Origin: Mycobacterium florentinum
GTDB taxonomy: Bacteria > Actinomycetota > Actinomycetes > Mycobacteriales > Mycobacteriaceae
Direction: 5' to 3'
Assembly (NCBI RefSeq): GCF_010730355.1
Contig: NZ_AP022576.1
Location: 4,092,001 to 4,156,000 of the forward strand
Length of the DNA: 64,000 bases
Under the pieces are notes generated by a model. That model made no database searches. It saw only the letters and a list, made by a program, of their open reading frames with translations, and was not told the origin of the DNA. Below are positions 1 through 64,000 of the stretch, one piece after another. The position numbers and the translations under genes were made by a program. Each line of letters opens with the position of its first letter. Position 1 is the stretch's first letter.

Positions 1-404
1 CCAACTACCGCCAGATCCCGGTCAACACACCGAAGGTCGAGGTCAACAGCTACTCCAAGGACGGCGCGATGCGGATGACGAACGTGTCGGACCCGGTCTA
101 CGCGCCCAACTCCTACGGTGGCCCGCAGGCCGACCCGGCGCGGGCGGCCGAGGTGCGGTGGATGGCCGACGGCCAAATGGTCCGCGCCGCATACACATTG
201 CGCCCCGACGACGACTGGGGCCAGGCGGGCACCATGGTCCGCGAGGTTCTCGACGATGCCGCGCGAGATCGATTGGCCCACAACATCATCGGGCACGTCT
301 CCAAGGGCGTCACGGAGCCGGTGCTGTCCAGGGTGTTCGAGTACTGGCGCAACGTCGACCCGGATCTCGGCAAGAAGGTCGAGGAGGGCGTTCGGGGTCA
401 ATAG
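1..404 (+). CDS. Monofunctional haem catalase, C-terminal part (5' end outside window)
   Basis: The frame is open from the window edge (first full codon at base 3) and stops at 402-404. The first residues, NYRQIPVNTPKVEV, and the downstream segments SYGGPQADP and DDDWGQAGTMVREVL match the end of small-subunit (clade 3, KatA type) haem catalases, which turn hydrogen peroxide into water and oxygen. The C-terminal helices (LAHNIIGHVSKGV, YWRNVDPDLG) are typical of this clade. The haem Tyr and catalytic His lie outside the window. M. tuberculosis has only KatG, so this enzyme suggests a non-tuberculous species. About 134 residues are visible. Confidence 0.9.
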   Translation, partial: NYRQIPVNTPKVEVNSYSKDGAMRMTNVSDPVYAPNSYGGPQADPARAAEVRWMADGQMVRAAYTLRPDDDWGQAGTMVREVLDDAARDRLAHNIIGHVSKGVTEPVLSRVFEYWRNVDPDLGKKVEEGVRGQ

Positions 405-502
405 CTCGGCGCCGAACGTCGGGTTGTCGGGCGGATTTGGTCATGTTCGCCCCGACAACTCCACCTTCGCTGTCAGACGGCCACCTGGCATGATCAAGAT
501 TC

Positions 503-1153
503 ATGATGCGGATCTCCGCTGTGGCGGTAAGCGTCGGACTGGGCTTGGGCGTGGCTGCAGGCGTCCCCGTCGCGGCCGCCCACCCATCCGAACCCGGGGT
601 GGTCTCCTATGCGGTCCTCGGCAAGGGGTCGGTCGGCAACATCGTCGGCGGACCGATGGGGTGGGAGGCGGTATTCACCGCACCGGTGCAAAGTTTCTTC
701 GTCGACCTGGCCGACTGCAACAACTGGGCGGACATCGGGCTACCCGATGTGTACAACGACCCGGACTTGGCGTCCTTCAATGCGGCCACGTCGCAGACGT
801 CGGCCAACGATCAGACACATCTGGTCAAGCAGGCGGTCGGCGTCTTCGCGACGAACGACGCCGCGGACCGGGCCTACCACCGACTGGTGGATCGCACGGT
901 GGGGTGCTCGGGTCAGACCACCGCGATGCACCTGGACAACGGGCAGACGCAGGTCTGGTCGTTTGCTGGGGCGCCGGCGACCGGGACCGACGCGAACTGG
1001 ACCAAGCAGGAAGCGAGCACCGATCGCCGCTGCTTCGATCAAACCCGGCTGCGTGAAAACGTGTTGCTTCAGGCGAAGGTTTGCCAGTCTGGCAACGCGG
1101 GACCCGCGGTCAATGTGCTGGCCGGGGCGATGCAAAACGCGTTGGGGCAATAA
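503..1153 (+). CDS. Secreted sensor-domain (PknH extracellular-like) protein, Rv3705c type
   Basis: 216 residues. A signal peptide occupies residues 1-26 (hydrophobic core AVAVSVGLGLGVAAGVPVAA, then AHP). The mature part has four well-spaced cysteines (in ADCNNW, VGCSGQ, RRCFDQ, KVCQSG), as expected for two disulfides in the PknH C-terminal sensor fold that mycobacteria also use as stand-alone exported or lipid-linked proteins. There is no lipobox Cys, so it is probably secreted or periplasmic. The ligand is unknown. It lies 159 bp upstream of egtA, as its M. tuberculosis counterpart does, but no link to ergothioneine is visible in the sequence. Confidence 0.75.
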   Translation: MMRISAVAVSVGLGLGVAAGVPVAAAHPSEPGVVSYAVLGKGSVGNIVGGPMGWEAVFTAPVQSFFVDLADCNNWADIGLPDVYNDPDLASFNAATSQTSANDQTHLVKQAVGVFATNDAADRAYHRLVDRTVGCSGQTTAMHLDNGQTQVWSFAGAPATGTDANWTKQEASTDRRCFDQTRLRENVLLQAKVCQSGNAGPAVNVLAGAMQNALGQ

Positions 1154-1312
1154 TTCGGTGAATTTGGGTATTTATAAAAGCCGTGCGGCGTGCAACTGCG
1201 GGAACGGGAATATGTCGGAGCGATCTGGAAGATGAAGGGACGGCGGCTATCGTTCGGATAGCTGCCCAAGAAGGCGCTCGGCGCGTGCGGTCGGGCCCGG
1301 AGGGATCGTGAT

Positions 1313-2611
1313 ATGACGCTCGCCGCTATCACCGCCGCGGCCTCCCAGCTCGATGCCGCCCGCCCGGTCGATTCCGTGTTGACCAGTTCCGAGGAAGCCG
1401 CCCAATACATCGCCGATGGTTGTTTGATCGACGGCCCACCGGGACGCGTCGGGCTGGAGATGGAGGCGCACTGCGTCGACCCGGCCGATCCCTGCCGGCG
1501 GCCGAGCTGGGACGAAATCACCGGGGTCATCGACCAGCTGCCGCCAATGCCCGGCCGCAGTGTCGTCACCGTCGAACCCGGTGGCGCGGTCGAACTCTCC
1601 GGCCGGCCCGAGGACGGCGGCGCCGCCGCCATCGAAGCCATGAGCAATGACCAGGGCGTGCTGCGCAAGGCCTTCGCCGGCGCCGGTCTGGGTTTGGTTT
1701 ACCTGGGCGCCGACCCCCTGCGCGAGCCGAAGCGGGTGAACCCGGGCGCGCGCTACCGCGCGATGGAAGAGTTCTTCGCCGCCAGCGACTCCGCCGAGGC
1801 GGGTGCCGCGATGATGACGTCGACGGCCGCGGTCCAGGTCAACCTGGACGCCGGGCCGCAGGCCGGATGGGCGGACCGGGTCCGGCTCGCGCACGCGCTC
1901 GGCCCCACGATGATCGCGATCGCGGCCAACTCCCCGATGCTGGGCGGCGAATTCTCGGGCTGGGTGTCCACCCGGCAGTGGGTGTGGGGCCAGATGGACT
2001 CGGCGCGCTGCGGGCCCATCCTGGGTGCCAGCGGCGACGATCCCGGCACCGACTGGGCGCGCTACGCGCTCAAGGCGCCGGTGATGATGGTGCACAACCC
2101 GCAGGGCCCGGACCTTCAAGCGCTCACCCACTATGTGTCCTTCGCCGACTGGGCCGATGGCTCGGCGCAGCTCTGCGACCGCAGGCCCACCCTCGCGGAT
2201 CTCGACTATCACCTGACCACGCTGTTCCCGCCGGTGCGCCCCAGACAATGGCTGGAAATCCGCTACCTGGACAGCGCGCCGGATGCCTACTGGCCCGCGA
2301 TCGCATTCACCCTGGTTGCCCTGCTCGACGACCCGGTCGCGGCCGAGGCCGCGGCGGCGGCCGTCGAACCGGTGGCCACCGCCTGGGACAACGCCGCCCG
2401 GCTCGGCTTGAGCGACCGGCGTTTGCACGAGGCCGCCACTTCCTGTGTGGCGATCGCCGCCGCGAAGGCGCCGCCCGAGCTCACCGGCGCGATGGAGCGG
2501 CTGATCGGCAGCGTCGAACGGGGCCGATGTCCGGGCGATGACTTCTCCGACCAGGTAATCGACCAGGGCATCGCGGCCACGGTGTCGCAGTTGGCGCAAG
2601 GGGGCCTGTGA
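1313..2611 (+). CDS. egtA: EgtA, glutamate-cysteine ligase of ergothioneine synthesis
   Basis: 432 residues, GCS2 family. EgtA condenses glutamate and cysteine (ATP-dependent) to gamma-glutamylcysteine, the sulfur donor used by EgtB. Family features are the early acidic segment [10 protein letters not shown] (about residue 45), the [12 protein letters not shown] substrate loop (about residues 86-97), [13 protein letters not shown] (about 167) and a C-terminal [11 protein letters not shown] segment. It is the first gene of egtABCDE. Its TGA overlaps the GTG of egtB by four bases, so the two are probably translationally coupled. The ATG at 1313 follows AGGGAT and gives the usual family length. 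Confidence 0.95.
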
Positions 2612-3972
2612 CTTTCCCCGATGATTCCGACCCGCTGCGCCCGGCTGCGCCGCGCTTGCGATCGTCATGCAGGGAACGGATCGCCGACGATCTGGAGCGG
2701 GCGCGCACGCGCACGCTGCGGCTGGTCGATTTCGACGACGCCGAACTGCGTCGTCAGTACGACCCGTTGATGAGCCCGCTGGTGTGGGACCTCGCGCACA
2801 TCGGTCAACAGGAGGAGCTGTGGCTGCTGCGCGGTGGTGACCCGAATCGCCCGGGGATGCTGGATCCGTCGGTCGAAGGCCTCTACGACGCGTTCGAACA
2901 CTCCCGTGCCAGTCGCGTCGATCTGCCGCTGCTCTCCCCGGAGCAGGCCCGATCCTATTGCCGCACAGTGCGTTCCGCCGCACTGGATGCCCTTGACGCA
3001 CTGCCCGACGACGCCGCCGGAGACCGTGGCGCCTTCGTCTATGCGATGGTGGTCAGCCACGAAAACCAGCACGACGAAACCATGCTGCAGGCGCTGAACC
3101 TGCGCACCGGCGCCGCGCTGCTGCGCGACCCCGCCAACCTGCCCGCGGGCCGGGCGGGCCTGGCCGGAACGTCGGTGCTGGTGCCCGGCGGGCCGTTCGT
3201 GCTCGGTGTCGACGCCACCGGCGAACCGTTCTCGCTGGACAACGAGCGCCCCGCCCACGTCGTCGACCTGCCGCCGTTCCGCATCGGCCGGGTCCCGGTC
3301 ACCAACGGCGAATGGCAACAGTTCATCGGCGACGGCGGCTACCGCGAGCGGCGCTGGTGGTCCGATCGCGGCTGGGAGCACCGCTGCAGCGCGGGGCTTA
3401 GCGCGCCGCAATTCTGGGGCGCCGACGGGCGCACCCGCACCCGCTTCGGCTACATCGAAGACATTCCGGCCGACGAGCCGGTGCAGCATGTCACCTACTT
3501 CGAGGCGCAGGCGTACGCGGCCTGGGCCGGTGCGCGGCTGCCCACCGAAATGGAATGGGAAAAGGCCTGCGCCTGGGACCCCGTCACCGAGACCCGGCGC
3601 CGCTATCCGTGGGGAGCGCAGGAGCCGTCGGGTGAGTTCGCCAACCTGGGTGGCACCGCACTTCGGCCGGCCCCCGTCGGCGCGTACCCGGCCGGCGCGT
3701 CTGCCTACGGCGCCGAGCAGATGCTGGGCGATGTCTGGGAGTGGACCAGTTCGCCGCTGCGGCCGTGGCCCGGTTTCGTCCCGATGATCTACGACCGTTA
3801 CTCGCAGCCGTTCTTCGACGGCGACTACCGAATCCTGCGCGGCGGGTCGTGGGCCGTCGAATCCGCCATCCTGCGGCCCAGCTTCCGCAACTGGGACCAC
3901 CCGATCCGTCGTCAGATCTTCTCCGGTGTCCGGCTGGCGTGGGACGTTCCCGACGCGGGGGACTGCGCCTGA
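2608..3972 (+). CDS. egtB: EgtB, iron(II)-dependent hercynine/gamma-Glu-Cys sulfoxide synthase
   Basis: 454 residues. EgtB joins hercynine and gamma-Glu-Cys with oxygen to give a sulfoxide, the central C-S bond-forming step of ergothioneine synthesis. An N-terminal DinB-like domain (about 20-175) supplies the iron ligands: His64 in LAHIGQQEE and His151/His155 in the HX3HXE motif SHENQHDE. A formylglycine-generating-enzyme-like sulfatase domain (about 190-450) follows, with [26 protein letters not shown] and LRGGSW. The GTG start overlaps the egtA stop, and the stop overlaps the egtC ATG by one base. Confidence 0.96.
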
Positions 3973-4670
3973 TGTGCCGTCACCTCGGCTGGCTTGGCGC
4001 CGACGTCAGCGTCTCCTCGCTGATACTGGATCCGCCCTTCGGCCTTCGCGTGCAGTCCTATTCCCCGCGACGCCAGAAGCACGGCCTGTTGAACGCCGAC
4101 GGTTGGGGCGTCGGCTTTTTCGACGACGGCGTCCCCCGGCGCTGGCGCAGCACCGCGCCGCTGTGGGGCGATACGTCGTTGGAATCGGTGGCGCCCGCGC
4201 TACGCAGCCGCTGCGTGGTGGCCGCGGTGCGCTCGGCGACCGTGGGCATGCCGCTCGACGTCAGCGCTACCGCGCCCTTCACCGACGGTCAGTGGCTGCT
4301 CTCGCATAACGGTGTCGTCGATCGGGGGGTGCTGCCCTTGACGTCGACGGCCGAATCCGTTTGCGATAGTGCGATGTTGGCGGCCACCATCTTCTCGCTG
4401 GGGCTCGAAGTCCTGGGTGAGACCATCGCGCAGATCGGGTCGCTTGACCCGAATGCTCGGCTTAATATTTTGGCCGCCAACGGTTCTCGCCTGCTGGCCA
4501 CCGTTTGGGGCGACACCTTGTCCGTCCTGCGCCGCGACGACGGCGTGGTACTGGCCAGTGAGCCCTACGACGACGACTCCGAATGGGAGGGCGTTCCCGA
4601 TCGCCACCTCGTCGAAGTGACCGCCAAAGGCGTAACCATGACTCCGCTGGACGAGCCGAAAGGATCTTGA
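3972..4670 (+). CDS. egtC: EgtC, class II amidotransferase-type gamma-glutamyl hydrolase
   Basis: 232 residues beginning Met-Cys-Arg-His. Cys2 is exposed after Met removal and is the N-terminal nucleophile of class II glutamine amidotransferases. EgtC removes glutamate from the gamma-glutamyl-hercynylcysteine sulfoxide made by EgtB. Other family features are the [10 protein letters not shown] segment (about residues 46-55), [13 protein letters not shown] (about 79) and [11 protein letters not shown] (about 112). The ATG is fixed by the catalytic Cys and by overlap with the egtB stop; the stop overlaps the egtD ATG by one base. Confidence 0.95.
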
Positions 4671-5635
4671 TGACACTGACGTTGTCGAACCATCTCGCCG
4701 CCGACTCGGCGTACCACGCATTGCGCCGCGATGCATTCGACGGTCTGCAGCGCACGCCGAAGAGCTTGCCGCCCAAATGGTTTTACGATTCAGTGGGTAG
4801 CGAGCTCTTCGACCAGATCACCCGGTTGCCGGAGTACTACCCGACACGGGCCGAGGCGGAGATCCTGCGCGCCCGGGCCACGGAAATCGCGGCGGCGAGT
4901 CAGGCCGACACCCTGGTCGAATTGGGCAGCGGCACCTCGGAGAAGACCCGTCTGCTGCTCGACGCGCTGCACGGTCGCGGATCGCTGCGCCGTTTCGTAC
5001 CGTTCGACGTCGACGCGAGCATCCTGTCGACCGCGGCGGCCGCCATCCAAGAGGAATACGCCGGCGTCGAAATCAAGGCTGTCTGTGGCGATTTCGAGGA
5101 GCATCTCGGCGAGATCCCCGGCGGCGGCCGGCGCCTGTTCGTGTTCCTCGGTTCGACGATCGGCAACCTCACTCCGGGGCCTCGCGCCGAATTCCTCAAG
5201 TCCCTCGCCGACGTGATGCGGCCCGACGACACCCTGCTGCTGGGCACCGACCTGGTCAAGGACACCGGTCGGCTGCTGCGCGCCTACGATGACGCCGCCG
5301 GTGTGACGGCCCGGTTCAACCGCAATGTGCTCGCGGTGGTCAACCGGGAACTCGACGCCGATTTCGACGTCGACGCCTTCGAACATGTGGCTCGCTGGAA
5401 CGCCGACGAGGAACGCATCGAAATGTGGCTGCGGACCGACCGGTCGCAGCGGGTCCGGGTTGGTGCCCTCGACCTGACCGTCGAGTTCGCCGCCGGCGAG
5501 GAAATGCTGACCGAGGTGTCGAGCAAGTTCCACCCGGGTGGGGTGAGCGCCGAACTGGCCGGCGCCGGACTGCGCCGCGTTCAGTGGTGGACCGACGCCG
5601 CAGGCGATTTCGGATTGTCGTTGGCGGTCAAGTGA
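4670..5635 (+). CDS. egtD: EgtD, histidine trimethyltransferase (hercynine synthase)
   Basis: 321 residues, the same length as characterised mycobacterial EgtD. It trimethylates the alpha-amine of histidine with three SAM to give hercynine. The DUF2260 methyltransferase fold is clear: N-terminal [26 protein letters not shown] (about 35-60, containing the Tyr residues near the histidine pocket), SAM loop [15 protein letters not shown] (about 83-97), [11 protein letters not shown] and [10 protein letters not shown]. An upstream in-frame start exists, but this ATG directly overlaps the egtC stop. The stop overlaps the egtE GTG. Confidence 0.96.
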
Positions 5636-6777
5636 CCGATGGCGGGTCGCTGGCCGAGCGATGGCGGGAGGCCCGCCCACCCGTAGCGGGTTTGCATTTG
5701 GACAGTGCGGCCTGTTCGCGCCAGAGCTTCGCGGCCATCGACGCTGCCGCGCAGTATGCCCGCCACGAGGCCGAGGTCGGCGGGTATGTGGCGGCACTGG
5801 CCGCGGCGCCCACGCTCGATGCCGGCCGTGCGGCGTTCGCCGCGCTGACCGGGATGACCGATGCCGACGTGGTGTACACGACGGGATCGCTGCACGCGCT
5901 GGATCTGCTGCTCGGCAGCTGGCCCGCCGAGCGCCGGACACTGGCCTGCCTGCCGGGCGAATACGGCCCCAACCTCACCGTGATGGCCGCCCACGGATTC
6001 GACCGCCAGCTGCTGCCGGCCCTCGAGGACGGCCGGCTGGCGCTCGACGACGCGGCATTCGCCCTGCGGGCCGACCCGCCCGATTTCGTCCACCTGACCC
6101 CGGTTGCCAGCCATAGCGGTGTCGTGCAACCGATTTCGATGATCGCGAAGCTGTGCCGCGAGCTGGGTCTGCCCCTGGTAGTCGACGCCGCGCAAGCGCT
6201 GGGCCAGGTTGACTGCGCGGTCGGGGCCGACGTCATCTACTCCTCATCGCGCAAGTGGATCGCCGGCCCGCGCGGTGTCGGCTTCCTGGCGATTCGACCC
6301 CACCTGACCCAGCGGCTCCATCCCCGGCTGGCCGCACCGGAGTGGTCCGGGTCATTCTCGGTGGCCCAGCAGCTCGAATTCGGCGAAGCCAATATTGCTG
6401 CGCGAGTGGGATTTTCGGTGGCACTCGGCGAGTATCTGGCGTTCGGGCCCGAGGCGATGCGCGCGCGACTGGCCGAGCTCGGCAGCATCAGCCGGACGGC
6501 ATTGGCCGATGTGCCGGGGTGGGCGGTGCTCGAAGAGGCCGAAGAGCCAAGCGCCATCACCACTTTGGCGCCGGTCGACGGTGCCGACCCGCAGGCGGTG
6601 CGGGAATGGCTGCTCGCCGAACGGCGGATCCTGACCACCTACGCCGGGGTGCAGCGCGCGCCGCTGGAGATGACCGCGCCGCGGCTGCGGATCTCGCCGC
6701 ACGCCGACACCACCGCCGAGGACCTACAGACCTTTGCCGAAGCCCTGATCGCCGCCACCGCGGCGACCGCGGCGTAA
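5632..6777 (+). CDS. egtE: EgtE, PLP-dependent C-S lyase
   Basis: 381 residues, class V aminotransferase fold. It cleaves hercynylcysteine sulfoxide to release ergothioneine. The PLP Schiff-base lysine is Lys208 in [12 protein letters not shown]; the preceding [13 protein letters not shown] holds the Asp that pairs with the PLP nitrogen, and [15 protein letters not shown] is the strand before it. The GTG at 5632 overlaps the egtD TGA by four bases and gives a protein close to the M. tuberculosis length. It is the last enzyme of the five-gene pathway. Confidence 0.94.
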
Positions 6778-6782
6778 CCGGC

Positions 6783-7355
6783 ATGGCCGCCCTGACCTGG
6801 CTCGGCGTACCCGGTGACGAACGTGCCTGGACCGCACTGGGATTCGTGGTGGAAGACCGCACCGTCCGCATCGGGCGGGTGAGCTGCGCACTGACCGGCG
6901 AGCACGGCTGGGGATTCGACGAGATCCACACGGAGCCCGATGTTCTCGGGGTACCGACCACCGTCCACCCGCCGGTCACCGCCGCCGTACACCCCTGCGG
7001 TGTCACACATGTCGACCACGTGGTCTACGTGGTGCGCGAATTGGACGCTGCCGTCGCCGCTCTCACCGCGGTGCTGGGCGCCCCGCCGCGCCGGCGCTTT
7101 CATCCGCGCGGTCCGGGCGGACCCGAGATGGCGTTCTACCGCGCCGGGGAAGGCTTCATCGAGGTGGTCGCCGCCGGCGCCGAGCCGGCGTTGATCGGGC
7201 TGGCGTTGTGGTCGCCCGACCTGGACTCGACCGTTGCATCGATCCGTGCCGCGGGCGGTCCGATCGGCGATCCCAAACCCGCCGTGCAGGGCGGGCGCAT
7301 CGCGAGCGTCTGGCAGGGCCACCTGAACTGGGGCCTGGCCATCATGGGGCCGTAA
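6783..7355 (+). CDS. VOC-fold (glyoxalase/bleomycin resistance-like) protein
   Basis: 190 residues, starting 5 bp after egtE. The C-terminal half (HVDHVVYVVRELDAAVAALTAVLG) is the opening beta-alpha-beta of a vicinal-oxygen-chelate module with a potential metal-ligand His, and EGFIEVVAAG carries a second potential ligand Glu. The N-terminal 75 residues also fit a degenerate VOC half, so this may be a two-module protein. The substrate is unknown. The tight spacing suggests cotranscription with egtABCDE, but it is not one of the five known ergothioneine enzymes. Confidence 0.75.
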   Translation: MAALTWLGVPGDERAWTALGFVVEDRTVRIGRVSCALTGEHGWGFDEIHTEPDVLGVPTTVHPPVTAAVHPCGVTHVDHVVYVVRELDAAVAALTAVLGAPPRRRFHPRGPGGPEMAFYRAGEGFIEVVAAGAEPALIGLALWSPDLDSTVASIRAAGGPIGDPKPAVQGGRIASVWQGHLNWGLAIMGP

Positions 7356-7356
7356 C

Positions 7357-8037
7357 TCAGCCGGCCTTGTGCGCCGTCAAAAGGTAAGCGGGCATCTTCA
7401 TCCGGCCCTTTTCGTCGCGGCCGTGCTGCGGGAAATCGAACGGGGCGTCGGACATCTCCACGATGTTCGCGTGGATGTAGGCGGGCCGAATCTCGTCGAT
7501 CTCCCAGTATTTGCTCACCGCGGCGCGCAATTCGTCCTCGTCCACCTCGTTGGGCTTTGGCTCCATCTCGGCGGGGAAAGCACCCTTGGCGAACACCAGC
7601 ACGAAGTAGTTGGCGCCCGGCGCCGCCGCGCGATGCACCGAACGCAGATAGTCGTCGCGTCCCTCGACCGGCAGCGAATGAAACAGCGTGCTGTCGACCA
7701 CGGTGGCGAACCGGCCGTCGTGGCCGGAGAACGTAGTGATGTCGGCCTCCTCGAAGGTAGCGGTAGTCAAGCCACGTTCCTGCGCCGCCTTGGTCGCCGC
7801 CGCGATGGCGGTGGGCGTGAGATCGGCGCCGTGCACCGTGTAGCCCTGCGCGGCCAGTGCCAGCGACAGTTCGGCGAACCCGCACCCGGCGTCCAGCACG
7901 TCGCTGCGGAATTTCCCGGCCGCTACCAATGCGGCCAATTCCGGCTGTGGCTCACCGATATTCCACGGCGGCGGCCCTTCGAACTCGCCCTCCCCGCGGT
8001 AGGCGCTGTCCCAGTCAATTACCTCATTGGGTGTCAT
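7357..8037 (-). CDS. Class I SAM-dependent methyltransferase, Rv3699 type
   Basis: 226 residues. The SAM-binding motif VLDAGCGFAELSLALA (about residues 47-62), the acidic motif II VHGADLTPTAIAAA and the later VVDSTLFHSLP are those of a Rossmann-fold small-molecule methyltransferase. The substrate is not identifiable. It converges with the VOC gene (one base between the stops). It keeps the M. tuberculosis neighbourhood, beside the ergothioneine operon, but runs on the opposite strand, so any functional link is inference. Confidence 0.82.
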   Translation of the reverse strand: MTPNEVIDWDSAYRGEGEFEGPPPWNIGEPQPELAALVAAGKFRSDVLDAGCGFAELSLALAAQGYTVHGADLTPTAIAAATKAAQERGLTTATFEEADITTFSGHDGRFATVVDSTLFHSLPVEGRDDYLRSVHRAAAPGANYFVLVFAKGAFPAEMEPKPNEVDEDELRAAVSKYWEIDEIRPAYIHANIVEMSDAPFDFPQHGRDEKGRMKMPAYLLTAHKAG

Positions 8038-8056
8038 GGTTCCAACGTACCCGCGG

Positions 8057-9532
8057 CTAGCAGGGCCAGGTGTGGACCGGCTCGTTGGCGTGCATATGGT
8101 CGCAATACCGGCGCAGCATTTCGGCCAGCGCCGCGCGCCGCGTCAGGCCGGAGTCCTGCAGCGCGTGCACCGTTGCCACCTGCCAGGTGGCGCCGTTGCG
8201 GCCGGCCTTGGCGCGGCCCTCGATGACGCCGAGGAAACGATCGCGCACGTCGGAGTCCATACCCCAGCGGCGCAATCCTTCATGGGCGATCGGCAGCAGT
8301 GTGTCGAGCACCAGCTTTGTCGCGGTCACCTCACCCAGCTCGGGCCAGTGCAGCACGGTGTCGATGCCGTGGCGGGCGGATTCGAGGAAATTATGATGCG
8401 CCGCAGCGAAACTCATCTTCGTCCACAGCGGATTCTCTTCGTCGGACAGCGTGCGCAGCGTGCCGTAGTAGAACGCGGAGTTGGCCAGCATGTCGATGAC
8501 GGTAGGGCCGGCCGGCAACACCCGATTCTCCAGCCGCAGGTGCGGGCGCCCGTCGACGACGTCGTACACCGGCCGGTTCCAGCGGTACACCGTGCCGTTG
8601 TGCAGGCGCAGTTCGGGGAGCGCCGGGATGCGTCCGGCGGTCAGCTCGGCGACCGGATCCTCGTCGGACAACTCGTTCAGCAGCGACGGAAAGTAGCGGA
8701 TGTTCTCTTTGAACAGATCCAGGATCGACGTGATCCAGCGTTCGCCGAACCACACCCGGGGCCGCACCCCTTGGGTTTTGAGCTCCTCGGGCCGGGTGTC
8801 GGTGGACTGCGAGAACACCTCGATGCGGGTCTCCGACCACAGCTGATGGCCGAAGAAGTAGGGCGAGTTGGCGCCCAGCGCCAGCTGCGGGCCGGCCATC
8901 ACCTGCACCGCATTCCAGTTGGGGGCGAAGTCGGCCGGGGCTACCTGTAAATGCAATTGCATGCTGGTACAAGCGGATTCGGGCGCGATCGTCACCGACT
9001 CCCAGCTCAGCGGTTCGGGGCCGGAGATATTGATCGGGATGTCCTCGCCGCGCGCGTTGAAGATGGACTCGTTGAGCGCGGCATACCGGGACGATTCGCT
9101 CATCCAGCCGTCGCGTGACAGATGCTCGGGCATCAGCGTGGGCAGGATGCCGATCATCACGATCCGGGTGCCGTCCGAGCCGGCTTTGGCCTGCGCGTCG
9201 TTGAGGCTGTTTCGTACCTCTGCCTCCAGGTCCAGGCCGGTATGTCCGGACAACGCCCGGGGAGGCACGTTGAATTCGATGTTGTAGGCGCCTAATTCCT
9301 TCTGGTACGCCGGATCTGCGATGGCATCGAGCACGTGCCGGTTCGCCATGGCGGGCTGATAGTCGTCATCGACCAGATTGCATTCGATCTCCATGCCGGT
9401 CAGCGGCCGATCGGAGTCGAAGCGTGACTGGGCGAGCATCGTCTCGAAGACGTCGAGACATAGTTGCACTTTGCGCCGGTACTCCCGCCGGTGTGCACGG
9501 TCATACGTGGTGCGCTTGACCTCTTCGCCCAC
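8057..9532 (-). CDS. GCS2-family glutamate-cysteine ligase-like protein, Rv3698 type
   Basis: About 491 residues from the proposed GTG at 9532. The frame stays open upstream to 9691, but that extension is Pro/Ala/Arg-rich and looks non-coding. The carboxylate-amine ligase signature is the early PLTGMEIECNLVDDDYQPAM, with later TSMQLHLQV and HLRLENRVLPAGPT segments. A C-terminal ~100-residue helical extension is present. The reaction is unproven; such proteins may glutamylate an amine other than cysteine. It is transcribed divergently from glpK across about 170 bp. Confidence 0.75.
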   Translation of the reverse strand: MGEEVKRTTYDRAHRREYRRKVQLCLDVFETMLAQSRFDSDRPLTGMEIECNLVDDDYQPAMANRHVLDAIADPAYQKELGAYNIEFNVPPRALSGHTGLDLEAEVRNSLNDAQAKAGSDGTRIVMIGILPTLMPEHLSRDGWMSESSRYAALNESIFNARGEDIPINISGPEPLSWESVTIAPESACTSMQLHLQVAPADFAPNWNAVQVMAGPQLALGANSPYFFGHQLWSETRIEVFSQSTDTRPEELKTQGVRPRVWFGERWITSILDLFKENIRYFPSLLNELSDEDPVAELTAGRIPALPELRLHNGTVYRWNRPVYDVVDGRPHLRLENRVLPAGPTVIDMLANSAFYYGTLRTLSDEENPLWTKMSFAAAHHNFLESARHGIDTVLHWPELGEVTATKLVLDTLLPIAHEGLRRWGMDSDVRDRFLGVIEGRAKAGRNGATWQVATVHALQDSGLTRRAALAEMLRRYCDHMHANEPVHTWPC

Positions 9533-9705
9533 ATCGCCGATGCAACAGGGTTGCCGCCGGTAACGCAAGGGCGACGCGACGGATTGCGGCGCCGGGTGCC
9601 CGCCCGGTCGCGGCGCAGCGGCTGGGTTAGCTGCAGATCTGGTGGGTCGGTGCACCATCATGGACGATGGCAGGAACGTGTCGCAGTTCACGACGAAGGA
9701 GACAG

Positions 9706-11223
9706 GTGGCCGAGTTCGTCGCAGCTATCGATCAGGGCACCACCAGCACCCGCTGCATGATTTTCGATCACGACGGCGCCGAGGTCGCACGTCACCAGCT
9801 TGAACACGAGCAGATCCTGCCCCAGGCCGGTTGGGTCGAACACAATCCGATCGAAATTTGGGAACGCACCTCCGCGGTGCTGCTGTCGGTATTGAATACT
9901 TCCAAATTCTCGACGAAAGACATTGCCGCGCTGGGAATTACAAACCAGCGCGAGACGACGCTGGTGTGGAATCGGCACACCGGCCGGCCGTATTACAACG
10001 CGATCGTCTGGCAGGACACCCGCACCGACCGGATCGCGTCGGCGCTGGACCGCGACGGACGTGGCGACGTGATCCGGCGCAAGGCCGGCCTGCCGCCGGC
10101 GACCTATTTTTCCGGCGGGAAACTGCAATGGATCCTGGAGAACGTCGACGGGGTACGCGCGGCCGCCGAAAACGGTGATGCCCTGTTCGGCACGCCGGAC
10201 ACCTGGGTGTTGTGGAACCTGACCGGCGGTCCGCGCGGCGGAGTGCACGTCACCGACGTGACCAATGCCAGCCGAACCATGCTGATGGATCTGGAAACGC
10301 TGGACTGGGATGACGAGCTGTTGTCGTTCTTTTCGATTCCGCGCGCGATGCTGCCGGCGATCGCGTCGTCGTCGCCGACGCAGCCCTACGGCGTCACCTC
10401 CAACGACGGACCCTTCGGCGACGAGGTGCCGATCACCGGAGTCCTGGGTGACCAGCACGCCGCGATGGTCGGACAGGTCTGCCTCAATGCGGGCGAGGCG
10501 AAAAACACCTACGGCACCGGCAATTTCCTGCTGCTCAATACCGGTGAGACCATCGTGCGGTCCGACAACGGTCTGCTGACCACCGTCTGTTATCAGTTCG
10601 GGGACGCCAAACCCGTCTACGCGCTGGAGGGCTCGATCGCGGTCACCGGTTCGGCGGTGCAGTGGCTGCGTGATCAGCTGGGCATCATCAGCGGTGCCGC
10701 GCAAAGCGAATGGCTGGCCCGCGAGGTTCCCGACAACGGCGGCGTGTATTTCGTCCCCGCGTTTTCCGGGTTGTTCGCCCCATACTGGCGGTCCGATGCG
10801 CGCGGCGCGATCGTCGGGCTGTCGCGATACAACACCAACGCGCATCTGGCCCGCGCGACGCTGGAGGCGATCTGCTACCAGAGCCGCGATGTGATGGATG
10901 CCATGGAAGCGGATTCCGGCGTGCGGCTTGAGGTGCTGAAGGTCGACGGGGGTATCACCCAAAACGAACTGTGCATGCAGATCCAGGCCGACGTGCTGGG
11001 CGTGGACGTGGTGCGGCCGGTGGTCGCCGAGACCACCGCGCTGGGTGCCGCCTACGCCGCCGGTCTGGCGGTGGGGTTCTGGGCCGATCCGTCCGACCTG
11101 CGGGCCAACTGGCAAGAAGACAAACGGTGGACGCCGAAATGGGACGCCGCCCTGCGCGCCGAGGGATATGCCGGGTGGCGTAAGGCGGTGCAGCGCACGC
11201 TGGATTGGGTCGACGTGTCATAG
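9706..11223 (+). CDS. glpK: Glycerol kinase
   Basis: 505 residues, FGGY kinase family; phosphorylates glycerol to glycerol 3-phosphate with ATP. The first phosphate loop [13 protein letters not shown] lies at about 8-20. The glycerol-binding segment is [11 protein letters not shown], the FGGY signature region is [19 protein letters not shown], and the adenosine loop [15 protein letters not shown] is near the C terminus. The GTG start is chosen because AAGGAG lies about 6 bases upstream and it places the first kinase strand at the N terminus. A strong hairpin follows the stop. Confidence 0.95.
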
Positions 11224-11224
11224 C

Positions 11225-11259
11225 GAAATGCCCGCCGGCGCAGGGCCGACGGGCATTTC
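11225..11259. terminator. Hairpin terminator between convergent glpK and padR
   Basis: A perfect 10-base inverted repeat, GAAATGCCCG / CGGGCATTTC, with a 15-base GC-rich loop that can pair further. It lies between the two stop codons of convergent genes and so can act in both directions. Confidence 0.8.
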
Positions 11260-11271
11260 TCGGTAGATCGG

Positions 11272-11982
11272 TCAGTCCTCGCCGAGGATGCCGTAGACCT
11301 CGCGGCGCGCATTGTTCAGAATCTCGATGATGCGCTGCTGCTGGTCGGCGCTGGCGGCGTGCGCGGATTGCGCGACCGCCCCGAACAGCTGGCCGATGGC
11401 CGACCGCAGGTTCATCTGACCGGGGTCGGCGCCTTCGGTGATCTCGTCCCACGGCGGGGTCTCGACCTTCTCGGCCGCCACGCGCCCTTCCTCGGTCAGT
11501 TCGAAAAGCTTCTTGCTGCCATCGGATTGGCTCGCGGTGATCAGCCCTTCGTCGGTGAGCAGCTGCAGCGTCGGGTAGACCGAACCGGGGCTCGGCTTCC
11601 ACAGCCCGTTGCTGCGCTCGGCGATCTGCTGGATCATCTCGTAGCCGTGCATCGGCTGCTCGGCGAGCAGCGTAAGGATGGCCGCCCGCACGTCACCGCG
11701 GCGTCCGCGGCTTGCGTGGCCGCGACGGCGTCCGCCGCGCCGGCCGCCGGGGCCGAAACCGAAGCCCGGGCCGAAGCCGGGTCCAAAACCGGGCCCGAAG
11801 CCTGGGCCGAAACCGGGACCGAAGCCCTGTTCGCCGCCGTGCTCACGGAGCTGTTCGCGGAATTCGCGCCGTGCCTGGCGCCGGGCGTCGTGCATGGCCC
11901 GCCGTTGCGCGGGGCCGAAGCCGAATCCGAGACCCGGGTGACCGGCGAGCGGCCCCTCCGGGGGAGTGAATTGGTTGCTCAT
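11272..11982 (-). CDS. PadR-family transcriptional regulator with GFGP repeat N terminus
   Basis: 236 residues. The winged-helix PadR domain spans about 100-175, with EQPMHGYEMIQQIAERS, KPSPGSVYPTLQLLTDEGL and a C-terminal dimerisation helix. Before it lies an unusual N-terminal ~90-residue region with six to seven tandem Gly-Phe-Gly-Pro units and an Arg/Gly-rich patch (GGRRGGRRRGHASRGRR) that could bind nucleic acid. The ATG at 11982 is preferred because GAGGA lies about 10 bases upstream; an in-frame ATG at 11997 is the alternative. A palindromic operator lies 50 bp upstream, so autorepression is likely. The effector is unknown. Confidence 0.85.
   Translation of the reverse strand: MSNQFTPPEGPLAGHPGLGFGFGPAQRRAMHDARRQARREFREQLREHGGEQGFGPGFGPGFGPGFGPGFGPGFGFGPGGRRGGRRRGHASRGRRGDVRAAILTLLAEQPMHGYEMIQQIAERSNGLWKPSPGSVYPTLQLLTDEGLITASQSDGSKKLFELTEEGRVAAEKVETPPWDEITEGADPGQMNLRSAIGQLFGAVAQSAHAASADQQQRIIEILNNARREVYGILGED
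11750..11828. repeat. 12-bp tandem repeats coding for Gly-Phe-Gly-Pro
   Basis: Imperfect 12-base units of the form CCGAAGCCGGGN on the plus strand. They encode the GFGP array in the N terminus of the PadR regulator on the minus strand. Unit number could vary by slippage without changing frame. Confidence 0.75.
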
Positions 11983-12031
11983 TGTTGTAGTCCTCATGTT
12001 TTCGGGGTTGCGCACCGTCCGTGCGCTTCGG

Positions 12032-12045
12032 TATATCACGATATA
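12032..12045. promoter_or_regulatory. Palindromic operator, probably for the adjacent PadR regulator
   Basis: TATATCACGATATA: perfect 6-base arms around a 2-base centre, AT-rich in a very GC-rich setting. It lies 50 bp upstream of padR and about 135 bp upstream of the divergent membrane-protein gene. PadR regulators usually bind such palindromes in their own promoters. Confidence 0.6.
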
Positions 12046-12180
12046 TCGGAAGCGATCGCGATGCAACTATGAATATCGGCTGGCGGCGGTCAATTCCGCG
12101 TTCGCGCGGCCCTGAGCTGCGGGAACGGTAGGCGCCCAGGACTCGTTTGTCCCGGGCGGGCGACGGGTACGGACTCCGTG

Positions 12181-12570
12181 ATGAACGCAAAGAACTCCAA
12201 CATGACGTTCGACAGCGACACGCACGGCACCGGGTCGGCGCGGCGCGACCGCGGTCAGGATCGGCCCGCGCGGCCGTGGGTGAACTGGGGTTTGGCGCTG
12301 TCGACGGTGCCGGCCGCGGCGATCGTCATGCTCTTCGCGCTCGGCGCGGTGATGAGTACCGACGGGTGTACCGATCGCACGTGCTCCGATGGCGGCGGGG
12401 GCGCGATCGACTTCGGCGTCGCCTTTTACGGGGCGCCGCTGGTGGCGTTCGTCGTCATCCTCGTCACATTTTTCACGGCCAAGCGCCGCGGCGGCATCGC
12501 GGTGCCGTTGTTCGGCTGGGCGCTGCTTGTCGCCGACGTCGCCGCAATGGCCGCCAGCGTCGCGCGGTAG
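12181..12570 (+). CDS. Small membrane protein of unknown function
   Basis: 129 residues. A polar, charged N terminus (about 1-32) is followed by three predicted membrane segments: LALSTVPAAAIVMLFALGAV, VAFYGAPLVAFVVILVTFF and VPLFGWALLVADVAAMAAS. The first loop holds a Cys pair, TDGCTDRTCSDGGG, that could form an outside disulfide. No family recognised. The ATG at 12181 follows a possible in-frame GTG at 12178. It is divergent from padR and shares its promoter region, so it may be a PadR target. Confidence 0.6.
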   Translation: MNAKNSNMTFDSDTHGTGSARRDRGQDRPARPWVNWGLALSTVPAAAIVMLFALGAVMSTDGCTDRTCSDGGGGAIDFGVAFYGAPLVAFVVILVTFFTAKRRGGIAVPLFGWALLVADVAAMAASVAR

Positions 12571-12576
12571 CCGGTC

Positions 12577-13503
12577 CTAGCCTGGCGGCGAGAAGCCGCC
12601 GGTTTGCTGTCCCTGCGGCGGTGTCGCCTCCGGGGCTGCCTGCCGCGGCCAGGCGACCGGTTGTTGCGGCGTGGCCACCGGCGGTGGGGCGGGCCACGCC
12701 GGCGGCGCGTAGTACTGCGGCGGTCCGGCCGCCCAGGGGCCGGGCGGTGGGCCCGGCGGCATGGCGGGGCGCAGCCGCGCCAGCTCGCGGCGGTGGCGTT
12801 CGGCCAGCACGGCGGCCAGTACCAGCTCGGGCGGGGCGCCGGGCGGGGGCGGCGGCGCGATCCTGGACACCACGTCACCGGTGATTCGGTATGCCATCTG
12901 CGCGCGCAGCTGGGGCTCGAGTTGGTGTGCCCGCGAAAGGAATTGGCGTGCGACCTCGGCCTGGCCGGCATCGAGGTTCGACAATTGCAGCGACGAAGCC
13001 CACCACGCCAGCGATGGCGGCATCATCGGCGGCGGCCCCAATCGCGGCCCGCGTTCACTGACGACGACGGTGCCCGCGAAGATGTCGCCGACGCGTTTGG
13101 CCTTTGCCGAGAAGATGCTGCAGATGACGGCCGGGCTGCCCGCGAGCATCCAGATCTCCACCACCGATGCCAACGCGCGAAAAAGGGCCTGCCGGAAGCG
13201 TTCTGGGCCGCCGTCGTCGGACACCACGCGCAGGCCCATGATGATCTTGCCGACCGACCGGCCCCGGGTGGCCGTCTCGAACGCCATCGGATAGCCGACC
13301 ATCACCAGCACCGTGAAGATGATCAGGATGGCACCGCTGAGCGCTCCGTCGAATTGGGTCAGTGTGGCCGCCCACAGCATCAGCCCGACGATGTACAAGA
13401 GGAAGATCACCGTGATGTCGATCAGCGCGCTCAGGGCTCGCACCGGCAGCTGGGCGATTTGCACGTCCAGCACCACGGCGTCCCCGGTCACCACCTCCGA
13501 CAT
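12577..13503 (-). CDS. RDD-family membrane protein with Pro-rich tail, Rv3695 type
   Basis: 308 residues. The RDD domain covers about 18-150. It has LPVRALSALIDITVIFLLYIV (the Arg-Asp/Asp-like first helix), two further membrane segments (SGAILIIFTVLVMVGYP; VVEIWMLAGSPAVICSIF) and AKRVGDIFAGTVVV at the end. Residues 155-308 are cytosolic, with a short helical part and a Pro/Ala/Gln-rich tail. Transport or osmoadaptation roles are proposed for RDD proteins, but none is shown for this branch. It is divergent from the SpoIIM-type gene. Confidence 0.8.
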   Translation of the reverse strand: MSEVVTGDAVVLDVQIAQLPVRALSALIDITVIFLLYIVGLMLWAATLTQFDGALSGAILIIFTVLVMVGYPMAFETATRGRSVGKIIMGLRVVSDDGGPERFRQALFRALASVVEIWMLAGSPAVICSIFSAKAKRVGDIFAGTVVVSERGPRLGPPPMMPPSLAWWASSLQLSNLDAGQAEVARQFLSRAHQLEPQLRAQMAYRITGDVVSRIAPPPPPGAPPELVLAAVLAERHRRELARLRPAMPPGPPPGPWAAGPPQYYAPPAWPAPPPVATPQQPVAWPRQAAPEATPPQGQQTGGFSPPG

Positions 13504-13580
13504 AACAACGAACGGTACAGGTTCGCCGGGTGTGGCCGGCTGCGGTCGGTGACCCCGAAATAGCTATTAGACTGCCCAAG

Positions 13581-14573
13581 GTGGACGTCGACGCATTCGT
13601 GCTGACCCATCGCCCGACCTGGGACCGGCTTGACCAGTTGATCAAGAGGCGCAGGTCGCTGACGGGTGCCGAAGTCGACGAACTGGTCGAGCTGTACCAG
13701 CGGGTGTCCACCCATCTGTCGATGCTGCGGTCGGCGTCGTCGGATTCGCTGATGATCGGTCGGCTGTCGAGCCTGATCGCGCGGGCGCGCTCGGCCGTCA
13801 CCGGTGCCCATGCGCCGCTGAGCAGCACCTTCATCAGGTTCTGGACGGTGTCCTTCCCGGTGACCGCCTACCGAGCCGGGCGGTGGTGGTTGGGCACCGC
13901 GGCGGCCTTCCTCGGTGTCGCGGTGATCATCGCGTTCTGGGTGGCCGGCAACCCCGACGTACAGGCCGCGATCGGAACACCCAGCGACATCGACCAATTG
14001 GTCAACCACGACATCGCCGACTACTACAGCGAACACCCCGCGCTGGCGTTCGCCCTGCAGGTCTGGGTGAACAACTCCTGGGTCTCTGCCCAGTGCATCG
14101 CGTTTTCGGTGCTGCTCGGATTGCCGATTCCGATCGTGCTGTTCGAAAACGCGGCCAACCTGGGTTTGATCGCGGGCCTGATGTTCCAGGCCGGCAAGGG
14201 CGACATCCTGCTGGGTTTGCTGCTTCCGCACGGTCTGCTCGAGCTGACCGCGGTGTTCCTGTCCGGGGCGGCGGGGATGCGGCTGGGCTGGTCGGTGATA
14301 TCGCCCGGAGACCGGCCCCGCGGCCAGGCGCTCGCCGAACAGGGCCGCGCCGTCGTGTCGGTGGCGGTGGGACTCGTCGCCGTGCTGCTGGTGTCCGGGC
14401 TGATCGAAGCAATGGTGACGCCATCGCATTTGCCGACGTTTGTCCGCATCGGTATCGGGATCGCCGCCGAGGCGGCGTTCCTGGCGTACGTCATCTATTT
14501 CGGGCGTCGAGCGGTGAAGGCCGGGGAGACCGGCGACATCGACGATGCGCCCGACGTGATTCCCACCCGCTGA
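13581..14573 (+). CDS. Stage II sporulation protein M-like (DUF95) membrane protein, Rv3694c type
   Basis: 330 residues from GTG 13581. An N-terminal helical part with RPTWDRLDQLIKRRRSLTGAEVDELVELYQ (about 10-40) precedes five or so membrane segments, including WWLGTAAAFLGVAVIIAFWV, AFSVLLGLPIPIVLF, LLGLLLPHGLLELTAVFLSGAAG and VSVAVGLVAVLLVSGLIEAM. The PHGLLEL motif is characteristic of SpoIIM/DUF95. It is commonly clustered with RDD and MoxR/DUF58 genes, as here, which suggests a shared envelope-related membrane system. Confidence 0.82.
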   Translation: MDVDAFVLTHRPTWDRLDQLIKRRRSLTGAEVDELVELYQRVSTHLSMLRSASSDSLMIGRLSSLIARARSAVTGAHAPLSSTFIRFWTVSFPVTAYRAGRWWLGTAAAFLGVAVIIAFWVAGNPDVQAAIGTPSDIDQLVNHDIADYYSEHPALAFALQVWVNNSWVSAQCIAFSVLLGLPIPIVLFENAANLGLIAGLMFQAGKGDILLGLLLPHGLLELTAVFLSGAAGMRLGWSVISPGDRPRGQALAEQGRAVVSVAVGLVAVLLVSGLIEAMVTPSHLPTFVRIGIGIAAEAAFLAYVIYFGRRAVKAGETGDIDDAPDVIPTR

Positions 14574-14581
14574 CCCGGGAT

Positions 14582-15904
14582 CTACAGCCGCCCAGTCGCT
14601 TTCATCGCCAGGTACCGGTCGGCCAGGGCGGGCGCCAGGTCGTCGGGTGGCGCGTCGACCACTTCGACCCCGCTATGACGCAGCCGCGTCGCGATCGCGC
14701 GGCGGTCGTTGCGGGACCGTTCGGCGGCGGCCGCGTCGTAGACGGCCGCCGCATCCGAACGCCCGGCGGCCATCTGGTCTACCCGCGGGTCGGAGACCGC
14801 GGCGACGATCAGATGGTGCTTGGACGACAGCTGCGGCAACACCGGCAGCAGGCCCTCGTCCAGGGCGGTGGCGTTGAGGTCGGTCAGCAGCACCACCAGG
14901 GATCGCCGCCGGATGCGCCGCTTGATGGCGGCAACCATTGCGCGCCAATCGGATTCGACAAGCGTCGGTTGCAGCGGGGCCATCGCCTCCACCAGCTGGG
15001 CGAGCAGCTCGGTGCGCGACGCGCCGAACACGCCGGCCCGGCTCACCCGGTCGTGGGCGAGGAAGTCGACATGATCGCCGGCCCGCGACGCGAGCGCGGC
15101 CAGCAGCAGTGCGGCGTCCATCGACCAGTCCAGCCGGGGCCAGCCCGCGGGGTCGGCCGCGGTCGGGTCGACTCCGACACGCCCCGCCGCCATGCGCCCG
15201 GTGTCGAGCACGATCACCACCCGACGATCGCGTTCGGGCCGCCAGGTGCGGACCATGACGTCGGCCCGACGCGCCGAAGCGCGCCAGTCGATGGAGCGTA
15301 CGTCGTCGCCGACGACATACTCGCGCAGCGAGTCGAATTCGGTTCCCTGTCCACGGATCAGCGTCGGCAGCAGGCCGTCGATCTCGCGCAGTTTGGCCAG
15401 CCGCGACGGCAGGTGCTTGCGCGACAGGAAGGGTGGCAGCACCCGGACCTGACCGGGCACCGGCTGCGAACCCTGCCGCCCCGCCAGGCCCAGCGGCCCG
15501 ATCGATCGGGCGGTGACCACCGCCGCGCGCTGGTCGCCGCGGCGGACCGGTCGCAGGTGCGTCTGGACGTGGTGATGTTGCCCGGCGCCGATTTTGACCG
15601 CGTGTATGCGCGGTTCGGCGCGCGCGCTCGGTGGCCAGGCATCGCGGATGTGGCCGCGGAAGCGGCGGGGGCCGTCGTTGTGGATCTCCAGATTCACGTC
15701 CACCGGTTGGCCAAGACGCGCCGAGCTGTCCGGCGAACGGACATAGCGCAGTTTGCGGGTGCTGGCCGCCAGCGCGATGTCGGCGACAACCACCGCCGCC
15801 AGCGCCGCCAGAAGCACCTCGAAAACCTTTGCCGGCCAAGGAGAGAGCGCGATCGGCACGATGCAGATCAGCGCCACCAGGCCGGTGCGCCCGGTCAGAA
15901 TCAC
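14582..15904 (-). CDS. DUF58 (von Willebrand-like) protein, Rv3693 type
   Basis: 440 residues from GTG 15904. Two membrane segments lie at the N terminus (GLVALICIVPIALSPWPAKVFEVLLAALAAVVVADIALA). A beta-rich domain follows, then the DUF58 signature EFDSLREYVVGDDVRSIDWRASARR (about 230-255, central motif only quoted in part) and a vWA-like metal-site segment VVIVLDTGRMAAG. DUF58 proteins are the usual partners of MoxR AAA+ ATPases. The GTG overlaps the moxR stop by one base, so the two are coupled. It is last in the five-gene operon. Confidence 0.82.
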   Translation of the reverse strand: MILTGRTGLVALICIVPIALSPWPAKVFEVLLAALAAVVVADIALAASTRKLRYVRSPDSSARLGQPVDVNLEIHNDGPRRFRGHIRDAWPPSARAEPRIHAVKIGAGQHHHVQTHLRPVRRGDQRAAVVTARSIGPLGLAGRQGSQPVPGQVRVLPPFLSRKHLPSRLAKLREIDGLLPTLIRGQGTEFDSLREYVVGDDVRSIDWRASARRADVMVRTWRPERDRRVVIVLDTGRMAAGRVGVDPTAADPAGWPRLDWSMDAALLLAALASRAGDHVDFLAHDRVSRAGVFGASRTELLAQLVEAMAPLQPTLVESDWRAMVAAIKRRIRRRSLVVLLTDLNATALDEGLLPVLPQLSSKHHLIVAAVSDPRVDQMAAGRSDAAAVYDAAAAERSRNDRRAIATRLRHSGVEVVDAPPDDLAPALADRYLAMKATGRL

Positions 15905-16899
15905 TAGCGCGGCACCGGAACCGACGCCAAGATGCCGTCGAGCACGCCGTCGGGCGTCGCGCCCTCGAGTTCGGCTTCGGGGCGAAGCATCACCCGGTGC
16001 CGCAGCGTGGGGCGGGCCATCGCCTTCACGTCGTCGGGAGTGACGTAGTTGCGCCCGGACAGCCACGCCCACGAGCGCGCGGTGCCCAGCAGCGCCGTGG
16101 CGCCGCGCGGTGACACGCCGAGTTGCAGGGCGGGCGACGAGCGGGTCGCTCCGACGATGTCGACGATGTAGCCCAGCACCTCGTCGGCGATCAGAACCTG
16201 TTGCACCGCTTCGCGACCGGCCGCCAGCTCGGCGGGCCCGGCGACCGGTTTGATCGCGGACAGGTCGCGGGGGTCGAAGCCGTGGGTGTGCCGGCCGAGG
16301 ATGGCGATTTCGGAATCACGAGATGGCAGCGTCACATTCAGTTTGAGCAGGAAGCGGTCGAGTTGGGCTTCCGGCAACTGGTAGGTGCCCTCGTATTCGA
16401 TGGGGTTCTGGGTGGCGGCGACGATGAATGGGTCTGGCAGCGGCCGGGATTCGCCGTCCACGCTGACCTGACGCTCCTCCATGGCCTCGAGCAGGGCGGC
16501 CTGTGTTTTGGGTGGAGTGCGGTTGATCTCGTCTGCCAGTAGGAGATTGGTGAATACCGGGCCAGGCCGGAACGCGAACGCTGCGGTGCGGGCGTCGTAT
16601 ACCAGTGATCCGGTGACGTCGCCGGGCATCAGGTCGGGGGTGAACTGCACGCGCTTGAACTCCAGTTGCAATGCCGCGGACAATGCCCGGACCAGCAGTG
16701 TCTTCGCCACTCCCGGAACACCTTCCAGCAGTACGTGCCCGCGACACAGCAGCGCGATCACCAGCCCGCTGATCACGCCTTCCTGTCCGACGACGGCCTT
16801 GGCGAGTTCGCCGCGTAACGCAAGCAGTGCGTCTCGGGCGGAGACCGCGAGCGGGGATCCGGTGGTGGCGGCTTGCGGGGTGGAAGGGGACTGTGTCAC
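15904..16899 (-). CDS. moxR2: MoxR-family AAA+ ATPase
   Basis: 331 residues. Walker A is GVPGVAKTLLV (about 60-70), Walker B is LLLADEINRTPPKTQAALLEAMEE (about 126-149), and sensor 1 is FIVAATQNPIEYEGTYQLPEA. The C-terminal lid has SPRGATALLGTARSWA. These are MoxR ATPases that act as chaperones for vWA/DUF58 partners. The GTG start overlaps the stop of the DUF4350 gene in a GTGA tetranucleotide. Symbol given by order and similarity to Rv3692. Confidence 0.85.
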   Translation of the reverse strand: MTQSPSTPQAATTGSPLAVSARDALLALRGELAKAVVGQEGVISGLVIALLCRGHVLLEGVPGVAKTLLVRALSAALQLEFKRVQFTPDLMPGDVTGSLVYDARTAAFAFRPGPVFTNLLLADEINRTPPKTQAALLEAMEERQVSVDGESRPLPDPFIVAATQNPIEYEGTYQLPEAQLDRFLLKLNVTLPSRDSEIAILGRHTHGFDPRDLSAIKPVAGPAELAAGREAVQQVLIADEVLGYIVDIVGATRSSPALQLGVSPRGATALLGTARSWAWLSGRNYVTPDDVKAMARPTLRHRVMLRPEAELEGATPDGVLDGILASVPVPR

Positions 16900-18035
16900 G
16901 AGTTGGTGACCTGCCTTTCGATTTCGTCGAGCGCACGGGCGAGTTGGAGCAAGTCGTTGTCGGTGCCCGGCGGTGGGCCGAACAGGTGGTAGGAAACAAA
17001 TCCCGCGTCAATCCCGGTGCGTTGGGCGACGGTCATCACCACCGCCTGCGCCTGGGCGCCGGTGCCCAGGCCGAGCCGGGGTAGCAGCCGCTGCAGCGTC
17101 GCGGTGCGCAGGGCTGCCGCGGCGCGATCGCGCGCCCGGCGGGAGCGATACAACCGGCCGCGGCCCTCCACGGTCTCCGAGGCGCGCACCACGACGGGTA
17201 GGTCCTCGGCCACCAGCGGGCCGGGGCGGCGACCCTTCCACAGCGCAACCAGCAACACGACCACCCACAGTTGCCAGACGATCCAGTTCACGTTGTCCGG
17301 AATCAGGTCGAAAATTGATGTGGCAGACGTAGTTTCACCTTCGATGTGGTGTGGTGCGTACCAGATCAGGCGGGGGCGGTCGCCCGCGAGATTCATCGCC
17401 AGCGCGGCGTTGCCCGCCTGCGCCAGGGCTTGATTGGTCATGAAGTCGCTGCTGCCGACCGCCGTGATGGTTCGCCCGCCATCGCGGAAGCGGATCAGCA
17501 CCCCGTCGTAACAGCGAGTGATCACCCGGGTGTCGTTGACGTCGAAGGTGTCGCTGGGACCGAATCGAACCGACCCGGCCCGAGTGGCCTCGCGCAGCGT
17601 GCAATTCGGCTCGCTGTCGAAGGCGCTGGCACCCGAGATGCGCACGCCGGGCAGCAGTGCCTCGCGGGTTCGCGCGGTCGGCTCGACCAGGAGCAAATCG
17701 CCGGGCGCCTTGGCCAGCCGCTCCAGCATGTCCTCGGACAGATACTGGCTCTGCGCCACCAGGATCAGCGTGTCGGGGCGTGCCGCCTGTTCGACGTCGG
17801 CCAGCTTATCGGCGACGACAACGTCGACACCGCCGTCGCGCAGCAGCGTCACCAACGCGTGGGCGCCGTCGGGTCCGGTGGACTCCGCGTCCATGCGGGC
17901 ACCCGGTCGCGGCGCCGTCAGGTAGGCACCTATCCAGGCGACCAGCGCGAGCGCGATCAACGTGAGCGCGATTCCGCGCCACGATCGCCATCGGCCGGTG
18001 GTTGCGGCCGCGGGGGCCGGCGCCGTCGTGGCCAT
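16896..18035 (-). CDS. DUF4350 membrane protein, Rv3691 type
   Basis: 379 residues from the ATG at 18035, which sits in a TGATG overlap with the upstream DUF4129 stop; an in-frame ATG at 18053 would add six residues. One membrane helix lies near the N terminus (GIALTLIALALVAWIGAYLTA) and another at about 265-285 (NWIVWQLWVVVLLVALW). The outside domain between them is the DUF4350 fold (PDGAHALVTLLRDGGVDVVV, then LLLVEPTARTREALLPGV). It belongs to the MoxR/DUF58 operon. Function unknown. Confidence 0.78.
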   Translation of the reverse strand: MATTAPAPAAATTGRWRSWRGIALTLIALALVAWIGAYLTAPRPGARMDAESTGPDGAHALVTLLRDGGVDVVVADKLADVEQAARPDTLILVAQSQYLSEDMLERLAKAPGDLLLVEPTARTREALLPGVRISGASAFDSEPNCTLREATRAGSVRFGPSDTFDVNDTRVITRCYDGVLIRFRDGGRTITAVGSSDFMTNQALAQAGNAALAMNLAGDRPRLIWYAPHHIEGETTSATSIFDLIPDNVNWIVWQLWVVVLLVALWKGRRPGPLVAEDLPVVVRASETVEGRGRLYRSRRARDRAAAALRTATLQRLLPRLGLGTGAQAQAVVMTVAQRTGIDAGFVSYHLFGPPPGTDNDLLQLARALDEIERQVTNS

Positions 18036-18688
18036 CACCGCACCTGTGCCCATGATTCGACCGGCGTGTAATGCCCGGCCGCGGGTGCGGTGGCCGGTGC
18101 CCGCATTCGCAAGTGGTCGTCGAGGTCGGCGATCATCTGGTAGGCGGACTGGGTCCCGGGCACCTCGCCGTACGTGACATCATTGAATGCCGTTGCCGCC
18201 TGGGATAATTCGTCCGTGAGATGCGGCAACACCTCGCCGGCGTCTCGCGCCAGCTCGTTGGCGGTGCGCCCCGGCGCCGGGTTCAGCACCCCGGTCTCTT
18301 CGAGCTGGCGGGCAATGGCGCGCAACCGATGGCGAATTGCCGCGGTCCAATTTCCTTCCGCCGCGTAGCGTTCCGCGGTCTCACGATGTTGAGCCGCGGT
18401 GAGCAGTGCGGTTTCGAACAACTGGTAGTCGCCGCGGCGCCTGGTGCGCATGGTGCGCCGAGCGATCTGGATGGCAACCACGACTGCGATGGCCAGCAGG
18501 GTGAGCAGCACCGCGGTGGTCAACCAGCCACCCGGTAGCGAGGAGGTCTTCTGCAGCAGCCGGTACAGCAGCTCGTTGATCCAATCGACGAGCTGCTGCA
18601 TGGCCGACGCCTTGGTGTAGATCGGCTTGCTGAGCTCGTCGGCCGCGGCCTGATGTGCGGCATCGCGGTCGATGTCGATGGAAGGCAC
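18035..18688 (-). CDS. DUF4129 membrane protein, Rv3690 type
   Basis: 217 residues from GTG 18688. A short outside N terminus precedes one membrane helix (GGWLTTAVLLTLLAIAVVVAIQIA, about 57-80). The cytoplasmic DUF4129 domain follows, with the helical repeat AERYAAEGNWTAAIRHRLRAI and GRTANELARDA. It starts 2 bases after the stop of the multi-pass membrane gene and its TGA overlaps the next ATG. DUF4129 commonly accompanies MoxR/DUF58/DUF4350 clusters. Function not established. Confidence 0.78.
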   Translation of the reverse strand: MPSIDIDRDAAHQAAADELSKPIYTKASAMQQLVDWINELLYRLLQKTSSLPGGWLTTAVLLTLLAIAVVVAIQIARRTMRTRRRGDYQLFETALLTAAQHRETAERYAAEGNWTAAIRHRLRAIARQLEETGVLNPAPGRTANELARDAGEVLPHLTDELSQAATAFNDVTYGEVPGTQSAYQMIADLDDHLRMRAPATAPAAGHYTPVESWAQVR

Positions 18689-18690
18689 GC

Positions 18691-19979
18691 TCAGCCCGCC
18701 AACGGCCGGGTCAGCCACAGGTTGTCGGTCGACGCGGCGGCGTACGGTCCGCTTGCCGCACCCGATTGCAGGACCAGATCGAATGCCTCGGCGCGGATCC
18801 GGCGGTCGGTGTAGAGCAGCACGATGACACCGGCGTTGAACGGCGCGGTCAGGATCTGGCCGATCGCCGATCCGATGGACGTGATCACGGTGCCCAGCAG
18901 CAGGATTCCGGTGGACGGCATTCCGGCCAGCATCACCTGGCCGACGATGCTGAACGGTGCGCTGATCGCGCCGGATACCACCCCCGCCACGATGAAGGTC
19001 AGCACCCGGATGCCGAGCACTCGCCAGAAGCCATTGCGAAGCAGCGCAAAGGATCTGGTGATCGCATCGAAGACCGGCAACCGCTCCAGCACGATCAGCA
19101 CGGGTGCGAACAGCACGACCATGTACAGGTACACCATCAACGCGATCAGGGCGAAGAAGAGCGGGATACCAATCAGCACCGCCGCGGCCCCGTTGCCGAT
19201 CGCCGCAATCAGCGCGATGACCACCGCGGCGAGCCCGAACAGCACGGCCACCACGGCGGCTTCCAGCAGTGCCAGGCCGAGCAACGGGAGTAGCCGCCCC
19301 CGGATCTTGGCCCACGTTTCGCCGATCGTGATCGGCGAGCCGAAAACCGCTCGCCCGACGATAACGGTGAGCATTCCGGACAGCAGCATGCTGCCCAGCC
19401 AGGTGACCAGCGCGCCGACCCCGATCGAGCCGAACCACGCGCCGACCACGCCCCAGTTCATTGCTCCCGGTCGATCGCTGTTGAGACCGCCTAACGCGGC
19501 GATCGGTCCCACGGTGGCGACCAACGAAATGATCTGCATGACCACAACGACGATTGCCGTCAACCCCAGCGTGGCCTTCGGGTTGGCCCGGATGTAGCCG
19601 ACCGCGCCGTTGAAGATGTCGCTGAGGCTCAACGGCCGCAGGGGGATGATTCCGGGCTTGATCGCGCCCGGGGCCAGCTGGGGCGAGCCGTACTGCGGTC
19701 CGTAACCGGGTGGCGGGCCATAACCAGGTGGCGGCCCGTAACCGGGCGGGGGGCCATAGCCGGGCGGGGGGCCGTAGCCGGGGGGTGGGCCGTAGCCAGG
19801 GGGTGGGCCATAGCCGGGCGGGGGCCGTAACCCGGTGGGGGTCCGTAGCCGGGCTGCGCCCCGTAGCCAGGTGGTGGACCGGCGTAGGCGGGCGGCATGC
19901 CATACGCCGGCGGAAAGCCGTCGGGTGTCGATCCTCCCGGTGGGGGGTCAACCGGATAGCCAGGCGGTAGCGCGCTCAC
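18691..19979 (-). CDS. Pro-rich multi-pass membrane protein, Rv3689 type, with apparent frameshift
   Basis: Two overlapping frames form one gene. From GTG 19979 the frame reads a Pro/Gly/Tyr-rich N terminus (SALPPGYPVDPPPGG, then PPPGYG repeats) but turns into nonsense near 19820 and stops at 19629. The -1 frame picks up the same PPPGYG repeats from about 19820 and continues through YGPQYGSPQLAPGAIKPG into a six- to seven-helix membrane domain (18691-19632). One repeat has 5 Gs where the matching neighbour has 6, so a single-base loss in the run at about 19820-19824 explains the break. It is either a sequencing or slippage error or a real inactivating change; a shorter product from a TTG at 19632 is possible. 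First gene of the MoxR operon. Confidence 0.7.
19697..19872. repeat. 18-bp tandem repeats coding for Pro-Pro-Pro-Gly-Tyr-Gly
   Basis: About nine to ten imperfect 18-base units of the type GTAGCCGGGCGGGGGGCC on the plus strand, encoding PPPGYG on the minus strand. Homopolymer G runs inside the units are the likely site of the frameshift in the host gene. Confidence 0.8.
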
Positions 19980-20120
19980 CGGGTCCAGCAGCCGTCGTCG
20001 TTCTTCATGGGCTCCATCCTGTCGACGGTCGGGGCTTTTCTCAATCTTGCCCAGTCTCGCGTTGCGCCCCCGCTGGCCTGCACAGTCTCCGCGGCCGCCG
20101 GGCGCGTAGCGTCTCTGAGC

Positions 20121-20585
20121 ATGGCGGAACTCAAAGCCCGGCTCCGGGCGGACCTCACCGGGGCAATGAAGACCCAGGATAAGTTGCGGACCGCGACCCT
20201 GCGCATGTTGCTGGCCGCTATCCAGACCGAGGAGGTTTCCGGCAAGGCGGCCAGGGAACTATCCGACGACGAAATCCTCAAGGTATTCGCCCGCGAATCA
20301 CGCAAGCGCGGTGAGGCCGCCGAGATTTACACCCAAAACGGCCGCGGCGAGCTCGCCGCCAACGAGCACGCCGAGGCGCGGATCATCGACGAGTACCTGC
20401 CCACGCCGCTCAACGAGGCCGAGTTAGCCGACGTCGTCGACACCGCCATCGCCCAGGTTGCTGAGGCGATCGGCGAGCGCCCCAGCATGAAGCAGATGGG
20501 ACAGGTCATGAAGGCGGCGACCGCGATCGCGGCCGGAAAGGCCGACGGCTCGCGGCTGTCGGCGGCGGTGAAGGATCGGCTGTAG
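20121..20585 (+). CDS. GatB/YqeY-domain protein, Rv3688c type
   Basis: 154 residues from ATG 20121. The YqeY fold is clear: MAELKARLRADLTGAMKTQD at the start, LRMLLAAIQTEEV, ILKVFARESRKRGEAAEIY and a tail domain with MKQMGQVMKAA. YqeY shares its fold with the C-terminal tRNA-binding tail of GatB but stands alone; its role is uncertain. Transcribed divergently from the MoxR operon. Confidence 0.88.
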   Translation: MAELKARLRADLTGAMKTQDKLRTATLRMLLAAIQTEEVSGKAARELSDDEILKVFARESRKRGEAAEIYTQNGRGELAANEHAEARIIDEYLPTPLNEAELADVVDTAIAQVAEAIGERPSMKQMGQVMKAATAIAAGKADGSRLSAAVKDRL

Positions 20586-20635
20586 CAGGTGGCGCCGTCC
20601 GTTTGTTCCGGGCCGGCCGGGGTACCCGCGTGACC

Positions 20636-21622
20636 ATGACCAGGTTCGGCTACACCCTGATGACCGAGCAGAGCGGGCCCAAAGAACTTGTACGATACGC
20701 AGTTTCAGCCGAGGAGTGCGGGTTCGACTTCGAAGTCTGCAGCGACCATTTCTCCCCTTGGCTGACATCGCAGGGCCATGCGCCCAACGCCTGGGCGGTG
20801 CTGGGCGCGGTGGCGCACGCGACCGAGCGGGTGGGCCTGTACACCTATGTCACCTGCCCGACGATGCGCTACCACCCGGCGATCGTCGCCCAGCAGGCCG
20901 CCACCGTGCAGATTCTGGCCGACGGGCGATTCACGCTCGGGCTGGGTAGCGGTGAGAACCTCAACGAACATGTCGTCGGCAAGGGCTGGCCGACCATCGA
21001 GCAGCGCCACGACATGCTGCGCGAGGCCATCAAAATCATCCGCGAGCTGTTCGGCGGCCGGCTGGTCGACTGGCGTGGCGAGTACTTCCAGGTCAATTCG
21101 GCCCGCCTATGGGATGTGCCCGACGTCCCGGTCGGTCTCGGCGTGGCGATGAGCGGCGCCAAGAGCGTGGAGAAACTCAGCAAGCTCGCCGACCACCTGA
21201 TCGCGGTCGAGCCCGACAAAGACCTGGTGGACGCCTGGCATGCGGCGCGTCAGGCCGCCAACGGCACCGAAGGCGGGCGGGTGATCGGGCAGGTGCCGGT
21301 GTGCTGGGACCCCGACCGCGACGCCGCGATCGAACGCGCGCACGACCAGTTCCGCTGGTGCTTCGGTGGGTGGGCGGTCAATGCCGACCTGCCGACGCCC
21401 GCCGGATTCGCCGGCGCCACCCGGTTCGTGCGCCCCGAGGACGTCGCCCGCGGCATCCCCTGCGGGCCCGACCTCGACGCCATCGTGGACGCCGTGCGGC
21501 CGTACTGGGAAGCCGGCTTCACCGATATCGCGCTGATCCAGATCGGCGGTCAAACACAAGATCTGTTCCTCAACGAAGCGGCAGAACCGTTGCTAGCGGC
21601 GCTGCGGGCGGCATCGCCCTAG
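20636..21622 (+). CDS. F420-dependent LLM-class oxidoreductase
   Basis: 328 residues from ATG 20636 (a GTG at 20630 is also possible). The luciferase-like TIM-barrel of the F420-dependent glucose-6-phosphate dehydrogenase-like subgroup is seen in FGYTLMTEQSGPKELV, FEVCSDHFSPWL (about 35-46), VTCPTMRYHPAIVAQQAAT and FTLGLGSGENLNEHVVG, which form the deazaflavin pocket. The substrate is unknown. It lies about 50 bp after yqeY on the same strand and ends shortly before the broken pfpI gene. Confidence 0.85.
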   Translation: MTRFGYTLMTEQSGPKELVRYAVSAEECGFDFEVCSDHFSPWLTSQGHAPNAWAVLGAVAHATERVGLYTYVTCPTMRYHPAIVAQQAATVQILADGRFTLGLGSGENLNEHVVGKGWPTIEQRHDMLREAIKIIRELFGGRLVDWRGEYFQVNSARLWDVPDVPVGLGVAMSGAKSVEKLSKLADHLIAVEPDKDLVDAWHAARQAANGTEGGRVIGQVPVCWDPDRDAAIERAHDQFRWCFGGWAVNADLPTPAGFAGATRFVRPEDVARGIPCGPDLDAIVDAVRPYWEAGFTDIALIQIGGQTQDLFLNEAAEPLLAALRAASP

Positions 21623-21655
21623 CGCCCAGGGGCAACATCAGTCAAGGAGGGCATC

Positions 21656-22137
21656 ATGTCAAATGAGCTGCAAGGCAAGACAATCGCCATTCTGGCAGCC
21701 GACGGTGCGGAAAAGGTAGAACTGGAGCGGCCGGGTGCGGCGATGAAACAAGCCGGCGCCCTGGTCGAAGTCCTGCGGTGTCGGATGCCTCGGTGGAGGA
21801 GTTCGACGGGCTGGTACTGCCGGGCGGCACGGTGAACCCCGACAAGCTGCGGATGGACGCGACCGCCGTCTCGTTCGTCCGCGACTTCGTGGAATCCGGA
21901 AAGCCGGTCGCGGCAATCTGTCACGGACCGTTGACGCTGGTCGAGGCCGGGATGGTGGCCGGGCGGACGCTCACTTCCTATCCGAGCATTCGCACCGACC
22001 TGCGCAATGCGGGCGCCCACGTCGTCGATGAGGAGGTCGTTGTCGACGGCAACTTGATCACCAGTCGCTCTCCACGAGACCTGCCGGCATTTTGCGCGAC
22101 GCTTATAAAGCAATTCGCCCACGCCCCAACGGGCTAG
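21656..22137 (+). pseudogene. DJ-1/PfpI-family protein, broken by an internal deletion
   Basis: From ATG 21656 (AAGGAGG upstream) the frame encodes a normal PfpI N terminus, [17 protein letters not shown] to GALVEVL, then leaves frame at about 21773. The rest of the family continues from 21778 in another frame ([16 protein letters not shown], the nucleophile elbow [28 protein letters not shown]). About 25 residues that usually link these parts are missing and the frame changes, so an out-of-frame deletion of about 75-80 bp is inferred. The catalytic Cys survives only in the detached downstream frame. A product from GTG 21778 (119 residues) would lack the first strands and helix. Confidence 0.8.
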
Positions 22138-22233
22138 GTCCTCGGCACCCGGAGGCGGCGTTTCAATGCATTGTTTGTGGGCATTAACTCAAAATGCCGT
22201 GATCGGCACGGTGATCACCCGAAAGGCCCACTG

Positions 22234-22926
22234 TTGACCAGCACGTACCCCGTCACCGCCGATGTTTCGGCCGTACCCGCGGTGTATCGGCCACAAGACG
22301 ACTCGCGATTGCTTGTTCGCGCAATGCACGACAGCGGACTGATCCCCGGACGTCGAGTCCTGGATCTGTGCACCGGAAGTGGGTTCGTCGCGATAGCAGC
22401 TGCTGAAATGGGTTGTGCGAGCGTGACAGCGTTCGATATCTGCCCGCACGCAGTGCGCTGCACGCTGGGCAACGCGACCGTAGCGGGCGTGCAGATCGAT
22501 GTCCGGCAAGGCTCGTGGATTGCCGCGCTGCGGAGTGCGCCGTTCGAGGTGGTGGTGGCCAACCCGCCTTACGTGCCGACTCCGCCGGAGGGCGAAAACA
22601 GCTTGCTTTCGGCAGGCTTGGGTCCATGGTGGGCTTGGAACGCTGGTCCCGACGGGCGCCTGGTGCTGGAACCGCTCTGCGCGTCGGCCGCAAACCTGCT
22701 GTGCGGCGGCGGATCTCTGCTGCTCGTTCAGTCGGGGCTGGCCGGAGTCCAGCAATCGCTGGACTCTTTGCGGTCGACCAGTCTGGAAGCTGAAGTGGTT
22801 GCTTCCGAAAGGATTCCATTCGGTCCCGTGCTCTCGGAACGGGCGGGCTGGCTGGAGCAAATCGGCCTGGTGCGGCGCGGCTGCCGGGAGGAGGAGCTGG
22901 TGGTGATCCGGGCGGACAAGCCATGA
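22234..22926 (+). CDS. HemK/PrmC-like class I methyltransferase
   Basis: 230 residues from TTG 22234, chosen because GAAAGG lies about 8 bases upstream; the frame is open back to a TTG at 22171. The SAM motif is VLDLCTGSGFVAIAAAEMG (about 42-60) and the NPPY motif is VVVANPPYVPTPP (about 105-117), which marks N- or Q-methyltransferases of the HemK/MTQ2 group acting on proteins or nucleic acids. Its stop overlaps the start of the CDGSH gene in an ATGA, so the two are coupled. The target is unknown. Confidence 0.8.
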   Translation: MTSTYPVTADVSAVPAVYRPQDDSRLLVRAMHDSGLIPGRRVLDLCTGSGFVAIAAAEMGCASVTAFDICPHAVRCTLGNATVAGVQIDVRQGSWIAALRSAPFEVVVANPPYVPTPPEGENSLLSAGLGPWWAWNAGPDGRLVLEPLCASAANLLCGGGSLLLVQSGLAGVQQSLDSLRSTSLEAEVVASERIPFGPVLSERAGWLEQIGLVRRGCREEELVVIRADKP

Positions 22927-23132
22927 CCGGGACGCGGGTGCGCGTGGTGCCAAAAGGCCCGATTTTGGTGCCGGGCCCGGTGCGCATCGAAGTCGACGAC
23001 GGCGTTGTTGTGGAATCCGATCGGTTCATGGTGGCCATCTGCACCTGCGGGCGGAGCAGGGAATACCCGTTATGCGACACCAGCCACCGGCGCTGTCGGC
23101 ACGTCGAAGGCGTTGGCCCAGAGCCTAATTGA
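22923..23132 (+). CDS. CDGSH-type 2Fe-2S protein
   Basis: 69 residues. The 3Cys-1His cluster motif is complete: Cys40, Cys42, Cys51 and His55 (CTCGRSREYPLCDTSH), with the exact CDGSH spacing C-x-C-x8-C-x3-H, although the usual DG is DT. The domain binds a redox-active, acid-labile 2Fe-2S cluster. It is coupled to the methyltransferase gene and its last 8 bases overlap the 3' end of the convergent iron-enzyme gene. This short protein is essentially a single CDGSH module. Confidence 0.88.
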   Translation: MTGTRVRVVPKGPILVPGPVRIEVDDGVVVESDRFMVAICTCGRSREYPLCDTSHRRCRHVEGVGPEPN

Positions 23133-24198
23133 GCGGTTGCCGCAACGACGATTCACCCTGCTTCCATGACGTCATCATCTTGTCCGCCAGGCGATCCTCG
23201 ACCACCGTCAACGCGCGCATCCCGAAAATGACGTCGCTGTCCAGCGCAGGCTCGTGTGCGACGAGGTCGCCCACCACATCGAGGCGTACCACCTGTTCGT
23301 GCACGGCGTCGGCCTCGACATGTTCGCGGTAGAACGCGACGCACGCAGTCGGTGCGCCCATCCGTTCCAGGGCTTCGGCAATTCGTCGGGAGCCGGGCGA
23401 CGACGTGATCTCCGTCGCGGCGAAATGCCCGATCGCCGCACCACGCAGCCGGCGATGCAAACCGAACAGCGACATCAAGTTCACCACGGCGAGCGCTTGG
23501 GCGGGGACGGCGTCGAGGTAGGCCAGATAGGTCTCGTCCAGATCGGCCGCCACCAATAGATCCGCGAAGAGTTGTTGATGGGCCCGATGACGCTGCCCGG
23601 CGCCGTACTCGTCGAATTCGATGGCCACGAATGCCGCCTTGGCGCCGCCCGTCAGCCGGGGAATCGCCCAGGCATGCGGGTCGCCCTCTTTCAGGTGATA
23701 CATCGATCGATGCACGAAGTATTCGCGCATCTGCTCCCAGGTCCCGGTGTTGCGCAGGTGGTAGGACGGGCCGGTACCGTCCACGGGTTCGACGGAAATC
23801 GCTTCCATCTCCGCTGCCGAGGTGCGGTCGGGCTCGATGGGACCGACGTCGCGGCGCACACGGGCGAGAAAGGCACGCTCGAGTTCGGCGCGCAGGTGCA
23901 GCAGGTCGGGGTCCCACTCCCAGGACGGGTCGACGCCCGCAAAACCCTGGTAGTGCAGCTCATAACACATACACAAGGCCAGTTGCAGATCGAGGCCGTA
24001 GGGATCCGAATCGCGCACGGATGCGCCGATCCGCGCCAGGTGATGATCCACGGACGGAGGCCCCGCCAAAGCGCACGACACGGCCGTCGACAACGGTCCG
24101 TGTGCCGCCGGTAAGGCGGGTTCAACGCTGATCGACGCTCGGGACACGTCGCTGGAGATACCACGAACGGAGTCGCCGCAAACGGTGTACTCGATCAC
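23125..24198 (-). CDS. Haem-oxygenase-like iron-containing redox enzyme
   Basis: 357 residues from GTG 24198, two bases after the stop of the large PP2C gene. It resembles the iron-containing redox enzyme (haem-oxygenase-like diiron) family. Helices with candidate metal ligands are YELHYQGFAG (about 84-93), AIEFDEYGAGQRHRAHQQLF (about 190-210) and FYREHVEADAVHEQV near the C terminus. The fold hosts oxidases and desaturases as well as haem oxygenases, so the reaction is open. Its position as last gene of the stressosome operon and its overlap with the CDGSH gene suggest an iron or redox role in the stress response. Confidence 0.75.
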   Translation of the reverse strand: MIEYTVCGDSVRGISSDVSRASISVEPALPAAHGPLSTAVSCALAGPPSVDHHLARIGASVRDSDPYGLDLQLALCMCYELHYQGFAGVDPSWEWDPDLLHLRAELERAFLARVRRDVGPIEPDRTSAAEMEAISVEPVDGTGPSYHLRNTGTWEQMREYFVHRSMYHLKEGDPHAWAIPRLTGGAKAAFVAIEFDEYGAGQRHRAHQQLFADLLVAADLDETYLAYLDAVPAQALAVVNLMSLFGLHRRLRGAAIGHFAATEITSSPGSRRIAEALERMGAPTACVAFYREHVEADAVHEQVVRLDVVGDLVAHEPALDSDVIFGMRALTVVEDRLADKMMTSWKQGESSLRQPLN

Positions 24199-24200
24199 GG

Positions 24201-26438
24201 CTAGCGGCCGCCGGACCAGTGATCGTCGCTTGGGGGTGCCGCCGGTAGCCGGAAGGTGATGTTGACGATGGTTCCGGTTGGGCTGCTGTCGATCTCCATC
24301 GTGTTGCTGATAGCCCTCATCAGGATGAGGCCGCGGCCGCTGTTGCCCCGGTTGATCGCCGGGGGTTTCCAGGAGCCGCGGTCGGTGATGCGCGCGCGAA
24401 CTTCGCCGTCGACGGTCTCGACCTCGAGCTGCGTTGTCCCGAGGCTGTGCCCGCGGTACGCGTGTTCGACGCAGTTGGTGCATCCTTCGTTGACGACCAG
24501 CACGATGTCGTCGACGAGTTCGTCCGGGACGTCAGCGGCTCTGAGCCAGTCGGCCAACCGATGCCGGATGCTGGCCAATTCGTCTGCGATGGCATGCGTT
24601 TCGATCCGCAGCGGTGCCTGCTGATGCCGGTAGATCACCATCGCCACGTCGTCGTCGTATCCCGTCGCCGGAGACAGTTCACGAAGCACCGCGTCCGCGA
24701 CGTCGTCCAGCGGCAGGGTCCGGGTATTCACCAAAACCTCTGCGGCGCGGGTTATTCCGTCGTCGAGCGACTCGTGCTTGCGTTCCACCAGCCCGTCGGT
24801 GAACACCATCAGCGTCGAGCCGGACGGCAGCCGTCGTGAGATTTGCGGGCGAGGTTCGTCGCGCAAGACCGCCAGTGGCACCGAGCGGGCGTCGGTCAGC
24901 ACCGTGATGCCATCGGGTCCGGCGAGCACCGCGGGCATGTGACCGGCGTTGCTGTACTCCAACACACCGGATTCGGTATCCAGAATCGCGAGAAAAACGG
25001 TGGTGCAGTAGGCATTCGGAATTAGCGACGCCGCCAGGTCGAGCTGCTCGAGCACCGCTGCCGGACCCGCGCCGTTGATCAACAGCGCGCGCGCCGAGCT
25101 GCGCAACTGGCCCATGATGGCCGCGGCCGGCAGACCCCGGCCCACGCAGTCGCCGACGACGATGCCGATGCGGTGATCCCCGATCGACAGCACGTCGTAC
25201 CAGTCGCCGCCGATCTCCAACGGCGGGACGGCCGGCTCGTAGCGCATCGCGAACCCTTGCGGCGGCTCCACGGGCGGCAGCATCGCGCGCTGCAGCGTCA
25301 ACGACGTCTCGCGGGCACTTTCGAATTGGCGCACGTGCTGCATGGCCAGACTGAGGTGACCGATCAGCACCGTGACCAGCAGCCGATCCTCCGCGCTGAC
25401 CCAGCGCGGTGCGCCGAGCTCCAGCCACAAGGCGAGGTCTCCGGTGCCCGAGAGCACCGCGACCAATCCCTGTGCCTTGCCGGGTTTGTTCGGCCGCTCA
25501 ATGGTTTTGGCCGTCAGCGGCAGCTGCTGGCGGGCGTCCTGAAAGGTGTCGCGCAACCAGGGATCCAGCCCGCGCCAGGTCGTCTCGGTCGGCTCGCCCG
25601 CCACCTGAAGGGTCGGCTCGCCGTCGCCGCCGGGCCAGGTCACGGCGATCACCCGCTGCACGCCGATCGCCGTCCGGCATTCGTCGAGGGTGATCGCCAG
25701 CAGCTCGGCGACACTTTTGGCTACCGCCACGGCGGTGGCCAGGCGCAGCACAGCGCTCTCCCGCGCGGCGAATGCCCGTTCCGCAGTGACGTCGCGAATC
25801 GTCCCGACGAAGGCCGCTTGGCCGGTATCGGTGTCTTTGACGGCGTTGATGCTCACCATCACCCACGCCAGATGCCCGTCTCGATGCCGGATCGGTGTCT
25901 CGTACTCGGTGCCGCCCTCGCTACGGACCCGGGATTGGTTTTCCCGCGCGGCCTTCTTGTCGACCAGCCACGGGTGCGGCCATCGGTAGGGCAAGCCCTC
26001 GGCCGGGTAGCCGAGAATGTCGATGAAGGCCTTGTTCATCTCGATGATCGAGCCCTCGTGATCGGCGACGAAGAAGCCTTCCTGCAACGAATTCACCAGG
26101 GCCGTACGGAATTTGTCGCGGTCGGCGAGTCCGTCGGCGCGGGCACGTTGCTCGGCGTAGCGCTTGGTGCCGTCGAGAAATCCGCGTGTCGCGACATCGA
26201 GCGGGGCAAGCGTTTGCAGCAGGAATTCCAGCGCGATCGGTGCGTCGATTCGGATGTCTCTGGACAGTTCGAGGATCAGCCGGACGTGGTTCTCGACGAT
26301 GTCGAGCATGCTGATTTGTTCTTGCAGTGCCCGGCGTCCGAGCTCGTGGGCGACGTCGAGGATGTGATCGTCGCGCCCGTCCAGATAGGTTCGCAGCGCG
26401 GCCGCGTACTCGGCGTGGAATTCGTCGGCGTTGGTCAT
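24201..26438 (-). CDS. PAS-GAF-PP2C phosphatase with C-terminal RsbW-like ATPase (RsbU-type output)
   Basis: 745 residues. In order: an N-terminal RsbU/RsbR-like helical domain (1-100); a PAS domain (112-220, EGFFVADHEGSIIEMNKAF); a GAF domain (230-370); a SpoIIE/PP2C phosphatase (385-610) with metal motifs EIGGDWYDV (409-416), VVGDCVGRGLPAA and VFTDGLVERK; and a HATPase_c_2 anti-sigma kinase domain (about 620-740, NEGCTNCVEHAYRG, SGRGLILM). It can both dephosphorylate an anti-anti-sigma factor and, in principle, phosphorylate one. It follows the RsbX-like gene with a 4-bp overlap and is the likely effector activated by RsbT. Confidence 0.88.
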   Translation of the reverse strand: MTNADEFHAEYAAALRTYLDGRDDHILDVAHELGRRALQEQISMLDIVENHVRLILELSRDIRIDAPIALEFLLQTLAPLDVATRGFLDGTKRYAEQRARADGLADRDKFRTALVNSLQEGFFVADHEGSIIEMNKAFIDILGYPAEGLPYRWPHPWLVDKKAARENQSRVRSEGGTEYETPIRHRDGHLAWVMVSINAVKDTDTGQAAFVGTIRDVTAERAFAARESAVLRLATAVAVAKSVAELLAITLDECRTAIGVQRVIAVTWPGGDGEPTLQVAGEPTETTWRGLDPWLRDTFQDARQQLPLTAKTIERPNKPGKAQGLVAVLSGTGDLALWLELGAPRWVSAEDRLLVTVLIGHLSLAMQHVRQFESARETSLTLQRAMLPPVEPPQGFAMRYEPAVPPLEIGGDWYDVLSIGDHRIGIVVGDCVGRGLPAAAIMGQLRSSARALLINGAGPAAVLEQLDLAASLIPNAYCTTVFLAILDTESGVLEYSNAGHMPAVLAGPDGITVLTDARSVPLAVLRDEPRPQISRRLPSGSTLMVFTDGLVERKHESLDDGITRAAEVLVNTRTLPLDDVADAVLRELSPATGYDDDVAMVIYRHQQAPLRIETHAIADELASIRHRLADWLRAADVPDELVDDIVLVVNEGCTNCVEHAYRGHSLGTTQLEVETVDGEVRARITDRGSWKPPAINRGNSGRGLILMRAISNTMEIDSSPTGTIVNITFRLPAAPPSDDHWSGGR

Positions 26439-27061
26439 GTCAGGGCCCCCCGGTGACGTGCGGCGAGCACCATGGCGTCGTCGGTTTCTTTCGCGTGTTT
26501 AGCCAGAATGTGGTCGGCGATCGCCACGGCCGAAGCGGCGAAGTCGATATGTTCCAGGTGATCCTCGGTGATGCCGTCGCTGGACAGCACGATCATGTCG
26601 CCGACCCGCAGTGAAACCACCTGAGCGGGCCTGATTTCCGGGATGCGATAGCCGACGATGCCGGCGGCAAGGCGCGCGCTGGACCGGATGTGCACACCCG
26701 TCACATCCTTGGAGACGAGGTGGGCGCTGACATTTCCCACCCCGGTCCAGGTGAGCGTTTTGGCCGCGTAATCCACTCTCGCCAAGGTCATCGCGACTCC
26801 TCGCGTCCCACTCAACACACGATGACAGAGCTGGATCAAGACTTCGAGCCGCTCGCCGGAGGCCCGCTGGACCGCGTCGACGGCGCGCATCGCGGCGCTC
26901 GCGGCGGCGGGACCGTGACCGAGGCCGTCGATCACTCCGAACAAAGCGGCATCGTCGTCGACGGCGACGGCGATCTTTCGATCGCCACTGGTGTTCTCGC
27001 CGGGTAGCGGGCGCCCCGCGTTCGCCCACTCGATCGGTCCTAGTCGTCCGCTTTCACGCAC
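26435..27061 (-). CDS. RsbX-like small PP2C (SpoIIE) phosphatase
   Basis: 208 residues from GTG 27061, overlapping the end of rsbT by 8 bases. It is a single SpoIIE/PP2C domain with metal motifs GVIDGLGHGPAAASAA (about 42-57) and IVLSSDGITEDHL, and no sensor region. In the Bacillus stressosome RsbX removes phosphate from RsbR and RsbS to reset the complex. Size and position after rsbT support this role. Its TGA overlaps the ATG of the PAS-GAF-PP2C gene. Confidence 0.82.
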   Translation of the reverse strand: MRESGRLGPIEWANAGRPLPGENTSGDRKIAVAVDDDAALFGVIDGLGHGPAAASAAMRAVDAVQRASGERLEVLIQLCHRVLSGTRGVAMTLARVDYAAKTLTWTGVGNVSAHLVSKDVTGVHIRSSARLAAGIVGYRIPEIRPAQVVSLRVGDMIVLSSDGITEDHLEHIDFAASAVAIADHILAKHAKETDDAMVLAARHRGALT

Positions 27062-27464
27062 GGCCGGGAACCCATTTCCACATTTCGATGACCGTTCCCT
27101 TGCCGAGTGCGGACTCCACGATCAGCCGGTCCATCAAACGGCGTGCCCCGGGCAGGCCCATGCCCAGCCCGCGACCGGTCGAGTACCCGTCCTCCATCGC
27201 CCGCTCGATATCGGCGATGCCCGGACCGTCGTCCTCGGCGCGCACCACCAGCGCCTGGCGGGCCTCGCGCTCTTCCACCATGACCCGTACCGCGCCGCGT
27301 CCCGCGTAGCTGGTGATGTTTCGTGCGATCTCGGAGATCGCCGTGGAGATCATCGTGACGTCGGTCAGCGAGAACCCCAGGTCTAGTGCGAGCTGATGGC
27401 CGGCCTTGCGGGCTTCGACGATGTCGTCGGGATTGTTGATGGCGACGACGATGTCACACGCCAC
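27054..27464 (-). CDS. rsbT: RsbT-like serine/threonine kinase of the stressosome
   Basis: 136 residues, GHKL ATPase fold. The N box is SEIARN (Glu45, Asn49), the G1 box is AEDDGPGIADI (Asp78-Gly80) and the G2 box is TGRGLGMGLPGARRL (about 96-110). RsbT phosphorylates RsbS and RsbR and, once freed, activates the PP2C effector. The GTG start lies inside the last codons of rsbS (11-bp overlap), so the two are coupled, as in other Firmicute and actinobacterial stressosomes. Confidence 0.88.
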   Translation of the reverse strand: MACDIVVAINNPDDIVEARKAGHQLALDLGFSLTDVTMISTAISEIARNITSYAGRGAVRVMVEEREARQALVVRAEDDGPGIADIERAMEDGYSTGRGLGMGLPGARRLMDRLIVESALGKGTVIEMWKWVPGRA

Positions 27465-27843
27465 CGTCGCGCCCGATCGTTGATTTGCCCAGCCCCCGTG
27501 ATCGATTCAGCAGCGCGATGCCTTCTTCGAGGTCCAGGGCGGTGTTCATGTCGTCGAAGGTCAGTCCCAGTTGGACCATCGCGAACGCGACCTCGGGGGA
27601 CAGGCCCACGATCACGGTGTCGGCGCCGCGCAGCCTGGTCATGTGCGCGATCGTGCGCAGTGAGCGTGCGGCAAAGGAATCCATCACGTCGATCGCGGTG
27701 ACGTCGACGATGATGCCCTGCGCTCTGAACCGGCTGACCCGCTCCATCAGGTCGTACCGCAGTCGTTCGGTGTCGGAGTCGGACAGGGCGGCCTGGACCG
27801 TGGCTATGAGGATCGAGCCCTGCTTCAGGATTGGTACTGGCAT
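27454..27843 (-). CDS. rsbS: RsbS-like STAS antagonist of the stressosome
   Basis: 129 residues, a single STAS domain (PILKQGSILIATVQAALSD onwards). Ser56 in VMDSFAARSLR matches the RsbT phosphorylation site of Bacillus RsbS. RsbS builds the stressosome core with RsbR and holds RsbT until phosphorylated. It lies 22 bp after rsbR. The last ten or so residues form a charged tail in the overlap with rsbT. Confidence 0.88.
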   Translation of the reverse strand: MPVPILKQGSILIATVQAALSDSDTERLRYDLMERVSRFRAQGIIVDVTAIDVMDSFAARSLRTIAHMTRLRGADTVIVGLSPEVAFAMVQLGLTFDDMNTALDLEEGIALLNRSRGLGKSTIGRDGGV

Positions 27844-27865
27844 ACGGTGCCCGTGTCAGTTGCGC

Positions 27866-28750
27866 TCACCCCGGTTGCTCGCCGGTGCGTGTGACTTCGT
27901 AGCCGAGCAGGCGCTCGGCTTCTTCGATACCACCCTGCAGGTCACCGACGGCGTTCATCTTCGACAGATCCAGGCCGATCGTCACCAGCGTGAGGGCGAT
28001 CTCCGAGGACAGGCCGGTGATGATCACGCTCGCACCCATCAGGCCGGACGCGTCGACGGTCTGCACCAGGTGGTTCGCCACGGTGGAGTCGATGGTCGGC
28101 ACACCGGTGATGTCGATGACGACGACTTTCGCGCGGTTGGCGCGGATGGCTCTGAGCAACTGCTCGGTGACCTGACGGGCGCGCTGACTGTCCAGCACAC
28201 CGATGATCGGCAGGATCAGCAGCTGCTCGCGCACCTGCAGCACCGGCGTGGACAGCTCGCGGATCGCCTCCTGCTGCTGGCGGATGATGCGCTCGCGTTC
28301 TTGCACGAACGACACGCCCACGGTGTTGGCGATGCGGTTGGCGGCCGGTTCGTACGCATCCAGCACCCGGTTCAGCATCTCGAACTCGGTTTGGTATTTC
28401 TCGAACAGTGAGCGCGCCAGCACGTCACGCAGCAGCAACACGATGCCGAGCACCTCGTCGGTTTCCACCCCTCGCGGGATGATGCGCTCGGACAGGTCGC
28501 GCGCGTAGGCCTGCAGCGCCTCGACGCTACCGGTCTCGAGCACCTCGACATAGTTGTCGTAGACGGCGGTCGCCTCGGAGAAGAGTTCCTCCGGCGTCAT
28601 CGCGGTCAGCAGTTCGGCCTCGGTGATTCTTCGGGCCCACTCTTCGCGCAGGACGGTGCGATTCTGCCGCAGGTGCTGCACTAGCTGTGGAAGCAGACCT
28701 TCGCTGGAAACACTGGCAGTGGTGGTGCTGGTGCTGCTGGAATCTGACAT
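27866..28750 (-). CDS. rsbR: RsbR-like stressosome co-antagonist
   Basis: 294 residues. The N-terminal domain (about 18-160) is the globin-like, non-haem RsbR sensor type and ends in a long helix (ERERIIRQQQEAIREL). The C-terminal STAS domain follows. Both positions of RsbT phosphorylation are kept: Thr168 in ELSTPVLQV and Ser222/Thr223 in VPTIDSTVANHL. It is the first gene of the rsb operon, with a Ser/Thr-rich leader of about 16 residues. It is transcribed away from rsfB across 159 bp that must hold both promoters. Confidence 0.88.
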   Translation of the reverse strand: MSDSSSTSTTTASVSSEGLLPQLVQHLRQNRTVLREEWARRITEAELLTAMTPEELFSEATAVYDNYVEVLETGSVEALQAYARDLSERIIPRGVETDEVLGIVLLLRDVLARSLFEKYQTEFEMLNRVLDAYEPAANRIANTVGVSFVQERERIIRQQQEAIRELSTPVLQVREQLLILPIIGVLDSQRARQVTEQLLRAIRANRAKVVVIDITGVPTIDSTVANHLVQTVDASGLMGASVIITGLSSEIALTLVTIGLDLSKMNAVGDLQGGIEEAERLLGYEVTRTGEQPG

Positions 28751-28909
28751 CTGGCCTCCCGTGTGCCGCGTCGCGCTCCGCAGTGCGCAGGTTCTATGGG
28801 GAGACTAGCCTGATTGGACGCGGGGCAGGTGTTGAGGTCTTCTTCTTCTCGCAGTTCGCAACGCAGGTTAGGCTTGCACCACAATTGAGGCCCGGACGAA
28901 GGATCGCCA

Positions 28910-29278
28910 TTGTCAGCTCCTGATTCGATTACCACGTTGGTTGCGGACCACGATGGGGTGTCCGTGGTCAGTGTCAGCGGTGAAATCGATTTGGTCACCG
29001 CTCCGGCCCTGGAGCAAGCCATCGGTGCGGTCGTAGCTGAAGGGCCGACGGCGCTGGTTATCGACCTGTCCGCGGTGGAGTTCCTCGGTTCGGTCGGGCT
29101 GAAGATCCTGGCGGCGACCTACGAGAAGCTCGGCAAGTCGGCGGAGTTCGGCGTGGTCGCGCGGGGTCCGGCGACCAGACGCCCGATCCACCTGACCGGT
29201 CTGGACAAGACGTTCCCGCTGTACCCGACGCTGGACGATGCGCTGACCGGCGTGCGCGACGGCAAACTCAACCGCTGA
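28910..29278 (+). CDS. rsfB: RsfB, anti-anti-sigma factor of the SigF pathway
   Basis: 122 residues from TTG 28910 (GAAGGA about 8 bases upstream). STAS domain with Ser61 in AVEFLGSVGLKIL, the regulatory serine known in M. tuberculosis RsfB (Rv3687c); the rest is highly similar in pattern (SGEIDLVTAPALEQAIG, RRPIHLTGLDKTF). Unphosphorylated RsfB binds the anti-sigma factor UsfX/RsbW and frees SigF. It stands head to head with the stressosome operon, whose PP2C effector could dephosphorylate it; this link is inference. Confidence 0.92.
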   Translation: MSAPDSITTLVADHDGVSVVSVSGEIDLVTAPALEQAIGAVVAEGPTALVIDLSAVEFLGSVGLKILAATYEKLGKSAEFGVVARGPATRRPIHLTGLDKTFPLYPTLDDALTGVRDGKLNR

Positions 29279-29369
29279 CGTCACCTCATCAGCGATAAGT
29301 CGCGTCAGGCTGTCGGTGCCGGCGCGCGGGTGCCGCGCTTGAGCCGTGTTCGGTGCGATGATCGCGCAC

Positions 29370-29555
29370 ATGGATGTCGACCGCCCGGAAGACGACCCGC
29401 GATGGCTCGGATTGGCGCTGACCGGGGTGACTGTCATCGTCTTCGTCGCGGTCGCCGGTACCACCGCGGGATTGATCGCGGGAGCGTGTGCGCTCGCGCT
29501 CTTCACCTGCTTTTGGTGGTTGCTCCCGCTGTCGCTGCGCACCCACGGCGGGTAG
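29370..29555 (+). CDS. Small two-helix membrane protein, Rv3686c-like position
   Basis: 61 residues from ATG 29370 (ATG 29358 and GTG 29346 are alternatives). A charged start, MDVDRPEDDPRW, is followed by two hydrophobic segments, LGLALTGVTVIVFVAVAGT and GLIAGACALALFTCFWWLL. No family can be named. It follows rsfB on the same strand, as Rv3686c follows Rv3687c, which supports it as a real gene. Confidence 0.5.
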   Translation: MDVDRPEDDPRWLGLALTGVTVIVFVAVAGTTAGLIAGACALALFTCFWWLLPLSLRTHGG

Positions 29556-29644
29556 TCGGCGGCCGTGTGCGTCAGACGTTGAACCAAGCGTACCCACTCA
29601 ACGTGAATGGTGTTAATCCGCAACACGATTCGTGAGGAGTTGGG

Positions 29645-29938
29645 ATGGCCTACCTCGTTGACCAGGCACGCACCGCGCGTGCTGGCGAAACCCCAAAAAA
29701 CAACGTCGTCATCATCGGTTTGGTCGCGGTCGCGCTCGCGACGGTCGCCCTGAGTGCCGAACTGTATGAGTTGGTGTTGGGCGACGTACGCATCGGATTG
29801 GTGGCGGCGATTCTCGCTGTCGTCTCCAGCGTTGCGGGGCTGGGCTGGCTGAACTATGGCCAGCGGCGTGCCCGCGGGGCGCAACCGCAGGTCGTAGCCC
29901 CGGGCTGGAGAACCCCGCGCCCTCGGCCGGGTCGCTGA
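29645..29938 (+). CDS. Small membrane protein of unknown function
   Basis: 97 residues with a good Shine-Dalgarno (GTGAGGAGTT) before ATG 29645. A polar start (MAYLVDQARTARAGETPKNN) precedes two membrane segments, VVIIGLVAVALATVALSAELY and IGLVAAILAVVSSVAGLGWL, and a basic Pro/Arg tail. Small membrane proteins of this shape occur in SigF-linked loci of mycobacteria, but the family is not recognised with confidence. A short inverted repeat, GTGTT-N7-AACAC, lies about 20 bp upstream. Confidence 0.65.
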   Translation: MAYLVDQARTARAGETPKNNVVIIGLVAVALATVALSAELYELVLGDVRIGLVAAILAVVSSVAGLGWLNYGQRRARGAQPQVVAPGWRTPRPRPGR

Positions 29939-30093
29939 TCGTGTTCGCTCGGCTGCGCGACGCGGAATTTTCGTTCGTGCAATTTTCTTATGTTTGACAC
30001 GGTGTGGGGCGCAGCGGAACGGGGTACCGCCACTGCCACGGGCGAGTACATCGGACCTGCGTCATCCCGCCACCCTGCGAGGAAGGTAAGCCC

Positions 30094-30387
30094 ATGAAGA
30101 CCGCAAGCGATTACGATGCACGTCGCGTGACCGACGCCGAGAACCAGGAGCCGGCCGAACTTCGCCAGCTGGAGTCGGGGCCGTCCACGGCGGTCGTCGA
30201 CGAGGACCCCAATGATGTGCACTTCTTCGAGCTGCCCGGCGCGGACTTGTCCGGCGAGGAATTGGCCGTGACGGTGATTCCGCAGCGCTCTGACGAGTTC
30301 ACCTGCTCGAGTTGCTTCCTGGTTCAGCACCGCCACCGGATGCTGCTGTCCAGCTCGGGGCGTCCCATTTGCACCGATTGTGCGTAG
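30094..30387 (+). CDS. DUF4193 small zinc-ribbon-like acidic protein
   Basis: 97 residues from ATG 30094 (GAGGAAGG upstream). The acidic N-terminal half (ESGPSTAVVDEDPNDVHFFELPGADLSGEELAV) and the C-terminal CSSC...CTDC pairs (about 73-76 and 93-96) match actinobacterial DUF4193. The four Cys could bind zinc as a small ribbon that contacts RNA or protein. Function unknown. Confidence 0.78.
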   Translation: MKTASDYDARRVTDAENQEPAELRQLESGPSTAVVDEDPNDVHFFELPGADLSGEELAVTVIPQRSDEFTCSSCFLVQHRHRMLLSSSGRPICTDCA

Positions 30388-30411
30388 TGCGTTGGGAAAT
30401 ACAATCGAAGG

Positions 30412-30792
30412 ATGCACGGCGTTTTAGTTTTTGACGGCCGGTGCGGAGTGTGCACCCGGGCGGTCAACGCGTTGGTTCGGTGGGATCGCACGGGCATGCT
30501 GCGCATCGAACCGATGCAGACACCCGGGATGGCGGACCGGCTCGGCGTTACCGACGAACGAATGCTCGAATCCGCATGGTGGGTGGATTCTTCCGGCGCG
30601 ATCTTGGCCGGGGCGCACGCGATGAACGCGGCCCTGTCCGCGGCGCTGGGCACGCGCGTTCCGCTGTGGATCTACCGGATCCCCGGCGTCGGCGCGGCGC
30701 AGAACGCCATCTACCACTGGGTTTCGGCGCACCGCTACCGTTTCCGCGGTGCGACGCCGCTGTGCGAGGCCGAACCGGAGCGTTGTGCGTAG
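30412..30792 (+). CDS. DCC-family (DUF393) thiol-disulfide protein
   Basis: 126 residues starting 24 bp after the DUF4193 gene. The DCC motif FDGRCGVCTRAV (about residues 7-18) at the end of the first strand defines the family, a thioredoxin-related fold with a CxxC pair; WDRTGMLRIEPMQTPG and a C-terminal helical part follow. Predicted to be a thiol-disulfide oxidoreductase; partners unknown. Confidence 0.85.
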   Translation: MHGVLVFDGRCGVCTRAVNALVRWDRTGMLRIEPMQTPGMADRLGVTDERMLESAWWVDSSGAILAGAHAMNAALSAALGTRVPLWIYRIPGVGAAQNAIYHWVSAHRYRFRGATPLCEAEPERCA

Positions 30793-30864
30793 TCGGCGTC
30801 CGGGTTGCCGTCGGCGTGAAATGCGTTCTGCACGTGAATTTTTCGACTCGACGCCGCGCGTGAT

Positions 30865-31431
30865 CTAGCTCTGCGCCCATTCCCGCCCGCAGGCGCGGCA
30901 CTGACGGGTGACGGTCGACCATTCCGGCTCGCCCTCGACGGGCTGGCGAACCAGATGGGTGGACTCGTCGCCGCAGCCGGGGCAGGTGCACCTTGCGAGG
31001 TACGGCTCGACGGGTTGCGCGTTCATCAGGTACAGGTTTTCCGCCCGCGCGAACGGCACGAGCGCCAGCTGTTCCGGGCGGGGGCCGGCTTGGGGAGTGT
31101 CGAACCACAAGAGGCCACAGACCACCATGGCCACCGCCCCGAAGATGGCCACGATGACCAGCGGGATGTTCCATGGCCAATTCGGCGGGATGGGCGTGAG
31201 CGCGAGAAACAGCATCACGGCGGAGACCAGGCAGCTGATGATTGTGCCGGGTTTGGCGAATCGGTAGCCGCCAACCTGCAGCGCCTCCCAGACGTCGAGC
31301 TCCTGTTGTCGTTGGGCGACCTCTAAAAGGGTTGGGTGGTAAGGGAATTCGTTGTTCGACCCGGGCCGGGGCATGTTGGTCCCGCGCAGACTCGTCTCGC
31401 GGCGCTCCCAGATAGGCCTGACCACCGCCAT
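30865..31431 (-). CDS. Two-helix membrane protein with C-terminal zinc ribbon
   Basis: 188 residues from ATG 31431. A TAAACT box ends 8 bases before that ATG, which fits a leaderless start; ATG 31374 with GGGA upstream is the alternative. Two membrane segments, TIISCLVSAVMLFLALTPI and IPLVIVAIFGAVAMVVCGLLWF, are followed by a soluble part with two Cys sets, ARCTCPGCGDE and QCRACGREW, likely a zinc ribbon. No known family; it is convergent with the DCC gene. Confidence 0.65.
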   Translation of the reverse strand: MAVVRPIWERRETSLRGTNMPRPGSNNEFPYHPTLLEVAQRQQELDVWEALQVGGYRFAKPGTIISCLVSAVMLFLALTPIPPNWPWNIPLVIVAIFGAVAMVVCGLLWFDTPQAGPRPEQLALVPFARAENLYLMNAQPVEPYLARCTCPGCGDESTHLVRQPVEGEPEWSTVTRQCRACGREWAQS

Positions 31432-31669
31432 GCGCGCCTAGTTTAGTGCGGGGTGGCCACCTCGGCGAGGCGACGAGGCGACGATTGCTGACCCGGCCGG
31501 CGGCCACGTGTGAGCGAGCCGATCGTGGCTCACCAGGTGTTAGCCGGACCGCTGGACGCCGCGACCGGCGCGGAACGGGCAGAGCAAATGCCGGCAAAAT
31601 TTCAGCACGGGCGATCCGAAACGCTTCGGCGAGAACTAATAGCTGATACAGGCCGTATTCCAATGATTC

Positions 31670-31702
31670 CTCAGCGATGACTCAGCGACGAATCTGTAGC
31701 GT
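31670..31702 (+). promoter_or_regulatory. Direct-repeat regulator site and -10 box upstream of the PPE pair
   Basis: CTCAGCG-ATGA-CTCAGCG (31670-31687), an 11-bp-period direct repeat typical of OmpR-family regulators. Nine bases later comes TAGCGT (31697-31702), a TANNNT -10 box, then 8 bases to a GTG. The same arrangement, with about 44 of 54 bases identical, lies before the COG4705 gene at 39189. Confidence 0.6.
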
Positions 31703-31710
31703 CGGGCGCT

Positions 31711-31965
31711 GTGAGCAACACCGGGGAGTGCTGCTCATTGATGACGATTTTCGCTCGCCGCGGGACCGGATCGATTTGCGACGGTCCGCTCGGCGGCCGG
31801 CACGAAGACCCGTGTGAAGCACCCGCCGACGCGCCACGACATCTAGTACGGAGACTGCCAATGAAACCCGATATCCACTCCGACCATCGCGCCGCGGCCT
31901 TTCAAGGTGTTGCTACCAGTGCGCGGTCTTTCCCGGACCCGTCTGCCGCCACCGCAATCCGTTAG
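31711..31965 (+). CDS. Possible leaderless small ORF, doubtful
   Basis: 84 codons from GTG 31711, which sits 8 bases after the TAGCGT -10 box, as the ATG of the paralogous promoter at 39189 does. The product (SNTGECCSLMTIFARRG at the start) is Cys/Arg/Asp-rich and resembles nothing known. An internal ATG at 31861 has GGAG 8 bases upstream and would give 34 residues. It may be only the leader left after the promoter was duplicated, so coding is uncertain. Confidence 0.25.
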   Translation: MSNTGECCSLMTIFARRGTGSICDGPLGGRHEDPCEAPADAPRHLVRRLPMKPDIHSDHRAAAFQGVATSARSFPDPSAATAIR

Positions 31966-31981
31966 GCGCCGAGGGGGAACC

Positions 31982-33178
31982 ATGCTGGATTTTGCGGCGT
32001 TACCGCCGGAAGTGAATTCGGCCAGAATCTATTCTGGACCAGGATCGGGGCCATTGCTGTCAGCTGCCGCCACGTGGTACGTGCTGGCCGCCGAAATGCG
32101 GTTAGCGGCAACAGCTTACAGTTCGGTGATCGGGGACCTGATCAGCGCAGGCTGGTATGGTCCGTCGTCGACCTCGATGTTCGCGGCGGCCGCGCCCTAT
32201 ATCGCGTGGCTCAACACCACTGCCGCGCAGGCCGAGCAGACCGGCATGCACGCCAACGCGGCCGCGAGCGCTTTCGAGGCTGCGTTCGCGATGACCGTCC
32301 CGCCGCCGGTCGTGGCGGCCAACCGCACGCTGCTGGCGAACCTGGTGGCTACCAACATCTTCGGGCAGAACACCCCGACGATCGCGGCCACCGAAGCCGA
32401 CTACGCCGAAATGTGGGCCCAGGATGCCGGAGCGATGAATGGCTACGCCATGGCGTCGAACTCCGCGGTACAGCTGACGCCGTTCACCTCGCCGCGGGCG
32501 AACATCACCCCCGACGCGCTGGCGGGACAAAATGAGGCCGTCTCCCAAGCGGTCAGCACGGCAGCCGGGAATGCGCGGTCGTTGGTGTCGGCCAATGGCG
32601 TCGCAGCAGATGACGCGAATGCTCTCGCTGCGGCACCCCAAGGATCCTTGACTGATTACCTGACGGGTCTGTTGGACGGGTCGGACAACAGCGCGCTCGG
32701 AAGCTTTCTGGGAAGCACCTTTTTCAGCAACTCGGTCGTCACCGGTGGGCTTGGCGGCGGTCCGTTCAACCCCCAAACCATCCTGGCATCGGCTGTGGGT
32801 GTGGGTGCTATGGGATCGAGCGCCACCATAATGTCGGGTCTGGAGGAGTTCGGCTTCGGCGCGGAAGGCGCCGGGACTGCCGCGCTGGCATCCAACACCG
32901 TCTCGTTGGGCGGCTTGTCCGGCGCATCGGCCGGGGTGGCCAACGCGCATCTGGTGGGGTCGATTTCGGTGCCACAGAGCTGGGTCGGTGCGGCCAACAT
33001 CACTGCAGCTCAAGCGGCGGCGCCGGTCACCGGGCTCAGTGACATCGGGTCATCCGCGGCGGGCGGGCCCGGCGGTGTCGCAGGGCCGCTGGGCGGTAGC
33101 GGCCGCAGGTTACGCCGCTCCATCCCCAGGTACGGGATTCGCCCCGTCGTCATCCCGCGTCCGCCGGCCGCCGGTTAA
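31982..33178 (+). CDS. PPE family protein, SVP subgroup
   Basis: 398 residues from ATG 31982 (GAGGGGGAA upstream). The PPE domain fills about 1-180: Pro-Pro-Glu at 8-10 ([19 protein letters not shown]), and the WYGPSS form of the WxG turn at about 58. The variable part ends with the SVP motif GSISVPQSW (about 327-335) and a short basic Pro-rich tail. PPE proteins are exported by type VII (ESX) secretion, usually with a PE partner and EspG chaperone; no PE gene is next to it here. About 16 bp ahead of a second PPE gene. Confidence 0.93.
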
Positions 33179-33194
33179 TTTCAGGAGAAATGTC

Positions 33195-34397
33195 ATGTTG
33201 AATTTTGGGGCGTTACCGCCGGAAGTCAACTCGGCGAAGATGTACGCCGGCCCCGGGGCGGGATCAATGCTGGCGGCCGCGGCCGCATGGAATGCCATGG
33301 CCGCTGAATTACGGTCCGCAGCAACCAGTTACGATGCAGTCATCAGCTCACTGGTTAGCCAGGGGTGGCTGGGCCCGGCTTCGGCGAAGATGGCGGCTGC
33401 GGTACAGCCATACCTCGAGTGGCTGGGGACTACCGCAGTGGCGGCCGAGCGGGCCGGCGCACAGGCCAACGCGGCCGCCGCCGCATATGAGGCGGCGTTT
33501 GCCGCGACGGTGCCCCCGGCGGTCGTCGCGGCCAACCGCACGTTGCAAGCAAACCTGTTGGCAAGCAACATCTTCGGCCAGAACACCGGGGCGATCGCGG
33601 CCACCGATGCTCAGTACGGCGAGATGTGGGCACAGGATGCCTCGGCGATGACCAGCTACACCAGCGCGTCGTGCGCAGCCAGTGAGCTGGCGCCGTTCAG
33701 CCAACCGCAGTGCGACACCACCGCGGGCGCGACGGCCCTGCAGGCCGAGGCGGTCGACAACGCCATGGCGGCCCCGGCTGCGACTCAGGCGACCAATATC
33801 TGGGATTGGCTTGGCCTTTCGCCCAATTCGAATACGTCCACCGAGGGTCTTGCCGGCATCATGAACTTTTTCAGCAACTCCAACCAGAACCTGATCGGGG
33901 CTTTCCTCAACAACGCCTCCGTCTCGGGCCTGTCTAACGCCTTCACCACCAACGGGATCCTGAACCCGACGTCGTTTGTCGATTCGATGGTGACGATCAA
34001 CGGCCTGGGCGCAATAGGCGCAACCACGTCGGGGCTGGAGGATTTGGCCGCCGGCCTTGCCAGCGCGCCCGCGCTGGCGACGGCGGCGACGAACCTGCCC
34101 GGCGCGGCCGCGTCGGCGGCGTTAGGCGAGGCCAGCCTGGTGGGATCCCTATCGGTCCCGTCGAGTTGGGCCGGCGCCGGGGCGACCGTCAGCACAGTTG
34201 CCACGACGACTCGGATCGGGGCCGGGGCCTACCACGGCTTTGGCGCCGCCACCCCAATGGTGATGGAGGAGGTTGGGGCAGTGGGCATGCCCGGGGTGCC
34301 GCTGGCCGGCATTCCCGGTCCACACGAAGACGAATTCGCCGACCCTATCTACGGGTTCCGCCCCCGGGTCATCGGGCGCCCACCGGCCGCAGGTTAG
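33195..34397 (+). CDS. PPE family protein, SVP subgroup
   Basis: 400 residues from ATG 33195 (CAGGAGAAA upstream). It starts [19 protein letters not shown], has the WxG turn [26 protein letters not shown], and the SVP motif GSLSVPSSW (about 319-327), and ends [13 protein letters not shown], nearly the same tail as the upstream PPE. The two are tandem paralogues; similarity is highest in the PPE domain and the last 12 residues. Their secretion system is not encoded in the window. Confidence 0.93.
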
Positions 34398-34404
34398 GGG
34401 CCAG

Positions 34405-34719
34405 ATGAAAGCGCTTCTGGCAAGCGTCGTCGCCATGGTCGGCCTGGCCGCACCCGCTCACGCCGATCCCACCGACGATGCGTTTCTGGCCGCGCTCAGC
34501 AACGCGGGCATCACCTATCAGAGCCCGGACCGCGCGATCAAGGCGGGCCAAAAGGTTTGCGACTTGGCTAACGCAGGGACCTCGCAGCTTGACATCGTCC
34601 GGGACATCAAAGATCTCAACCCGGCCTTCACCATGGCCAAAGCCGCTCGGTTCGCCCACGCTGCCGCTGGTGCTTACTGCCCCGAACTCCTCGACACCGG
34701 CGGCAGCAGGAACCGATAA
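34405..34719 (+). CDS. DUF732 secreted small protein
   Basis: 104 residues from ATG 34405, 7 bp after the second PPE stop, so probably in the same operon. A signal peptide (MKALLASVVAMVGLAAPAHA, cleavage after Ala20) precedes the DUF732 domain DPTDDAFLAALSNAGITY with two Cys (KVCDLAN and GAYCPEL) expected to form a disulfide. DUF732 proteins are common exported mycobacterial proteins of unknown role. Confidence 0.88.
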   Translation: MKALLASVVAMVGLAAPAHADPTDDAFLAALSNAGITYQSPDRAIKAGQKVCDLANAGTSQLDIVRDIKDLNPAFTMAKAARFAHAAAGAYCPELLDTGGSRNR

Positions 34720-34725
34720 CGTCGG

Positions 34726-35559
34726 TCAGCCAGCACCGGGACCGGCATCGCGTGCTGCTCCCTCGGCCGCATCGGATTCCGACGACTCGGCGTCTTGCTC
34801 CGCGCCGGGATGCCGGCCCGGCCGCTGCGGCAGCACGATGATCAGGACGATGATCACGGCGGCGAGAGCCGCGGAAGCCAGCGGGCGGCTCAGGTTCAGT
34901 CCGCCGTGATCGACGGGCTTGTCGAGGAAATCCCCGACGGTCGCGCCGAGGGGCCGGGTCAGGATGAAGGCAATCCAGAACAAGGTGACGCGCGACATGT
35001 TGGTCCAGAAATACAGGCCTGCGACCACGAGCAACGCGACGCCGAACACCAGCGCACCGCCCTCGTACCCGAGCCCACCGTCGTCGGCGAGCCAATCGCC
35101 GAGCGCCGTGCCCAACGTCTGCGAAAAGGTGATGGTGGCCCAGTAGAACGCTTCGACTTTCGGCGTCGAGACGGTATTCACCGAGACAGTTCCCTCCGAC
35201 CAGTGCCAGAGCCCGAGGGTGGCCAGCAGCAGGAACAGCAGCAGGAGCGAGCCGCCCGCGTAGCCGATCCCGAGCGAACGGTCGGCGAAGTCGGCCAACA
35301 CGGTGCCGAAGGTCGTCGAGGCCACGATCGTGAGCCAGTACAGGACGGCATGGAAACGTTTGGCCCAAATCTGGGCGAAGACCAGTGCGATCAGCGTGCC
35401 GCCGAACAGGGCCACGCCCGCCAGATATCCCCAATCCAGCGTCATCGTGACGGTGTCGCCGCCCGTCTCGCCCAGCGTCGTCGCCAGCACCTTGATGACC
35501 CAAAAACCAAGGGTGACCGCCGGTACCTTGCTCAACGCGTGCTTCGTCATCTCGCTCAT
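34726..35559 (-). CDS. COG4705-type membrane protein (paralogue 1)
   Basis: 277 residues. About eight membrane segments form four similar units, each with a Thr-x-Gly-x3-(Gly/Ala)-Asp-like motif inside the membrane: TTLGETGGD (about 27-35), TTFGTVLADFAD, TLGTALGDWLAD and PLGATVGDFLD. The C terminus is a polar, acidic tail. The family is described only as a membrane-anchored protein; buried acidic residues in fourfold repeats suggest ion binding or transport (inference). Paralogue 2 is at 37924. It is divergent from the response regulator. Confidence 0.78.
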   Translation of the reverse strand: MSEMTKHALSKVPAVTLGFWVIKVLATTLGETGGDTVTMTLDWGYLAGVALFGGTLIALVFAQIWAKRFHAVLYWLTIVASTTFGTVLADFADRSLGIGYAGGSLLLLFLLLATLGLWHWSEGTVSVNTVSTPKVEAFYWATITFSQTLGTALGDWLADDGGLGYEGGALVFGVALLVVAGLYFWTNMSRVTLFWIAFILTRPLGATVGDFLDKPVDHGGLNLSRPLASAALAAVIIVLIIVLPQRPGRHPGAEQDAESSESDAAEGAARDAGPGAG

Positions 35560-35636
35560 GGGTGATCACCTGTCGATGTGCGGACCGTGTCGCGCCGCCG
35601 GCGCCTGCCGGTGCGATCTTCATACTTGCCGAGCCG

Positions 35637-35654
35637 AGTTGAGAAGACGCTGAG
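35637..35654 (-). promoter_or_regulatory. Direct-repeat site upstream of COG4705 paralogue 1
   Basis: On the minus strand: CTCAGCG-TCTT-CTCAACT, an 11-bp-period repeat whose second half matches 5 of 7 bases. It lies about 80 bp upstream of the start at 35559. It is the weakest of the four copies. Confidence 0.45.
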
Positions 35655-35695
35655 ACTCCGTATGGGGAAGCTGTGCACATGACGCTTAGACCGTC

Positions 35696-35713
35696 CTAAG
35701 CGCTTTCTCAGCG
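35696..35713 (+). promoter_or_regulatory. Direct-repeat site upstream of the response regulator gene
   Basis: CTAAGCG-CTTT-CTCAGCG, 11-bp period, 127 bp upstream of the regulator GTG at 35841. The bases before it form an inverted copy, CGCTTAG-ACCGTC-CTAAGCG. Autoregulation of the two-component system is the simplest reading. Confidence 0.6.
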
Positions 35714-35840
35714 TGCTCGTGCCACCGTGGTGCGATCGGGCCCGACCGTCGTGACATCGGGGAGTCGGCCTTGACGCACAGGCGCAAGATGATTGCCAGG
35801 GGTCTACCGGACTCGCGCCGATCAAGAAGGAGTCGAGCGG

Positions 35841-36545
35841 GTGAAGGTGCTGGTCGTCGAGGACGAGCCGCGGCTTGCGGCGACGCTGACGATGGGCTTG
35901 CGCGCCGAGGGTTGCGTGGTGACGACTGCCGACAACGGTAACGACGGGTTGTGGGAGGCCACCGAGAACCGTTTCGACGCCATCATTTTGGACATCATGC
36001 TGCCCGGGATCAGCGGCTATGAGGTGGTGCGCCGCATGCGCGCGGCGCAGGTGTGGACACCGGTGCTGATGCTGTCGGCCAAAGACGGCGACTACGAGCA
36101 GGCGGACGCGTTCGACTTGGGCGCCGATGACTATCTGACCAAACCGTTTTCATTCATCGTGCTGGTGGCGCGGCTGCGGGCGCTGGTTCGCCGCGGCGCC
36201 CCGCACCGCCCGGTCGTGCTGACCGCGGGCACGTTGTCGTTGGATCCGACGCGGCGCATCGTGCGCCGCAACGACGACTTGATCGCGTTGACGCCGCGCG
36301 AGTACGGGCTGCTGCACTATCTGATGCGCAACAAGGGCACGGTGGTGAGTAAGACCGATATCTTGCACAACGTCTGGGATCCGCACTTCTCCGGCGACGA
36401 CAACCTCGTCGAGGTCTACGTCTTCTATGTGCGGCGCAAGATCGATTTCCCGTTCGGCACCAACACAATTGCGACGGTGCGGGGGGTCGGCTACCGGCTG
36501 GAGGCCGGGGAGGACGCCGGCGTCGAGGCGACCAGCGGAAGCTGA
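35841..36545 (+). CDS. OmpR/PhoB-family response regulator
   Basis: 234 residues from GTG 35841 (AAGGAG about 8 bases upstream). Receiver domain at 1-115 with acidic pocket VVEDEP (7-9), phosphoacceptor Asp51 in IILDIMLPG and Lys near 101 in YLTKPFS. The winged-helix DNA-binding domain (about 130-225) has LTPREYGLLHYLMRNKGTVVSK and VRGVGYRLE. The kinase gene is tail to tail with it and the two overlap by 55 bp. Direct repeats of 11-bp period upstream of its neighbours are candidate binding sites. Confidence 0.92.
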   Translation: MKVLVVEDEPRLAATLTMGLRAEGCVVTTADNGNDGLWEATENRFDAIILDIMLPGISGYEVVRRMRAAQVWTPVLMLSAKDGDYEQADAFDLGADDYLTKPFSFIVLVARLRALVRRGAPHRPVVLTAGTLSLDPTRRIVRRNDDLIALTPREYGLLHYLMRNKGTVVSKTDILHNVWDPHFSGDDNLVEVYVFYVRRKIDFPFGTNTIATVRGVGYRLEAGEDAGVEATSGS

Positions 36546-37909
36546 ACGACGACCGCCGTGCCGCCGCCGGGGCGGTCGTCGATGCGCACGCTACCGCCAT
36601 GCGCCGCCACGATTTCGAACACGATGGCCAGTCCCAGGCCGGTGCCGCCGCCGCTGCGGGAGCGGTCGGTGTCCAGGCGCACGAACCGCTCGAACACTCG
36701 TAGCCGGTCGGCGGGCGCGATCCCGGGGCCGTCGTCGCCCACGGTCAGGCGGGCGTGACCGTCTTCGGGCCGCACCGTCACCTCCACCCGCGAGGTCGCA
36801 TGCCGCGCCGCGTTGTCGAGAAGGTTACGCAGCACGCGCGCCAGCGCACTCGAGTCACCGACCAGCCGTGTCGGAACGAGTTCGGTATGCACGTCCAACG
36901 CCGTCTCGCGCCGCAGTCGGGTGGCCTCGGTGACGGCCAGATCGTCGATGTCGGTGTCCGTGCGGCGCAGTGCCAATCCACGTTCGTCGGCGCGGGCCAG
37001 CAGCAGCAGGTCTTCCACCAGCGCCTGCATCCGGTGCGCTTCCGGCAGCAACGTCTCGCCGGCGAGCCGATCGTCGAGCAGCTCGGGGTGGGCGACGCCG
37101 ACCTCGAGTGCCGAGATCACCGTCGAAAGTGGGCTGCGCAGTTCATGGGAGGCGTCGGCGATGAACCGGCGCTGGACGGCTTGGCTGGACTCGAGGCGGG
37201 ACAGCATCTGGTTCATCGTCGTTGCCAGCGTGAAGATCTCGTCGCGTTGCGACGGCACCGGCACCCGCTCGGCCAGATCGGAGGCGCTGATAGCGGCGAC
37301 CCGGGAGCGAATCGCCTCCACCGAACGCAGTGACCGTCGCACCAGAACGTAGGTGGCTACGCTGGCCGCCGCGATCACCAACGGCGCGGCCGCGGCCAGG
37401 CCGATCGCCACCGTCGAGACGGTGGTCTCCACGTCCTCGGTGCCGGCCCCGACGAGTACGACGTAACGTCCCGTCGGCGTCTCGAGCGATTGCCCGGCCA
37501 CCCGGACGTCGCGCATCCGCACCGCGGCGCCGGTGATTCCGACCCGCGGCGTACTGCCGACCGCGTTGAGCGCCAGCATCGGCGGCTCGGGTGTGGAACT
37601 CGACGTGGCCACCGGATGCCCGGCTCCGTCGAGAATTTGGACGGCGACGATGCGTTGGTCGGTGGCCAGCAGCGGCGGGTCGATGTCGGGGGTGGTCTCC
37701 GCTTGCAGTGTCTTGGCGATGTCGCGCAGCCGGCTCGCCGCCGCGTCGTCGGCGGCCGAAATCAGTGCGAAGTACAACACCAACAACAGGATCGCGCCGG
37801 CCATGCTGAGCGCCACCAGGATGACCGTCGCCGACACCAATGCCGAGCGCGCCGAGATGCTCCACGCCCGTGGGTGCAGCAGCATCGGCGTCCGGCTTGA
37901 AAGTGGCAT
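36491..37909 (-). CDS. Two-component sensor histidine kinase
   Basis: 472 residues from ATG 37909 (GTG 37915 possible). Membrane helix 1 is at about 27-50 and helix 2 at about 166-190, enclosing an extracytoplasmic sensor of about 115 residues. Then come HAMP (191-245), the H box FIADASHELRSPLS (His255), the N box RNLLDNAARH, GDDGPGIAP and GGGTGLGLAI. Its 3' end overlaps the response regulator gene on the other strand by 55 bp. It starts 14 bp after COG4705 paralogue 2 on the same strand, so these two likely form an operon and the membrane protein may take part in sensing. Confidence 0.9.
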   Translation of the reverse strand: MPLSSRTPMLLHPRAWSISARSALVSATVILVALSMAGAILLLVLYFALISAADDAAASRLRDIAKTLQAETTPDIDPPLLATDQRIVAVQILDGAGHPVATSSSTPEPPMLALNAVGSTPRVGITGAAVRMRDVRVAGQSLETPTGRYVVLVGAGTEDVETTVSTVAIGLAAAAPLVIAAASVATYVLVRRSLRSVEAIRSRVAAISASDLAERVPVPSQRDEIFTLATTMNQMLSRLESSQAVQRRFIADASHELRSPLSTVISALEVGVAHPELLDDRLAGETLLPEAHRMQALVEDLLLLARADERGLALRRTDTDIDDLAVTEATRLRRETALDVHTELVPTRLVGDSSALARVLRNLLDNAARHATSRVEVTVRPEDGHARLTVGDDGPGIAPADRLRVFERFVRLDTDRSRSGGGTGLGLAIVFEIVAAHGGSVRIDDRPGGGTAVVVQLPLVASTPASSPASSR

Positions 37910-37923
37910 CAGCACGGACGGTA

Positions 37924-39189
37924 CTACTGCAGCGCGGTCAACAATGCGGTCAGCTGCTGCTTCTCGGTGGCCGGGTTGGGCACCGGGGCCCGCACAGCTG
38001 TCAGTACGCCGTCGATCTGCTTGTCGAGGGTGTGCCACGCGATTTGGTTCATCGGTTTCAGCTTCGACTCGTCGTCATCCCATGCGGTTTCCAGGTCCTT
38101 GATCCGGGCCTTGGCGCCGGGCTGATCGCCGGCGTGCACCTTGGAGAGCGTGTCCTGCGTGATGGTTCGGAAGGTGGCGACCTCGACAGGTGGGAAGGCC
38201 GACGCGGGTTGGCCGGCTTGCGCGGGCGCGGTGATCGTCGAAGTGGTGGCAGAGTCCAATTCTTCATCGGTTTCCGTGGCGCCCGAATGACCGTGCCCGC
38301 TCCAGAGCAGCAGTGCACCAGTAGCAACCGCCGCCGCCGTGTAGTAGCCCAGCATCAGCCGCTCGCGTACGGGTGTCGTGGTGACAGTCGTTGCGCGGGT
38401 TGGGTTTTCGTCGTCGATGAGGTCACCGCGGCTGACCATCAGATACCCGACCGTGGCGAGGATCGCGGCCAAAAAGATGGCGCTGGTGATCGCGGTTCCC
38501 CAGCCCAGACCGTGGTTGGCCGGGGAGGAGGCCAGCCAGTCGCCGAGGTTGGCGCCCAGCGGGCGGGTCAGGATGTAGGCGAGCCAGAAGGACAGCACCG
38601 GGTTGGCGCCGGCCCGCCAGCCGATCGCAATCGAGGCGATCAGGGCGGCCGGCAGCAGCACCGAGGTGCCCGGCCCCCAGCCGGTGAGCTGCAACGTCCA
38701 GTCGCCCGCGGCAGTACCCAGGGCGAACGTAACCAGCACCGCCAGCCAGTAGAACAACTCCCGGGGTGTCGTGACGATGCTGTGGATCGACAGGGTGTGC
38801 TCCCGCATGTACCAGACCCCGAAGACGACGGCCAATGTCGTCGCGAACACGGCCGTGCTGACCGCCAGCGGTACATGCAGCTTGTCGGTCAGCAGGTCGG
38901 TGTACAGCGTGCCCGTGATGCTCAGCACGACAACCGCCAGCCAGTAGACGATCGGCATATAGCGGTCCAGGACCAACTGGAAGCCGAGGACGACCCCGAG
39001 GGCGACGGTGAAGATCAGCGCGGTGACGTTAAGGCCAAGTCCCACAGTGGTACTGATCCAGTCAGCGAAGCTCTCGCCGACGGTCGTGCAGAGGATCTTG
39101 ATGATCCAGAACCACACCGTGACCTCAGGAACCTTGCTGAGCATCACGCGGGGATTGCCGAGGGCTATGGAACGGATTGTCTTGCTCAT
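37924..39189 (-). CDS. COG4705-type membrane protein with extracytoplasmic C-terminal domain (paralogue 2)
   Basis: 421 residues. Residues 1-265 repeat the fourfold plan of paralogue 1: TTVGESFADWI, ITGTLYTDLLTD, ALGTAAGDWTLQ and PLGANLGDWLA, each followed by membrane segments. A ninth helix (about 285-300) is followed by GHGHSGATETDEELDS and a predicted helical domain of about 85 residues with an acidic patch (ETAWDDDESKL) and conserved-looking Trp residues. The His/Asp-rich linker may bind metal. The gene is preceded by a direct-repeat site and a likely leaderless promoter, and followed by the kinase gene. Confidence 0.78.
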   Translation of the reverse strand: MSKTIRSIALGNPRVMLSKVPEVTVWFWIIKILCTTVGESFADWISTTVGLGLNVTALIFTVALGVVLGFQLVLDRYMPIVYWLAVVVLSITGTLYTDLLTDKLHVPLAVSTAVFATTLAVVFGVWYMREHTLSIHSIVTTPRELFYWLAVLVTFALGTAAGDWTLQLTGWGPGTSVLLPAALIASIAIGWRAGANPVLSFWLAYILTRPLGANLGDWLASSPANHGLGWGTAITSAIFLAAILATVGYLMVSRGDLIDDENPTRATTVTTTPVRERLMLGYYTAAAVATGALLLWSGHGHSGATETDEELDSATTSTITAPAQAGQPASAFPPVEVATFRTITQDTLSKVHAGDQPGAKARIKDLETAWDDDESKLKPMNQIAWHTLDKQIDGVLTAVRAPVPNPATEKQQLTALLTALQ

Positions 39190-39197
39190 GGCGCCCG

Positions 39198-39230
39198 AAG
39201 GTACAGATGAGTCGCTGAGTCAGCGCTTAG
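39198..39230 (-). promoter_or_regulatory. Direct-repeat site and -10 box of the COG4705-kinase operon
   Basis: On the minus strand CTAAGCG-CTGA-CTCAGCG (39230 down to 39213), 9 bases, then TACCTT (39203-39198) as -10 box, then 8 bases to the ATG at 39189. The repeat covers the -35 position, as expected for activation by an OmpR-type regulator. The transcript would be leaderless. Confidence 0.65.
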
Positions 39231-39249
39231 GAACTGCCAGCCACAAAAC

Positions 39250-39326
<77 letters not shown>

Positions 39327-39386
39327 CTTGAAGCCTCGACAGCCTATCGCACCGGCCCGCCGACTGCCCAAACCGCTGGCTGGGGG

Positions 39387-40493
39387 CTAGGTCCAGCGGC
39401 AGTTGCGCTCGAATTCGGCCAGCGCGGCGGCCGGACCGGCCAGATCGAGCCCTTGGTCGGCGACCCACTCGTCGCTGAAATAGGTGTCGGCGTAGCGGTC
39501 GCCGCTGTCGGCGATCAGCGTGACCACCGAGCCGCTGCGTCCCGCCGCGACCATCTCGGCCAGCAGACCGAAGGCACCCCACAGATTGGTTCCCGTCGAC
39601 GGCCCCACCCGCCGCCCCAGCACGGAACTGACGTGGCGGGCGGCGGCAACGGACGCGGCGTCGGGCACCGCGACCATGCGGTCGACCACGTCGGGCAGAA
39701 ACGACGGTTCGACCCGCGGCCGCCCGATCCCCTCGATCCGCGACGACGTCGGCATCACGAGGTCGTAGCGCTGTTCGGCGTAGGCGGGGAAGAACGCGGA
39801 GTTCTCCGGGTCGACGACGCACAGCCGCGTGGCGTGGCGCCGGTAGCGGATGTAGCGGCCGATCGTCGCGCTGGTTCCGCCGGTGCCCGCGCCGACGACA
39901 ATCCACTCCGGGATCGGGTGCTTCTCGTCGCGCAGCTGCGCGAAGATCGACTCGGCGATGTTGTTGTTGCCGCGCCAGTCGGTGGCCCGCTCGGCGTTGG
40001 TGAACTGGTCCATGTAGTGGCCGCCGGCCTCCCGGGCGACGCGCTGCGCCTCGGCGTACACCTCGCTGGAGTTTTGCACGAAATGGCAACGGCCGCCTTG
40101 TGATTCGATCAGCGCGATCTTCGACGGGCTGGTGCCCTCGGTCATCACGGCGACGAACGGAAGACCCAGCAGGGACGCGAAGTACGCCTCGGAGATCGCC
40201 GTCGAACCCGAAGACGCCTCGACGACCGTGGTGCCCTCGCCGATCCAGCCGTTGCACAGCGCATACAGAAACAGCGAGCGGGCCAGCCGGTGCTTGAGGC
40301 TGCCGGTGATGTGCGTCGACTCGTCCTTGAGGTACAGCGCGACGTCAACGTCGGTGGACCAGGCCGACGGCAGCGGGTAGCGCAACAGGTGCGTGTCGGC
40401 ACTGCGACGGGCGTCCGCCTCGATCAGTCGGATCGCATTGTCCGTCCAGCTGCGGGACAGACTGCGGACCGCGAGCCGAGTCCGATCGCTCAA
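39387..40493 (-). CDS. cds1: Cds1-type PLP-dependent cysteine desulfhydrase
   Basis: 368 residues, fold type II PLP enzyme of the cysteine synthase family. The PLP lysine is Lys67 in [10 protein letters not shown], the substrate loop is [15 protein letters not shown] and the phosphate-binding glycine loop is [14 protein letters not shown]. The match in order and pattern is to Rv3684 of M. tuberculosis, shown to be a cysteine desulfhydrase that makes hydrogen sulfide, pyruvate and ammonia. Its start overlaps the stop of the metallophosphoesterase gene by 4 bases. Confidence 0.88.
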
Positions 40494-41449
40494 CGCAGGG
40501 ATGCCGCCGGCTGCGAGCGGCCCAAGTTGCTGCTGGAGTCCCGCCCGCCCATCGGGGCGGCGATCAACGTCAGCAGGGTCGCTTCAGGCCGGCAGCAGAA
40601 CCGCACCGGCGCGAACGGGGAGGTGCCCAGTCCCGCGGAGACATGCAGCTGCATGTTCGCGCCCCAGCGCGACGGCCCCTTGGCGCGGGTGCGGTCCAGG
40701 CCGCAGTTGGTCACCATCGCGCCGTAGAACGGCAGGCACAGTTGCCCGCCGTGCGTGTGTCCGGCCATCACCAGCTGGTAGCCGTCGGCAGCGAAGCGAT
40801 CCAGCACGCGCGGCTCGGGGGAGTGCACCAGTCCCAGCCGCAGATTCGCCGCCGGGCTGGCCGGGCCCGCGATCGTGTCGTAGCGGTCGCGGTCGATGTG
40901 CGGGTCGTCGACGCCGGTCGCGGCCAGGTGCAGGCCCGCGACCTCGAACTCGCGGCGCGTGTGGGTGAGGTCGAGCCAGCCACGCTCGGTGAACGCCGCC
41001 CGCAGATCCTGCCAGGGCAGCGGTTCTCCCGTGGCCCGGTGTGACGGGTTGGTCAGGTAGTTCAGCGGATTCTTCAGGCGCGGCGCGAAGTAGTCGTTGC
41101 TGCCGAAGACGAAGACACCCGGGCGCGACAGCAGATCCCCCAGGGCCTGGATGACCGCGGGCACCGCTTTCGGGTGCGCCAGGTTATCGCCGGTGTTGAC
41201 GACCAGGTCGGGTTCCCAGCCGGACAGCTCACGCAGCCAGGCCTGCTTGCGGCGCTGGTTGGGCAACATGTGCAGATCGCTGATATGCAGCACGCGCAGC
41301 GGCGTGGAACCCGGCGACAGGACGGGCATCGTTATCTCGCGCAGGACGAAGGCGTTGCGCTCGACGACCGCGGCGTAACCGACGCCGGCGACTGTCGAAC
41401 CGATCGCCACAGCGCCGGTGCGGATCAGAGCGGGCAAGACATCAGCCAT
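40490..41449 (-). CDS. Calcineurin-like metallophosphoesterase, Rv3683 type
   Basis: 319 residues. An N-terminal hydrophobic stretch ([21 protein letters not shown]) could anchor it in the membrane. The dimetal motifs are present in order: DLH in [10 protein letters not shown] (about 57-59), GDN in [14 protein letters not shown] in FVFGSNDYF, and GHTHGGQ near the C terminus. It resembles YkuE/YaeI-type enzymes that act on lipid or envelope phosphates; the substrate is unknown. It is directly downstream of ponA2 and coupled to cds1. Confidence 0.88.
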
Positions 41450-41505
41450 GCGCGCAGTTTACTGCGGTGCGCTGAATCAGGAGCGGCTGTCGTGCCCGTG
41501 CGCGC

Positions 41506-43932
41506 CTACGGCGGCGGCTGTCCCGGCGGTGGTGGCGGTGCTAGCAGCGGAATGGTGATCGGCGGCAGGCCGGGGATTTCCACGACCTGCGAACCGATCG
41601 GCAGCGGCACGCCATCCGGCGGCATGGGCGGTGGCGGCGGGATACCGTTACTGACCTGAATGGTGACGACGGAGCCGGGAATCGTGTTGCCGGACGGCGA
41701 CGTTCCCACGACCTCGCCCAACTTCGCGGTGCTGTTGACCGAGTTGGTCTGGTCGGCGACCTGGAAGCCGGCCTCCTTGAGGCGCGACCGCGCGGCGTCC
41801 ACGTCCATGCCGGCGACGCTGGGCACCCGCGAGCCGGGCGAACCCTCGACATAGCGGGGATCCGTCGGCGGCAGCTTGATGTCGCCGAAGCTCAGGGCGA
41901 TCGGTTTCATTGCGGTGAACCAAGTTCGGGCGGGCTCGTTACCGCCGTACAAGTCGCCGTCGCTGCAATGGCGCAGCGGAGACGAGCACAGGTCCGTCGG
42001 CGAGGTGGAGTCGTCGTAGATGTAGTTCGCCGCCGCGTAGCGGCTGGTGAAGCCGACGAACCCGGAGGAGCGGTGAGCCTCGGTGGTGCCGGTCTTACCG
42101 GACACCGGCAGGTCCCATCCCGCGGCGCCGGCCGAACCGGACGCGGTCCCGCCGCCCGTCGCGTCCTTGCTCATCGCGTTGGCCAGGGTGTTGGCCAACC
42201 CTTGGGGCACCACCTGGTCGCAGGTCTGGGTGGTCACGGCGACTTCATTGCCGTTCCGGTCGATCAGCTTGTCGATCGGGTTGGGCGGGCACCACACGCC
42301 GCCGGAGGCCAGCGTGGCCGCGACGTTGGACAGCTCCAGCGCGTTCACCTCGATCGGGCCGAGGGTGAACGACCCGATGTTCTGGCGCTTGACGAAGTCG
42401 GCCAGGCTCTCGTTGCTGTCGGGGTTGTAGTCGCGGGCGGTGCCGGGATCGGCGTAGGACCGCAGTCCGAGTTTGACCGCCATGTCCACCGTGCGCGTCA
42501 CCCCGACCTGTGAGATCAGCTTGGCGAACGCGGTATTGGGCGAGGTGGCCAACGCCTCGGTCACGTTCATCGACCCGCGGTAGTTACCGGCGTTGACCAC
42601 ACACCAGGTGTCCTTGGGGCAGCCCTTGGCGCCACCGCTACCGAGGCCCTTGGACTGGAACCGCGGCGGCACCTCGAGAGTGGCGTTGATGCCCATCCCC
42701 ATGTCCAGGGCGGCGGCGGTGGTGAAGATCTTGAACACCGAGCCCGCGCCGTCGCCGACGAGTGAGAACGGCTGCGGCCTCATGGTTTGGCCGGCGTCGA
42801 CGTCGAGTCCGTAGGTGCGGTTGCTGGCCATCGCCATCACCTTGTGCGAGTCCTTGCCCGGCCGGATCACGCTCATCACGCTCGAGATGCCCGGCAGGGT
42901 CGGACTGGCGAACCTGTCGATGGCGGCCTTGACCGGGATCTGCACGTCCGGGTCCAGCGTGGTGCGGATCAGGTAACCGCCCCTGGCTACCTGTTCCTTA
43001 CTGATGCCGGCGCGGGAGAGGTACTCCTGGACGTAGTCACAGAAGAAGGCGCGGTCGCCGGCCGCGATGCAGCCGCGCGGCAGTTCGTTGGGCTGCGGCA
43101 GGATCCCCAGCGGCGTCGCCTTGGCGGCCCGCAGCGCGTCGGTCTCCTGCGGCAGGTTGTCGATCATCGTGTCGAGGACCAGGTTCCGCCGGGCCAGCGC
43201 GCCGTCGGGGTTGGTGTAGGGGTTCAGCGTGCTGGTCGACTGCACCATGCCCGCCAGTAGTGCTGCCTGCTGCCAGTTCAGATCCGACGCGTTGATACCG
43301 AAGTAGGTCTGCGCCGCGTCCTGCACTCCGAAGGAGCCGTTACCGAAGGAGACGAGGTTCAGGTAGCGGGTCAGGATCTCCGGCTTGGTGAAGGTCTTGT
43401 CGAGCGTGAGCGCCATCCGGATCTCGCGCAGCTTGCGTGCCGGGGTGGTTTCGACGGCCGCACGTTTTTCGGCGTCGGTCTTCGCGGTCACCAAGAGTTG
43501 GTAGTTCTTGATGTATTGCTGCTCGATCGTCGAACCGCCTCGGGTGTCCACGTCGCCGGATGCGTAGCCCGCCAGGCCGGTCAGCGTGCCCTTCCAGTCG
43601 ACCCCGTTGTGCTCGGCGAAGCGCTTGTCCTCGATCGAGACGATCGCCAGCTTCATCGTGTTGGCGATCTTGTCGGTGGGCACCTCGAACCGGCGCTGCT
43701 CGTAGAGCCACGCGATGGTGTTGCCCTTCGCGTCGACCATCGTCGAGACGGCCGGCACCTGTCCTTCGAGGAGCTGGGCCGAGCCGTTGGCGACCACTTC
43801 GGAGGCCCGATTGGACATCAGCCCCAACCCGCCGGCCATGGGGAACAGCAGCGCTGTGGCGACCACACCCGCCAGCAGACAGCAGCCAGCAAGCTTAAGA
43901 ATCGTGAGAGCTGCCGGGGGGCGGTCAGACAT
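41506..43932 (-). CDS. ponA2: PonA2, bifunctional class A penicillin-binding protein with PASTA domain
   Basis: 808 residues. Signal anchor at about 10-37. The GT51 transglycosylase domain has catalytic Glu101 in SIEDKRFAEHNGVD and GGSTIEQQYIKN (131-142). The transpeptidase has Ser398-x-x-Lys401 (GSVFKIF), SxN at about 461 (SPNTAF) and KTG near 616 (SGKTGTTEA). A PASTA domain (about 688-755) and a Pro-rich tail (PPPPPMPP, APPPPPGQPPP) close the protein. It builds and cross-links peptidoglycan outside the membrane and supports survival in non-replicating or acid conditions in M. tuberculosis. It is divergent from whiB4. Confidence 0.96.
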   Translation of the reverse strand: MSDRPPAALTILKLAGCCLLAGVVATALLFPMAGGLGLMSNRASEVVANGSAQLLEGQVPAVSTMVDAKGNTIAWLYEQRRFEVPTDKIANTMKLAIVSIEDKRFAEHNGVDWKGTLTGLAGYASGDVDTRGGSTIEQQYIKNYQLLVTAKTDAEKRAAVETTPARKLREIRMALTLDKTFTKPEILTRYLNLVSFGNGSFGVQDAAQTYFGINASDLNWQQAALLAGMVQSTSTLNPYTNPDGALARRNLVLDTMIDNLPQETDALRAAKATPLGILPQPNELPRGCIAAGDRAFFCDYVQEYLSRAGISKEQVARGGYLIRTTLDPDVQIPVKAAIDRFASPTLPGISSVMSVIRPGKDSHKVMAMASNRTYGLDVDAGQTMRPQPFSLVGDGAGSVFKIFTTAAALDMGMGINATLEVPPRFQSKGLGSGGAKGCPKDTWCVVNAGNYRGSMNVTEALATSPNTAFAKLISQVGVTRTVDMAVKLGLRSYADPGTARDYNPDSNESLADFVKRQNIGSFTLGPIEVNALELSNVAATLASGGVWCPPNPIDKLIDRNGNEVAVTTQTCDQVVPQGLANTLANAMSKDATGGGTASGSAGAAGWDLPVSGKTGTTEAHRSSGFVGFTSRYAAANYIYDDSTSPTDLCSSPLRHCSDGDLYGGNEPARTWFTAMKPIALSFGDIKLPPTDPRYVEGSPGSRVPSVAGMDVDAARSRLKEAGFQVADQTNSVNSTAKLGEVVGTSPSGNTIPGSVVTIQVSNGIPPPPPMPPDGVPLPIGSQVVEIPGLPPITIPLLAPPPPPGQPPP

Positions 43933-44293
43933 GCGTACTACATTAACCGCCCGTTGTCGCGCGACGCGCCGTCGATCCGCACAGCGGACCCGGAAGGCGT
44001 GACCTGCGCCTTTGCTAGGGATCGGGATGGGATGTTTTCGCTCGCGTTACATATCAGCTACCCAAAAGGGGTACCCAATCCCATGATCCCGCCTACGCTC
44101 AACGACAAGACGGCACGCCCGTCCCAAAAAAAGCGTTATCAGACTGTTGCGCAATTGGCCCCTGACCACCTAACTTATACAGACGGTGAGATTCAGGTAA
44201 CACCGATCAGCACAGTGTGGTGTAGATCGCAAGGATGATCTGCTACCCCAGGAGGGCGGTCGTTAATAGCGACCGGGAGGAAGGGAACAGCTC
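43933..44293. other. 361-bp divergent promoter region between ponA2 and whiB4
   Basis: No gene found. It includes a GGGGTACCC block near 44068, an A-rich stretch near 44127, and the stem-loop just before whiB4. Promoters of both genes must lie here but I cannot assign -10 boxes with confidence. Confidence 0.5.
44257..44275 (+). promoter_or_regulatory. Short stem-loop in the whiB4 leader
   Basis: CGGTCG-TTAATAG-CGACCG, perfect 6-base arms and a 7-base AT-rich loop, ending just before the GGGAGGAAGGG ribosome-binding region of whiB4 (GTG 44294). It could affect translation or be an operator. Confidence 0.4.
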
Positions 44294-44644
44294 GTGTCAG
44301 GAACACGACCGGCGGCACGCCGTACCAACATTGCAGCGGCACAGGGGGTGCTTCGCAGTGTGGATGCTGAAGAACGAATTGCCTGGGTGTCCCAAGCGCT
44401 ATGCCGGACCACTGACCCCGACGAACTCTTCGTTCGGGGCGCTGCCCAGCGTAAGGCGGCGGTGATTTGCCGCCACTGCCCGGTGATGCAGGAATGCGGA
44501 GCCGACGCGCTGGACAACAAGGTCGAGTTCGGCGTCTGGGGCGGCATGACCGAGCGCCAGCGTCGGGCACTGCTCAAGCAGCACCCCGAGGTTGTGTCGT
44601 GGTCCGACTTCTTCGACAAGCGCCGCAATCGGGGTGTCAGCTGA
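44294..44644 (+). CDS. whiB4: WhiB4 iron-sulfur regulator
   Basis: 116 residues from GTG 44294. Four cluster cysteines: Cys37, Cys59, Cys62 and Cys68 (LCRTT; CRHCPVMQEC), with the usual C-x2-C-x5-C spacing. GVWGGMTERQRR is the WhiB turn and the basic C-terminal DNA-contact region. WhiB4 senses oxidation through its 4Fe-4S cluster and controls antioxidant genes in M. tuberculosis. It faces ponA2 as in M. tuberculosis. Confidence 0.95.
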   Translation: MSGTRPAARRTNIAAAQGVLRSVDAEERIAWVSQALCRTTDPDELFVRGAAQRKAAVICRHCPVMQECGADALDNKVEFGVWGGMTERQRRALLKQHPEVVSWSDFFDKRRNRGVS

Positions 44645-44928
44645 CGCTTTGACAGCGGGTGCGCGGCCGTGTCGCGGCGCACTGTTAGCCCGGAACTTAC
44701 TATTACAAAACTGTTACAGCGCCCATCGGATTAGGCGCACGTTCAATAGCAATTCGAACACGAACTCCCTTGTGCGAGATGGCAATTCGCCACATTAGCT
44801 GCGCATGTGTCTAATTGAGACAGACCGGCCCAAATTTTGGCGGCCGCTCAGCGGCGTGTTGAACAAGCGATATCGCCCCCTCTGAGCAGGGCACATAGCC
44901 CTCGGCGGGCGTTTCGTTTGGCGGGTGC

Positions 44929-46080
44929 TCAGCGATCCGCGGCGCGGCTGTCCCCGACCGCGGTGATCTGATCTGCCAGCGCACGCAAGGCTTCCAGGTC
45001 GGATACGTCGAACGGCAACGACGGCACGCCCACCACCGGCACGTGCGGGTTGGCCCCGGTGAATCGCGATAGCAGCCGGATCTCGCGCTTGGCGGTCTGG
45101 CCCCGGTCGGCGTGAATCTCGAGCACGGCCGTGGCCAGCGACGCCGCATCGGTGTCCGCTTCGGACTTCAGCGACTCGATGCCGTCGATTGCCCGTTCCA
45201 CCGGCAGCGAGCACAACAGCGGATGAGTGCGGTTCAAGATGAGCCCGGCCAGCGGCATGCTCTCCTGCGACAGCCGGTCGACGAAGAAGGATGCCTCGCG
45301 CAGCGCGTCGGGTTCGGCCGCTGACACCACTACGAACTGGGTGCCGCGCCTTTTCAGCAGCGCGTACGTGCGGTCCGCCTTCTCGCGGAAGCCGCCGAAG
45401 GTGGCGTCCAGCGATTGCACGAAGGCCGCGGCGTCGCCCAGCATTTGCGATCCCAGCACCGTCGAGAGCGCTTTCATCGCCAAACCCATTGCGCCGGTGA
45501 GCAATTTGCCGATGCCTCGGCCTGGCGCGAGCAGCAGCCGCCACAGTCGGCTATCCATAAAGCTGCCCAGGCGCCTCGGCGCATCCAGGAAGTCCAGCGC
45601 GTTGCGTGACGGGGGAGTGTCGACCACCACCAGGTCCCAACGGTCCTCGCTCAGCAGCTGGCCGAGCTTCTCCATCGCCATGTACTCCTGCGTGCCGGCG
45701 AGGGAAGTGGCGACCGTCTGGTAGAACTGATTGTCCAAAATCGATTGCGCCCGAACGTCTCCGGAGTATTGGATCACCATTTCATCGAAAGTGCGGCGCA
45801 TGTCCAACATCATCGCGTGCAGTTCGCCGGAGACCTCGGGCGCCAGTGGCACCCGCTGCGGCGTATTGCCGAGGTCGTTGACGCCAAGCGCCTGTGCCAG
45901 CCGCTTGGCCGGGTCGATCGTCAAAACGCATACGGTGCGGCCATATTCGGCCGCCCGCAATGCCATCGCCGCGGCGGTGGTCGTCTTGCCCACGCCGCCG
46001 GCGCCGCAGCACACCACGACGCGGTTAGCCCGGTCTTCCAGGATCGCGGCCATATCAAGGGCTTTCGGAGTAGTACTCAT
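44929..46080 (-). CDS. bagB: Get3/ArsA-like ATPase B
   Basis: 383 residues. The deviant Walker A loop is [15 protein letters not shown] (about 24-38), the switch region [18 protein letters not shown] lies at about 153-170, and the adenine-binding ILNRTHPL is later. Together with the upstream partner it matches the Rv3679-Rv3680 pair, described as bacterial Get3-like proteins (BagA/BagB) needed for tolerance to glycerol-derived methylglyoxal. No transmembrane segment; soluble. The start overlaps the bagA stop in ATGA form. Confidence 0.88.
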
Positions 46081-47099
46081 CGAACTCCCTGCTGTGCAAG
46101 CGATTCCGACAGCTCGTACAAGCTGCCGAGGTCGACGCCGTCGGAGATCGCCGGCAACTCCAGCCGCGGCACCTTCAGGGCGTCGAGCTGTTGCGCGGTC
46201 TCGGCGCGTGCCGTGATCCGGGTCGCGTGCTGAATGGTTTCGGTCAACAAGCCGGCAAAGTCGTTGTCGCTCAGCTCGATTCCAGCCGACTTCAAACCGG
46301 CGCGCACCGAGTCGGCGTCGACGTCGCCCTCCGCGGCCTTGGCCAGGTCGCGGGGCTCCAGGTATGTCGGAATGTTGCGGTTCACGATCACACTGCCGAT
46401 CGGGAGGTCCATCTCGGCAAGCTCCTCGATGGCTTCCATCGTCTCCTGCACCGGCAGCGCTTCGAGCAGCGTGACCAGGTGGATAGCCGTCTGATCGGAG
46501 TGCAGCAGCTTGACCACGCCCTCGCTCTGCGAGTGCACCGGCCCGCCCTTGGCCAGATCGGACACCGCCTTGGTGACGTCCAGGAAGCGCGCGATGCGGC
46601 CGGTCGGTGGTGCGTCGACGACTATCGCGTCGTATACGGGCAACCGGTTCTTGTCCTTGCGGACCACCGTCTCCTTGATCTTGCCGGTGAGCAGCACGTC
46701 GCGCAGACCGGGTGCGATCGTCGTCGCGAACTCGACGGCGCCGATGCGGCGCATGGCCCGTCCCGCGATCCCGAGGTTGTAGAACATGTCGAGGTATTCC
46801 AGAAACGCGGCCTCGATGTCGATCGCCAGGGCGTTGACCTGACCGCCGCGCTCGGCCGTGGCGATCTTGACCTCTTGGTAGGGCAACGGCGGAACGTCGA
46901 AGAGTTGCGCAATCCCTTGGCGACCCTCCACTTCCACGAGCAGGACTTTGCGCCCGCCGGCCGCCAGGGTCAGCGCCAGCGCGGCCGCGATCGTCGATTT
47001 ACCCGTCCCGCCTTTGCCGGTGACGAAATGCAAGCGGGCTTTCGACAGTCGTGTCGGCCAGCCGACGGCAGCGTTGCCGCTAGGAGTGGTTGCCACCAT
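46077..47099 (-). CDS. bagA: Get3/ArsA-like ATPase A
   Basis: 340 residues. The P loop is [17 protein letters not shown] (about 26-42), the A-loop segment is [19 protein letters not shown], and the switch II region is [18 protein letters not shown]. Same fold as BagB but only about a quarter identical by eye; the two probably act as a heterodimer. In M. tuberculosis the pair protects against toxic by-products of glycerol use; glpK is about 36 kb away in this window, so no operon link. Divergent from the DUF4177 gene. Confidence 0.88.
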
Positions 47100-47208
47100 C
47101 GCATGCTAGCCCGCGCCTCGCGGGGCCCAAGCAAATCGGGTAGCTCCACCGGATCGCGGTCTACCGGGCTGACCCGTGTGGTTCACACCCGACCGATAAG
47201 CTCGCGTC

Positions 47209-47370
47209 ATGAGCCAACCGACCCCGTGGGAATACGCCACGGTTCCGCTGCTGACGCACGCCACCAAACAAATCCTCGACCAGTGGGGCGCCGATGGCTG
47301 GGAGCTGGTGGCCGTGCTGCCCGGGCCCACCGGTGAGCAACACGTCGCCTATCTGAAGCGCCCTAAGTAA
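47209..47370 (+). CDS. DUF4177 small protein, Rv3678A type
   Basis: 53 residues from ATG 47209, too short for many gene finders. SQPTPWEYATVPLLTHATK and DQWGADGWELVAVLPG are the DUF4177 pattern: a single strand-helix-strand unit with the invariant GWELV. It is nearly identical in pattern to its M. tuberculosis counterpart at the same place, which makes it a real gene. It lies 15 bp before the RidA gene. Role unknown. Confidence 0.88.
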   Translation: MSQPTPWEYATVPLLTHATKQILDQWGADGWELVAVLPGPTGEQHVAYLKRPK

Positions 47371-47385
47371 GAGGACTCACCGCAG

Positions 47386-47841
47386 ATGAATGCTTCGGCC
47401 CGGCTTGAGCAGCTCGGTGTCGCGCTGCCGGACTTGGTTGCGCCGCTGGCCTCTTACGTTCCTGCGGTGCGGACCGGCAACCTGGTCTATACCTCGGGCC
47501 AGCTGCCGATAACGGACGGAAAGTTGGCGGGCACCGGCAAGGTCGGCGCCGAGGTGAGTCCCGACGAAGCCAAGGCGATGGCACGGCTCTGCGCGCTCAA
47601 CGCGCTTGCGGCGGTGAACTCGCTGACGGGTATCGACGCGGTGACCCGGGTGGTCAAGGTCGTCGGGTTCGTCGCGTCGGCTCCCGGCTTCAACGGCCAG
47701 CCCGGCGTCGTCAACGGAGCCTCCGACCTGCTCGCCGAGGTGTTCGGCGACCAAGGTGCGCATGCGCGTTCGGCGGTGGGCGTAGCCGAGCTGCCGCTGG
47801 ATGCGCCGGTCGAAGTCGAATTGATCGTGGAGGTCGGCTGA
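47386..47841 (+). CDS. RidA/YjgF-family protein, Rv3678c type
   Basis: 151 residues. The RidA fold is seen in YVPAVRTGNLVYTSGQLPITDGKL, LNALAAVNSLTGIDAV and HARSAVGVAELPLDAPVEVELIVEV. RidA enzymes deaminate reactive enamine/imine intermediates; the catalytic Arg of the family corresponds to Arg in HARSAVGV. This longer branch may have other substrates. Translated just ahead of the MBL-fold gene (5-bp gap). Confidence 0.88.
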   Translation: MNASARLEQLGVALPDLVAPLASYVPAVRTGNLVYTSGQLPITDGKLAGTGKVGAEVSPDEAKAMARLCALNALAAVNSLTGIDAVTRVVKVVGFVASAPGFNGQPGVVNGASDLLAEVFGDQGAHARSAVGVAELPLDAPVEVELIVEVG

Positions 47842-47846
47842 CGGCC

Positions 47847-48641
47847 GTGACCGAGACCGCTGAGCCGCTGGCGCATCCCGCATACGGCAGTTTGCGGGCG
47901 GTCACCGACACTGCCTCGGTCCTGCTGGCCGACAACCCCGGCCTGCTGACGCTGGAGGGCACCAACACCTGGGTGTTGCGCGGCCCCCGCAGCGACGAGC
48001 TGGTCATCGTGGATCCGGGGCCCGACGACAACGAGCACATCGCCCGGATCGCGTCGCTGGGCCGCATCGCATTGGTCCTGATCAGTCACCGGCACGGCGA
48101 CCACACCGACGGCATTGACAAGCTGGTCGAGCTCACCGGCGCGACCGTGCGCTCGGCGGGCAGCGGATTCCTGCGCGGCCTCGGCGGTGAGCTGGTCGAC
48201 GGCGAGGTCATCGATGCCGCCGGACTTAAGATCAAGGTGATGGCGACGCCGGGGCACACCGCCGATTCGCTGTCGTTCCTGCTCGAGGACGCGGTGTTGA
48301 CCGCCGACAGCGTGCTCGGCCGCGGCACCACCCTCATCGACAACGAAGACGGCAGCCTAGCCGATTACCTGGAGTCGCTACGGCGGCTGCGCGGTCTGGG
48401 CCGTCGCACGGTGTTGCCCGGGCACGGGCCGGACCTGGCCGACCTGGAATCCGTCACCACGGGCTACCTGACGCACCGCCACGAGCGACTGGAGCAGGTC
48501 CGCGCCGCGCTGTGGGACCTCGGCGGCGACGCCACCGCCCGTCAGATCGTCGAATACGTCTATGTCGACGTCGACGAGAAGCTGTGGGACGCGGCCGAAT
48601 GGTCCGTGCAGGCGCAGCTGGACTACCTACAGCGAGAGTAA
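47847..48641 (+). CDS. MBL-fold hydrolase (LACTB2-like), Rv3677c type
   Basis: 264 residues from GTG 47847. Metal motif HxHxDH is present as SHRHGDHTDGIDK (about 76-88), followed by the distal ligands in ATPGHTADSLSF, VLTADSVLG and VLPGHGPDLAD. A C-terminal winged-helix-like domain (DATARQIVEYVYVDV) is the LACTB2-type extension, found in endoribonuclease-like and glyoxalase II-like enzymes. Substrate unknown. A strong hairpin follows the stop codon. Confidence 0.88.
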   Translation: MTETAEPLAHPAYGSLRAVTDTASVLLADNPGLLTLEGTNTWVLRGPRSDELVIVDPGPDDNEHIARIASLGRIALVLISHRHGDHTDGIDKLVELTGATVRSAGSGFLRGLGGELVDGEVIDAAGLKIKVMATPGHTADSLSFLLEDAVLTADSVLGRGTTLIDNEDGSLADYLESLRRLRGLGRRTVLPGHGPDLADLESVTTGYLTHRHERLEQVRAALWDLGGDATARQIVEYVYVDVDEKLWDAAEWSVQAQLDYLQRE

Positions 48642-48675
48642 GACTCGGCGCTCAGCGAACCCTTTGCGCCGAGTC
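48642..48675. terminator. Hairpin terminator between the MBL gene and crp
   Basis: Perfect 10-base arms, GACTCGGCGC and GCGCCGAGTC, with a 14-base loop, starting right after the TAA of the MBL gene. The two genes converge, so it can serve both. There is no clear U tract, which is usual in mycobacteria. Confidence 0.75.
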
Positions 48676-48778
48676 AGCAGTGATGGCGCCGAAACTGCGC
48701 ACAGAGTGTGCACGCCAGCCAACCCGTCGCCCTGGACGCAGTCTCGATGAGTTGCGACGAGTCTCGGCGTCGGTGCGC

Positions 48779-49453
48779 TTACCTCGCTCGGCGGGCCAGT
48801 CTCTCGGAGTCCGAGATCAACACGCTCTTGCCCTCCAGCCGGATCCAGCCGCGGTGGGCGAAATCAGCGAGCGCCTTGTTGACCGTCTCCCGGGAAGCGC
48901 CCACCAGCTGGGCGATCTCCTCTTGGGTCAGGTCGTGGGTGACCCGCATCGCGCCCCCCTCCTGGGTGCCGAAACGCTGGGCGAGCTGCAGCAGCTGCTT
49001 GGCCACCCGGCCGGGGACGTCGGTGAAGATGAGGTCGGCCAGGTTGTTGTTGGTGCGACGCAGCCGTCGGGCGAGAACCCGGAGCAACTGTTCGGCGATT
49101 TCGGGTCGATCGGCGATCCACGCCCGCAACGCGTCGCGGTCCATCGATACCGCGCGCACCTCGGTGATCGTGGTGGCGCTCGACGTCCGGGGTCCCGGGT
49201 CGAAGATCGACAATTCGCCGAACATGTCCGACGGCCCCATGATCGTCAGCAGATTCTCCCGGCCATCAGGTGATCGGCGCCCGATCTTGACCTTCCCCGA
49301 GACGATGATGTACAGCCGATCGCCTGGTTCCCCTTCCGCGAAAACGGTGTGTCCACGCGGGAAGTCGACGGGTTGTAATTGCTTGGTCAGTGCGGTGACT
49401 GCGCCGGGTTCAACCCCTTGGAAGATTCCTGCCCTTGCCAGGATCTCGTCCAC
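48779..49453 (-). CDS. crp: Crp, cAMP-responsive CRP/FNR-family regulator
   Basis: 224 residues from GTG 49453, the same length as M. tuberculosis Crp (Rv3676). The cAMP pocket is [18 protein letters not shown] (about 78-95), the long dimer helix covers about 118-140, and the helix-turn-helix is [24 protein letters not shown] (about 178-201, Arg-Glu-Thr recognition helix). It is a global regulator of starvation and respiration genes, including whiB1 and rpfA in M. tuberculosis. Converges with the MBL gene. Confidence 0.95.
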
Positions 49454-49538
49454 TTTGCCTCTTCAGCTTTCCAACGAAGTGATATGGATACCTACCTAGC
49501 CCGGATTACGAGTCTAGAGGTAGGTCAACGTGCCAACG

Positions 49539-49925
49539 CTACACACGATCGACGTGTCTGGTTGCCGCATATTGCGTATTTGCGCCTGAATGCGCGTGTA
49601 TTCGCATCGGTAACGCACGCGCGGGGGGATCGGTGAAGGCGGTCGCGAGCAGCGATTCGGCGCGATGGCGACCGCTGGGCGGCGCAGACAGCGCAAGTTG
49701 CTGGGCCTGGCGACGATGCAGGTATTCCAGCGCCTCCGGCATCCCTTCCCGGGCCAGCGTGTGCATATCCATGGCCTGCGCCTGTTCGAGGAATTCGTCG
49801 ACGTCGGTCGACGTAATCGACTCACGGGCAAGCTCGCTTTCGAGCCTTCCCAGGCCGAGCGCAGCGAGCATCAGCAGCCCCGGCACGCACGCCACCAGCA
49901 ACCATGACACAAGGAGAGTAAACAT
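49539..49925 (-). CDS. Membrane-anchored protein, Rv3675 type
   Basis: 128 residues from ATG 49925 (a TTG two codons earlier is possible). A single N-terminal membrane helix (TLLVSWLLVACVPGLLMLAALGL) leads to a cytoplasmic helical part, STDVDEFLEQAQAMDMHTLAREGMPEALEYLHRRQAQQ, and a weakly structured C terminus. No known domain. It lies 85 bp upstream of crp on the same strand and is divergent from nth, as in M. tuberculosis. Confidence 0.75.
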   Translation of the reverse strand: MFTLLVSWLLVACVPGLLMLAALGLGRLESELARESITSTDVDEFLEQAQAMDMHTLAREGMPEALEYLHRRQAQQLALSAPPSGRHRAESLLATAFTDPPARALPMRIHAHSGANTQYAATRHVDRV

Positions 49926-49969
49926 GGCCAAGGTCTCAGTGAGATTACGAAATCAGTACTCTGTCGTAG

Positions 49970-50779
49970 GTGACAGTGGCAAGGCCGTCCGGGCGTTCGA
50001 AAACCACCGCGGCTACGCCTGATTCCAAGCCCGATTCCGCCGCTGCCCGGCGCTGGGCGTCCGAAACTCGAGTCGGTTTGGTGCGCCGCGCCCGCCGGAT
50101 GAATCGCACACTGGCACAAGCGTTTCCGGACGCCCACTGCGAGCTGGATTTCAGATCGCCGCTGGAACTGACGGTGGCCACCATTCTTTCGGCGCAAAGT
50201 ACCGACAAACGGGTCAACCTGACGACACCGGCTTTGTTCGCGCGATATAAGTCGGCACTGGATTATGCGAAAGCCGATCGCGACGAGCTGGAAAGCCTCA
50301 TCCGCCCCACTGGTTTCTTCCGCAACAAGGCAAGCTCGCTGATCGGTCTGGGGCAGGCGCTGGTCGAGGGGTTCGACGGCGAGGTGCCGTCGACCATGGA
50401 CGAGTTGGTGACGCTGCCCGGGGTGGGGCGCAAAACCGCCAACGTCGTCTTGGGCAACGCCTTCGACATCCCCGGGATCACCGTCGACACCCATTTCCAG
50501 CGGCTGGTGGCCAGATGGCACTGGACCGCCGAAAAAGACCCGGTCAAGATCGAGCACGCCGTCGGCGAACTGGTGGAACGCAAGGAATGGACCCTGCTGA
50601 GCCACCGCGTGATCTTCCACGGCCGCCGGGTGTGCCACGCGCGCAAACCGGCATGCGGGGTCTGCGTGCTGGCCAAGGACTGCCCGTCGTTCGGCCTCGG
50701 CCCCACTGAACCCGAGCTGGCCGCGCCCCTGGTGCAGGGCCCCGAAGCCGAACACCTGCTCTCCCTGGTCGGGCTGTAA
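49970..50779 (+). CDS. nth: Endonuclease III (DNA glycosylase/AP lyase)
   Basis: 269 residues from GTG 49970. The helix-hairpin-helix is [14 protein letters not shown] with catalytic Lys155; the catalytic Asp173 is in [10 protein letters not shown]. The 4Fe-4S cluster ligands are C-x6-C-x2-C-x5-C in [18 protein letters not shown]. The enzyme removes oxidised pyrimidines and nicks the abasic site. An Ala/Arg-rich extension of about 35 residues precedes the usual start of the domain. First gene of a likely nth-to-marP operon. Confidence 0.95.
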
Positions 50780-50792
50780 CACGGCCAAGACG

Positions 50793-51428
50793 TTGACCCC
50801 GAGAACTCGCTGGACCATCGCGATCTTGGCGGTGGTGGTGGCGCTCGTTGCGGCGCTCGTCGCGCAGCTGCGCGACGACTACCCGCCGAGCCCGACGAAC
50901 GCGCCGACGCCCGATCGCGAGCACCGCGACGCCGATACGCCGGCCGCGCTGGCCGGGCCCCGGGCACGCGCAAACCTGCCGCCCTGCCCCGCATCGGCCA
51001 ACGGTCCCGGCCCCGCGGCCCTGCGCGGTGTGGTGGTCGAATGCGCGGCCGATGGATCCACCGTCGACGTCGCCCGCGCGCTGGCCGGGCGCCGGGTGGT
51101 CATCAATTTGTGGGAGTACTGGTGCGCGCCGTGCGCGGCCGAACTGCCCGCGATGGCCGAGTATCAGCGACGGGTCGGGTCCGACGTCTTGGTGGTGACC
51201 GTGCACCAAGACGAGAACGAGACCGCCGCGCTGCTGCGGTTGGCGGAGCTGGGTGTTCGGCTCCCGACCTTGCAGGATGGGCGGCGGCTGATCGCGGCGG
51301 CGCTCAAGGTGGCAAATGTGGTGCCCGCGACCGTAGTGCTGCGACCGGACGGTAGCGTTGCGCAGACGCTGCTGCGCGATTTCGCGAGTGCCGACGAGAT
51401 CGCGGCGGCAGTCGGTAACGACGGATGA
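50793..51428 (+). CDS. Membrane-anchored thioredoxin-like protein, Rv3673c type
   Basis: 211 residues from TTG 50793. One N-terminal membrane helix (WTIAILAVVVALVAALVAQL) and a Pro-rich linker precede an extracytoplasmic TlpA/thioredoxin domain with the redox pair WCAPCAAE (about 109-116) and the cis-Pro region VVPATVV. It likely reduces or exchanges disulfides on exported proteins. Its stop overlaps the start of the Nudix gene in ATGA form. The nearby marP protease has a disulfide in its domain, but no direct link is shown. Confidence 0.88.
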   Translation: MTPRTRWTIAILAVVVALVAALVAQLRDDYPPSPTNAPTPDREHRDADTPAALAGPRARANLPPCPASANGPGPAALRGVVVECAADGSTVDVARALAGRRVVINLWEYWCAPCAAELPAMAEYQRRVGSDVLVVTVHQDENETAALLRLAELGVRLPTLQDGRRLIAAALKVANVVPATVVLRPDGSVAQTLLRDFASADEIAAAVGNDG

Positions 51429-52267
51429 CCGAGTTCGGCGGTCCGAAACTCAGCTGGGCAGGTGGACCCGACAAGGAGGCGCCGGTGAGTGCTGGGGGTA
51501 CCGCCCGCGCACAGGGGACGGTTCCCCTCACGCCCGACGTCTGCCCGTCCTGGTTGCGTCCGTTGGTCGACAACATCGGTGAGATCCCGGAGGCCTACCG
51601 GCGCCGGTTGCCGCCCGATGTGCTGGCGATGGTGACGGCGGCCAGGGCGGCATCCGAGCACGACGACCGCGAGGCCGCTGTGCTGGTTCTGTTTTCGGGC
51701 CCCGAGTCCGGACCGGCCGACGGCAGTGTGCCCGACGACGCCGATTTGTTGCTCACCGTGCGGGCATCGTCGCTGCGGCATCACGCTGGCCAGGCGGCCT
51801 TTCCCGGCGGCGCGTCCGACCCGGACGATCGCGGGCCGGTCGCCACCGCGTTGCGAGAGGCGAACGAAGAGACCGGGATCGACGTCACCCGGCTGCACCC
51901 CCTGATCACGATGGAAAAGGCGTTCATCGCGCCGTCGCAGTTCCACGTCGTCCCGGTGCTGGCCTACTCGCCAGACCCCGGACCGGTCGCCGTGGTCAAC
52001 GAAGCCGAAACGGCGATCGTGTCGCGGGTTCCGGTGCGCGCGTTCATCAATCCGGACAATCGGCTGATGGTCTACCGCGGCGACCTCGGCAATCGTTGGG
52101 CCGGTCCGGCGTTTCTGCTGAACCAGATGCTGGTTTGGGGATTCACTGGCCAGGTGATTTCTGCCGTCCTCGACGTCGCCGGCTGGGCAAAGCCGTGGGA
52201 CACCAACGACGTCCGTGAACTCGACGCCGCGATGGTGCAGGTCGGCAAGCGGGGCGGCGCGCTATGA
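51425..52267 (+). CDS. Nudix hydrolase, CoA pyrophosphatase-like, Rv3672c type
   Basis: 280 residues. The CoA-specific UPF0035 motif LLTVRASSLRHHAGQAAFPGG precedes the Nudix box, whose core REANEETGI is intact. The first Glu position of the box is Asp, as in some CoA hydrolases. It likely splits CoA into phosphopantetheine and 3',5'-ADP. An N-terminal stretch of about 35 residues is outside the domain, and an in-frame GTG at 51485 is an alternative start. Its stop overlaps the marP start. Confidence 0.88.
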   Translation: MTEFGGPKLSWAGGPDKEAPVSAGGTARAQGTVPLTPDVCPSWLRPLVDNIGEIPEAYRRRLPPDVLAMVTAARAASEHDDREAAVLVLFSGPESGPADGSVPDDADLLLTVRASSLRHHAGQAAFPGGASDPDDRGPVATALREANEETGIDVTRLHPLITMEKAFIAPSQFHVVPVLAYSPDPGPVAVVNEAETAIVSRVPVRAFINPDNRLMVYRGDLGNRWAGPAFLLNQMLVWGFTGQVISAVLDVAGWAKPWDTNDVRELDAAMVQVGKRGGAL

Positions 52268-53466
52268 ACTCGATGTCGCCGTCGCAGTGGCTGGATATCG
52301 CTGTTCTCGCCGTCGCTTTCATCGCGGCCATCTCGGGCTGGCGGTCGGGCGCGGTGGGTTCGCTGTTCTCGTTCGTCGGCGTGCTGCTGGGCGCGATCGC
52401 CGGTGTGCTGCTGGCGCCGCACATCGTCAGCCACATCGCGGCGCCGCGCGCCAAGCTGTTCGGCGCGCTGTTCCTGATTCTCGCGCTGGTAGTCGTCGGC
52501 GAGGTCGCCGGTGTGGTGCTGGGCCGCGCGGTGCGCGGCGCGATCCACAGCCGCACCATCCGAACCGTCGATTCGGTGATCGGGGTGGGGGTGCAGCTCG
52601 TCGTGGTGCTCACCGCCGCGTGGCTGCTGGCGACACCGCTGACCCAGTCGAAAGATCAGCCCGAGCTGGCGGCCGCGGTCCGCGGTTCGCGGGTGCTGGC
52701 CGAGGTCAACAACATCGCGCCCCCGTGGTTGAAGACTGTCCCCAAACGCCTTTCGGCGCTGTTGAACACCTCGGGGCTGCCCGCGGTGTTGGAGCCGTTC
52801 AGCCGCACGCCGGTGATTCCGGTCGAATCTCCGGATCCCGCGCTGGCCACCAATCCGGTGGTGACGGCGGCCGCGCCCAGCGTCGTCAAGGTGCGCAGCC
52901 TGGCGCCGAGCTGCCAGAAAGTGTTGGAGGGCACCGGATTTGTGATCGCGCCGGATCGGGTGATGACCAACGCGCACGTGGTGGCCGGGTCCAGCAGTGT
53001 CCAGATCTACGCCAGCGGTAATCCGTTGGACGCCACCGTCGTTTCCTACGACCCGTCGGTCGACATTGCGATTCTCGCCATTCCGAACTTGCCGCCGCCG
53101 CCGCTGGCCTTCAGTGATACCGAGGCGAAAACCGGAACCAGCGTGGTGGTGCTGGGCTACCCCGGCGGCGGCAATTTCACTGCGACCCCGGCCCGGATTC
53201 GCGAGGCCATCAAACTCAGCGGCCCCGATATCTACCGGGACCCGCAGCCGGTCACCCGCGACGTCTACACCATCAGAGCCAATGTGGAGCAAGGCAATTC
53301 GGGCGGACCGTTGATCGACCTCAGCGGTCACGTGCTCGGCGTGGTGTTCGGTGCGGCCGTCGACGATCCCGATACCGGGTTCGTGTTGACCGCCGGCGAG
53401 GTGGCGGGCCAGATGGCCAAGATCGGTGACACCCAGCAGGTGGGCACCGGCACCTGCGTCAGCTGA
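52264..53466 (+). CDS. marP: MarP, membrane-bound serine protease for acid resistance
   Basis: 400 residues. Four membrane helices lie in the first ~120 residues (CvpA-like domain). The extracytoplasmic chymotrypsin-like domain follows. Catalytic triad: His238 (TNAHVVAG), Asp267 (SVDIAIL) and Ser346 (QGNSGGPL), shifted by three from the numbering of M. tuberculosis MarP. Cys in PSCQKVLEG and in the C-terminal GTGTCVS would form the activating disulfide known from the structure. It is needed for pH homeostasis at low pH and acts on the peptidoglycan hydrolase RipA. Confidence 0.95.
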   Translation: MNSMSPSQWLDIAVLAVAFIAAISGWRSGAVGSLFSFVGVLLGAIAGVLLAPHIVSHIAAPRAKLFGALFLILALVVVGEVAGVVLGRAVRGAIHSRTIRTVDSVIGVGVQLVVVLTAAWLLATPLTQSKDQPELAAAVRGSRVLAEVNNIAPPWLKTVPKRLSALLNTSGLPAVLEPFSRTPVIPVESPDPALATNPVVTAAAPSVVKVRSLAPSCQKVLEGTGFVIAPDRVMTNAHVVAGSSSVQIYASGNPLDATVVSYDPSVDIAILAIPNLPPPPLAFSDTEAKTGTSVVVLGYPGGGNFTATPARIREAIKLSGPDIYRDPQPVTRDVYTIRANVEQGNSGGPLIDLSGHVLGVVFGAAVDDPDTGFVLTAGEVAGQMAKIGDTQQVGTGTCVS

Positions 53467-54417
53467 TCAGTGCACCTGTTCGAAGAACCTCGTCAGGTGT
53501 TTGTTGATTTCCTCGGGCATCTCCTCGTGGCTGTAATGCCCTGCGCCGGTGACGGATACATAGCGGCCCTGCGTCGCATAACGCTGGCTGTGGTCGACCG
53601 GGTCGGCCAGCACATAGGGATCGGCGTCGCCGCGCAGATGTAGCAGCGGCACCCCGAGCTGGCGCGACATCGATTTCATGAATCGGCGGCCTTCACCGCG
53701 CAGCTGGCTGCGCACCGCCCAGCGCTGGTATTCCAATGCGCAGTGCGCCGCCCCGGGAATCTGTATCGCGGTGCGAAGATAGCCGATCGTCTGTGAGAAG
53801 TCTTCGGAGGCAACCCATTTCGCGGAGCTGCGGTTCTTGACGAGACGCTCGATCTCGGCGCCGTTGTCGCGGGTCAGCAGGCGCTCGGGCCACACCGGCA
53901 GCTGATAGCGCAGCAGGGTCGGTAGTAGTGCGGAACTCTGATCGCGGCGCGTCAGCGCCGATCGGCGCAACGCGGCCGGGTGTGGCGAGCTGATCAGCGC
54001 GATGGCCCGTACCAGCCGGGAGTGCAGCAGCGCCGTGGTCCAGCAGCACAGCCCGCCGTCGGCGTGGCCGACCAGCGTCGCCGACGAATGCCCAAGCGCG
54101 CGAATGAGTCCGGCCGTATCGCCGGCCAGCGTCCAGCCGTCGTAGCCGCGTGGCGGCTTGTCGCTGCCGCCATAGCCGCGCAGGTCGACCGCGACGACTC
54201 GGGCACCGGTCAGCCCCCGCAGCTGATGACGCCAGGACCACCAGAACGAACCGAAACCGTGCAGCAGCATCACCAGCGGTCGTGCGGTCGCCGCCGCGGG
54301 AGCACCCGCGCCGGACGGTAGCGCCTCGACGACGTGAAATCGAATGCCGTTGGCGTGCACGTCCAAATGGCGCCACGGCCCGTCGATGCGGACTACCGAC
54401 GGATCAGGTACTGCCAT
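53467..54417 (-). CDS. ephE: EphE, alpha/beta-hydrolase (epoxide hydrolase-like)
   Basis: 316 residues. Oxyanion region LLHGFGSFWWSW (about 51-62), nucleophile Asp120 in LVGHADGG, and catalytic His in GAGHYSHEEMP near the C terminus. The Asp nucleophile, rather than Ser, marks an epoxide hydrolase or haloalkane-dehalogenase-like enzyme. Its start abuts the stop of the holin-like gene with no gap, so they are cotranscribed. Converges with marP at the next base. Confidence 0.88.
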   Translation of the reverse strand: MAVPDPSVVRIDGPWRHLDVHANGIRFHVVEALPSGAGAPAAATARPLVMLLHGFGSFWWSWRHQLRGLTGARVVAVDLRGYGGSDKPPRGYDGWTLAGDTAGLIRALGHSSATLVGHADGGLCCWTTALLHSRLVRAIALISSPHPAALRRSALTRRDQSSALLPTLLRYQLPVWPERLLTRDNGAEIERLVKNRSSAKWVASEDFSQTIGYLRTAIQIPGAAHCALEYQRWAVRSQLRGEGRRFMKSMSRQLGVPLLHLRGDADPYVLADPVDHSQRYATQGRYVSVTGAGHYSHEEMPEEINKHLTRFFEQVH

Positions 54418-54954
54418 CTACCAACCTGAGGGGTCGCTGGGGTTGGCGTTCTCCGGCTTGGCGTGCTTACCGGGTGCCTCGGTGAGTTGCTTGGTCGCGG
54501 CCTTGTCGTGGCCAGGGGTGAGCGCGGTGCGCGTTTCCTTGACCGATTCGATGGTTTCTCGCGGTCCACGGATCCGGCGCACCTTCAAATAGCCCAGCAG
54601 TGCGAGCACGGCTCCGACCACGACCATGATCGCGAACACGATCAGGAAGGCCACCCAGCGCCACAGCCAGTTGTCGAGCAACTCGGCGAGGAAGAAGAAG
54701 AAAAAGAACGTGGAGTAGAAAAGAACCACCAGCGCGGCGATGAAGAAGACGCTGCCGGTGAGGCCCTTCTTGATGTCGCGGACGATTTCGGCGCGGGCCA
54801 GCTCGACCTCGGCCCGCACCAGGGTGGACGCCTGTGTCGTCGCGTCTTTGATCAGGTCACCGATCGACGGCTCGCCGTGGCTGGCGTGCGGGTCGGCCAA
54901 CGGAATCGTGGTCAGCGTGCTCGGCACACCATTCTTGCGATCGACTTTGCTCAC
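54418..54954 (-). CDS. Phage-holin-3-6-family membrane protein, Rv3669 type
   Basis: 178 residues from GTG 54954 (the frame is open back to 54990). A cytoplasmic helix (SIGDLIKDATTQASTLVRAEVELARAEI) leads to two membrane helices, VFFIAALVVLFYSTFFFFFFL and VAFLIVFAIMVVVGAVLALL, and a polar tail. The family name is historical; these are actinobacterial membrane proteins of unknown function, not proven holins. The run of Phe in the first helix is striking. Confidence 0.82.
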   Translation of the reverse strand: MSKVDRKNGVPSTLTTIPLADPHASHGEPSIGDLIKDATTQASTLVRAEVELARAEIVRDIKKGLTGSVFFIAALVVLFYSTFFFFFFLAELLDNWLWRWVAFLIVFAIMVVVGAVLALLGYLKVRRIRGPRETIESVKETRTALTPGHDKAATKQLTEAPGKHAKPENANPSDPSGW

Positions 54955-55181
54955 AGACGGTCCTCTCCGTTCAATTGCCCGGCTCGTCATCGAGCCGCTG
55001 CACGGCTCGCATCGTCACCGAGCCCGTTCGCGTCGTCGCGGTTTATGTTGCCATGTGCCGCGATGCCAGACGAGGCCAGCCGATGCCCCGGCCGCCGTCA
55101 TTCGCACAGCAAGAGGGGCGCGGGGGTGATCATCTAGACTGGCGCAGCTGTTCTCCGACATCGGCTGATGGGAGTTACGCA

Positions 55182-55880
55182 TTGCAGACGGCACATCGGT
55201 GCTTTGTGGCGGTGCTGGTGACCGTGCTCCTCGTTCAGCCGGGATTGCCCGCAAACGTCGCGGCGGCTGACGACCGGGTCCCGATGGGTGGCGGTGCGGG
55301 CATCGTCATCAACGGCGACACCATGTGCACCCTGACGACCATCGGCGGCGATGCCGCCGGTGAGCTGATCGGTTTCACCTCCGCGCACTGCGGGGGCCCG
55401 GGCGCGCAGGTCGCCGCCGAGGCCGCCGAAGGCAGGGGCGTGCTGGGAACGATGGTTGCCGGCAACGACGCTCTCGACTACGCCGTGATCAAATTCGATC
55501 CGGCCAAGGTGGCGCCGGTGGCCAACTATGGCGGCTTCATCATCAACGGCATCGGTCCGGAACCGGTGTTCGGTCAGATCGCCTGCAAGCAGGGCCGAAC
55601 GACCGGCAACTCGTGCGGCGTCACCTGGGGGCCGGGCCAGGATCCGGGAACCATCGTGATGCAGGTCTGTGGCCGGCCGGGCGACTCGGGAGGCCCGGTG
55701 ACCGTCGACAACCTGTTGGTCGGGATGATCCACGGCGCGTTCAGCGACAACCTGCCGACGTGCATCATCAAGTACATCCCGCTGCACACCCCGGCGGTGG
55801 TGATGTCGTTCAACGCGGTGCTGGCCGACATCAACGCCAAACACCGGCCCGGTGCGGGCTTCGTCCCGATACCGGCCTGA
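55182..55880 (+). CDS. Secreted S1-family serine protease, Rv3668c type
   Basis: 232 residues from TTG 55182 (GGGAG upstream), equal in length to the M. tuberculosis counterpart. Signal peptide (about 1-29: FVAVLVTVLLVQPGLPANVAAA). Triad: His69 in FTSAHCGG, Asp99 in ALDYAVIKFD and Ser169 in RPGDSGGPV. Six cysteines give two or three disulfides. It resembles alpha-lytic/streptogrisin-type proteases without their long pro-region. Substrate unknown. Confidence 0.88.
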   Translation: MQTAHRCFVAVLVTVLLVQPGLPANVAAADDRVPMGGGAGIVINGDTMCTLTTIGGDAAGELIGFTSAHCGGPGAQVAAEAAEGRGVLGTMVAGNDALDYAVIKFDPAKVAPVANYGGFIINGIGPEPVFGQIACKQGRTTGNSCGVTWGPGQDPGTIVMQVCGRPGDSGGPVTVDNLLVGMIHGAFSDNLPTCIIKYIPLHTPAVVMSFNAVLADINAKHRPGAGFVPIPA

Positions 55881-55889
55881 GTCCGCGCG

Positions 55890-57839
55890 CTACTTGGCCG
55901 CCCGGATCGCGTCGAAAACACCCGGGTCGAGCAATGTCGACGTATCGCCGAGGTCGCGGTTTTCGGCGATGTCACGCAGCAGCCGGCGCATGATCTTGCC
56001 GCTGCGGGTCTTCGGCAGCTCCGGCACCACGTGGACCTCTCGCGGCTTCGCGATCGGTGAGATCTCGCGGGCCACCTCGACGCGTAGCTCGTCGACGATC
56101 CCGTCGTGAATCTGGAAGTCGGCGCACAACACCACGAACGCGCAAATGGCCTGGCCGGTGGTTTCGTCGGTCATGCCGACCACGGCCGCCTCGGCCACCC
56201 CGACGTGCCCGACGAGTGCCGACTCGACCTCGGCGGTCGAGAGTCGATGCCCGGACACGTTCATCACGTCGTCGATGCGGCCCACCACCCAGATCGCGCC
56301 GTCGCGGTCGTAGTAGGCGCTGTCGCCGGCGAAGTACCAGCCCTGCTGGGCGAACCTGGACCAGTAGGTCTCGACGTAGCGGTCCTGGTCTCCCCAAATG
56401 CCGCGCAGCATGGACGGCCACGGTTGATCCAAGACCAGGTACCCGGTGACGTGTTCGCCCTTATGGACGGCCGGCACCAGCTCTTCGCCGTGGTCATCGA
56501 CGATCTTCGCGGAGATACCCGGCAGCGGCCTCATCGCCGAACCCGGTTTGGCCGCAGCGACTCCGGGCAGCGGCGAGATCATCGCCGAACCCGTCTCGGT
56601 CTGCCACCAGGTGTCCACGATCGGGAGGCGCTCGGCACCGATCACCTTGCGGTACCAGCGCCAGGCCTCGGGGTTGATCGGCTCGCCGACCGATCCCAGC
56701 AGCCGCAGGCTGGACAGGTCGTGCGCGTCCGGGATCTCGCGGCCCCACTTCATAAACGTCCGGATCAGCGTGGGCGCGGTGTAATAGATTGTCACACCGT
56801 ACTTTTCGATGATTTCGAAATGCCGGTGCTGGCTGGGTGAGTCGGGAGTGCCCTCGTAGAGCACCTCGGTGACGCCGTTGGACAGCGGCCCGTAGACACC
56901 GTAGGTGTGTCCGGTGACCCAGCCGATATCGGCGGTGCACCAGAACACGTCGCGTTCGGGCTTGATGTCGAAGATGTAGTAGTGCGTGTAGGAGGCCTGC
57001 GTCAGGTAGCCGCCGCTGGTGTGCACGATGCCCTTCGGCTTGCCGGTGGTGCCCGATGTGTACAGCAGGAACAGCGGATGCTCGGCGTCGAACGGCTGCG
57101 CGGTGTGTTCGGGCGACGCGGAATCCACCACGTCGTGCCACCACACGTCGCGGTCGTCGTTCCAGGACACGTCAATTCCGGTGCGCCGCACCACCAGAAC
57201 CTTTTCGACGGGGCTATCGTGGTCGGCGACCGCCTCGTCGGCCGCGTCCTTGAGCGGCGCGGGCTTGCCGCGCCGGAACTGGCCGTCGCTGGTGATCACC
57301 ACCTTGGCCTGGGCGTCGGCGATGCGGGCGCGCAGCGCGTTGGCGGTGAAGCCGGCGAACACCACGCTGTGCATGATGCCCAGGCGCGCGCAGGCGAGCA
57401 TCGCGACGACGGCCTCGGGGATCAACGGCAGGTAGATCGCGACCCGGTCGCCGGCGACCAGACCGAGGTCGGTCAGTGCGTTGGCCGCCTTGCACACCTC
57501 CGTCTGCAGGTCGGCGTAGGTCAGGTCGCGGCTGTCGCCGACGGGCTCGCCCTCCCAGTGAATCGCCACCCGATCGCCCAGCCCCGCCTCGACGTGACGG
57601 TCCACGCAGTTGTAGGCGACGTTGAGCTTGCCGTCGGCAAACCAGTTGGCGTAAGGCGGCTGCCAGTCCAGCACCTCGGTGAACGGCGTCGCCCATGTCA
57701 GCCGGTTGGCCTGCTCGGCCCAGAACGCCAGCCGGTCTTTATCGGCTTCGCGGTACAGGTCCTCGCCGGCGTTGGCCTGCTCGGCGAACTGCGCCGGCGG
57801 CGGGTACGACGCCGGGCCTTCGGTGTATGTGGCGGTCAC
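55890..57839 (-). CDS. acs: Acetyl-CoA synthetase
   Basis: 649 residues from GTG 57839. ANL superfamily: ATP loop LYTSGTTGKPKGIVH (about 262-276), DTWWQTETGSAMISP, the hinge and motif YETYWSR..., and the C-terminal Lys in KTRSGKIMRRLLRD, the site of regulatory acetylation in mycobacterial Acs. It activates acetate to acetyl-CoA via acetyl-AMP. It converges with the secreted protease gene and is divergent from the DUF4232 gene. Confidence 0.96.
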   Translation of the reverse strand: MTATYTEGPASYPPPAQFAEQANAGEDLYREADKDRLAFWAEQANRLTWATPFTEVLDWQPPYANWFADGKLNVAYNCVDRHVEAGLGDRVAIHWEGEPVGDSRDLTYADLQTEVCKAANALTDLGLVAGDRVAIYLPLIPEAVVAMLACARLGIMHSVVFAGFTANALRARIADAQAKVVITSDGQFRRGKPAPLKDAADEAVADHDSPVEKVLVVRRTGIDVSWNDDRDVWWHDVVDSASPEHTAQPFDAEHPLFLLYTSGTTGKPKGIVHTSGGYLTQASYTHYYIFDIKPERDVFWCTADIGWVTGHTYGVYGPLSNGVTEVLYEGTPDSPSQHRHFEIIEKYGVTIYYTAPTLIRTFMKWGREIPDAHDLSSLRLLGSVGEPINPEAWRWYRKVIGAERLPIVDTWWQTETGSAMISPLPGVAAAKPGSAMRPLPGISAKIVDDHGEELVPAVHKGEHVTGYLVLDQPWPSMLRGIWGDQDRYVETYWSRFAQQGWYFAGDSAYYDRDGAIWVVGRIDDVMNVSGHRLSTAEVESALVGHVGVAEAAVVGMTDETTGQAICAFVVLCADFQIHDGIVDELRVEVAREISPIAKPREVHVVPELPKTRSGKIMRRLLRDIAENRDLGDTSTLLDPGVFDAIRAAK

Positions 57840-57967
57840 TGGCTTCGCTCCTATGTCGAGGGGGCGGGGTTCGAGCTCGTCAACCGTTTGTGAGCCTAGA
57901 CCCGGCAGTTGAACCTGTGCGATTCAATCCGGGGTAATCCGGGTTGTCATATCGCATAATCAGCGTT

Positions 57968-58513
57968 GTGGCGGAATCTCGCGGGCAGCGTGCCCGTTGC
58001 CTACTTCGCAGCATTGTCGCGGCCACAACGAGTTACGCGGTGGCTGGTGTGCTGGCACCGCACGCGTCGGCGGTGCCGGTCGGCGATGAGGCGGAGCCAT
58101 GCCGCTCCGAACAGGTCGCCGTGACGGCCTCCCCGACGCAGGGCGCCGTGGGCCATCGCTCGGTGACCCTGATGTTCAGCCTCGCCGGTGGGGCGGAGCC
58201 GTGCACGCTCACCGGCTACCCCGCGATCGAAACGGGCGGCGGCGGGCCCGACATTCATGCCAAGCCCACGCTGCGCGGTTACATGGGCGGCTTGCCCAGC
58301 GACGCCGACGTTCCGCCGACCGTCACCCTGGCACTGGCGGCGCAGGGACAGGCTATCGTCGAGGGCATGGCCGTGGACGGTATGGGCAACCCGTGCCCCA
58401 GCTACACTGCGCTGCGGGTCAACCCGCCCAATACGGTCATCGTGGTCACCGTGCCGGCCACCATCGACGCCTGCGAACTGCAGGTGCATCCCGTCACCGC
58501 CTTGCAGCAGTAG
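57968..58513 (+). CDS. DUF4232 secreted protein
   Basis: 181 residues from GTG 57968 (TTG 57944 would add 8). Signal peptide with basic n-region and hydrophobic core (SIVAATTSYAVAGVLAPHASA). The DUF4232 beta-domain starts at CRSEQVAVTASP and has HRSVTLMFSLAGGAEPCTLTGYPAIET and a C-terminal Cys in DACELQVHP; four Cys allow two disulfides. No lipobox, so secreted. This gene is absent between acs and dppA of M. tuberculosis. Role unknown. Confidence 0.8.
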   Translation: MAESRGQRARCLLRSIVAATTSYAVAGVLAPHASAVPVGDEAEPCRSEQVAVTASPTQGAVGHRSVTLMFSLAGGAEPCTLTGYPAIETGGGGPDIHAKPTLRGYMGGLPSDADVPPTVTLALAAQGQAIVEGMAVDGMGNPCPSYTALRVNPPNTVIVVTVPATIDACELQVHPVTALQQ

Positions 58514-58516
58514 GGC

Positions 58517-58705
58517 CTAATAAGGGACGGCCCTCTGCAGGCAGTAGACGAGCGGGGGAGTGGGATAGCCGACTCCCTTGACGCCGTCAGGACAGCCCGA
58601 CGTGTCCGTGCTGCCGTCAATGCGCTGGACGACTCGCATCACGGACTCATGGTCGTTGCAGCCTTCCGCGGCCGTCGCCCGCGCAGGCCCTAGGGTCGCT
58701 GTCAT
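58517..58705 (-). pseudogene. Possible remnant of an LppU/SCO3897-like C terminus
   Basis: On the minus strand a frame ending at 58517 encodes CNDHESVMRVVQRIDG, then SGCPDGV and PPLVYCL. This pattern (Cys, VV-RIDG, CP-GV, VLCL) resembles the last 45 residues of LppU/SCO3897-type lipoproteins. The N-terminal three quarters and any signal peptide are missing; the frame runs into the start of dppA on the other strand. ATG 58705 would give 62 residues. Probably a decayed fragment. Confidence 0.35.
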
Positions 58706-60326
58706 GCGTTGGATGCGGGGCAGGGCGGTTTTCGCGGCCGTCGTCGTGCTGTCGGCCGCGTCGCTGGCCGGCTGCGGTGGCGGCGCGCTGAGCCCCGAGC
58801 TGGTAGTGGTGAACGGCGGCGAACCGCCGAACCCGCTGATTCCGACCGGCACCAACGACAGCCTCGGCGGCCGGATCCTGGATCGGCTGTTCGCCGGCCT
58901 GGTGTCCTACGACGCCGACGGCAAACCGGCGCCGGAGGTGGCGCAGTCGATCGAGACCACCGACAACGTCAACTACCGGATCGTCCTCAAACCGGGCTGG
59001 AAGTTCACCGACGGCTCGGCGGTGACGGCGCATTCGTTCGTCGATGCATGGAACTACGGTGCCCTGAGCGCCAATGCCCAACTGCAGCAGGACTTTTTCA
59101 GCCCGATCGCGGGATTCGACGACGTAGCCGGTGCGCCGCGTGACGGCAAGCCGACCACGATGTCCGGGTTGCGGGTGGTCAACGATCTCGAGTTCACCGT
59201 GCGGCTCAAGGCGCCGACCGTCGATTTCAAACTGCGGCTGGGCCATAACGCGTTCTATCCCTTGCCGGACATGGCATTTCGCGACATGGCGGCGTTCGGG
59301 CGCAACCCGGTGGGCGACGGGCCTTATCGGTTGGCCGACAGTCCCGACGGGCCGGCCTGGGAGCACAACGTGAAGATCGACTTGAAACCCAATCCCGAGT
59401 ACCACGGCAACCGCAAGCCGCACAACAAGGGCCTGAGATTCGAGTTCTACGGCAACCTGGATACCGCTTACGCCGACCTGTTGTCCGGCAATCTCGATGT
59501 CCTGGACACCATTCCGTCCAGCGCGTTGACGATCTACAAGCGCGACCTGGGCGGCAACGCCGCCAGCGGACCGGTCGCGGTCAGCCAATCGCTCGATACA
59601 CCGTTGCGGCTACCGCATTTCGGCGGTGAGGAGGGCCGGCTGCGGCGGTTGGCCCTGTCGGCGGCCATCAACCGCCCGCAGATCTGTCAGCAGATCTTCA
59701 ACGGCACCCGCAGCCCGGCCCGCGATTTCACCGCCCGCTCCCTACCGGGGTTCGACCCGAACATTCCGGGCAACGACGCCCTGGACTTCAATCCCGAACG
59801 GGCACGTCAACTCTGGGCGCAGGCCAACGCGATCTCGCCGTGGAGCGGGCGGTACGCCATCGCTTACAACGCCGACAGCGGCCACCAGGAGTGGGTGGAT
59901 GCGGTGGCCAACAGCATCAAGAACGTGCTCGGCATCGATGCCGTCGGCGCGCCGCAGCCCACCTTCGCGGGGTTCCGTACCCAGATCACCAACCGCACCA
60001 TCGACACCGCCTTCCGGGCCGGCTGGATCGGTGACTATCCGTCGATGATCGAGTTCCTCGCCCCGCTGTACGCCACCGGTGCGGGATCCAACGATGTCGG
60101 ATACTCCAGCCGGGAGTTCGACGCGGGCCTGGCGGCCGCCGAGGCCGCGCCCAGCCTGCAGCAGGCCGACGTTCTGGTCAACGTCGCGCAGCGAATCCTG
60201 TTGCACGACATGCCCGCCGTGCCGCTCTGGTACTACATCGCCGTGGTCGGGTGGTCGCCACAGGTCAGCAGCGTCAAGGTGACGTGGAACGGGCTGCCCG
60301 ACTACGAGAGCATCGTCAAGGCCTAA
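58704..60326 (+). CDS. dppA: DppA, substrate-binding lipoprotein of the dipeptide/haem ABC importer
   Basis: 540 residues from ATG 58704, matching the M. tuberculosis length. Lipobox LAGC with lipid Cys24. SBP family 5: ILDRLFAGLVSYDADGKPAPEVAQS (early), LKPGWKFTDGSAVTAHSFV and VPLWYYIAVVGWSP (late). It binds the substrate outside the membrane and passes it to DppBC. The M. tuberculosis system takes up peptides and has been linked to haem uptake. First gene of dppABCD. Confidence 0.94.
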   Translation: MRWMRGRAVFAAVVVLSAASLAGCGGGALSPELVVVNGGEPPNPLIPTGTNDSLGGRILDRLFAGLVSYDADGKPAPEVAQSIETTDNVNYRIVLKPGWKFTDGSAVTAHSFVDAWNYGALSANAQLQQDFFSPIAGFDDVAGAPRDGKPTTMSGLRVVNDLEFTVRLKAPTVDFKLRLGHNAFYPLPDMAFRDMAAFGRNPVGDGPYRLADSPDGPAWEHNVKIDLKPNPEYHGNRKPHNKGLRFEFYGNLDTAYADLLSGNLDVLDTIPSSALTIYKRDLGGNAASGPVAVSQSLDTPLRLPHFGGEEGRLRRLALSAAINRPQICQQIFNGTRSPARDFTARSLPGFDPNIPGNDALDFNPERARQLWAQANAISPWSGRYAIAYNADSGHQEWVDAVANSIKNVLGIDAVGAPQPTFAGFRTQITNRTIDTAFRAGWIGDYPSMIEFLAPLYATGAGSNDVGYSSREFDAGLAAAEAAPSLQQADVLVNVAQRILLHDMPAVPLWYYIAVVGWSPQVSSVKVTWNGLPDYESIVKA

Positions 60327-60329
60327 AAC

Positions 60330-61256
60330 ATGAGTTGGTACATCGCGCGCAGAATCGCCGTCATGGTGCCCGTCTTCCTGGGCGCCACCTTGCTGATCTA
60401 CGGCATGGTCTTCCTGTTGCCCGGCGACCCGCTGGCCGCGATCGCCGGTGACCGGCCGCTGACTCCGGCGGTGGCAGCGCAGCTGCGTGCGCGCTACCAC
60501 CTCGACGATCCGTTCCTGCTGCAGTACCTGCGCTACATCGGCGGCGTTCTGCACGGCGACCTGGGCCGTGCCTATTCCGGCTTGCCGGTCAGTGCCGTTC
60601 TGGCACACGCGTTTCCGGTCACGATCCGGCTGGCGCTGATCGCGTTGGTGGTGGAGGCGGTGCTGGGAATCGGGTTCGGCGTGATCTCCGGGCTGCGCCA
60701 GGGCGGGCTATTCGATGCGACCGTACTGATCACCGGACTGATCATCATCGCGATCCCGATCTTCGTGCTGGGCTTTCTGGCCCAATTCGTGTTCGGCGTC
60801 CGGCTGGGCATCGCGCCGGTCACCGTCGGTGAACGGGCGACGTTCGCGCGTCTGCTGCTGCCCGGAATAGTCTTGGGTTCAGTGTCATTCGCTTATATCG
60901 TGCGGCTGACCCGATCGGCGGTGGCCGCCAATGCGCACGCCGACTATGTCCGCACCGCCACGGCCAAGGGGTTGTCGCGGCCGCGGGTGGTGACCGTGCA
61001 CATCCTGCGCAACTCGCTGATCCCGGTGGTGACGTTCCTGGGAGCGGACGTGGGTGCGCTGATGGGCGGAGCCATCGTGACCGAGGGCATATTCAATATT
61101 CACGGCGTCGGCGGGGTGCTGTATCAGGCCGTCACCCGGCAGGAGGCGCCGACCGTGGTGTCGATCGTGACCGTGCTGGTGCTGATCTACTTGATAACCA
61201 ACCTGCTGGTCGATCTGCTCTACGCGGCCCTGGACCCGAGGATCCGATATGCCTGA
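60330..61256 (+). CDS. dppB: DppB, ABC importer permease
   Basis: 308 residues, starting 3 bp after dppA. Six membrane helices; the N-terminal MSWYIARRIAVMVPVFLGATLLIY and FLLPGDPLAAIAG are typical of the OppB/DppB group. The EAA loop that docks the ATPase is YVRTATAKGLSRPRVVTVHILRN (about 209-231). It overlaps dppC by 8 bases. Confidence 0.93.
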   Translation: MSWYIARRIAVMVPVFLGATLLIYGMVFLLPGDPLAAIAGDRPLTPAVAAQLRARYHLDDPFLLQYLRYIGGVLHGDLGRAYSGLPVSAVLAHAFPVTIRLALIALVVEAVLGIGFGVISGLRQGGLFDATVLITGLIIIAIPIFVLGFLAQFVFGVRLGIAPVTVGERATFARLLLPGIVLGSVSFAYIVRLTRSAVAANAHADYVRTATAKGLSRPRVVTVHILRNSLIPVVTFLGADVGALMGGAIVTEGIFNIHGVGGVLYQAVTRQEAPTVVSIVTVLVLIYLITNLLVDLLYAALDPRIRYA

Positions 61257-62112
61257 GCACTCAGGGTTTTGGGGTGAGATCTGGCGCAAGTTGCACCGTC
61301 GCCCGAAGTTCGTCGTCGCCGCGGCGCTGATCCTGCTCATCCTTCTGGTGGCGCTGTTTCCGGTGCTGTTCACCGACGCCGACCCCAGCTACGCCGATCC
61401 CAGCCAAAGCCTGCTCGATCCGTCGGCCGCGCACTGGTTCGGCACGGATCTGCAGGGCCACGACATTTACGCGCGCACCATCTATGGGGCGCGGGCCTCG
61501 GTGACCGTCGGGTTGGGCGCGACGCTGCTGGTGTTCGTCGTCGGCGGGGCGGTGGGCGCGCTGGCCGGCTTCTATGGCGGCTGGATCGACGCGGTGGTTT
61601 CGCGCATCTCCGACGTGTTCTTCGGGCTGCCGCTGTTGCTGGCCGCGATCGTGCTCATGCAGGTCTTGCACCATCGCACGGTGTGGACGGTGATCGCCAT
61701 CCTGGCGTTGTTCGGCTGGCCGCAGGTGGCCAGGATCGCCCGCGGTGCCGTGCTGGAGGTGCGGGCCAGCGACTATGTGCTCGCGGCTAAAGCATTGGGG
61801 TTGAGCAGGTTGCAAACCTTGCTGCGGCACGCGCTGCCCAACGCCGCGGGCCCGGTGATCGCGATGTCCACGATTGCGCTGGGCGCCTTCATCGTCACCG
61901 AGGCCACGCTGTCCTACCTCGGCGTCGGATTGCCGACGTCGGTGGTGTCGTGGGGCGGCGACATCAACCTGGCCCAGACGCGGCTGCGGGCCGGCTCGCC
62001 GATCCTGTTCTATCCCGCCGGCGCACTGGCGATGACGGTGCTGGCCTTCATGATGATGGGCGACGCCCTGCGCGACGCCCTGGATCCGGCCTCGCGGGCG
62101 GAGCGGGCATGA
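61249..62112 (+). CDS. dppC: DppC, ABC importer permease
   Basis: 287 residues. An OppC-type N-terminal helix (KFVVAAALILLILLVALFPVLF) precedes the core with HWFGTDLQGHDIYARTIYGARASV. The EAA loop is YVLAAKALGLSRLQTLLRHALPN (about 176-198). It pairs with DppB to form the pore. The stop overlaps the dppD ATG in ATGA form. Confidence 0.93.
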   Translation: MPEHSGFWGEIWRKLHRRPKFVVAAALILLILLVALFPVLFTDADPSYADPSQSLLDPSAAHWFGTDLQGHDIYARTIYGARASVTVGLGATLLVFVVGGAVGALAGFYGGWIDAVVSRISDVFFGLPLLLAAIVLMQVLHHRTVWTVIAILALFGWPQVARIARGAVLEVRASDYVLAAKALGLSRLQTLLRHALPNAAGPVIAMSTIALGAFIVTEATLSYLGVGLPTSVVSWGGDINLAQTRLRAGSPILFYPAGALAMTVLAFMMMGDALRDALDPASRAERA

Positions 62113-63746
62113 ACACCACGGAATCGCCGCTGCTGAACGTCGAGGGCCTGGAGGTCAGGTTCGGCGACCACGCCCCCGCGGTGAGCGGAGTCGATCTGAG
62201 CGTCATGCGCGGCCAGACCGTCGCCGTGGTCGGCGAATCGGGATCGGGGAAATCCACCACGGCCGCCGCCGTCCTGGGGCTGCTGCCGCCAGGTGGGCGA
62301 ATCACGGCCGGTCGCATCACTTTTGATGGTCAGGAAATCGCTTCGGCCGATCGCAGGGCCGACACCCGGCTGCTCCGGTCGATCAGGGGCCGACGCATCG
62401 GCTACGTACCGCAAGACCCGATGACCAACCTCAATCCCGTCTGGAAGGTCGGCTTCCAGATCTCAGAGGCGTTGCGGGCCAACACCGATGGCCGCCACGC
62501 GCGGCGACGGGCGGTACAGCTGCTCGCCCAGGCCGGCATGCCGGATCCGGAAAAGCAGGCGGGCAAGTACCCGCACCAGTTGTCCGGCGGCATGTGCCAG
62601 CGCGCGCTGATCGCGATCGGGCTGGCGGGCCATCCCCAGCTGCTGATCGCCGACGAGCCGACGTCCGCGCTGGACGTCACGGTGCAACGGCAAGTCCTCG
62701 ACCATTTGCAGCGCCTCACCGACGAACTGGGCACCGCGCTGTTGCTGATCACCCACGATCTGGCGCTGGCGGCCGAACGGGCCGAGCAAGTGGTCGTCGT
62801 CCATCGCGGCGTGGTGGTGGAATCCGGTGCCGCGCAGTCGATCCTGCGGGACCCGCAACACGAGTACACCCGCCGGCTGGTGGTCGCGGCCCCATCGCTG
62901 ACGGTTCGGCGCCCGGCACCCGCGCGGCCGCCGGCGGATACCCGATCCGACGACATCCTCGTCGCTTCGGAGCTGACCAAGGTCTACCGGGAATCGCACG
63001 GCGCACCGTGGCGCCGGACCCAGTTCTGCGCCGTCGACGCGGTGTCTTTCCGGCTGCGGCGGGCCAGCACCCTGGCCATCGTCGGCGAATCGGGCTCGGG
63101 CAAATCGACGGTGGCCCGCATGGCGCTGGGCCTACTCCAACCCACCTCGGGCACAGTCGTTTTCGACGGTACCGAGATCTCCGACGCGTTGGGCCGCGAC
63201 GCGATGATGGCCTTTCGCCGGCGCGTACAGCCGGTCTTTCAGAACCCGTTCAGCAGCCTCGACCCCATGTACTCGGTGTTTCGCGCCATCGAGGAGCCGT
63301 TGCGGATCCACCACGTCGGCGACCGCCGTCAGCGCGCGAAAGCGGTGCGCGAACTCGCCGACCACGTGGCCCTGCCGTCGTCGGTGCTGGGCAGGTTGCC
63401 GCGCGAGCTCTCGGGCGGCCAGCGCCAACGCGTCGCGATCGCGCGGGCATTGGCACTGCGGCCCGAGGTGCTGGTGTGCGACGAGGCGGTCTCGGCGCTC
63501 GACGTGCTGGTGCAGGCGCAGATATTGGACCTGCTGGCCACGCTGCAGGCCGAACTGGGGCTGGCCTACCTGTTCATCAGCCACGACCTGGCGGTGATCC
63601 GGCAAATCGCCGACGACGTGCTGGTGATGCGTGCCGGGCGGATCGTCGAACGCGCGGGCACCGAAGAGCTGTTCACCAGGCCCGGCCACGAGTACACCCG
63701 CCAATTGCTGGAGGCCATTCCCGGGGCGTCCATGCCGCCCCGATAG
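62109..63746 (+). CDS. dppD: DppD, fused double ABC ATPase
   Basis: 545 residues with two complete nucleotide-binding domains. Domain 1: Walker A GESGSGKSTTAAA (about 39-51), signature LSGGMCQRALIA, Walker B LLIADEPTSALD. Domain 2: GESGSGKSTVARMA (about 325-338), signature LSGGQRQRVAIA, Walker B VLVCDEAVSALD. Each ends in the oligopeptide-type ABC tail (HEYTRRL / HEYTRQL). The Walker B of domain 2 has EA instead of the usual EP. It powers DppBC as a single fused chain in place of separate DppD and DppF. Confidence 0.94.
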   Translation: MNTTESPLLNVEGLEVRFGDHAPAVSGVDLSVMRGQTVAVVGESGSGKSTTAAAVLGLLPPGGRITAGRITFDGQEIASADRRADTRLLRSIRGRRIGYVPQDPMTNLNPVWKVGFQISEALRANTDGRHARRRAVQLLAQAGMPDPEKQAGKYPHQLSGGMCQRALIAIGLAGHPQLLIADEPTSALDVTVQRQVLDHLQRLTDELGTALLLITHDLALAAERAEQVVVVHRGVVVESGAAQSILRDPQHEYTRRLVVAAPSLTVRRPAPARPPADTRSDDILVASELTKVYRESHGAPWRRTQFCAVDAVSFRLRRASTLAIVGESGSGKSTVARMALGLLQPTSGTVVFDGTEISDALGRDAMMAFRRRVQPVFQNPFSSLDPMYSVFRAIEEPLRIHHVGDRRQRAKAVRELADHVALPSSVLGRLPRELSGGQRQRVAIARALALRPEVLVCDEAVSALDVLVQAQILDLLATLQAELGLAYLFISHDLAVIRQIADDVLVMRAGRIVERAGTEELFTRPGHEYTRQLLEAIPGASMPPR

Positions 63747-63757
63747 GTTGGCAACCT

Positions 63758-64000
63758 GTGACGGCAGACCCGCTGGCCCCGCTGATGGAGCTCCCCGGCG
63801 TCGCCGAGGCCAGTGACCGGGCCCGCGACGCGTTGGGCCGTGCGCACCGGCATCGGGCCAATCTGCGCGGCTGGCCGGTGACCGGCGCCGAGGCCGCGTT
63901 GCGGGCGGCGCGCGCTTCCTCGGTGCTCGATGGCGGCCCGGTGCGGTTCGAGGACCTAGCCGACAGCTCGGGGGTGAGCGATCCGGTGTTCGGCGGAGCG
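63758..64000 (+). CDS. Rv3662c-type protein, N-terminal part (runs off the window)
   Basis: GTG 63758 opens a frame of 81 codons to the window edge. Visible sequence: TADPLAPLMELPGVAEASDRA, GRAHRHRANLRGWPVTGAEAAL, then RASSVLDGGPVRFEDL. It is Ala/Arg-rich and predicted helical. Position right after dppD matches Rv3662c. I cannot assign a function from this part. Confidence 0.6.
   Translation, partial: MTADPLAPLMELPGVAEASDRARDALGRAHRHRANLRGWPVTGAEAALRAARASSVLDGGPVRFEDLADSSGVSDPVFGGA

Follow-up and report, generated by a model that had tools for sequence, protein, structure and literature searches.

The paired repeat CTCAGCG-N4-CTCAGCG is very probably the on-switch of an OmpR/PhoB-family response regulator encoded amid its own sites in Mycobacterium florentinum. 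From the sequence evidence below, we put the probability that this regulator (35841–36545) binds the repeats and through them activates the regulon of the surrounding gene island at roughly 85%. A −10 hexamer standing in fixed phase behind the box is a new result of the present analysis. Coordinates are those of the window, i.e. the whole stretch of 64,000 nucleotides analysed, unless indicated otherwise.

The genes of the island are arranged in the order PPE-SVP pair and DUF732 gene (+), DUF347-1 (−), regulator (+), kinase and DUF347-2 (−), and tRNA-Pro (−). Both PPE-SVP proteins (398 aa, 31982–33178, + strand; 400 aa, 33195–34397, + strand) pass the cut-offs for the PPE domain (Pfam PPE, 221 and 213 bits) as well as for the SVP C-terminal region (PPE-SVP, 52 and 58 bits). 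They are followed, after a 7-bp gap, by a DUF732 protein (104 aa, 34405–34719, + strand; Pfam DUF732, 73 bits), whose gene probably lies on the same transcript. The DUF347/COG4705 membrane proteins, DUF347-1 (277 aa, 34726–35559, − strand) and DUF347-2 (421 aa, 37924–39189, − strand), each match Pfam DUF347 in four stretches; the structure model of the first shows eight long helices, and that of the second has an additional C-terminal four-helix domain. The two-component system consists of the regulator (234 aa, + strand; recognition helix NLVEVYVFYVRRK), with a receiver (Pfam Response_reg) and a winged-helix domain (Trans_reg_C), and a sensor histidine kinase (36491–37912, − strand) with HAMP, HisKA and HATPase_c domains. 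The kinase gene is convergent with the regulator gene, an order recurring in many loci of relatives; it has no box of its own and, with the start codon picked here by eye, is separated by 11 bp from DUF347-2, which precedes it in the same orientation. The regulator is 97% identical to one of M. triplex and 96% to one of M. ahvazicum, which we take to be members of the M. simiae group, as is presumably M. florentinum itself.

A sequence-only reading of this DNA had named four repeats, and all of them were found again at the same positions and on the same strands. Three match CTMAGCG-N4-CTCAGCG exactly: CTCAGCG-ATGA-CTCAGCG 5′ of the PPE pair (31670–31687, + strand), CTAAGCG-CTTT-CTCAGCG 5′ of the response regulator (35696–35713, + strand) and CTAAGCG-CTGA-CTCAGCG 5′ of DUF347-2 and the kinase (39213–39230, − strand). 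The fourth, CTCAGCG-TCTT-CTCAACT 5′ of DUF347-1 (35637–35654, − strand), has two mismatches. This weak site is supported by its conservation, since the degenerate half CTCAACT and the hexamer NANNNT after a 9-bp spacer recur in 4/4 examined relatives with an orthologous DUF347-1 (G134, M. triplex, M. ahvazicum and Mycobacterium sp. 1100029.7). M. triplex and M. ahvazicum carry the box of the PPE pair in the corresponding position, and a comparison with G134 places it within a conserved block while the surrounding upstream region has diverged.

A motif common throughout the genome and unlinked to this locus had been named as one outcome that would speak against a regulon; it did not occur. The 6.22-Mb genome holds just three exact sites of CTMAGCG-N4-CTMAGCG, all within the island, and the pattern read backwards does not occur in it at all. 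At up to three mismatches, the window contains 29 matches versus 21.8 ± 4.7 in shuffled sequences, a number reached in 4 of 100 shuffles; as this count is unremarkable, the case rests on the exact matches.

A −10-like hexamer follows each of the four boxes after a spacer of 9 bp: TAGCGT for the PPE pair (31697–31702, + strand), AAGTAT for DUF347-1 (35622–35627, − strand), CACCGT for the response regulator (35723–35728, + strand) and TACCTT for DUF347-2 (39198–39203, − strand). The last of these lies 8 bp before the ATG, so that the DUF347-2 mRNA is probably leaderless. An alignment of 56 distinct exact sites from the window and 72 regulator loci (L092–L163) showed A at position 11 downstream of the box in 50/56 and T at position 15 in 43/56. 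NANNNT after the 9-bp spacer was present at 43/56 of these regulator-linked sites and at 30/36 in a non-redundant set from which sites at least 70% identical downstream had been dropped; at any other spacing from 0 to 59 it was found in at most 8/56. Among control sites, limited to those whose locus sequence was included, the phased hexamer occurred at none of the 16 examined (of 25) in genomes lacking the regulator, at 1/9 (of 9) in other genera and at 2/9 examined (of 21) sites lying distal to the regulator in genomes that possess it. These two distal sites, one before a DedA-type gene (L013) and one in a sequence similar to the L126 promoter of FTR1 (L185), were both assigned by eye and may be genuine.

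In 68 regulator loci (1.25 Mb; several from one genome, some overlapping), 40, 72 and 111 phased sites were found at up to 0, 1 and 2 mismatches, respectively, while the backwards motif gave none at any of these settings; 56 of the 68 contained at least one phased site at up to two mismatches and 12 contained none. No phased site was seen in twelve further loci, comprising orphan DUF347 genes, regulators at 51–57% identity and two loci of other genera. A relaxed search for CAGC-N7-CAGC with a phased hexamer in 75 loci returned 99 distinct sites, versus one in the reversed sequences, with the profile [t]CTCAGCG-N3-[t]CTCAGCg (T 97% at position 2, G 91% at position 7). Between box and −10 there is no other conserved element. 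Because the −10 is phased in 43/56 regulator-linked sites and in 0/16 examined from regulator-less genomes, the box can be read as a putative activator site that takes the place of a −35 element.

The box follows the regulator across the genus. The regulator was matched at E ≤ 1e-50 in 63 of 148 genus genomes, and 72 of 88 places, those with at least 57% identity, were kept; they lie in 54 genomes. The exact box pattern occurs 102 times in the 148 genomes. Regulator-bearing genomes account for 77 of these, 56 of which lie no further than 10 kb from the regulator (approximately 0.4% expected), and the 94 regulator-less genomes for 25, which is background level, the backwards pattern giving 11 and 21, respectively. 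At least one exact site was present in 39/54 regulator-bearing versus 22/94 other genomes (Fisher p = 1e-8, to be taken as indicative only since related genomes are not independent and several are incomplete). The comparison of related species proposed in the sequence-only reading thus revealed co-occurrence of box and regulator. Together with the fixed promoter position and with M. tuberculosis PhoP as the closest solved relative, it supports the assignment of the box, a pair of half-sites with the period of about 11 bp known from OmpR-family targets, to the OmpR-family regulator encoded in the midst of the sites. Five loci in which a DUF347 gene stands without such a regulator next to it (L164–L168) were fetched, and none had a site at up to one mismatch. 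Two DUF347 genes of regulator-bearing genomes, L168 (second locus of G006) and L171 (separate contig of G065), both among the twelve further loci above, showed no phased site; hence, some DUF347 genes of such genomes lie outside the regulon.

A relaxed scan of the M. florentinum genome gave 18 hits versus 8 with the backwards control, and among them a distant promoter with the box CTCAGCG-CTGG-TTCAGCG and a phased TACCGT (G000:C1:79568-79600, − strand). The gene behind it encodes a protein of 65 residues, which begins with a signal-like stretch and contains a CTCQ motif. A residue-pattern search revealed nine further loci, all from other species, in which a box is followed by a relative of this protein; eight of these relatives scored 33.9–38.1 bits against the M. 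florentinum protein in BLASTP and the ninth (L110) 26.2, the best shuffled score being 23.5 in 60 rounds. The same arrangement of distant box and small protein exists in G134. Compared with the PPE promoter, the distant one is identical at 30/36 bases after the box and 24/30 before it, whereas the PPE and DUF347-2 promoters agree at 27/36 after and only 9/30 before (maximum among 20,000 random window pairs, 23/36). Given this likeness over the whole length, the promoters of the PPE pair and of the small secreted protein seem to have arisen by duplication. The regulon as originally proposed, i.e. the regulator, both membrane proteins, the kinase and the two PPE-SVP proteins, is supported for these members but was drawn somewhat too small; the DUF732 gene and the distant small secreted protein probably belong to it as well.

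In relatives, 104 boxes (exact, or with one mismatch and phased; 90 in phase) were surveyed in 80 partly overlapping loci. Classed by the longest frame behind the box, a procedure by which some are misnamed, the genes were DUF347 (26), the regulator (12), MspA porin (6) and PPE (5), with fewer boxes before genes for small Cys proteins, PAP2, BacA, DedA-type proteins, FTR1, HlyIII and ABC or solute-binding proteins; those before PAP2, BacA and FTR1 genes occur in single or few relatives. C55-PP phosphatase genes are boxed in some relatives. The boxes called before DUF347 genes were in phase in 18/26 cases and without the exact NANNNT phase in 8/26. The box stands directly before the regulator in 11 of the 80 loci scanned, and in some others the regulator sits behind a boxed DUF347 or MspA gene. 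MspA genes are present in 9/75 regulator loci, and a tenth locus (L157) includes just the edge of the L106 gene; PPE genes are present in 6/75, and in none of the 75 do both occur together.

What the module responds to is suggested by analogy. DUF347 genes are part of the mmf cassette, for which upregulation by Pb and Zn was reported (PMC12029693; PMC2864759), and UppP-DUF347 operons were described among lead-induced genes in a paper on Frankia (PMC4531530). These parallels make us lean, at somewhat less than even odds, towards the handling of a divalent metal or a linked envelope stress. The mmf cassette of Tn6048 (Cupriavidus; with plasmid copies) resembles the island in clustering a two-component pair with two DUF347 genes and a gene for a secreted protein (PMC12029693, PMC4914505). 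It differs in that mmfR is only 32% identical to the island regulator with a different recognition helix, and no PPE gene appears in the mmf gene lists consulted; a phased box of the island type was not found in the fetched mmf copy. The Frankia operons have in common with the present system the combination of DUF347 with a C55-PP phosphatase, a partner that carries the box in a few relatives; the account given of them in PMC4531530, as far as available, describes no regulator or box. A scan of nine proteins encoded in the island and on either side of it turned up neither the C55-PP phosphatase (UppP) nor the PepSY gene that the mmf cluster contains. The top NCBIfam model for the island regulator is that of CusR/CzcR-type heavy-metal response regulators (TIGR01387), at 207.2 bits and under the curated cut-off of 279.2; likewise, the kinase stays under its heavy-metal subfamily cut-off (205 vs 293 bits). 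These scores, the low identity to mmfR and the lack of a phosphatase gene among the nine proteins weigh against a metal role.

There is nearly an even chance that the metal reading is wrong, that DUF347 is no metal transporter and that the module responds instead to stress of the envelope or its lipid carrier, such as a bacitracin-like block of C55-PP recycling, or to iron supply. This would concern function only and leave the boxes untouched. It would accord with the BacA, PAP2, DedA-type, MspA, FTR1 and solute-binding-protein genes boxed in relatives, with the DUF347 model, for which comparison with solved structures yielded no clear relative, and with the bacitracin resistance and the Fe/V effect on growth reported for an mmf plasmid (PMC4914505). 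The reported induction of mmf by Zn and Pb and of the UppP-DUF347 operons by lead speaks against it.

It is quite unlikely that another OmpR-family regulator, PhoP or MprA, owns the boxes and that the island regulator is a bystander. PhoP, the best match of the island regulator among solved structures, recognises direct repeats of 7 bp set 4 bp apart (TCACAGC-N4-TCACAGC) as a tandem dimer, contacting the bases through N212, V213, E215, S216, Y217 and Y220 (PMC4832192). The two regulators have the OmpR/PhoB family in common, and the island boxes share with the PhoP sites the spacing of the repeats, which is an argument for PhoP as the owner, and a CAGC core. At the six contact positions the island regulator has Asn, Leu, Glu, Val, Tyr and Tyr (N-L-V-E-V-Y-x-x-Y) and does not carry the PhoP residues N-V-V-E-S-Y-x-x-Y: V213 is replaced by Leu in the protein of the window and S216 by Val in the regulator family. 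Its relatives read N-[V/I/L, rarely A/T]-V-E-V-Y-x-x-Y, mostly N-[VI], with Ile at the S216 position in two (L150, L153). In PhoP, a water held by N212 and S216 reaches A6 of TCACAGC (PMC4832192); when the CAGC cores are aligned, this A6 becomes T in the box half-site. The pairing of Ser/Val with A/T offers a concrete hypothesis for specificity and counts in favour of the island regulator as the owner. Since the second half-site keeps the PhoP-like A (CACAGC) in 20% of boxes, a further point for PhoP, this would be a preference and not absolute. A separate PhoP-type gene with the helix N-V-V-E-S-Y is present in the same genome (L315). In the window, the PhoP consensus at up to three mismatches is at chance level (6 found vs 7.1 expected), one of the six matches overlapping the DUF347-1 box and none the three exact boxes, which speaks against PhoP; the island boxes, unlike those of PhoP, are local to one island and one distant promoter.

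A second gene of the genome, with the helix NALEVYVGY (NALEVYVGYLRRK), is presumably an MprA-like regulator and equals the island regulator at 5/6 of the PhoP contact positions, which favours MprA as owner. So does, for either protein, the genome G156, which has no regulator match at E ≤ 1e-50 but retains the distant promoter in degenerate form. PhoP and MprA are, however, expected in regulator-less species too, where the sites are at background (25 vs 21 backwards) and unphased (0/16 examined), while 56/77 sites in regulator-bearing genomes lie within 10 kb of an island-type regulator. No consensus for mycobacterial MprA sites was found in those parts of the literature that were searched; the motif given for C. 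glutamicum, TKTTAAGAAM (PMC12113857), is dissimilar to the box and belongs to a species other than a mycobacterium.

We consider it very unlikely that the island regulator binds the boxes chiefly as a repressor which silences the module. A protein bound next to the −10 can equally obstruct polymerase, and the sign of regulation was read from sequence only; on the other hand, the box occupies the position of a −35 element, at constant distance from the −10 and with no other conserved element between, and this is a usual place for OmpR-family activators. That chance repeats were mistaken for a regulon, as the window count at three mismatches, barely above that of shuffles, might suggest, is refuted by the exact-site, genus, phase and locus counts.

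According to the preferred model of activation by the island regulator, the kinase would phosphorylate the regulator, two molecules of which would bind CTCAGCG-N4-CTCAGCG head to tail, one per half-site, as in M. tuberculosis PhoP. Thus placed at −35, 9 bp before the −10, they would recruit RNA polymerase and switch on the regulator gene itself, DUF347-2 with the kinase, DUF347-1, the PPE-SVP pair with DUF732, and the distant Cys-x-Cys protein. The result would be a positively autoregulated envelope module in which regulator and kinase are expressed from two different boxed promoters. Its role is less certain; by analogy, it may be the handling of a divalent metal or of a related envelope stress, with the PPE proteins as its outer-membrane part.

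Sequence alone thus sufficed to name a two-component system together with its DNA box and a small regulon, and the box position is precise enough for transcription starts to be predicted. DUF347/COG4705, PPE-SVP and the small secreted Cys-x-Cys family, all of obscure function, become tied to a single switch, which opens each of them to testing through the others. The occurrence of either an MspA porin or a PPE pair under the same box lends indirect support to PPE proteins as outer-membrane channels. Tentatively, and with the odds rather against it, one may go further: the movable and strictly phased activator cassette of one regulator family could have recruited an outer-membrane channel gene twice, as the MspA porin in some mycobacteria and as the PPE-SVP pair in the M. 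simiae group, where the promoter would have been duplicated with its leader, PPE-SVP and DUF347 then being the outer and inner parts of one metal-handling envelope system. If true, this would provide the orphan families PPE-SVP and DUF347 with a testable function.

A distant promoter of the regulon lies outside the window, at G000:C1:79568-79600 (minus strand; loci L197 and L294) of the M. florentinum genome, upstream of a gene for a 65-residue Cys-x-Cys protein, and the promoter of the PPE-SVP pair is its close relative. A degenerate copy is still present in G156 (locus L302), a genome with no match to the response regulator, and reads CTCAGTG-TTGG-TCCAGCG with the -10-like hexamer TACCGT in phase. 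This copy is either a relic or the sign of an older owner.

The relaxed box pattern is also fitted by a dispersed sequence with repeated CACACTC (G000:C1 112566, 1039228 and 3116190, minus strand; 5119955, plus strand), which looks like a different family. CTAAGCGTTGACTCAGCG is common to L178 and L190, from two regulator-less genomes, at matching places, followed in both by a gene beginning MTWHPHANTAKTFALL; its TTGAC may simply be a -35 element.

Structure modelling of the membrane protein DUF347-2 predicted an extra C-terminal four-helix domain (residues 334-420, window 37924-38190; block pLDDT 83-93), absent from DUF347-1. The DUF347-2 promoter adjoins a tRNA-Pro (cgg) gene (window 39250-39326), a possible island edge.

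A DUF347 protein with 77% identity to DUF347-1 is encoded on a Bradyrhizobium betae plasmid (L324), in the neighbourhood of genes for TMEM165/GDT1, undecaprenyl-diphosphatase, CrcB and an RND pump. This plasmid is typed as conjugative, and the case suggests that the DUF347 gene moved between phyla.
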